Notes under the pieces: generated by a model
Database searches by the model: none
What the model was told of the DNA's origin: nothing
What the model saw: only the letters and a program-made list of their open reading frames with translations
Made by a program: the position numbers and the translations under genes
Shown here: positions 1 through 21,081 of the stretch, in pieces
How the letters are laid out: every line of letters starts with the position of its first letter
How positions within the stretch are numbered: the stretch's first letter is position 1
From: a virus
Virus record (IMG/VR): IMGVR_UViG_3300023179_000595
Location: 1-21,081 of that record
Length of the DNA: 21,081 nucleotides
Direction: 5' to 3' (one strand)

Positions 1-148
1 GACCCATAGCACCAAGTTCTTGGCAGTCAGAAAGAATGCCAGCAACAACCATTTCAAGTCCAGACAGGCGAGCCGTCAAGGACTCCATGTATTCCTCGCG
101 AATGTCCTCAGTAGACATTCCGTACATTGCCATTTCTTTATCAGTCAT
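1..148 (-). CDS. Partial hypothetical protein (5' end only)
   Basis: I do not recognise this gene. The reading frame opens with an ATG at 148-146 and stays open to the left edge, giving the first 49 codons (MTDKEMAMYGMSTEDIREEY...). A GGAGA Shine-Dalgarno sequence sits five bases upstream of the ATG, and a near-consensus sigma70 promoter lies just beyond it, so the start is well supported. The visible part is acidic and predicted helical, with no signal peptide or membrane segment. It was too short for a routine ORF cut-off. It is the first gene of a new transcription unit, separated from the putative nuclease gene upstream by about 150 bases. Function unknown. Confidence 0.7.
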   Translation of the reverse strand, partial: MTDKEMAMYGMSTEDIREEYMESLTARLSGLEMVVAGILSDCQELGAMG

Positions 149-178
149 AGATTCTCCGTATCAGTCACTACAGATACA

Positions 179-206
179 AGTATAGCACAATGGGAGAACA
201 TGTCAA
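179..206 (-). promoter_or_regulatory. Sigma70-type promoter for the left-edge gene
   Basis: On the minus strand a perfect -35 TTGACA (206-201) is followed after 16 bases by -10 TATACT (184-179), one mismatch from consensus. The expected transcript starts near 172, giving a leader of about 25 bases that carries the GGAGA ribosome site of the left-edge gene. It resembles a host-RNA-polymerase early promoter and not the TATAAATA late type seen elsewhere in the window. This is read by eye; no transcription data. Confidence 0.7.
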
Positions 207-272
207 GGGATATCCACAATGTTGCGAAAAAACAACAAATTTAAGGGATTTTGGGGTAAAAACTACAGTAAA

Positions 273-290
273 TGTGAACTTTGGTTCACA
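273..290 (-). terminator. Weak hairpin after the nuclease-like gene
   Basis: TGTGAAC and GTTCACA form a perfect 7-bp stem around a 4-base loop (CAAA on the minus strand), ten bases past the stop codon of the 300-893 gene. The following minus-strand sequence is ATTTACTG, so the U-tract is very short and termination may be inefficient. Its position at the end of the long operon, just before a new promoter, supports a terminator or transcript-end role. It could also be only a palindromic protein site. Confidence 0.4.
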
Positions 291-299
291 ATTGAAATA

Positions 300-893
300 T
301 TAGATTACGCTTCTGATAGCATCCATAATTTTCTTTTTCAGATTCAACTCTTCACAAGAATTCGGATATAGTTTGCCGGTTATAGGAGTAATGTCGCCTC
401 TATTCAATTGAAGATCAAATCCATCTCCGTTTTTTATACTGCATCTGATTATAGTATTGTTGTCAATAACAAACGCTCCGTCATTTTTGATTACAATCAA
501 TATATCAGCAACTTCACTTAGTTCTAATGTAGATTTTTTATTGGTGCCGTTACTGTTGTTAAGTTTTATATTGAAATTTTTATTTAAATTTCCTTTTTTA
601 CCATACATACTTCCAGACAAACCACTTTTTAATTCTACAGTTAGGTTATATTTTTTCCAAAAAAAATCTTTGAATAAATCTCCAACATAAGTTAGTCCAT
701 CTTTTCCACTATACTTTTCTACAACCAATTCTATAACTAAACCTTTGATGAATCTCCATTGTCTATTATTCAAGTCTTCTAACTTATTTCCTTTATCTAT
801 GATTTTATTCCAATCAAACTTTCTAAGATCATCTATAACATCTTGAGATAAAGGTGAAGTATTATGGTTTGTAGAATACGAATATAGGCTCAT
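300..893 (-). CDS. Putative nuclease (possible restriction endonuclease), 197 aa
   Basis: No family is recognised with certainty. Three things suggest a restriction-type nuclease. It follows the DNA methyltransferase gene and overlaps its 3' end by 32 bases. It has two possible PD-(D/E)XK-like arrangements: E87-L88-K89 in TVELKS, or D130 in SEVADILIV followed by the strand and lysine of CSIK (K154). Its length, about 200 aa, suits a small type II enzyme. The N-terminal third looks helical and the middle is rich in Asn, Lys and Gly. The gene is much more AT-rich than its neighbour (about 29% G+C by hand count against about 44% in the adjoining methyltransferase stretch), which suggests separate acquisition. 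No good Shine-Dalgarno precedes the ATG at 893, so translation may depend on coupling to the methyltransferase. It might instead be an unrelated AT-rich accessory protein. Confidence 0.45.
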   Translation of the reverse strand: MSLYSYSTNHNTSPLSQDVIDDLRKFDWNKIIDKGNKLEDLNNRQWRFIKGLVIELVVEKYSGKDGLTYVGDLFKDFFWKKYNLTVELKSGLSGSMYGKKGNLNKNFNIKLNNSNGTNKKSTLELSEVADILIVIKNDGAFVIDNNTIIRCSIKNGDGFDLQLNRGDITPITGKLYPNSCEELNLKKKIMDAIRSVI

Positions 894-2415
894 ACTTTAA
901 CCACATTCCGTTGACCTTGCAAAAGTTTTTTGCTTTGGGTAGTCCAGTATCAGGATCAATGCGATTGCCGCCTGGCATCTGCGCCAGCGACATTTTCAAT
1001 ACGCCTTTGTACTCCATACCTAACTCTTCAAGAATATCTCTACTGTCCTTTTCAAGCGGTAGCATATCTGCACCAAATTTCGCATCTGCAATATTCCATA
1101 GCAGATAACGATCATTGCGTAGCCACTCAACCGCAGTCTTTAATGTTGGGCGTAGAAAGCCTTCGCGCCATGCATCATAGCCAGTAAACTTTTTATATGA
1201 TTGTGTAGGGTCTTCACTATACGCTTCCTTAGCAAAGTAAGGTGGCGATGTGAACACCATATCTAACTTGCCTTTGTACTTACAAAATCGCTCATCGGAT
1301 CCGATAACTTCTGAACCCAATTGATATATGTCGAAAGTATGGGCGCTTTGGAACAATACTCCAGAGTTCTTGGCGGCATTATAGAAATTAGCCAAATCGG
1401 CATACTTAGTAGAACCACCATCAATGCTGTGATCGGTATTAGGATCAGTACCAACATAATGCAAAGGGGTGCTAGTGCGAGTAGACATAGCACCGAGAAT
1501 ACGACCGCCCCAACCACTAGAAGGATCGTAAACCACAATTCTGTCTTGGTTCTTAATGTGCTTAGTAAATTTTTCATAAAGGTACTTTGCTGTAAGTGGA
1601 GGAAAGTTAACTGCGTATTGACACCATGATACTCGGAATGCTTTGAAGCCAAGAGGAAAAATCTTCTGTCCCATCTTGTACATACGAATGCGATACTTTG
1701 ATTGTTTCGCCTGAATGTTCTTTGTAGTATGCTCTGCACACAAAGACAAGTCTGCAATCTCTAGATACTTTGCATTCTTCAAGTCTTCGTTATAACCAGT
1801 ATACTCTTCTTCTTCGTCACGCGATTCTATCCAATAATCATAGCCATACTCGCGCAAGTTGTTTTGTTCAAAATACTGAACAAATTCATCCCCAGTCTTG
1901 AATTTCTTTTGATGACTACCAACCTCAACTACTTCGCCTACTCTGATAGTGTTTGAATAGTGATAGAACGAATCACGCTTGTAATGTCTTCGCGCATACT
2001 TCAAAGTCTTTTCAAGTAAATCATCACGAACAAAGTGATCGTAGATAGACAATCCATCATCGTTCTTAGTATAGTTAATCCGTGTCTTCATCATGGTAGG
2101 AAACCATTGATTTGCGGCATTGCCAACTACACTAGTATTTCGAATTACATCTTTTTCTCCGGTAAGTTCGTCTGTTTGTTCAAATTCATGAACAGAAAAG
2201 CCGTACATTTCCCTAAATTGTTTTCGAATCTCGTTCTCATCCCAACCAACCCGCGGAGGCTGACCAAGAGTATCCCACGCATAGACAACCGCTTTACGGA
2301 GGTCAATAAACCATTGTCTGAATTCATCATCAGTCATCCTTTGAATTTCTTCAAACGACTTGTTTGTATCATGATTCAACAACCAATCGTTTCGTTCATA
2401 AAAATGTTTAGTCAT
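862..2415 (-). CDS. DNA methyltransferase (amino-methyltransferase, TSPPY type)
   Basis: This is an S-adenosylmethionine-dependent DNA amino-methyltransferase (N4-cytosine or N6-adenine) of 517 aa. The AdoMet-binding motif I is DPSSGWGGR at about residues 297-305, and the catalytic motif IV is TSPPY at about 389-393. The TSPPY form is more typical of N4-cytosine enzymes than NPPY. Motif I precedes motif IV, unlike the beta-class order, and the target-recognition region must lie either in the roughly 290-residue N-terminal extension or in the short tail. I prefer the ATG at 2415, which overlaps the preceding gene's stop as ATGA, over an in-frame GTG at 2442. The stop lies inside the nuclease-like gene. 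The target site cannot be read from the sequence. It could be half of a restriction-modification system or a solitary phage methylase that protects phage DNA. Confidence 0.85.
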   Translation of the reverse strand: MTKHFYERNDWLLNHDTNKSFEEIQRMTDDEFRQWFIDLRKAVVYAWDTLGQPPRVGWDENEIRKQFREMYGFSVHEFEQTDELTGEKDVIRNTSVVGNAANQWFPTMMKTRINYTKNDDGLSIYDHFVRDDLLEKTLKYARRHYKRDSFYHYSNTIRVGEVVEVGSHQKKFKTGDEFVQYFEQNNLREYGYDYWIESRDEEEEYTGYNEDLKNAKYLEIADLSLCAEHTTKNIQAKQSKYRIRMYKMGQKIFPLGFKAFRVSWCQYAVNFPPLTAKYLYEKFTKHIKNQDRIVVYDPSSGWGGRILGAMSTRTSTPLHYVGTDPNTDHSIDGGSTKYADLANFYNAAKNSGVLFQSAHTFDIYQLGSEVIGSDERFCKYKGKLDMVFTSPPYFAKEAYSEDPTQSYKKFTGYDAWREGFLRPTLKTAVEWLRNDRYLLWNIADAKFGADMLPLEKDSRDILEELGMEYKGVLKMSLAQMPGGNRIDPDTGLPKAKNFCKVNGMWLKYEPIFVFYKP

Positions 2416-2627
2416 TTCTTCTTTTTTCTCTCTCTGTGCCACTCACGCACCATTTTTCTTTTATATTCGTCAAAGGTCATGTGAATAACGGAATCGCTTT
2501 TTGCCCATTGTTCTCTCCATTTACTAATGAGTTTTAAAGAAGGTCTGGGTACTCTTTTAATTCCTCGATTAATATCTTTAGATATATCGTTATGAACATT
2601 AACACCTTCGGCTTTGCTATTCTTCAT
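2412..2627 (-). CDS. Small basic hypothetical protein, 71 aa
   Basis: Not recognised. The product is 71 aa and basic, with a mid-section WREQWAKSDSVIHMTFDEYK and a C-terminal run of Arg and Lys (RERKKKK). The longer frame begins at 2669, but the ATG at 2627 has a GGAAGAG ribosome site six bases upstream, so I use it. It overlaps the end of the 59-aa gene before it, and its own stop overlaps the methyltransferase start as ATGA. It is therefore in the same coupled operon. A nucleic-acid contact role is compatible with the charge but is only a guess. Confidence 0.6.
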   Translation of the reverse strand: MKNSKAEGVNVHNDISKDINRGIKRVPRPSLKLISKWREQWAKSDSVIHMTFDEYKRKMVREWHRERKKKK

Positions 2628-2796
2628 GAGTTTCTCTTCCACACTCAAATGCGGCTTGAAGCCATTCAATCATTCGTTCGCGTTTAATGTAGTCTAACGC
2701 TTGAAACTCATCATAAAATCTTTCGCCTCTAGTAGCATAATTTTCTATCTCATCAAAATAATCTTTGAAAGTAGAATACTTGTAATCATATTTCAT
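2617..2796 (-). CDS. Small hypothetical protein, 59 aa
   Basis: Not recognised. This short gene falls just below a 60-codon cut-off. It starts at ATG 2796, overlapping the TGA of dCMP deaminase as ATGA, and ends at TAG 2619-2617. The product begins MKYDYKYSTFKDYFDEIEN and ends ECGRETHEE. It is rich in aromatic and charged residues and looks like a soluble helical protein with a segment ERMIEWLQAAFECG. Without it there would be an unexplained gap of about 165 bases in an otherwise gap-free operon, which supports it being real. Confidence 0.65.
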   Translation of the reverse strand: MKYDYKYSTFKDYFDEIENYATRGERFYDEFQALDYIKRERMIEWLQAAFECGRETHEE

Positions 2797-3305
2797 TTAA
2801 TTTGCCTTATCGATAAGCCGCATTTATTTAGGAAATCTATTCCGTCATTGTTGCGATATGCTTCGCCATAAAAAACTTCTTTAATGCCAGATTGATATAT
2901 CATTTTAGCACATTCTACACATGGGGCGCAAGTGATAAACATACTTGCGCCGTAACCACTTTCAGAAGACCTAGCAAGTTTTGCAATTGCGTTTGATTCT
3001 GCATGGAGAACTTCCGGCTTTGTTTTTAGTCCGTAGCGAACATTTCTTTGAGCACCTTCGTGCCAACCTTCGTAGGGATATTGTGCATCGAACTCTTCTG
3101 GATTTATCCAGCCACCTGCGCCATTATCCCATACCTTATCTTCACAATCGTTATCCCAACCCGCTGGCATACCGTTGTAGCCAATGGAAATGATTCTATC
3201 ATCTTTAACTATGACTGCACCAACCTTTTTTCTAACTGCACTACTATGCTCTGCGAATAGTCTAGCAGTTTTCATATAAGTGCCTAGGTATTTTTCTTTT
3301 ATCAT
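2793..3305 (-). CDS. cd: Deoxycytidylate (dCMP) deaminase
   Basis: The product converts dCMP to dUMP, supplying the precursor for dTMP synthesis during phage replication. It is a zinc-dependent cytidine deaminase-fold enzyme of 170 aa, close to the usual phage length. The zinc and proton-shuttle motif is H101-A-E103, and the second zinc motif is C126-A-P-C129-x-x-C132. The region KKVGAVIVKDDRIISIGYNG near residues 27-45 is typical of the family. An insert containing NPEEFDAQ at 68-75 corresponds to the longer loop seen in phage dCMP deaminases. The start overlaps the sugar kinase stop as ATGA, and the stop overlaps the next ATG in the same way. Allosteric control by dCTP/dTTP is known for T4 Cd but cannot be judged here. 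Confidence 0.93.
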   Translation of the reverse strand: MIKEKYLGTYMKTARLFAEHSSAVRKKVGAVIVKDDRIISIGYNGMPAGWDNDCEDKVWDNGAGGWINPEEFDAQYPYEGWHEGAQRNVRYGLKTKPEVLHAESNAIAKLARSSESGYGASMFITCAPCVECAKMIYQSGIKEVFYGEAYRNNDGIDFLNKCGLSIRQIK

Positions 3306-4075
3306 AGCGAATTCAAATCTTCGTCAGTAATTGTGTATGTGCCAGTATGTTGTACCGAGATAGATGCTAACTTGTTTGCGAATGGTAATGCATTTTCAAT
3401 TGAACCTGTAAACAGATAGAATACTGCAAGTGCCGCAAGATGCACATCGCCTGCGCCAGTTACATCATGCACTTCAACTTTTTTAGTTGGATACATTTTA
3501 CCATCATATAGTGTGCCTTCAGAACCTTTAGTTACAATGAGATAGCGAGAACTCGGTAATGTTTGTGCGCTACGATGTTCTAAATCGTTAATCTTGACAT
3601 AGCAACCATTAAACTCTTCTAAGTCTGTCTTCTTAGTGTCAATGAAGATTGGACCCCTAAACAAATTACGCACTTCGCGAATTGTTTCGGGTGAAACACA
3701 GCCTTTGTTGTAGTCTGAAATTACAATCGCATCATATGTTTCTGGAATAAGAGTAGCAAATTCAATTGGTTCACTTTTGTGATCTTCATCAACTCTCAGT
3801 AATTGATAACCACTCTTCGTGTCAATGAATCTTGTTTTGTATGAAAGTGGTCCACTTAGTTGTTGTACATCACAATGTAATGCTTTTAAATTTTCATACA
3901 CATTGCTTGCCATTCCAGGACGCGATTCTTCCTTACCAGACAATTTTAAAACTGGTACAGGAGATTCTGGAGAGATTCTGTCTACAGTTCCATAAACATA
4001 TTTGTCAATGCAAGCGTCACCGATTAGCAATATCTTGTATCTTTCTCGTTGAAGAGTATCCACCAAATCTTTCAT
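3302..4075 (-). CDS. PfkB/ribokinase-family sugar kinase, RfaE domain I (HldA)-like
   Basis: This is a carbohydrate kinase of the PfkB family, closest by eye to the kinase domain of RfaE/HldE, which phosphorylates D-glycero-D-manno-heptose 7-phosphate at C1. The N-terminal signature IGDACIDKYVYG is followed by RISPESPVPVL (residues 33-43), which mirrors the HldE substrate loop. SDYNKG lies at 120-125 and the catalytic DVTGAGD at 204-210 with Asp210 as general base. I use the ATG at 4075, which has an AGAGG site nine bases upstream, giving 257 aa. That is shorter than the roughly 320-aa HldE kinase domain, so some lid sequence is missing. It overlaps the preceding nucleotidyltransferase gene by 59 bases. 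The true substrate could be another sugar phosphate. Confidence 0.85.
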   Translation of the reverse strand: MKDLVDTLQRERYKILLIGDACIDKYVYGTVDRISPESPVPVLKLSGKEESRPGMASNVYENLKALHCDVQQLSGPLSYKTRFIDTKSGYQLLRVDEDHKSEPIEFATLIPETYDAIVISDYNKGCVSPETIREVRNLFRGPIFIDTKKTDLEEFNGCYVKINDLEHRSAQTLPSSRYLIVTKGSEGTLYDGKMYPTKKVEVHDVTGAGDVHLAALAVFYLFTGSIENALPFANKLASISVQHTGTYTITDEDLNSL

Positions 4076-4424
4076 AAAATATAACCTCTTTACAATATTT
4101 TTTAGACAGTTGACTTGTCTCTCTATGATCACTACCCTTAACGATAATGTCTGGCTTGTATGCTTCCATGATGTGAATCAAATCCATATCACTATCAAAA
4201 ACTAAAACTTCATCAACACACTTCAAGTTTGCTAAGAATGTTTTTCGTTCGTACAAATTATTAATAGGGCGACTCTCGCCCTTCAGTTCTTTAATTCGTC
4301 TGTCTGTATCTATTGCAACGCAAAGATGATCACCTAGGCTTCTTGCGTAATTTAGAAGCCGTAGGTGACCGAGATGCAAAACATCAAATGAACCATTAAC
4401 GAATATTCTCTTTTTGACTATCAC
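4017..4424 (-). CDS. Cytidylyltransferase-fold nucleotidyltransferase, RfaE domain II (HldC)-like
   Basis: The product should transfer a nucleotide to a sugar 1-phosphate. In the RfaE/HldE family this makes ADP-heptose from heptose 1-phosphate and ATP. The 135-aa protein is a complete single domain. The nucleotide-binding GSFDVLHLGH motif (HxGH) is at residues 11-20, VKGSDH at 95-100, and the second active-site motif GYSSTRKI at 122-129. The gene overlaps the cupin gene before it by 29 bases and the kinase gene after it by 59 bases. In bacterial HldE the kinase is N-terminal and this domain C-terminal. Here they are separate genes in the opposite order, so this is not a simple split of a fused gene. 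A cytidylyl or other donor specificity is possible. Confidence 0.87.
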   Translation of the reverse strand: MIVKKRIFVNGSFDVLHLGHLRLLNYARSLGDHLCVAIDTDRRIKELKGESRPINNLYERKTFLANLKCVDEVLVFDSDMDLIHIMEAYKPDIIVKGSDHRETSQLSKKYCKEVIFYERFGGYSSTRKIQDIANR

Positions 4425-4767
4425 CTGCCATCACCCTATAGTTGTCTTCCACCGAATCAGGTGTGCTTACTTCAATTATACTACCTTTCTCGACACAAAT
4501 CAAGCGGTGAGGCAACAATGGCGGGTTATGCCATGTGTCGCCAACCTCAAGATACTTGTCTTTTAATTGTGCGTTAGTAGTATCAATGTACTGAACAATA
4601 AATCTACCACTCAATACATACCATGTTTCATCTTTGACGGCATGAAAGTGCATGGAGAATTTTGCACCTTCGTTAAAGTTCAAAAACTTTCCACAATACT
4701 TATCATTGGTGCAGAAAATTAATTCGCTACCCCATCCTTTAGAAACCTCACCATTAAGTCTCGTCAT
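4396..4767 (-). CDS. Single-domain cupin (sugar isomerase/epimerase-like)
   Basis: A 123-aa cupin beta-barrel protein. Cupin motif 1 is complete: the metal-binding H-F-H pair followed by Glu in MHFHAVKDETWYVLSG. Motif 2 is recognisable as GDTWHNPPLLPHRL with the fourth metal ligand His. The overall pattern resembles the cupin half of mannose-6-phosphate isomerase/GDP-mannose pyrophosphorylase and related sugar-phosphate proteins. I chose the ATG at 4767 because an AGAGAG site lies seven bases upstream and the product begins naturally (MTRLNGEVSKGWGSE). The longer frame from 4836 lies inside the preceding gene. It sits directly before the nucleotidyltransferase and sugar kinase, suggesting a joint role in nucleotide-sugar production. 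Exact reaction unknown. Confidence 0.82.
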   Translation of the reverse strand: MTRLNGEVSKGWGSELIFCTNDKYCGKFLNFNEGAKFSMHFHAVKDETWYVLSGRFIVQYIDTTNAQLKDKYLEVGDTWHNPPLLPHRLICVEKGSIIEVSTPDSVEDNYRVMAGDSQKENIR

Positions 4768-5005
4768 ATAATTCTCTCTGTTCAAACTTCTTTTCTTGAA
4801 TTGTTTTTTCTTTAAATGTTTTTCTTGGATTTGCACACATCACGCAACCTGGTATACCACAATTTGTAGCGTGATGTTTTACATATCGATGCGCTTCGAT
4901 TACTGGTAACTTAAACGCTTTTGCAATCTTAACCTGTTTACGAATAGCGTTTTCATCTCTCATGATACGCTTGCCATGTTTTTCTTTATCTCTTTCGTTA
5001 CTCAT
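4754..5005 (-). CDS. Small Cys/His (zinc-knuckle-like) protein, 83 aa
   Basis: Function not recognised. The 83-aa protein is highly charged, with a compact putative metal site: H44 and H45 in VKHHATNC, then C49, C54 and C57 in CGIPGCVMCANPRK. The arrangement H-x4-C-x4-C-x2-C could bind one zinc ion. The flanks are rich in Lys, Arg and Glu (KTFKEKTIQEKKFEQ), compatible with a nucleic-acid or ribosome contact. A GGAGAGAC ribosome site precedes the ATG. It starts 22 bases after the PLP-enzyme stop and overlaps the cupin start by 14 bases. I have an impression of similar small proteins in other marine T4-like phages but cannot verify it here. Confidence 0.7.
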   Translation of the reverse strand: MSNERDKEKHGKRIMRDENAIRKQVKIAKAFKLPVIEAHRYVKHHATNCGIPGCVMCANPRKTFKEKTIQEKKFEQRELYDET

Positions 5006-5027
5006 TTAGTCTCTCCTTAATTGAAAA

Positions 5028-5789
5028 CTAGGCTACATTCCAGATTAATGCTCCTTTCTTTCCATTGGCGATTACAAAATCCCACACCTTTGCATCATAG
5101 TACGGCTCTGAAGGATATGGGGGCATTCGATCAGGTTCTACTTTCTGATCATACGCATAAGATGAACGCATCGTGATAGCACGACCTTTTTCATAATCAC
5201 TCATTTTATGTCCTACTTCTACCGCATATGCAGGTACAGTAGGAAATGCTAATTGCAACCCGCGGTTGAGAGTACCGCTTGATGCTACAGTCCAAATTTC
5301 TGTTGGTTTGATTTTTAAGTTTCGTGCTACTTTGACGATTGATGCAAGCACAGTTGGGTGTTCAAGACCAAGAGGCAATAATCTACGATTCTTCGCATCT
5401 TCTTCGTAGTAGTTTCTTGCTTTCGCTTTTGTTACATTCAACATACCATTCGCTACCCAATGAATTGTTCCGCCCATGTCTAAGACTTGTTGTTGATGCC
5501 AAGTTGGCTCTTTACGCTTAGCCATGAAGAAGGTTGCTTTCTTTCCATATTTATTACAAACATGTGTTAAAGAAATTGGTCCCCACCCTACTTTGTTTGC
5601 GCCGCCGAAAACCCATTCATCACCTTCTGTTGTGACAAGATAATCGATGAATCTTGCTTTGCTACCATAGCCTAATTTATCGTCACGCACAACATGAAAG
5701 CCATTGTATTCTTCCACAACGGGCGGTGGATATGGGTCTTCCCATCCTTTTATTGTATCAAGTAATTCTTCAGTTGACAAGTTTATCAT
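5028..5789 (-). CDS. PLP-dependent enzyme, fold type II (ACC deaminase/cysteine desulfhydrase-like)
   Basis: The product resembles the tryptophan-synthase-beta superfamily of pyridoxal-phosphate enzymes, especially the 1-aminocyclopropane-1-carboxylate deaminase/D-cysteine desulfhydrase branch. The likely Schiff-base lysine is K44 in DDKLGYGSKARFIDYL, matching the 'GNKxRK' region of that branch. The phosphate-binding loop is probably SSGTLNRGL at 170-178. At 253 aa it is shorter than the usual roughly 320-340 aa, so the small domain or C-terminus is reduced. Its start lies 20 bases inside the oxygenase gene, so the two are coupled. Substrate unknown. Possibilities include amino-acid metabolism or installing an amino-acid-derived group on nucleic acid or protein. 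Neither is shown by the sequence. Confidence 0.75.
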   Translation of the reverse strand: MINLSTEELLDTIKGWEDPYPPPVVEEYNGFHVVRDDKLGYGSKARFIDYLVTTEGDEWVFGGANKVGWGPISLTHVCNKYGKKATFFMAKRKEPTWHQQQVLDMGGTIHWVANGMLNVTKAKARNYYEEDAKNRRLLPLGLEHPTVLASIVKVARNLKIKPTEIWTVASSGTLNRGLQLAFPTVPAYAVEVGHKMSDYEKGRAITMRSSYAYDQKVEPDRMPPYPSEPYYDAKVWDFVIANGKKGALIWNVA

Positions 5790-6882
5790 GTAGTTTTTTC
5801 TCGGTAATAATGTCTACGACAAGATGAATGCGCTCTTCGTCTCCACCATTGACAGCCATGTGAGGTTTACGGGTATCTAAGAACCAGCATTCACCAGTTT
5901 TCATATGCACCTTTTGTGGTGAGCCTTTTGTATCCCATACAGTAAATAACATATTAGGATTTGTTTTGATCGGAAAGTGAAGCCGTGCAAGTTTTTCTAA
6001 CGACCCACCGGAATCAGGATCAACCTGATCGGTGTGTCTTGAAAGTTCACCACCAGCAGGTTTCAATCGCATGAATCGTACTCGGTGAACAGTCTCGCCA
6101 TAAGGGCGAATCAATTCTCGTACTTCAGGAAATAAATCAAACAAAGGTGTATCTTGTAGATAAAATTCTTTGTCTTTATTTTCTTCTTTCCATGCATCAT
6201 TCATTTCAATTGGTTTTGTAATGAATGATGGGTCTGATGTATAGCCGCGCAACGACAATGCGCCCCATGACTTGTCTTTGTTGTAGTTGCTATAGTGGTT
6301 CGTGAAACTAGGCAACTCAGTAAGTTTGTTATGAATTGATTCAATCAATGCGCTATCAATGTTTTCTACTTTTTTAATTGATAGATATTCTGCTGGATCA
6401 ACTTTAGGAAACACTCTTTGCTTACCGCGATAATAAATTGCGTAAACTTCGCCATATGTTGTAATCTTAGGACCAACATAACAAAAACCAGATTCTTCTG
6501 CTAACTTGCAATGATCTTTATTCTCAGCCCATACGATTAGCCAAACATCTTTTAAAGGTAGTCCAAAAACATTTGTTACAGGTTCAAGACATTTTTTAAG
6601 TGTACTCAAATTTCCTGATAACTTGCTAACTGTCATGTCGCCTTTTTGTTTCTTTGCGATAACAGTATCACCATGCATGGTAATGTTTGATGCAGACTTT
6701 GATTCAGCCACTTCAAGCATTGCATCGTCAAGAATCTCTAATGTTCCTTTGTGCAATGATTCGGCAATGTTATTCTTTTTAAATTTTGCAAAAGGAGAAA
6801 GCGTGTACTGATTATAATCATCGTACTTCTTTTCTAACTCCTTGAGGTAGTCTAGTTCGTATCCGTGTTGCCAATCTTTCAT
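5770..6882 (-). CDS. Aspartyl/asparaginyl beta-hydroxylase-type 2OG-Fe(II) oxygenase with GNAT-like N-terminus
   Basis: The C-terminal half (about 265-360) is a clear Asp/Asn beta-hydroxylase-family oxygenase, which uses 2-oxoglutarate, O2 and Fe(II) to hydroxylate a side chain. It shows RVRFMRLKPAGGELSRHTD with H283 and D285, RLHFPIKTNP, and KPHMAVNGGDEERIHL with H341 as second iron ligand and R351 to bind 2-oxoglutarate. The N-terminal part (about 1-155) is not needed for this family. It contains WLIVWAENKDHCKLAEESGF followed by YVG, which looks like the acetyl-CoA-binding end of a GNAT acyltransferase, so a two-domain fusion is likely. Total 370 aa. It starts by an ATGA overlap with peptide deformylase and overlaps the PLP enzyme at its end. 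The target is unknown. Confidence 0.85.
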   Translation of the reverse strand: MKDWQHGYELDYLKELEKKYDDYNQYTLSPFAKFKKNNIAESLHKGTLEILDDAMLEVAESKSASNITMHGDTVIAKKQKGDMTVSKLSGNLSTLKKCLEPVTNVFGLPLKDVWLIVWAENKDHCKLAEESGFCYVGPKITTYGEVYAIYYRGKQRVFPKVDPAEYLSIKKVENIDSALIESIHNKLTELPSFTNHYSNYNKDKSWGALSLRGYTSDPSFITKPIEMNDAWKEENKDKEFYLQDTPLFDLFPEVRELIRPYGETVHRVRFMRLKPAGGELSRHTDQVDPDSGGSLEKLARLHFPIKTNPNMLFTVWDTKGSPQKVHMKTGECWFLDTRKPHMAVNGGDEERIHLVVDIITEKKLHDKLVN

Positions 6883-7394
6883 TTTTTAACCTTATTGACT
6901 CTGCGCTGAAGAATCATTCTTTTGCGTTTTGATCTTTCTACTTCAAAAGATGAAGCAACTTGCGTAAACACTTTACCTTCAAGGTGATCATACTCATGCA
7001 ATGCAACTCGCGCACTCATACCAATAAAGGTAGAAGTGTCTGTAATGTTTTCCCATGTTTGATAGCGCACACGAATTGAATCTGGTCGTTTCACACTCAA
7101 GAACAATAACGGAAAACTTAAACAACCTTCCTTCATTGGTAAAATGTTTGAAGAATGAAACACAATACGCGGATTGAATAACACGATTGGGTCCTTATCA
7201 TTACGCATCGCAAACACGCGATATGGATGTCCAACTTGCACAGCAGATAGTCCTAGACCATCATGTCGAGCCATTGTATTATATAGGCTCTCTGCAAATT
7301 CTTTTGGATCAAATGGCGGGTTAGCAAAGTCAAATTCTACCGATGGCTGTAATAGCATCGGAGAACTTTCTGGTATTAGTTTCATATCAATCAT
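6879..7394 (-). CDS. def: Peptide deformylase
   Basis: The product removes the N-formyl group from the initiator methionine of new proteins. All three family motifs are intact in 171 aa: GLGLSAVQ at 46-53, EGCLSFP at 89-95 with metal ligand C91, and HEYDHLEG at 133-140 with metal ligands H133 and H137 and catalytic E134. The protein ends in a basic tail. It is coupled by ATGA overlaps to gene 46 before it and to the oxygenase after it. Peptide deformylases are known in T4-like cyanophages, where they are thought to speed maturation of phage or host proteins made during infection. That role is knowledge of relatives, not something shown here. Confidence 0.95.
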   Translation of the reverse strand: MIDMKLIPESSPMLLQPSVEFDFANPPFDPKEFAESLYNTMARHDGLGLSAVQVGHPYRVFAMRNDKDPIVLFNPRIVFHSSNILPMKEGCLSFPLLFLSVKRPDSIRVRYQTWENITDTSTFIGMSARVALHEYDHLEGKVFTQVASSFEVERSKRKRMILQRRVNKVKK

Positions 7395-9103
7395 TTTACA
7401 ATCCTCGAAAAATTATTTACTTTTTCAAATCGAATCACATTTCTAAACTTGTCTTGTAGTATATCACCTTTGTGACTAATAACAAAAAGATTTGTGTTCT
7501 CAAGCACGGCAAGAATCTTCATTAAGTCTTCTGTACCGTTTGCATCAAGTGACGAATCAAAAATCTCATCCAATATCAGAATGTTTGTATTGGTAGAGTT
7601 TTTTAACTTAGCAACCGCGCGCCATGTCAACATCAATGCCATATCAATACGCTGTTTCTCACCTTCTGAGAATGACGCATAACTAAAATCATCACGATGG
7701 CGAGACTTGATTGTTTCTTTAAACGATTCATCCAAATTGAAGTTTACAAAGAAGTCCAATGTAGTCAAATACTTGTTGACAAGTTTGTTGATAACCGGTA
7801 GATATTGTTTAACAATTTTTGTTTTGATACCAGTATCTTTCAACATCAACGCGGCAGTACTGTAGTAGTTCAACTCATCGATAAAGGTGTTTATATGAAT
7901 CTTTATCTCACTTAACTGCTCTTTTATAGCACTTAATTCGTTCTCATCTTTTTCGGATACCGATGATGCGTTACGAATCTCTTCAATCTGTTTGTTCAAC
8001 TTGGTAATCTGTTTGTTCATTTCAGTAATGGATGAGTTGTCAGATGCAACCTTTACTTGAAGATAATTAATTTTTTTCTGTGTTTCTGTAATCTTCTCTA
8101 GTTTAGTTTGTTCAACAGTTAGTTTTGTCAAGAGTTGTTCAAGCGCGGTATTACATTCATCGGCTTTGGTAGTGAGAACGCTAAGTTGCGCTTCTTTAAA
8201 CTCCACGGCAATGGCTTGCCTACAGGTTGGGCAATCGTCATTGTGCCCGAAGAAATGTATATCCTTTCGAAATTTGGATACATTGCTTTCAATCTGCGAT
8301 TCAAGTTTTGTAAGTTTCTTGACCTTACTCTCAATTTCAATTTTATTTTCCACAATGGCATTGAGGGTCTCAATTTCATTGGTGGTGGTAGATATTTCTT
8401 CATGAAGGGTTTGTATAGCACTCTGATTACTCTGTATCTCTTCAACATACTCTGCAATCCTATCTTCGTTATTGCGTTTTAATTCATCAACATATTCTTT
8501 CTTGAGATTGTACTTTTGTTCAAGCAAACCCATCTCATGTTTCTTCTCTGATATGTTTTCTTTAGCAATTTGCACTTTATCTTTTACAATACCATTCATG
8601 CGCGAAAAGATTTGAATGTCAAGCAAGTCTTCAATGATTGATCTACGATCTGAAGCAGACAATTGCATGAACGGCGTGAATGATGCACTACCAAGAATCA
8701 CGATCTGCGTGAATGACTTGTAGTTAAGTTTAAGAATAAACTTCTCTAGATATTCTTGATAGTCTTTGATTGCGGCATCTTGCGATAGCAGATTACCATT
8801 GCAATAAATTTCAAAGATGTTTGGCTTAATTCCACGCACCACTTTGTATGACTTGCTACCAATATCAAACTCTACTTCAACCACAGTATCTTTACCATTA
8901 ATTGAATTTACAAGTTGCAGTTTGTTGATATTACGAAACGGTTTACCAAACAAGCAAAAGCACAATGCATCAAGCATTGTTGACTTACCTGAACCATTGC
9001 TACCAACAATCAATGTAGTTGATTCGTTGTTTAAATTTAGTTCGGTGAAAAGATTGCCTGTGCTAAGTAAATTTTTCCAACGAAGTTTACGAAATAAAAT
9101 CAT
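7391..9103 (-). CDS. 46: gp46 recombination endonuclease subunit (SbcC/Rad50-like ATPase)
   Basis: This is the SMC-type ATPase partner of gp47. The complex processes double-strand ends to feed recombination-dependent replication and degrade host DNA. The 570-aa protein has Walker A GSNGSGKS at 34-41, then a long predicted coiled coil interrupted by a zinc hook CPTC at 291-294. The ABC signature SFSEGEKQR is near 478-485 and Walker B ILILDEIFD near 508-516, followed by the D-loop SSLD. The length fits T4 gp46 (560 aa). The start overlaps the gp47 stop as ATGA, as expected for subunits made in fixed ratio. It is read in the same transcript as uvsY, uvsW and 55. Confidence 0.96.
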   Translation of the reverse strand: MILFRKLRWKNLLSTGNLFTELNLNNESTTLIVGSNGSGKSTMLDALCFCLFGKPFRNINKLQLVNSINGKDTVVEVEFDIGSKSYKVVRGIKPNIFEIYCNGNLLSQDAAIKDYQEYLEKFILKLNYKSFTQIVILGSASFTPFMQLSASDRRSIIEDLLDIQIFSRMNGIVKDKVQIAKENISEKKHEMGLLEQKYNLKKEYVDELKRNNEDRIAEYVEEIQSNQSAIQTLHEEISTTTNEIETLNAIVENKIEIESKVKKLTKLESQIESNVSKFRKDIHFFGHNDDCPTCRQAIAVEFKEAQLSVLTTKADECNTALEQLLTKLTVEQTKLEKITETQKKINYLQVKVASDNSSITEMNKQITKLNKQIEEIRNASSVSEKDENELSAIKEQLSEIKIHINTFIDELNYYSTAALMLKDTGIKTKIVKQYLPVINKLVNKYLTTLDFFVNFNLDESFKETIKSRHRDDFSYASFSEGEKQRIDMALMLTWRAVAKLKNSTNTNILILDEIFDSSLDANGTEDLMKILAVLENTNLFVISHKGDILQDKFRNVIRFEKVNNFSRIVK

Positions 9104-10155
9104 TCAATGTTTTCCGATGATAACGCTTCAAGGTAAAGTTCACGCATGACTGTTTTTAGTTTCTGCGGTTCAACTTGAATTGTTTGCTGATCAATATAAT
9201 TGGATAGAATTGTCAAAGTGTCTTGTGCTTGGTCAACTACATCTTCTTCATTGTTCACCATTTCATTTACATCTTCAACAATAGTAACATCAATAGGATT
9301 CATTTTGTAAATATTATCCATGAATGTATCAAACTGTTGAGGGTTTGTTTTTTGCACTACGACTATTTTTATATATTTGTTTTGTAGATGAGATAGGTCT
9401 TCTAAGTCTGGCGAATCATCATATGTTACTTTATAGAACATACGATGTGGGTTTGGCACAAACTTAAACTCTTTGGTGAATGTATCAAACACACCAAAGC
9501 CTTTTTGATCTTTATAGTCTGACCAAAACATTTCATATGGTGTGCCTAGATACACAACCTTGCCATCAGTCGATGCTGAACGCGAATGATAATGTCCGCT
9601 ATAGACTTGATCATAGTTTTTCAAAAACTTATCTTCATAACCTTCATGACTAATCTGCCCTCGTTGCATGTAGTAACCAAGCAATTCAAAGTGTCCTACA
9701 CAATAAGGCGATGCGCTGTTTGCAATAAAGTCACGAATCTCTTGTTCGTTCTCAGAACAAATCCAAGGTATCATATCAAACACCGCACCATCAATCTCTA
9801 GCGTGCCATGCTTAGACCAAAGGGTGATGTTATTGTAATCGCGCAGGAGTAACTCAGGAGAATTTACCTCCAGACTGTTGCGCCAGAAAATATCATGATT
9901 ACCAATCAACGCATGAATTTGAATGTTTCGTTTTTTACACTCATCAAAAAAATATCTACGACTTTCTGCCAAAGACAGGAAGTTGATATACTTTCTACGA
10001 TCAAACAAATCACCAAGTTGAATGATGGTATCAATACCATGTTCTTCTAGATACGGAAAGAACACTTCGCTATAAAACTTTTCATAGTATTCGTGAAAAT
10101 GTCTTGCATCGTTTCTTATACCAAAATGTGTATCTCCGAGTAAAATTATTTTCAT
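9100..10155 (-). CDS. 47: gp47 recombination endonuclease subunit (SbcD/Mre11-like nuclease)
   Basis: This is the metallophosphoesterase nuclease partner of gp46. Metal-binding motifs are in family order: GDTHFG at 7-12, GDLFD at 48-52, GNHD at 85-88, GHFE at 154-157 and SGHYH at 186-190. The protein is 351 aa, close to T4 gp47 (339 aa). The C-terminal third, after about residue 255, is less conserved and carries the acidic segment EDVNEMVNNEEDVVD; it probably contacts the gp46 coiled coil. The start overlaps the small 62-aa ORF as ATGA and the stop overlaps gp46 in the same way. Confidence 0.96.
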   Translation of the reverse strand: MKIILLGDTHFGIRNDARHFHEYYEKFYSEVFFPYLEEHGIDTIIQLGDLFDRRKYINFLSLAESRRYFFDECKKRNIQIHALIGNHDIFWRNSLEVNSPELLLRDYNNITLWSKHGTLEIDGAVFDMIPWICSENEQEIRDFIANSASPYCVGHFELLGYYMQRGQISHEGYEDKFLKNYDQVYSGHYHSRSASTDGKVVYLGTPYEMFWSDYKDQKGFGVFDTFTKEFKFVPNPHRMFYKVTYDDSPDLEDLSHLQNKYIKIVVVQKTNPQQFDTFMDNIYKMNPIDVTIVEDVNEMVNNEEDVVDQAQDTLTILSNYIDQQTIQVEPQKLKTVMRELYLEALSSENIE

Positions 10156-10340
10156 CTCTTAGTGGTACTCTTCCAATTAAAATTGTTTCTTCCGTTTTCA
10201 CGTTCACGGATAACCTGATCAATTATATCACGAATGTTCTTCAAATGCAACATGGAAGCCTCACGCAAATCGTATGGAGACTTTTTATTTTTAACAGTTT
10301 TAATCCAGTGTTCAAGTTGAACCGGCATCGGCGTCTGCAT
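10152..10340 (-). CDS. Small hypothetical protein between 55 and 47, 62 aa
   Basis: Not recognised by function. The 62-aa protein (MQTPMPVQLEHWIKTVKNKK...) is basic and helical, with the segment DLREASMLHLKNIRDIIDQV forming an amphipathic helix. An AAGGGG ribosome site lies upstream of the ATG at 10340; the ATG at 10328 is an alternative. It overlaps the 3' end of gene 55 by 29 bases and overlaps the gp47 start as ATGA, which argues that it is translated. The position between the late sigma factor and the recombination nuclease may be conserved in related phages, but I cannot check that here. Confidence 0.65.
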   Translation of the reverse strand: MQTPMPVQLEHWIKTVKNKKSPYDLREASMLHLKNIRDIIDQVIRERENGRNNFNWKSTTKR

Positions 10341-10875
10341 TTTCTACCCCTTTCTTTTTCTTTCTAGCGTCCGTTTTCTTTCTCTTGGTATCTTCAAATG
10401 TTTCAATGAAGTCCCTAATGAAATATTCGCTATAGGATTCGTGCATCATACCTTGCATGTGTGATGCTACAATATCTTCACCATTGTTCTCAATCAATGC
10501 ATTAACAATTTCATTCTCCATGCTCTTGTACTTGATGTACATGTGTTTCTTTTCTTTTTGGATTCTTCGCAAGAAAGCATAGTAAATAATTTGCGTGAAA
10601 TACGCGAATGGATTTTTTGATTTTTCAGGATCAAAGTTGTCGATGTAGAGCAAACAGTTTTCTACACCATCGGAAATCATATCTTCTTTAAATGTATAAT
10701 TTGCGAAATTTGGTTTTCGTGCTAAGTGCGTGGCAATTTTGAACAAACAAGAACCAATGTAATCTGGCACTCTTGGTCGTTCAGTTTTATCATTTATCGC
10801 TGACTTAACTAAGTTTTTGTAGGCAATCATCTCTTGGAGAAATTGCTCGTTGTTTACATAGTGATTTTTTCCCAT
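10312..10875 (-). CDS. 55: gp55-like late-transcription sigma factor
   Basis: This is the phage sigma factor that directs host RNA polymerase to TATAAATA late promoters. The 187-aa protein matches T4 gp55 (185 aa) in size and in its diagnostic core: FKEDMISDGVENCLLYIDNF (about 63-82), followed by NPFAYFTQIIYYAFLRRIQKEKK near 87-109, which corresponds to sigma region 2 (core binding and -10 recognition). The C-terminus is rich in Lys and Arg and may be flexible. A GAGAGG ribosome site precedes the ATG. A 60-base gap separates it from the LSm-like gene and holds TTGACAA repeats. Four TATAAATA boxes elsewhere in this window are its presumed targets. Confidence 0.93.
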   Translation of the reverse strand: MGKNHYVNNEQFLQEMIAYKNLVKSAINDKTERPRVPDYIGSCLFKIATHLARKPNFANYTFKEDMISDGVENCLLYIDNFDPEKSKNPFAYFTQIIYYAFLRRIQKEKKHMYIKYKSMENEIVNALIENNGEDIVASHMQGMMHESYSEYFIRDFIETFEDTKRKKTDARKKKKGVENADADAGST

Positions 10876-10892
10876 AATAACCTCTCATTCTA

Positions 10893-10921
10893 TTGACAAA
10901 CTCTTGACAAGAGCGTACAAT
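10893..10921 (+). promoter_or_regulatory. Near-consensus sigma70 promoter pointing against the operon (putative antisense)
   Basis: On the plus strand TTGACA (10893-10898) is followed after exactly 17 bases by TACAAT (10916-10921), five of six matches to the -10 consensus. A transcript from here would run antisense to the LSm-like gene and uvsW, as no plausible plus-strand gene follows. The same stretch holds two direct copies of TTGACAA (10893-10899 and 10904-10910) four bases apart, and the inverted repeat CTCTTG-A-CAAGAG (10901-10913). It could be a real antisense promoter, a regulator site in front of gene 55, or chance in an AT-rich gap. Confidence 0.4.
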
Positions 10922-10935
10922 CAAGGTGTAGCCTT

Positions 10936-11337
10936 TCAATGCATAGTATTAGGTTTTATCCTTCTAAGAAATTCTTGCATCAACTCACTTGATTCTACTA
11001 CCTCATCTTCTTGATGTTCTTCTTCAGGCTTTGTAGCCTGATCTAACACTTCATTATAATTCTTCATCATCATTTCATTTGGTTCTGCACACGCAACAAT
11101 CGAATTCTTGTACACTCGTATAGGAGTAGCGTAGTCAAATGTTGGGTCCCACTTCATTACAGACATGTTAATTGTAGAAAAGTCGGGACGAACCATAATG
11201 AGAATCTTTAAAGGTCTATTCACATCAATATACGAATTAGTTTCCTTGGTGATGTTACCAATGATTGTTTCTCCGTTTGATAGTTTTAACACTTTGCAAA
11301 TTGTTATGTTGGGTGAAACACCCTGTTCTTCTTGCAT
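10936..11337 (-). CDS. LSm/Hfq-like small beta-barrel protein
   Basis: The 133-aa product looks like an Sm-fold protein. The N-terminal half has the Sm1 pattern KVLKLSNGETIIGNITKETN (about 15-34) followed by IDVNRPLKILI, and a short Sm2-like strand VYKNSIVACAE near 76-86. The C-terminal 35 residues are acidic and probably disordered (EEEHQEDEVVESSE). Sm-like proteins of presumed cyanophage origin are known from marine metagenomes; I recall this and have not checked it. RNA binding would be the expected role, but the family's function in phage is not established to my knowledge. An AAAGG site precedes the ATG, which lies two bases after the uvsW stop. Confidence 0.6.
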   Translation of the reverse strand: MQEEQGVSPNITICKVLKLSNGETIIGNITKETNSYIDVNRPLKILIMVRPDFSTINMSVMKWDPTFDYATPIRVYKNSIVACAEPNEMMMKNYNEVLDQATKPEEEHQEDEVVESSELMQEFLRRIKPNTMH

Positions 11338-11339
11338 AG

Positions 11340-12827
11340 TTAGCCTTTTAGGTTGATTGAATAGATTCTATATTCAAACTTCTCTTCATTATATATTTTC
11401 ATTCTTTCTACGAAATGTTCAAGGGTGAAGTTCTTTCTACTCTTATAAGTTAAATCGTCTGCTATATCAAATAGCGTAGCAGTCTCTTTGTTTTCTCCAA
11501 GTCTCAGTACACGCCCTATTGACTGTAGTGTGCGAATCTTGCTTTTGCTAGGGGATGCAAAGACAATGTTGTGTAAGTTTCTTATATTTATGCCTGTTGA
11601 GAATGTCCCGTATGACGCAATGATGATAGCGTCTGATTCTTTTTCTGTAATTTCTCGGACAAGTTCGCGTTCTTCTGCTTCTACATTACCATGAACATAG
11701 AATACTTTTCTATCTTTTGCCTTGTCTAAAACCATGCGGTGAAGTACATCACCGTGCTTATGCACAAACTGAAACAGTACTAGTGTATTATTTTTTAGGG
11801 AAATAGTCAAGTTTGTAATAAACTTGTTCCGTATTTCTGAGGTAACAAGGTAATCAATTTCATCTTGGTACTTTGCTTTCTTGTTTGCTTCACATGAAAC
11901 TTCGTCATGCTTGAGTACCAGTGCCTTGATTTTAAAATCTGCAAGTTTCTTGCTATCGATAAGTTCTTTGGTTGTGGTTACATTCTTTACTCGACCAAAC
12001 AAACCTTCAAGCACCAAACGGTGAGTTTGAGTTCCATCAAGCGTACCAGTTAAACCAAAGCGATAGCCACACTCAGTTAGATTCGTCATGATCTTTGTGA
12101 GAGACTGCGCTTTGAACAAATGCGCTTCGTCACCAATCACTAAATCATATTGTGAAAACCATTCTTTAGGCATCTTGTAGATGCTCTGCCAAGTTGATAC
12201 TGTGATTGGCTTGTTTGTTTGTTTATCTGCGCCAGCAATAATCTTGTGCATATATGTGTCGCTGTCAAAACCATAATCTTTAAAGTCTTTGAACATTTGC
12301 GATACAAGAGAGATAGTAGGCACAATGATAAGCGTTTTGCCTCTGAGGTATCTTGTGATAAGATAGATGATGAGTGATTTACCCGATGCAGTAGGTGAAA
12401 CTAGAAGCCCTCTTCTATTTCTTATTGCGTAGATAAATGCTTTCTTTTGATAGTCTCTTACTTCATGAGGAAGTTTAAGTTTAGCAATAAACTCATCTGC
12501 CTCATTTTCTGAAAACTCATCTGCAAGATCAATTGATGCATCATACTCTATATTGTATTCTCGTTCAAAGCAAAACTTTTCTATGTAAGGCAACAAGCCA
12601 TAATAGATGTTATGGTTCTGCGTATTGAATAGGCGAATCTTTCCATCCCAGATTTTATTCTTGAATGCAGGCATAAATTTATATCCTGGGACATAGAAAG
12701 TAAAGTATTCGCTGAGTTCCATTGCTTCACCTCGTTCGCAATGTATCTTAGCATATACTTCATTTACCTTAGAGATAGTGATAGAATTATGCGACACCTT
12801 GAGTAAACTTTCTCCATTCGATAGCAT
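11340..12827 (-). CDS. uvsW: UvsW DNA/RNA helicase
   Basis: UvsW is a superfamily 2 helicase that unwinds R-loops and branched recombination intermediates, switching T4 from origin-dependent to recombination-dependent replication. The 495-aa protein begins with the UvsW N-terminal domain (YFTFYVPGYKFMPAFKNK...). It then has the Q-like motif RDYQKK at 124-129, Walker A SPTASGKS at 144-151, DEAH at 233-236, GLTGTL at 258-263, the SYGTFSTGINIRNL block near 405-418 and motif VI QSIGRVLRLG at 435-444. From the first ATG it overlaps uvsY by 41 bases, without a good ribosome site. A GTG at 12799-12797 is an alternative start, so the first ten residues are uncertain. Confidence 0.95.
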   Translation of the reverse strand: MLSNGESLLKVSHNSITISKVNEVYAKIHCERGEAMELSEYFTFYVPGYKFMPAFKNKIWDGKIRLFNTQNHNIYYGLLPYIEKFCFEREYNIEYDASIDLADEFSENEADEFIAKLKLPHEVRDYQKKAFIYAIRNRRGLLVSPTASGKSLIIYLITRYLRGKTLIIVPTISLVSQMFKDFKDYGFDSDTYMHKIIAGADKQTNKPITVSTWQSIYKMPKEWFSQYDLVIGDEAHLFKAQSLTKIMTNLTECGYRFGLTGTLDGTQTHRLVLEGLFGRVKNVTTTKELIDSKKLADFKIKALVLKHDEVSCEANKKAKYQDEIDYLVTSEIRNKFITNLTISLKNNTLVLFQFVHKHGDVLHRMVLDKAKDRKVFYVHGNVEAEERELVREITEKESDAIIIASYGTFSTGINIRNLHNIVFASPSKSKIRTLQSIGRVLRLGENKETATLFDIADDLTYKSRKNFTLEHFVERMKIYNEEKFEYRIYSINLKG

Positions 12828-13224
12828 TCTTTATCTGAAAGTTTCTCTGATTGAGATTTTTGATCACCTCTTCAAGGAAGTCTAGTTTTTCCTTTTGCAT
12901 GACGATTCTCATATTCTTCTCAATGATTTCCTTGTCAGAATCAATGTACATATCAATTTCGTTTTTCAATAAGCGTTTTAGAAAAGGTTCCCAACCGAGT
13001 TGTTCTAGTTCCTCTTCAGACATACGCCCGTTATAATATTCGTATTTCTTTAGAAACAATTCTTTAGACTGAAACTCTAAGCCTTTGAGTTTGCGTCTTT
13101 CTTCAAAATAAATTTTGAGGTACTTACTATGTAGTTCTGGTATTTTAAGTGAAGCAATGGCTAACTCAGTAGAATCTACTGGCGAGTCTTTTTTCCATTC
13201 TTCCATCAATTGATCTAGCGTCAT
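12787..13224 (-). CDS. uvsY: UvsY recombination mediator
   Basis: UvsY loads the UvsX recombinase onto single-stranded DNA coated with gp32. The 145-aa product resembles T4 UvsY (137 aa) from start to end: TLDQLMEEWKKDSPVDSTEL at the N-terminus, then LKKYEYYNGRMSEEE in the middle, and the C-terminal NFQIKNAIEWRKFTQG matching the T4 'RGFAIKHIQDMRAFEAG' region. I start at the ATG at 13224, not the upstream frame start at 13266, because a strong GGAGGAG ribosome site lies just before it and the T4 alignment begins there. A sigma70 promoter lies about 35 bases upstream. Confidence 0.93.
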   Translation of the reverse strand: MTLDQLMEEWKKDSPVDSTELAIASLKIPELHSKYLKIYFEERRKLKGLEFQSKELFLKKYEYYNGRMSEEELEQLGWEPFLKRLLKNEIDMYIDSDKEIIEKNMRIVMQKEKLDFLEEVIKNLNQRNFQIKNAIEWRKFTQGVA

Positions 13225-13256
13225 TACACTCCTCCATATGGATCCAATTACATAAC

Positions 13257-13285
13257 ATGATAACACAAACTGCTATAAATGTCAA
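13257..13285 (-). promoter_or_regulatory. Sigma70-type promoter for uvsY-uvsW operon
   Basis: Minus strand -35 TTGACA (13285-13280) is followed after 17 bases by -10 TATCAT (13262-13257), one mismatch from consensus. The -35 box overlaps the TGA stop of the tail tube-like gene. The transcript would start near 13250 and carry uvsY as its first gene, with about 13 kb of co-directional overlapping genes behind it. No TATAAATA late box is present in this gap, so this unit looks early/middle and not late. Confidence 0.75.
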
Positions 13286-13797
13286 ATTGAATCTACGGTG
13301 TAATGACTGTACAGGAAAGAAATGGTTGAGGTAATAAACTCTTGCCCCTCGGCACTGGATAATGTAAGTCCACCAAGTGTAGTAGGAAAAATATCCTTAA
13401 AGGTAAACTTTACGCGAGGATTGTTTGCGTTTGATTTAATTAGCAATGATGCATCAGAGGTAACGCTGTTGCGTCTACCTAGCGTTTGTGTAAGATCGCC
13501 GATCTTGTTTTTTGATTCTGGATTACCTAGATTATACATCCAGTCATATATTTCGCGCCATGCTTTCATATCTTCATCCATGATATAATTGACTTGCAAT
13601 TCACCATAGTTCAGAATATTACCTGGAATTGGTACAGAAACATATGGGGATGGTACTTGAGTACCAACAAGCGATACATCCGGTATTACAACCGACTGTA
13701 TAAAGAATGTAACATTGGGTAGTCTATCAATAACAAACTCGTATTTGTTATTTGAAAGAAAACTTTTATTTGTTGGACCTGAAGAGTAAGTTGTCAT
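13282..13797 (-). CDS. gp19/gp54-fold tail tube-like protein
   Basis: A 171-aa virion protein with the tail-tube fold pattern. NKYEFVIDRLPNVTFFIQSV near residues 17-36 and YGELQVNYIMDEDMKAWREI, followed by YDWM, match the way T4 gp19 and gp54 read (FQVEI... then WTVTVMNDEAHDARQKFVDW). The C-terminal VKFTFKDIFPTTLGGLTLSS followed by TSTISFLYSHYTV matches their 'GLWPTNVGELQL...TFEVTLALDYW' strand pair. T4 gp19 is 163 aa. It could be the main tail tube protein, a baseplate paralogue, or the protein often labelled tail completion gp3 next to gene 23 in related phages. It has its own late promoter and an AAGGAG ribosome site, and follows the gene 23 terminator. Confidence 0.7.
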   Translation of the reverse strand: MTTYSSGPTNKSFLSNNKYEFVIDRLPNVTFFIQSVVIPDVSLVGTQVPSPYVSVPIPGNILNYGELQVNYIMDEDMKAWREIYDWMYNLGNPESKNKIGDLTQTLGRRNSVTSDASLLIKSNANNPRVKFTFKDIFPTTLGGLTLSSAEGQEFITSTISFLYSHYTVDSI

Positions 13798-13814
13798 ATA
13801 ATATCTCCTTCGTA

Positions 13815-13822
13815 TATTTATA
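13815..13822 (-). promoter_or_regulatory. T4-type late promoter (TATAAATA) for tail tube-like gene
   Basis: Perfect TATAAATA on the minus strand, 17 bases before the ATG at 13797. Transcription would start about 12 bases before the ATG, leaving little more than the AAGGAG ribosome site as leader. It lies immediately downstream of the gene 23 terminator, so the tail gene is transcribed independently of the capsid operon. Confidence 0.8.
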
Positions 13823-13825
13823 AGA

Positions 13826-13856
13826 CAAAAAAAGAGGGACCCGAAGGTCCCTCTTA
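13826..13856 (-). terminator. Rho-independent terminator after gene 23, cUUCGg tetraloop
   Basis: On the minus strand AAGAGGGACC (13855-13846) pairs perfectly with GGTCCCTCTT (13841-13832) around a TTCG loop, giving a 10-bp stem closed by the very stable C(UUCG)G tetraloop. A run of seven T (13833-13827) follows, overlapping the end of the stem. It lies 28 bases past the stop of the major capsid gene. This is the clearest terminator in the window. Confidence 0.95.
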
Positions 13857-13883
13857 ACGTCCGTTCTGAGACGGCTCAATTGA

Positions 13884-15203
13884 TTACATTAGGTTAGCAA
13901 TCGCGAATCTACGATAGTAGATGTTTTTCTTAGAGAAAGAAATTACACCGTCTGCATCTGAAGTTGCGAATGGGTTCGCTACCATGCCGTAACGGGTTTT
14001 AAATCCGATGCGTGGCTGGAATGAATCTTGACCAACTGCACGAACCATCTGTAGAGGAACATATGGGCAGTAGAACAAGCCAGCGTCAAATGCTGAAGTA
14101 CCCTTGTAACCAATGGTTGCATAGTGTACGCCAGATGATGCGGCGAAGTATGGGTCAATATAGACCTTGATACGGCCGTTTAGAACGCCTGCGAATGTGT
14201 TGCCTGTGTCATCAACTTGTAGGTTGTTTGACAATGCTGGTGTGTAATCTAGAACGCCAGCCATTTGAAGTGCTGATGCAACATCTGAAGAACAGATCAT
14301 CACATTGCCCTTGCCACGGCGAGTTGCTTTAGCAATTGCGTTAGACTCACGCTCCAATTGGAACATCAAGCCCTTGAATTTCTCAACTGACCAACGACCG
14401 TTTGCGTCAACATCAAGGTCGAAAGTACCAGCGGTCGCCACATTTTCTTGTGCGCCTACTGTTGCAGAGATGTTAACTTGACGAACTACTTCGCGGTTAA
14501 TTTCTGCAAGAATTTCAGTTGAAAGAATGTTAGCAAGTTCTTGCTCTGCATCAAGACCATGAACTGCTTTCAAGTCTTGTGCAAGTTCCATTGTGTATTC
14601 TGCTTTTAGCGCACGGCTTTTAGCAACAACGGAAATCTTTTCGATGCTGAATGCCATCTCGTTGAAGTCCGCGTTTGAACCGCCACCACCAAGACCTTCA
14701 GCAATTGCTGTAGTCATACCAGTCTTAACTGTGTAGTTTGTAGCGTTTGCAAGGGCAGCGGTTGCGCCTGTTTGATCGCCTACATCGCCAGAGAAGCCAG
14801 TGTTTGCTTCGTTGAACAATGCTTCAGTACCGTTCATGCCTGAGTAGCGTGAACGCATAGCGAAGATAAGACCTGTTGGTCCTGTCATTGGCTGAACACC
14901 GCAAATATCGTAAGCGATAAGATTAGGTGCGGCACGGCGTACTAGGCTAATAAGTACTGGGTCGTAAATGTCGATGTTACCATCGCTTGCGGTTGAAGAT
15001 GAGGCGCCCATTGCGTTTGTTGGAGCATCTTCCATAAGAAGGCTAGTAGGATTGCGATAGCCCGCTGAAGAATTTGAGCGAGAATCAATTTCCTGGTTCT
15101 CAAGAAGTTGTGCTACAACTGCGCGTCTGTGGGAATCCTTGATCGCTGGAAGTTCTGAGTGATCAAGAACGGGTGCCCATTTTTTAAGTAATGCGTCTGA
15201 CAT
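13884..15203 (-). CDS. 23: Major capsid protein gp23
   Basis: This is the main HK97-fold subunit of the head shell. The 439-aa sequence follows T4 gp23 through its conserved blocks: LVRRAAPNLIAYDICGVQPM (about 87-106), GPTGLIFAMRSRY, KSRALKAEYTMELAQDLKAVHG and EILAEINREVVRQ mid-protein, and PRIGFKTRYGMVANPF near the C-terminus. It is shorter than T4 gp23 (521 aa), as in marine T4 relatives. A likely gp21 cleavage site is L56-M57-E58, followed by DAPTN, giving a mature N-terminus near residue 59. That is inferred from the (L/I)-x-E rule. A late promoter and an AAAGGAGA ribosome site lie upstream and a strong terminator downstream, fitting very high late expression. Confidence 0.97.
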   Translation of the reverse strand: MSDALLKKWAPVLDHSELPAIKDSHRRAVVAQLLENQEIDSRSNSSAGYRNPTSLLMEDAPTNAMGASSSTASDGNIDIYDPVLISLVRRAAPNLIAYDICGVQPMTGPTGLIFAMRSRYSGMNGTEALFNEANTGFSGDVGDQTGATAALANATNYTVKTGMTTAIAEGLGGGGSNADFNEMAFSIEKISVVAKSRALKAEYTMELAQDLKAVHGLDAEQELANILSTEILAEINREVVRQVNISATVGAQENVATAGTFDLDVDANGRWSVEKFKGLMFQLERESNAIAKATRRGKGNVMICSSDVASALQMAGVLDYTPALSNNLQVDDTGNTFAGVLNGRIKVYIDPYFAASSGVHYATIGYKGTSAFDAGLFYCPYVPLQMVRAVGQDSFQPRIGFKTRYGMVANPFATSDADGVISFSKKNIYYRRFAIANLM

Positions 15204-15208
15204 ATTTT

Positions 15209-15226
15209 TCTCCTTTGAGTATTTGA
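15209..15226 (-). promoter_or_regulatory. Leader element of gene 23 shared with gene 22
   Basis: The minus-strand leader reads TCAAATACTCAAAGGAGA just before the gene 23 ATG. The same sequence with one extra A occurs before gene 22 (16178-16196). The match runs from the ribosome-binding GGAGA upstream through 13 further bases, more than a Shine-Dalgarno sequence requires. It may set translation level or be a site for an RNA-binding regulator. Not found in front of the other two late-promoter genes here. Confidence 0.5.
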
Positions 15227-15239
15227 TAAACTCTAATGT

Positions 15240-15247
15240 TATTTATA
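15240..15247 (-). promoter_or_regulatory. T4-type late promoter (TATAAATA) for gene 23
   Basis: Perfect TATAAATA on the minus strand, 36 bases before the gene 23 ATG, in the 49-base gap between 22 and 23. Together with the terminator after 23 it allows a short capsid-only late transcript, which would explain how the major capsid protein outnumbers the scaffold. Confidence 0.85.
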
Positions 15248-15252
15248 ATTTT

Positions 15253-16170
15253 TTATCTTTTCACTATCTTGGAAATGTTCTTGACATAGTGTTCCATGAT
15301 AGGGCTTAGAGATTCTTCCAACTCGGAATCAGCAGAATCTAAGTCTTTCTTAGATTCAGAAACGGTTGTCTTTTCATCTTGTTTAGATTCAAAATACTTT
15401 TTCTTTGTGAGATTAAGTTTGTCTTTGTAATCTTCTTCAGAGATGAATTCAATGTTTTCTGCAAGTGACTTTAGTTTTGCAATTTGAACTTCGGAAAGAC
15501 CTTCTGTTACTGCGTGAACGGCTTGTTCTTTCTTATATGTTTTCAATTCTGCAACTAAATCAGCATTTTCTGTGATTTTCTTATCCAAATCGGTTTCTGC
15601 GGTTTGCAGTTTCTTTACCATTTCGTCAACCAAATCTACTTTATCTTCTGGAATATCAATGTAGTTTTCAACGAATAGATTCTTTAAGCCTACCATAAAG
15701 TCTTCAGCAACTTCTGCTTTTAGATTCTTTTCAATACCAACTTTGTTTGTCTCAACCCACTCGGCAACGACATATTCCAAGTATTCGTCAACTTTGTCAA
15801 CAATACCTGAAACAATTTCATCTACCTGTTCGTTAAGTTTGGTGTCGAATTGTTCTTGAAGATCAGTTTCAATTTCTGAAACACGGCTTGCTACGGCTGC
15901 TTCGAAGATTGCTTTGGCGTTTGTTTTGAATTCTTCAGAAAGTTCTTCTCCAGAGAAAATAGCATCAATGTCTTCTTTCATTTTTGCTTTTGCTTTCTCT
16001 TTTACTTCTTTCTTGTCTTCTTTATCATCCGCCTCAGAATCCTCTTCATCTCCCTTTTCGCCTTTTTTACCTTTTTTATCGATATAGGCTTTAAGAGCGG
16101 CAGGCATCTCACCTTCTTCTAAGTTTTTCTTTTCAAGGTCTTCAACCTTGTCTTTTACTTGTTCTGTCAT
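15253..16170 (-). CDS. 22: Prohead core scaffolding protein gp22
   Basis: This is the main internal scaffold around which gp23 assembles; in T4 it is degraded by gp21 after assembly. The 305-aa sequence is very rich in Lys, Glu and Asp. It has a low-complexity Lys/Glu/Asp/Gly segment near residues 32-65 and is predicted mostly helical and coiled coil. The central block VVAEWVETNKVGIEKNLKAE (near 134-153), followed by FMVGLKNLFVENYIDIPEDK, is characteristic of gp22 in T4-like phages. T4 gp22 is 269 aa. The start has a GGAGAGAG ribosome site. It lies between gp21 and gp23, with its own late promoter. Confidence 0.92.
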   Translation of the reverse strand: MTEQVKDKVEDLEKKNLEEGEMPAALKAYIDKKGKKGEKGDEEDSEADDKEDKKEVKEKAKAKMKEDIDAIFSGEELSEEFKTNAKAIFEAAVASRVSEIETDLQEQFDTKLNEQVDEIVSGIVDKVDEYLEYVVAEWVETNKVGIEKNLKAEVAEDFMVGLKNLFVENYIDIPEDKVDLVDEMVKKLQTAETDLDKKITENADLVAELKTYKKEQAVHAVTEGLSEVQIAKLKSLAENIEFISEEDYKDKLNLTKKKYFESKQDEKTTVSESKKDLDSADSELEESLSPIMEHYVKNISKIVKR

Positions 16171-16177
16171 GATGCTC

Positions 16178-16196
16178 TCTCCTTTTGAGTATTTGA
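16178..16196 (-). promoter_or_regulatory. Leader element of gene 22 shared with gene 23
   Basis: The minus-strand leader reads TCAAATACTCAAAAGGAGA, the partner of the element in front of gene 23, with one extra A in the A-run. It covers the ribosome site and 14 bases upstream. The spacing to the ATG is seven bases here and five in gene 23. Confidence 0.5.
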
Positions 16197-16210
16197 GGTT
16201 TGCTAGTATC

Positions 16211-16218
16211 TATTTATA
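16211..16218 (-). promoter_or_regulatory. T4-type late promoter (TATAAATA) for gene 22
   Basis: Perfect TATAAATA on the minus strand, 40 bases before the gene 22 ATG and directly after the gene 21 stop (16225). It makes the scaffold gene independent of read-through from the protease gene. Confidence 0.82.
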
Positions 16219-16224
16219 ATATTT

Positions 16225-16875
16225 TTACAGTTTATTGATGAAGTTTTCGAAAATTTTGAGTTTGACTTTTTCTAAATCTTTCGAACTAGCCTTTTTAATT
16301 GCTGTTTTTGATTCTTCAATATTTTGTTCTGTCCAACGACCGTTTACAAATACCCATTCTTTGTTTTCCATAATGCCATGTACAAATGCGTTTGGTGCTG
16401 ATGGGTCTGCTACAATATCTGCGGCAGTTGCGAGATAAAAATCGTCTTGCACTACATTGTAACCCTCTTTTGTTTGTGTAAGAGAACCAAGTCCTCTTGT
16501 AGATACACCAAGTGATGCACCTTCACCAATTAAATTCTTTACAATGTTGCCATATGGTGTGTCCATGATCTTTGCTTTACCAATAAAATTGTTGCCATCT
16601 TGGCGCAATTCTTTGATCATGTGTGAGACACGCTCTAAATTAATTGTAGGACCTTCTGGATGTCCCAGTTCACCATATGCACGATTCTTATTTACATACT
16701 CGTTTACATAGCGAGATGCTTCGCGTTTCAAAACTTCCATTGGATAAATTCTTTTATTACGATTAGGCTCTTCAGCCATCATGAAGATGCCTTCGATAAA
16801 AAGTTCTTTTTTACCGGACTCTGTAGCCTCAGTAATAAATTTAACTTCTTCGTTTAGTTCAGAAATTAGTCTCAT
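16225..16875 (-). CDS. 21: Prohead core protease gp21
   Basis: This serine protease of the herpesvirus-assemblin-like family (S80) processes the scaffold and capsid proteins during head maturation. The 216-aa sequence has the N-terminal KKELFIEGIFMMAEEPNRNK (22-41). H72 lies in YGELGHPEGPTINLERVSH and S125 in GEGASLGVSTRGLGSL. These match the catalytic His and Ser regions of T4 gp21 (212 aa). The protein probably cleaves after (L/I)-x-E sites, including its own termini; that is T4 knowledge. The start overlaps the stop of the preceding structural gene as ATGA. Confidence 0.95.
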   Translation of the reverse strand: MRLISELNEEVKFITEATESGKKELFIEGIFMMAEEPNRNKRIYPMEVLKREASRYVNEYVNKNRAYGELGHPEGPTINLERVSHMIKELRQDGNNFIGKAKIMDTPYGNIVKNLIGEGASLGVSTRGLGSLTQTKEGYNVVQDDFYLATAADIVADPSAPNAFVHGIMENKEWVFVNGRWTEQNIEESKTAIKKASSKDLEKVKLKIFENFINKL

Positions 16876-17321
16876 GGAGATACTCCATCGTCTGTTGTTT
16901 CTCTGCTGGTGAAGCCTGCTGTCTTCTTACCTTCAACGATGATGGTATAACCAGCGCCCGCAACATGACCAAGTGTTGACAAGTAAATATCGCCGTTTGT
17001 GTTTGCGATATTATTTGTAATTGGTGCAGTTAAGTTAGTTGCAAGGTCCATTGTTCCTGAACCTGATAGATACGCAATTGTATTTGGTGCATCGCCAGAC
17101 CACATAAGTTTAACTTTTGTGTTTGCGCCTGCAATGGACCATGTAATTTTGTTGATGTTTACTCGTTGATCAGTCAATGCACTATTTGATGCGGCAGTTA
17201 AACCTGATACATCAACTTTGAGAACATTGGTTTCACCAGTACCATCAGACTCATTGGTGAATTTGTATGCCCATGCTGTTGCATGGTCTTTTAATTTTTG
17301 AGATGTTACTGTGTCTGCCAT
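16872..17321 (-). CDS. Putative virion structural protein, 149 aa
   Basis: Not recognised by name. The 149-aa product is rich in Thr, Ala, Asn and Gly with alternating hydrophobic residues (NINKITWSIAGANTKVKLMW, IYLSTLGHVAGAGYTIIVEG). That fits an all-beta, possibly immunoglobulin-like or jelly-roll domain such as a head decoration or fibre protein. It has no signal peptide or membrane segment. It lies in the head cluster between the probable core protein and protease gp21, with a GAGGAG ribosome site, and it overlaps gene 21 as ATGA. I am confident it is a gene, and only moderately that it is in the virion. Confidence 0.65.
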   Translation of the reverse strand: MADTVTSQKLKDHATAWAYKFTNESDGTGETNVLKVDVSGLTAASNSALTDQRVNINKITWSIAGANTKVKLMWSGDAPNTIAYLSGSGTMDLATNLTAPITNNIANTNGDIYLSTLGHVAGAGYTIIVEGKKTAGFTSRETTDDGVSP

Positions 17322-17326
17322 TTTAA

Positions 17327-17851
17327 TTACTCCTCGTCAAAAACTGAGAGAGCAAACTCAAGAATTTTTTCTGCGTCTTTTTCAAAATTTTCTAAAAAGA
17401 CTTTTTGATTTTCTTCATTGAGTGAATCGTATAGAGCAATCAAAGCATCTTGATCTTTTTCTTCTTTCATTTTTGCTTTGATGGTAGCATATGCTTTTGA
17501 AGCGGCTTCAGGTTTGTCTCTTACCATTGCGCTTGCTACTGCGTATGGTCCGCCTTTTGATTTGTCGCCAACGCCTTTCTTCTCAAACTCTTTACCAATG
17601 GTGTGTGCCATCTTGGTTTGTTGTTTGCTAAAGTCGGCTTCGCCAAATGCTTGTTTGTTATCTAAGCGATCCGCAGGTCGCGCACCGCTGCCAGATTTAA
17701 CGCCGGCTGGACCAACTTCTTCGGGACCAACATCTTCAAGGTCGCCAGGGTCTTTCATCTGTGCCATGTAAGTAGTCTTGGCGAGTTTACTTTTAAGACC
17801 AACTGTCTTAACCTCGTCTAGACTGAAAAGAAAACTTTTAAAGGTCTTCAT
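17327..17851 (-). CDS. Probable prohead core protein (position of gp68)
   Basis: The 174-aa protein is charged and probably largely helical. The middle is Gly/Pro-rich (EEVGPAGVKSGSGARPADRL, 44-63) and the C-terminus is a helical, acidic segment (DALIALYDSLNEENQKVFLE near 134-153). In T4 the genes between the portal and protease are 67 and 68, both small prohead core proteins, and this gene occupies the place of 68. I see no sequence motif that proves the assignment. It overlaps the preceding small gene by 14 bases. An alternative is an unrelated scaffold-associated protein that is removed by gp21. Confidence 0.5.
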   Translation of the reverse strand: MKTFKSFLFSLDEVKTVGLKSKLAKTTYMAQMKDPGDLEDVGPEEVGPAGVKSGSGARPADRLDNKQAFGEADFSKQQTKMAHTIGKEFEKKGVGDKSKGGPYAVASAMVRDKPEAASKAYATIKAKMKEEKDQDALIALYDSLNEENQKVFLENFEKDAEKILEFALSVFDEE

Positions 17852-18056
17852 CTACATTTTCCTCTTCTGGAACTAAGTCAGAATTGCTCTCTAGCGATTC
17901 TTCATTATTGTTGAAAATTTTATTTGCCACTTGCATTTTTTGCACAAACATAGCGTCATCAACTTTCTGTTGAATTGCGCTATAGATTGCATCTTTAAAA
18001 TCAGTTGGCTTAGCCTCTAACGCAGACTGAACTGCGGCTTGAATATATTCACTCAT
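17838..18056 (-). CDS. Probable prohead core protein gp67-like, 72 aa
   Basis: The 72-aa product has a helical N-terminal two-thirds (EYIQAAVQSALEAKPTDFKD, AIQQKVDDAMFVQKMQVANK) and a strongly acidic tail (VPEEENVDEDL). T4 gp67 is an 80-aa prohead core protein with the same plan, a helical start and a very acidic end, and it is the first gene of the 67-68-21-22-23 cluster. Position and architecture agree, but the sequence itself is too short for certainty. A strong AAGGAGA ribosome site and a perfect late promoter precede it. Confidence 0.55.
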   Translation of the reverse strand: MSEYIQAAVQSALEAKPTDFKDAIYSAIQQKVDDAMFVQKMQVANKIFNNNEESLESNSDLVPEEENVDEDL

Positions 18057-18075
18057 AGTGGTCTCCTTGTGTTAT

Positions 18076-18083
18076 TATTTATA
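18076..18083 (-). promoter_or_regulatory. T4-type late promoter (TATAAATA) for the head cluster
   Basis: Perfect TATAAATA on the minus strand, 19 bases before the ATG at 18056 and shortly after the tail fibre stop at 18100. It is preceded by six T on the minus strand. It should start the transcript for the two core proteins, the 149-aa protein and gene 21. Confidence 0.8.
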
Positions 18084-18099
18084 AAAAACGGCATTTTAG

Positions 18100-21081
18100 T
18101 CATCTGGACAACATATATTCTGTGTTACTCATACGCACAAACTTCATTGTATAATTGTTATCAAGTCCGGAAAAAGTTAGAATTTGATTCTGAATTGATA
18201 TTCCGGTTACATTATCAGTAAAATCAAATTCTCCTAATGCACCAAATATATTTGGAGATTTTACTTGTACCGATGAAACTCTGTTAGGACCAAACCTAAT
18301 GACATTAGTATTGCTTGCCATTTCGAAGATTAAATTGCCGCTACCTAACATATCAAATGTCATATTGAATCCTTGGCTAACTGTATTTGCCAATGGTAAA
18401 GTAAATAATGCTTCTACCTGATTGTTGCACACATAATGTCGATTTACTGTAGCAATTTCAATTTGATCATTAAATGTATTACTACCTAATGTTAAAAATG
18501 TTTCTGTTTGAAATTGCAGTATTGGTCTATTTCTATAAAGTCGAATTGCTTTTATTATAGTACCATTATTTTCTACTTCAATAACATCGCCATATTCAGC
18601 CACGGTTAAAGGCACGAATGGTACTGTATTTGCCTGATCATACGCGGCATTAGCAACATCATGAATGATAGGAATTAAATCGCCACTAAGTGTAGTTGCT
18701 CCAAGTTGAATCGTGTTACCGCTTAAGTATAAGTCTCTGAATCTTGCATTTGGCGCCCCAAGATCATATACAATATTTGCGCTTGGTATGATGTTTTGAA
18801 CTGTAGTGTTTCCATTTACAATTAATGTTCCAAAAGTTACATTATCTGTAGTAAGTAGAGTTTGATCTGTTATACTATTTGCATAATTGTATGCGGCATT
18901 AGCATGTGCCCATCCACTATTTGCAACATCTAAAGCATTATTGGCTTTTGCAAATGCAGAATTTGCTTGGGTAAATGCTGAATTAGAGTTAACATGTGCC
19001 GCATTTGCGGTATTATAAGAAACATTCGCAACATACCAAGCATTATTACCTACATCATATGCATTATTGGCTTTTGCAAATGCAGAATTCGAATTATCAT
19101 AACTCGCTTCAGCAGTATCATATGCATTGTTACCAGTAGACCAAGCACTATTGGCCGCGGTGTAAATAATAATAGTTGTATTTGCTAATGTATACGCGGC
19201 ATTAGCGGTCTGCCATGCAGAATTACCTACATCATACGCATTGTTAGCCTTGTCGAATGCAGAGTTTGCTTGAATGTATGCCGCGTTGGCAGTATTGAAT
19301 GCAGTATTGGCTTTTGTAAATGCAGAATTCGAATTATAATACGCCGCATTAGCAGTATCGTATGAAGTGTTTGCTTTTGTATATCCTGCATTTGCAGTAG
19401 CCCATGCCGCATTTGCTACATCGTAAGCGTTATTTGCTTTATCAAATGCACCATTCGCAGTAGACCTAGCCAACGGATCAATTTGTGTATCGCTTACAAT
19501 TGTGTTTGCGTAATTGTATGCGGCTTGCGCTAAAGATTGTGCAGAATTTGCACTAGACCATGCACTATTTGCGGTGGTCCAAATTAAATTGCTGGTAGTA
19601 TTAACTGCGTATCCAGTCAACGATGGAACGACAATATTGTTTGCAGTATTCCATGCGCTATTGGCTACATCATACGCATTGTTTGCTTTATTATAACTTG
19701 CGTTTGCAGTTGACGATGCCGTGTTAGAAGTAGACCAAATTAAATTTGTAGTTGTGTTGACTGCATAACCAGTTAAACTTGGAACAACAATTGTATTGGC
19801 ATAGTTATATGCCGCCTGCGCTAATGTTGTAGCAGTATTGGCTTGATTGAATGCAGAGTTTGCAGTTGTTCTTGCGGTGTTATCTGTAGAAGATAAACCA
19901 GATAATCCAAGATATGCTATTGGTCTATTTTCCCAAATACTTAATGTGGTATTGTAAACAAGTATGTCTGCATTTGCCAGTGCAACATTGTGATTAATGT
20001 TTACATCATGAATTTCATGAAGTTCATATCCGTTTTGTGGGCGAACATAAATTTGTCCTTGCCCTTGATTTGCTCTTTCAACGACACCAATGTAAACTAA
20101 GTGATTTGGTGCGTAAGGTTTTGTTGATGTTAAGTTACCAGCGGTGTTTGCAAGATAAAGTGTATCACCTTCATTATATTCTTGTGTATTAACACCTGTA
20201 ATAACACCTTGTGTAATGACTAATCCGGTACCACCTGGAGTAATACTTGCATTGTAGACAAGCCCGAGTGTTTTTGCTGAAGTTGCATCACCAGTATTGT
20301 ATGCAAGTTTTACTGATGCTCTATTACCCGTTGCTTGATATAAGTAAACCGCTTGACCTTTTGTAATGGTAAACGATTCTGCATTTTTAATTTCTGCGAA
20401 TACTTGTTTTACATCTGTAGGATTAAATGATCCCGCAGTTGGTGTTACAAATTCAAACTTTTGAGTAGTTGAATTATAACTTAGAACATAACCGTTTTGA
20501 ATACTATCGCGATCTACATCATCAAGGTATCGTAAATTTACTTCACCAGAGCCAGTTGCTTTCCATGCATCACTTGCTAGTGATTTTGAAATGAGTGCAT
20601 TTAACTTTGTTCTATATTCTGCAAAGTTATCGTTGAGAGTCTTTGTGTATTTTGTGAACTGTTGTTCAAGAGGCTTTATGTCTCCGTCTTTACCATCTTT
20701 ACCAGGTAGTCCTTGAACACCTTGTGGTCCGGATTCGCCTTGAGGACCTCGTTCTCCCTGAATGCCTTGTGATCCAACTCTTCCTGGCTCACCTTTAGGT
20801 CCTCGTTGACCTTGAATTCCTTGTGGACCTGCTGGTCCAGCGGGACCCATTGCGCCTTGCGATCCATCTCGTCCGTCCACTCCGTTCTTACCAGGATCAC
20901 CTTTGTCTCCTTTATCGCCTTTGTCGCCCTTTGGTCCTTGCTCTCCTTGTGGACCGCGTTCGCCCTGCGCGCCTTGTGGTCCAATTGGACCAACCGGACC
21001 TTGTTCACCTCGTTCGCCTTGTGGACCAACTTCACCTACATCGCCTTTTGGTCCTTGTGCGCCAGTATCTCCGACTGGTCC
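18100..21081 (-). CDS. Collagen-like tail fibre protein (5' end outside window)
   Basis: This is a large fibrous virion protein, at least 993 aa. The frame is open to the right edge and an in-frame GTG at 20880 is inside the collagen repeats, so it is not the start. In order it has: (a) at least 45 uninterrupted Gly-X-Y triplets; (b) a helical linker; (c) a tail-associated domain with [37 protein letters not shown] and [11 protein letters not shown]; (d) about 330 residues of seven-residue repeats of the type A-[FYW]-x-x-A-N-x; (e) a beta-rich segment [16 protein letters not shown] with [20 protein letters not shown], common in phage tail fibres; (f) a C-terminal beta domain. It probably forms trimers and takes part in host attachment. 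It directly precedes the head cluster, where T4 has its portal gene. Confidence 0.9.
18875..19885 (-). repeat. Seven-residue (21-base) repeat array in the tail fibre
   Basis: About 1 kb encodes degenerate heptads of the type A-[FYW]-x-x-A-N-[AST]: [49 protein letters not shown]. The small residue and aromatic alternate with Asn at fixed places, fitting a long trimeric coiled coil or similar rod. The DNA copies differ at many third positions, so it is an old array under protein-level selection, not a recent expansion. Confidence 0.85.
19579..19791 (-). repeat. Duplicated 19-residue module inside the heptad array
   Basis: Two near-identical copies of the segment [14 protein letters not shown]-[TS]-NLIW are encoded at 19735-19791 and 19579-19635, 156 bases apart. 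They break the heptad pattern with a Pro-Ser-Leu-Thr-Gly turn. The DNA of the two copies is only partly alike, so the duplication is not recent. Confidence 0.8.
20677..21081 (-). repeat. Collagen-like Gly-X-Y repeat
   Basis: Forty-five consecutive Gly-X-Y triplets are read from the right edge to GDI at 20685-20677, including [16 protein letters not shown] and several GPQGER or GPQGEQ units. The mix of charged KGD and GER triplets is typical of bacterial and phage collagens, which form stable triple helices without hydroxyproline. More repeats probably lie outside the window. Confidence 0.93.

Follow-up and report, generated by a model that had tools for sequence, protein, structure and literature searches.

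The 21,081-nucleotide stretch of viral DNA analysed here (the window) belongs to an aquatic T4-like bacterial virus and carries, next to a core replication gene, a tight group of enzyme genes, which raises the question of whether these genes serve one pathway and on which substrate such a pathway would act. The original prediction had delimited a block of seven genes at 2793-6882, read from one coupled transcript, and proposed that it may build and attach a chemical group in a DNA, RNA or protein modification pathway. All the listed enzymes were found on the minus strand, with neighbours overlapping or almost touching, by Pfam, PHROG and NCBIfam matches and, for the GNAT part, by AlphaFold topology and hhalign (Table 1). 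Between gene 46 and the ORF at 300, neighbouring genes overlap by 4-59 bases at all junctions but one, a 22-base gap, and a single coupled transcript is therefore plausible; the cupin and the kinase probably start at internal ATGs, at 4767 and 4075, respectively. The order of most of the genes is repeated in dozens of contigs at 60-98% identity, indicating that the cluster is not due to chance. The proposed interval, however, turned out to be too narrow, as a functionally linked methyltransferase (MT) gene lies outside of it.

Table 1. Predicted genes of the enzyme cluster and its immediate neighbours in the window.
Gene product	Group	Coordinates	Strand	Size, motifs and matches
MT, SPPY-motif amino-methyltransferase (predicted)	core	862..2418	-	~518 aa; motif I DPSSGWGGR, motif IV FTSPPYF
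dCMP deaminase, nucleotide pool	separable	2793..3305	-	PF00383 E=7e-22, phrog_174
HldE/RfaE domain-I-like sugar-phosphate kinase (PfkB)	variable cassette	3302..4075	-	TIGR02198 E=7e-43, below equivalog cut-off
HldE/RfaE domain-II-like nucleotidyltransferase	variable cassette	4017..4424	-	TIGR02199 E=2e-31, below equivalog cut-off
Cupin, sugar-enzyme-like	variable cassette	4396..4767	-	phrog_7851; Pfam Cupin_2 E=7e-8; MannoseP_isomer weak
Cys/His mini-protein	accessory	4754..5005	-	83 aa; phrog_4499, without assigned function
PLP enzyme, fold-type II PALP (predicted)	core	5028..5789	-	253 aa; phrog_7093 E=4e-27
GNAT-like domain (residues ~1-155) fused to amino-acid-hydroxylase-like 2OG-Fe(II) oxygenase (~156-370)	core	5770..6882	-	PF05118 E=3.5e-13
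Peptide deformylase	upstream neighbour, position conserved	6879..7394	-	PF01327 E=1e-31

The comparison of more than 300 related loci, most of them in one syntenic array and collected from the best 80 matches per scan, splits the genes into a conserved core (GNAT-2OG, PLP enzyme and MT), a variable sugar cassette and separable genes. The MT lies at most 4 kb from the PLP gene in 27 of 28 non-redundant loci and the GNAT-2OG gene is linked with it in 20/28; this linkage is seen in several gene orders and also distant from gene 46. The expectation that the genes travel together thus holds for the 2OG, PLP and methyltransferase genes and fails for the cassette, which is missing in most relatives. 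The dCMP deaminase and the mini-protein, both counted as pathway members in the original prediction, are dispensable in relatives: the former lies about 11 kb from the MT in one genome (G003), and the latter (phrog_4499) was found in only part of the PLP loci. Peptide deformylase keeps its position in loci without the 2OG and PLP genes and is probably outside the pathway. Relatives of the PLP enzyme are encoded by more than 500 viral-contig stretches and are almost confined to virus-like contigs, the scan of a genome collection (genome_contigs) returning two MAG contigs only; among the PLP matches listed, none came from a marine cyanophage.

The cassette, composed of the cupin, nucleotidyltransferase and kinase genes (3302-4767), was found in few relatives, six loci among the matches listed. 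The best NCBIfam model for the kinase was rfaE domain I, with 147 bits vs a cut-off of 345, and the nucleotidyltransferase matched rfaE domain II with 108 bits vs 181.5. At least 35 phage records, mostly of cyanophages, carry relatives of the kinase, several of them adjoining a phosphoheptose isomerase. By these matches the three genes look like a separate heptose-type nucleotide-sugar insertion, the exact specificity being putative. That all seven enzymes make and attach one sugar- or amino-acid-derived group would agree with the translational coupling of all the window genes and with the position of the cassette which, where present, is always between mini-protein/PLP and dcd/MT. Most core loci, however, do without the cassette, cyanophages have it without the PLP and 2OG genes, and a polysaccharide-type sugar cluster, located elsewhere in the genome of the close relative G001, could consume its product. 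We consider a single seven-enzyme pathway very improbable.

The MT is, by its motifs, a putative N4/N6 amino-methyltransferase, predicted to methylate exocyclic amines of DNA. The SAM motif I DPS.GWGGR and the [LIVMF]TSPP[FY] motif are both present in 13/13 MT relatives. The window copy gave a partial match to the Pfam N6_N4_Mtase model, PF01555 (E=2.8e-4), with 21.3 bits under the gathering score of 26.7 that the L003 and L071 relatives exceed; it also matched phrog_12517 (E=2e-10) and a PADLOC Type II MTase model (E=4e-8). Other than MTase models, PADLOC gave one weak match, probably by chance. A search of PDB sequences with the MT profile (A3) returned nothing useful, and the structure model (pLDDT 69.8, too weak for detail) matched only generic SAM-methyltransferases.

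The PLP enzyme appears from its sequence to be a reduced fold-type II PALP of the ACC-deaminase/D-cysteine-desulfhydrase type. It scores 17.9 bits with PF00291, against a gathering score of 35, and its relatives in L003 and L004 score 46 and 40, respectively. In the catalytic-lysine motif VVRDD-G[ST]K-R, Lys44 is invariant (15/15), and the G-[GST]-x-K-x-R lysine motif and a glycine/serine phosphate loop were both present in all 15 sequences. A PDB sequence search with the PLP profile (A2) gave nothing useful. By profile comparison the enzyme matched a second phage PALP family (phrog_3650), via which the lysine lines up with a GGNK-type motif. Members of this second family fill the PLP slot in L160, L164 and L174 and are also encoded by Vi01-like Ackermannviridae.

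The association of PLP and MT takes further forms in other phages. In Erythrobacter phages the PLP domain sits inside the MTase, in ZS04 between motif I and an SCPPY motif, with Pfam matches to both, and in L243 a single ORF encodes the MT followed by the PLP enzyme. Erythrobacter phage R6L is a further cultured phage carrying MT and PALP. Microcystis phage Mae-JY30 has adjacent, overlapping MT and PLP genes behind a ParB-like gene, and in mycobacteriophage AlanGrant a ParB-MT fusion overlaps a PALP of the second family. Literature searches found no description of the MTase-PALP pairing, which is weak evidence with most subscription papers outside their coverage. These arrangements bear on the possibility that the MT protects the phage DNA as a conventional DNA amino-methyltransferase, by forming N4-methylcytosine or N6-methyladenine, and that the PLP and 2OG-GNAT genes are unrelated metabolic or host-takeover genes of the gene 46 hotspot. 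Indeed, this hotspot also accepts the sugar cassette, dcd and SET proteins, the MT is alone at the same position in L294 and L278, on contigs without PALP, and since several MT loci have neither PLP nor 2OG neighbours, plain methylation is possible. An unrelated origin is nevertheless unlikely in view of a PLP gene that is nearly always found with the MT, of the two fusion forms, of the in-place swap for the other PALP family and of the renewed PLP/PALP-MT pairing, well away from gene 46, in unrelated siphoviruses.

As for the third core protein, its 2OG domain matched Asp_Arg_Hydrox (PF05118) with 50 bits vs a cut-off of 22.6, and H283, D285, H341 and R351, the HxD...H iron triad and the 2-oxoglutarate arginine, are invariant. 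Among the matches listed, this domain is closest to proline hydroxylases (L-proline cis-4-hydroxylase, E=7e-12; VIA Z 14.9) and to a nucleoside-antibiotic hydroxylase. The N-terminal 155 residues are GNAT-like in the strand/helix order of the AlphaFold model (pLDDT 88.6) and match the stand-alone GNAT of related loci (hhalign probability 89%, E=2e-6). The acyl-CoA P-loop (Q/RxxGxG/A), EQGSGNA in the stand-alone GNATs, is eroded in the fused domain; the top PDB sequence matches of the N-terminal profile were acetyltransferases, not significant (E 0.17), and 2OG-domain matches took up the fold searches run with the GNAT-2OG model, which thus barely probed the GNAT part. The sole full-length cultured-phage relative among the matches listed is gp4 of Mycobacterium phage LilMcDreamy (TM 0.82), adjoined by gp3, an amino acid:DNA transferase (ADDT; 47 bits vs a cut-off of 26).

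This neighbour, together with the fusion of MT-family members with ParB-like domains, of the kind typical for phage methylases acting on DNA, and the MT matches to Type II DNA MTase models, argues for DNA and against RNA or protein, such as a tRNA or a translation factor, as the substrate. RNA and proteins are also among the substrates of SAM enzymes carrying PPY-type motifs, proteins are frequent targets of GNATs, an EF-Tu prolyl hydroxylase is among the 2OG relatives, and the SET proteins and the deformylase lie nearby, the latter suiting a translation-directed set. On balance, we find an RNA- or protein-directed role rather unlikely.

Our preferred reading, to which we assign a probability of roughly 60%, is that MT, PLP enzyme and GNAT-2OG constitute a phage DNA-base hypermodification module that acts stepwise and installs an amino-acid-like group on a base, possibly cytosine as suggested by the FTSPPY motif of the MT. 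The idea of a modification pathway is thus retained for the core, backed by the PLP-MT linkage, the fusions, the in-place PLP replacement and the LilMcDreamy context, and not for the 4 kb block as a whole. The MT would flip the base out and put a SAM-derived group on its exocyclic amine, after which the PLP enzyme would build or rearrange an amino-acid-like substituent on the same base; the 2OG domain would hydroxylate this substituent, as its relatives do with proline, the GNAT-like domain would bind or acylate it, and the final product would shield the phage DNA against host nucleases. Simpler versions would comprise the MT alone or the MT and the 2OG protein. The architectures observed are indeed graded (MT alone; 2OG+MT; 2OG+GNAT+MT; 2OG+PLP+MT), and the MT alone or with the 2OG enzyme only fits a stepwise pathway.

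The phage hypermodifications described so far add groups to a 5-hydroxymethyl pyrimidine, replace guanine by deazaguanine or, in the case of Mom, acylate adenine. No ThyA-family pyrimidine hydroxymethylase, TET/JBP oxygenase or ADDT turned up in up to nine related contigs (≤172 kb, possibly fragments), and hence these genomes show no sign of the established routes via a 5-hydroxymethyl pyrimidine. A more specific proposal, which we regard as doubtful but worth stating, is that the modification is carried by the exocyclic amine group of a cytosine (or an adenine), where the MTase-fold enzyme would add an amino-acid-bearing group, for example the 3-amino-3-carboxypropyl of SAM or a group from the PLP partner (fused in some phages), and PLP, 2OG and GNAT would process the amino acid on the DNA. 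If true, this would be a base hypermodification without a 5-hydroxymethyl pyrimidine start. That amino-methyltransferases and PLP enzymes are so widely paired, fusions of two kinds included, points to chemistry beyond the known list; the gene set is small, concrete and amenable to nucleoside mass spectrometry, and such a module would add to the picture of how abundant aquatic phages may evade nuclease defence.

Known systems share parts of this locus. By its match the window kinase corresponds to domain I, and the window nucleotidyltransferase to domain II, of the HldE/RfaE heptose kinase/nucleotidyltransferase, but they are two split genes scoring below the curated cut-offs, and neither an isomerase nor a phosphatase is encoded in the 4 kb block. 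In the ParB-MTase (+PALP) pairs of Erythrobacter phages, Microcystis phage and mycobacteriophages, a PALP is likewise present, adjacent or inserted, and the Microcystis MT is of the same family (phrog_12517); a ParB-like N-terminal domain or gene, however, replaces the 250-aa N-terminal region of the window MT, no GNAT-2OG adjoins, and the annotation is only DNA methylase or hypothetical. LilMcDreamy genes 1-4 encode ParB, TET/JBP-like, ADDT and GNAT-2OG proteins; gp4 has the same full-length architecture as the window protein (22-25% identity), but its partners are the ADDT and the weakly TET/JBP-like oxygenase instead of MT and PLP. D-cysteine desulfhydrase/ACC deaminase (PALP, TIGR01275), where the second phage PALP family has its best matches with a solved structure, have the fold and PLP-lysine motif in common with the window PLP enzyme, which is shorter, nearly virus-only and tied to a methyltransferase. 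The PALP of Vi01, Vi01_182, presumably the PLP enzyme of the 5-NeOmdU pathway, belongs to a family to which the window enzyme is remotely related and from which its slot is filled in the three loci mentioned above. The DNA of Vi01-like Ackermannviridae (Salmonella phage Vi01) contains 5-(2-aminoethoxy)methyldeoxyuridine (PMC11721090, PMC6449724). Thymidine hypermodification in Vi01 combines a fold-type-II PALP with an amino-acid-derived base substituent, as proposed for the window, whereas the window relatives searched do not carry the thymidylate-synthase-type hydroxymethylase or the ADDT, and the entry enzyme would be an SPPY amino-methyltransferase, with a GNAT-2OG enzyme added.

The window (G000), a 21 kb piece of a T4-like virus of bacteria, carries a minus-strand array that runs from gene 46 through peptide deformylase, a GNAT-like domain fused to a 2OG-Fe(II) oxygenase (GNAT-2OG), a PALP-type fold-type II enzyme (PLP), a mini-protein, a cupin, a nucleotidyltransferase, a kinase, dCMP deaminase, two small ORFs and an SPPY-motif amino-methyltransferase (MT) to a last ORF. 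All junctions overlap, by 4-59 bases, except one, a 22-base gap. The original prediction had proposed a single enzyme block at 2793-6882, and profile matches bore out all the enzyme types it listed. The last ORF, possibly a restriction-type partner of the MT, matched nothing in Pfam, PHROGs or PADLOC. It contains a nuclease-reminiscent VELKSG stretch and has one close relative (88%) in the viral locus L029.

Features of the window and of related viral loci (L-numbers)
Feature	Location	Strand	Remark
Gene 46	window 7391-9103	-	start of overlapping array
GNAT-2OG	window 5770-6882	-	
PLP	window 5028-5789	-	
Cupin, nucleotidyltransferase, kinase	window 3302-4767	-	HldE-like cassette
MT	window 862-2418	-	
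ORF, 197 aa	window 300-893	-	32-base overlap with end of MT
Sugar-biosynthesis cluster (L084)	G001 contig 24815-33013		DegT aminotransferase, TPP enzyme, GDP-mannose-dehydratase-like, glycosyltransferase
Core genes	L218		MT - 2OG - YunG-like - PLP
Core genes	L212		2OG - YunG-like - PLP - MT
Core genes	L229, L239		small MT adjoining PLP, near clamp-loader genes
YunG-like	L212:5477-5947, L218:5489-5953, L200:5565-5996		immediately before PLP
SET-domain	L233:3666-4283, L228:1756-2457		inserted before gene 46
ThiS-family	L229:3202-3435		between small MT and PLP
R6L	L002:2362-3405		PAPS-reductase-like gene of Erythrobacter phage R6L
LilMcDreamy gp2	L069:855-1787		

Relatives were gathered by four scans of viral contigs, with at most the 80 best matches per scan. 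Nearly all of the 64 loci listed in the first PLP scan show the order 46 - deformylase - GNAT-2OG - PLP - ... - MT, and only some carry the mini-protein and dCMP deaminase. Once the PLP sequences were clustered at 90% identity, the matches listed gave 28 loci with flanks of at least 4 kb in both directions, in which the MT lies within 4 kb of PLP in 27 and GNAT-2OG in 20; these loci are not all independent, because the gene-46 array is common to most. Independent support for the linkage is the diversity of arrangements together with unrelated siphoviruses. The dependence is asymmetric, PLP occurring almost only with the MT and the MT also alone, which fits a core modifying enzyme plus optional tailoring steps. 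Among the 25 MT representatives from the matches listed, a 2OG protein is the sole partner in L290, L291 and L315, a short 2OG protein and a stand-alone GNAT occur in L320 and L280, and 2OG and PLP are both missing in L294 and L278. Eight MT contigs, which may be fragments, had no PALP elsewhere in the same contig.

The YunG-like proteins (PF24585) score above the cut-off in L218 and below it in L200, and L212 is alike by eye. The SET-domain proteins lie near PLP-MT pairs in viral contigs. The ThiS-family (sulfur-carrier-like) protein, with a GG end, and the PAPS-reductase-like gene of phage R6L hint that sulfur chemistry could feature in some versions.

Fusions of the PLP enzyme with the MT are known from two phage groups. 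In Erythrobacter phage ZS04 the methyltransferase contains the PLP domain between its SAM and SCPPY motifs (in Pfam, PALP within an N6_N4_Mtase protein), and in L243 a single ORF, with PALP and MTase matches in one protein, joins them in another arrangement. Microcystis phage Mae-JY30 has ParB-like, MTase and PLP genes in succession, overlapping at each pair. The ordinary PLP gene is absent from L160, L164 and L174, where its place, between GNAT-2OG and MT, is taken by a PALP of a second family (phrog_3650); in mycobacteriophage AlanGrant a PALP of this type is overlapped by a ParB-MTase fusion.

The HxD...H...R set is complete in the window 2OG domain, which is nearest to L-proline cis-4-hydroxylase and a hydroxylase from a nucleoside-antibiotic pathway. 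The catalytic lysine motif of the PLP protein is kept in 15/15 relatives, and the acyl-CoA loop of the GNAT-like domain is eroded. FTSPPY-type motifs, as in the MT, are usual for N4-cytosine enzymes, and a Vibrio relative is annotated as one. We infer the DNA substrate, the order and the chemistry, and put at roughly 0.6 the probability that the core (MT, PLP and GNAT-2OG) modifies DNA bases stepwise. The MT would target the exocyclic amine of a base, the PLP enzyme may work on that base or provide the group that is transferred, and the 2OG domain would hydroxylate an amino-acid-like substituent, which the GNAT-like domain may bind or acylate. Amine-linked amino-acid chemistry on the DNA base is rather unlikely.

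The cupin-nucleotidyltransferase-kinase cassette was found, among the matches listed, in L005, L009, L013, L016 and L198, and partially in the truncated L006. Elsewhere the kinase occurs mostly in cyanophages, several times adjoining phosphoheptose isomerase, and the PLP search gave no matches in the cyanophages that carry it. With few core loci holding the cassette and the kinase present in cyanophages lacking PLP, the cassette is therefore a separable sugar-nucleotide unit. Its product plausibly has a user in G001, a close relative of 143 kb whose surface-polysaccharide-type genes encode aminotransferase, dehydratase, epimerase and glycosyltransferase enzymes.

When the viral structure library was searched with the GNAT-2OG model, the only full-length match was gp4 of mycobacteriophage LilMcDreamy (TM 0.82). 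The adjoining gp3 matches amino acid:DNA transferase (ADDT; 47 bits against a cut-off of 26), and gp2, whose annotation as queuine tRNA-ribosyltransferase looks wrong, weakly matches TET/JBP oxygenases (Tet_JBP). The pathway to 5-(2-aminoethoxy)methyluridine includes a PLP enzyme, possibly a phrog_3650 PALP. This nucleoside is present in the DNA of Vi01-like Ackermannviridae (PMC11721090, PMC6449724), in which the phrog_3650 family, with 346 phage records altogether, is common. ThyA-family, TET/JBP and ADDT genes were absent from the related genomes searched, whose contigs may be fragments. The proposed route would therefore not match the known 5-hydroxymethyl-pyrimidine routes.
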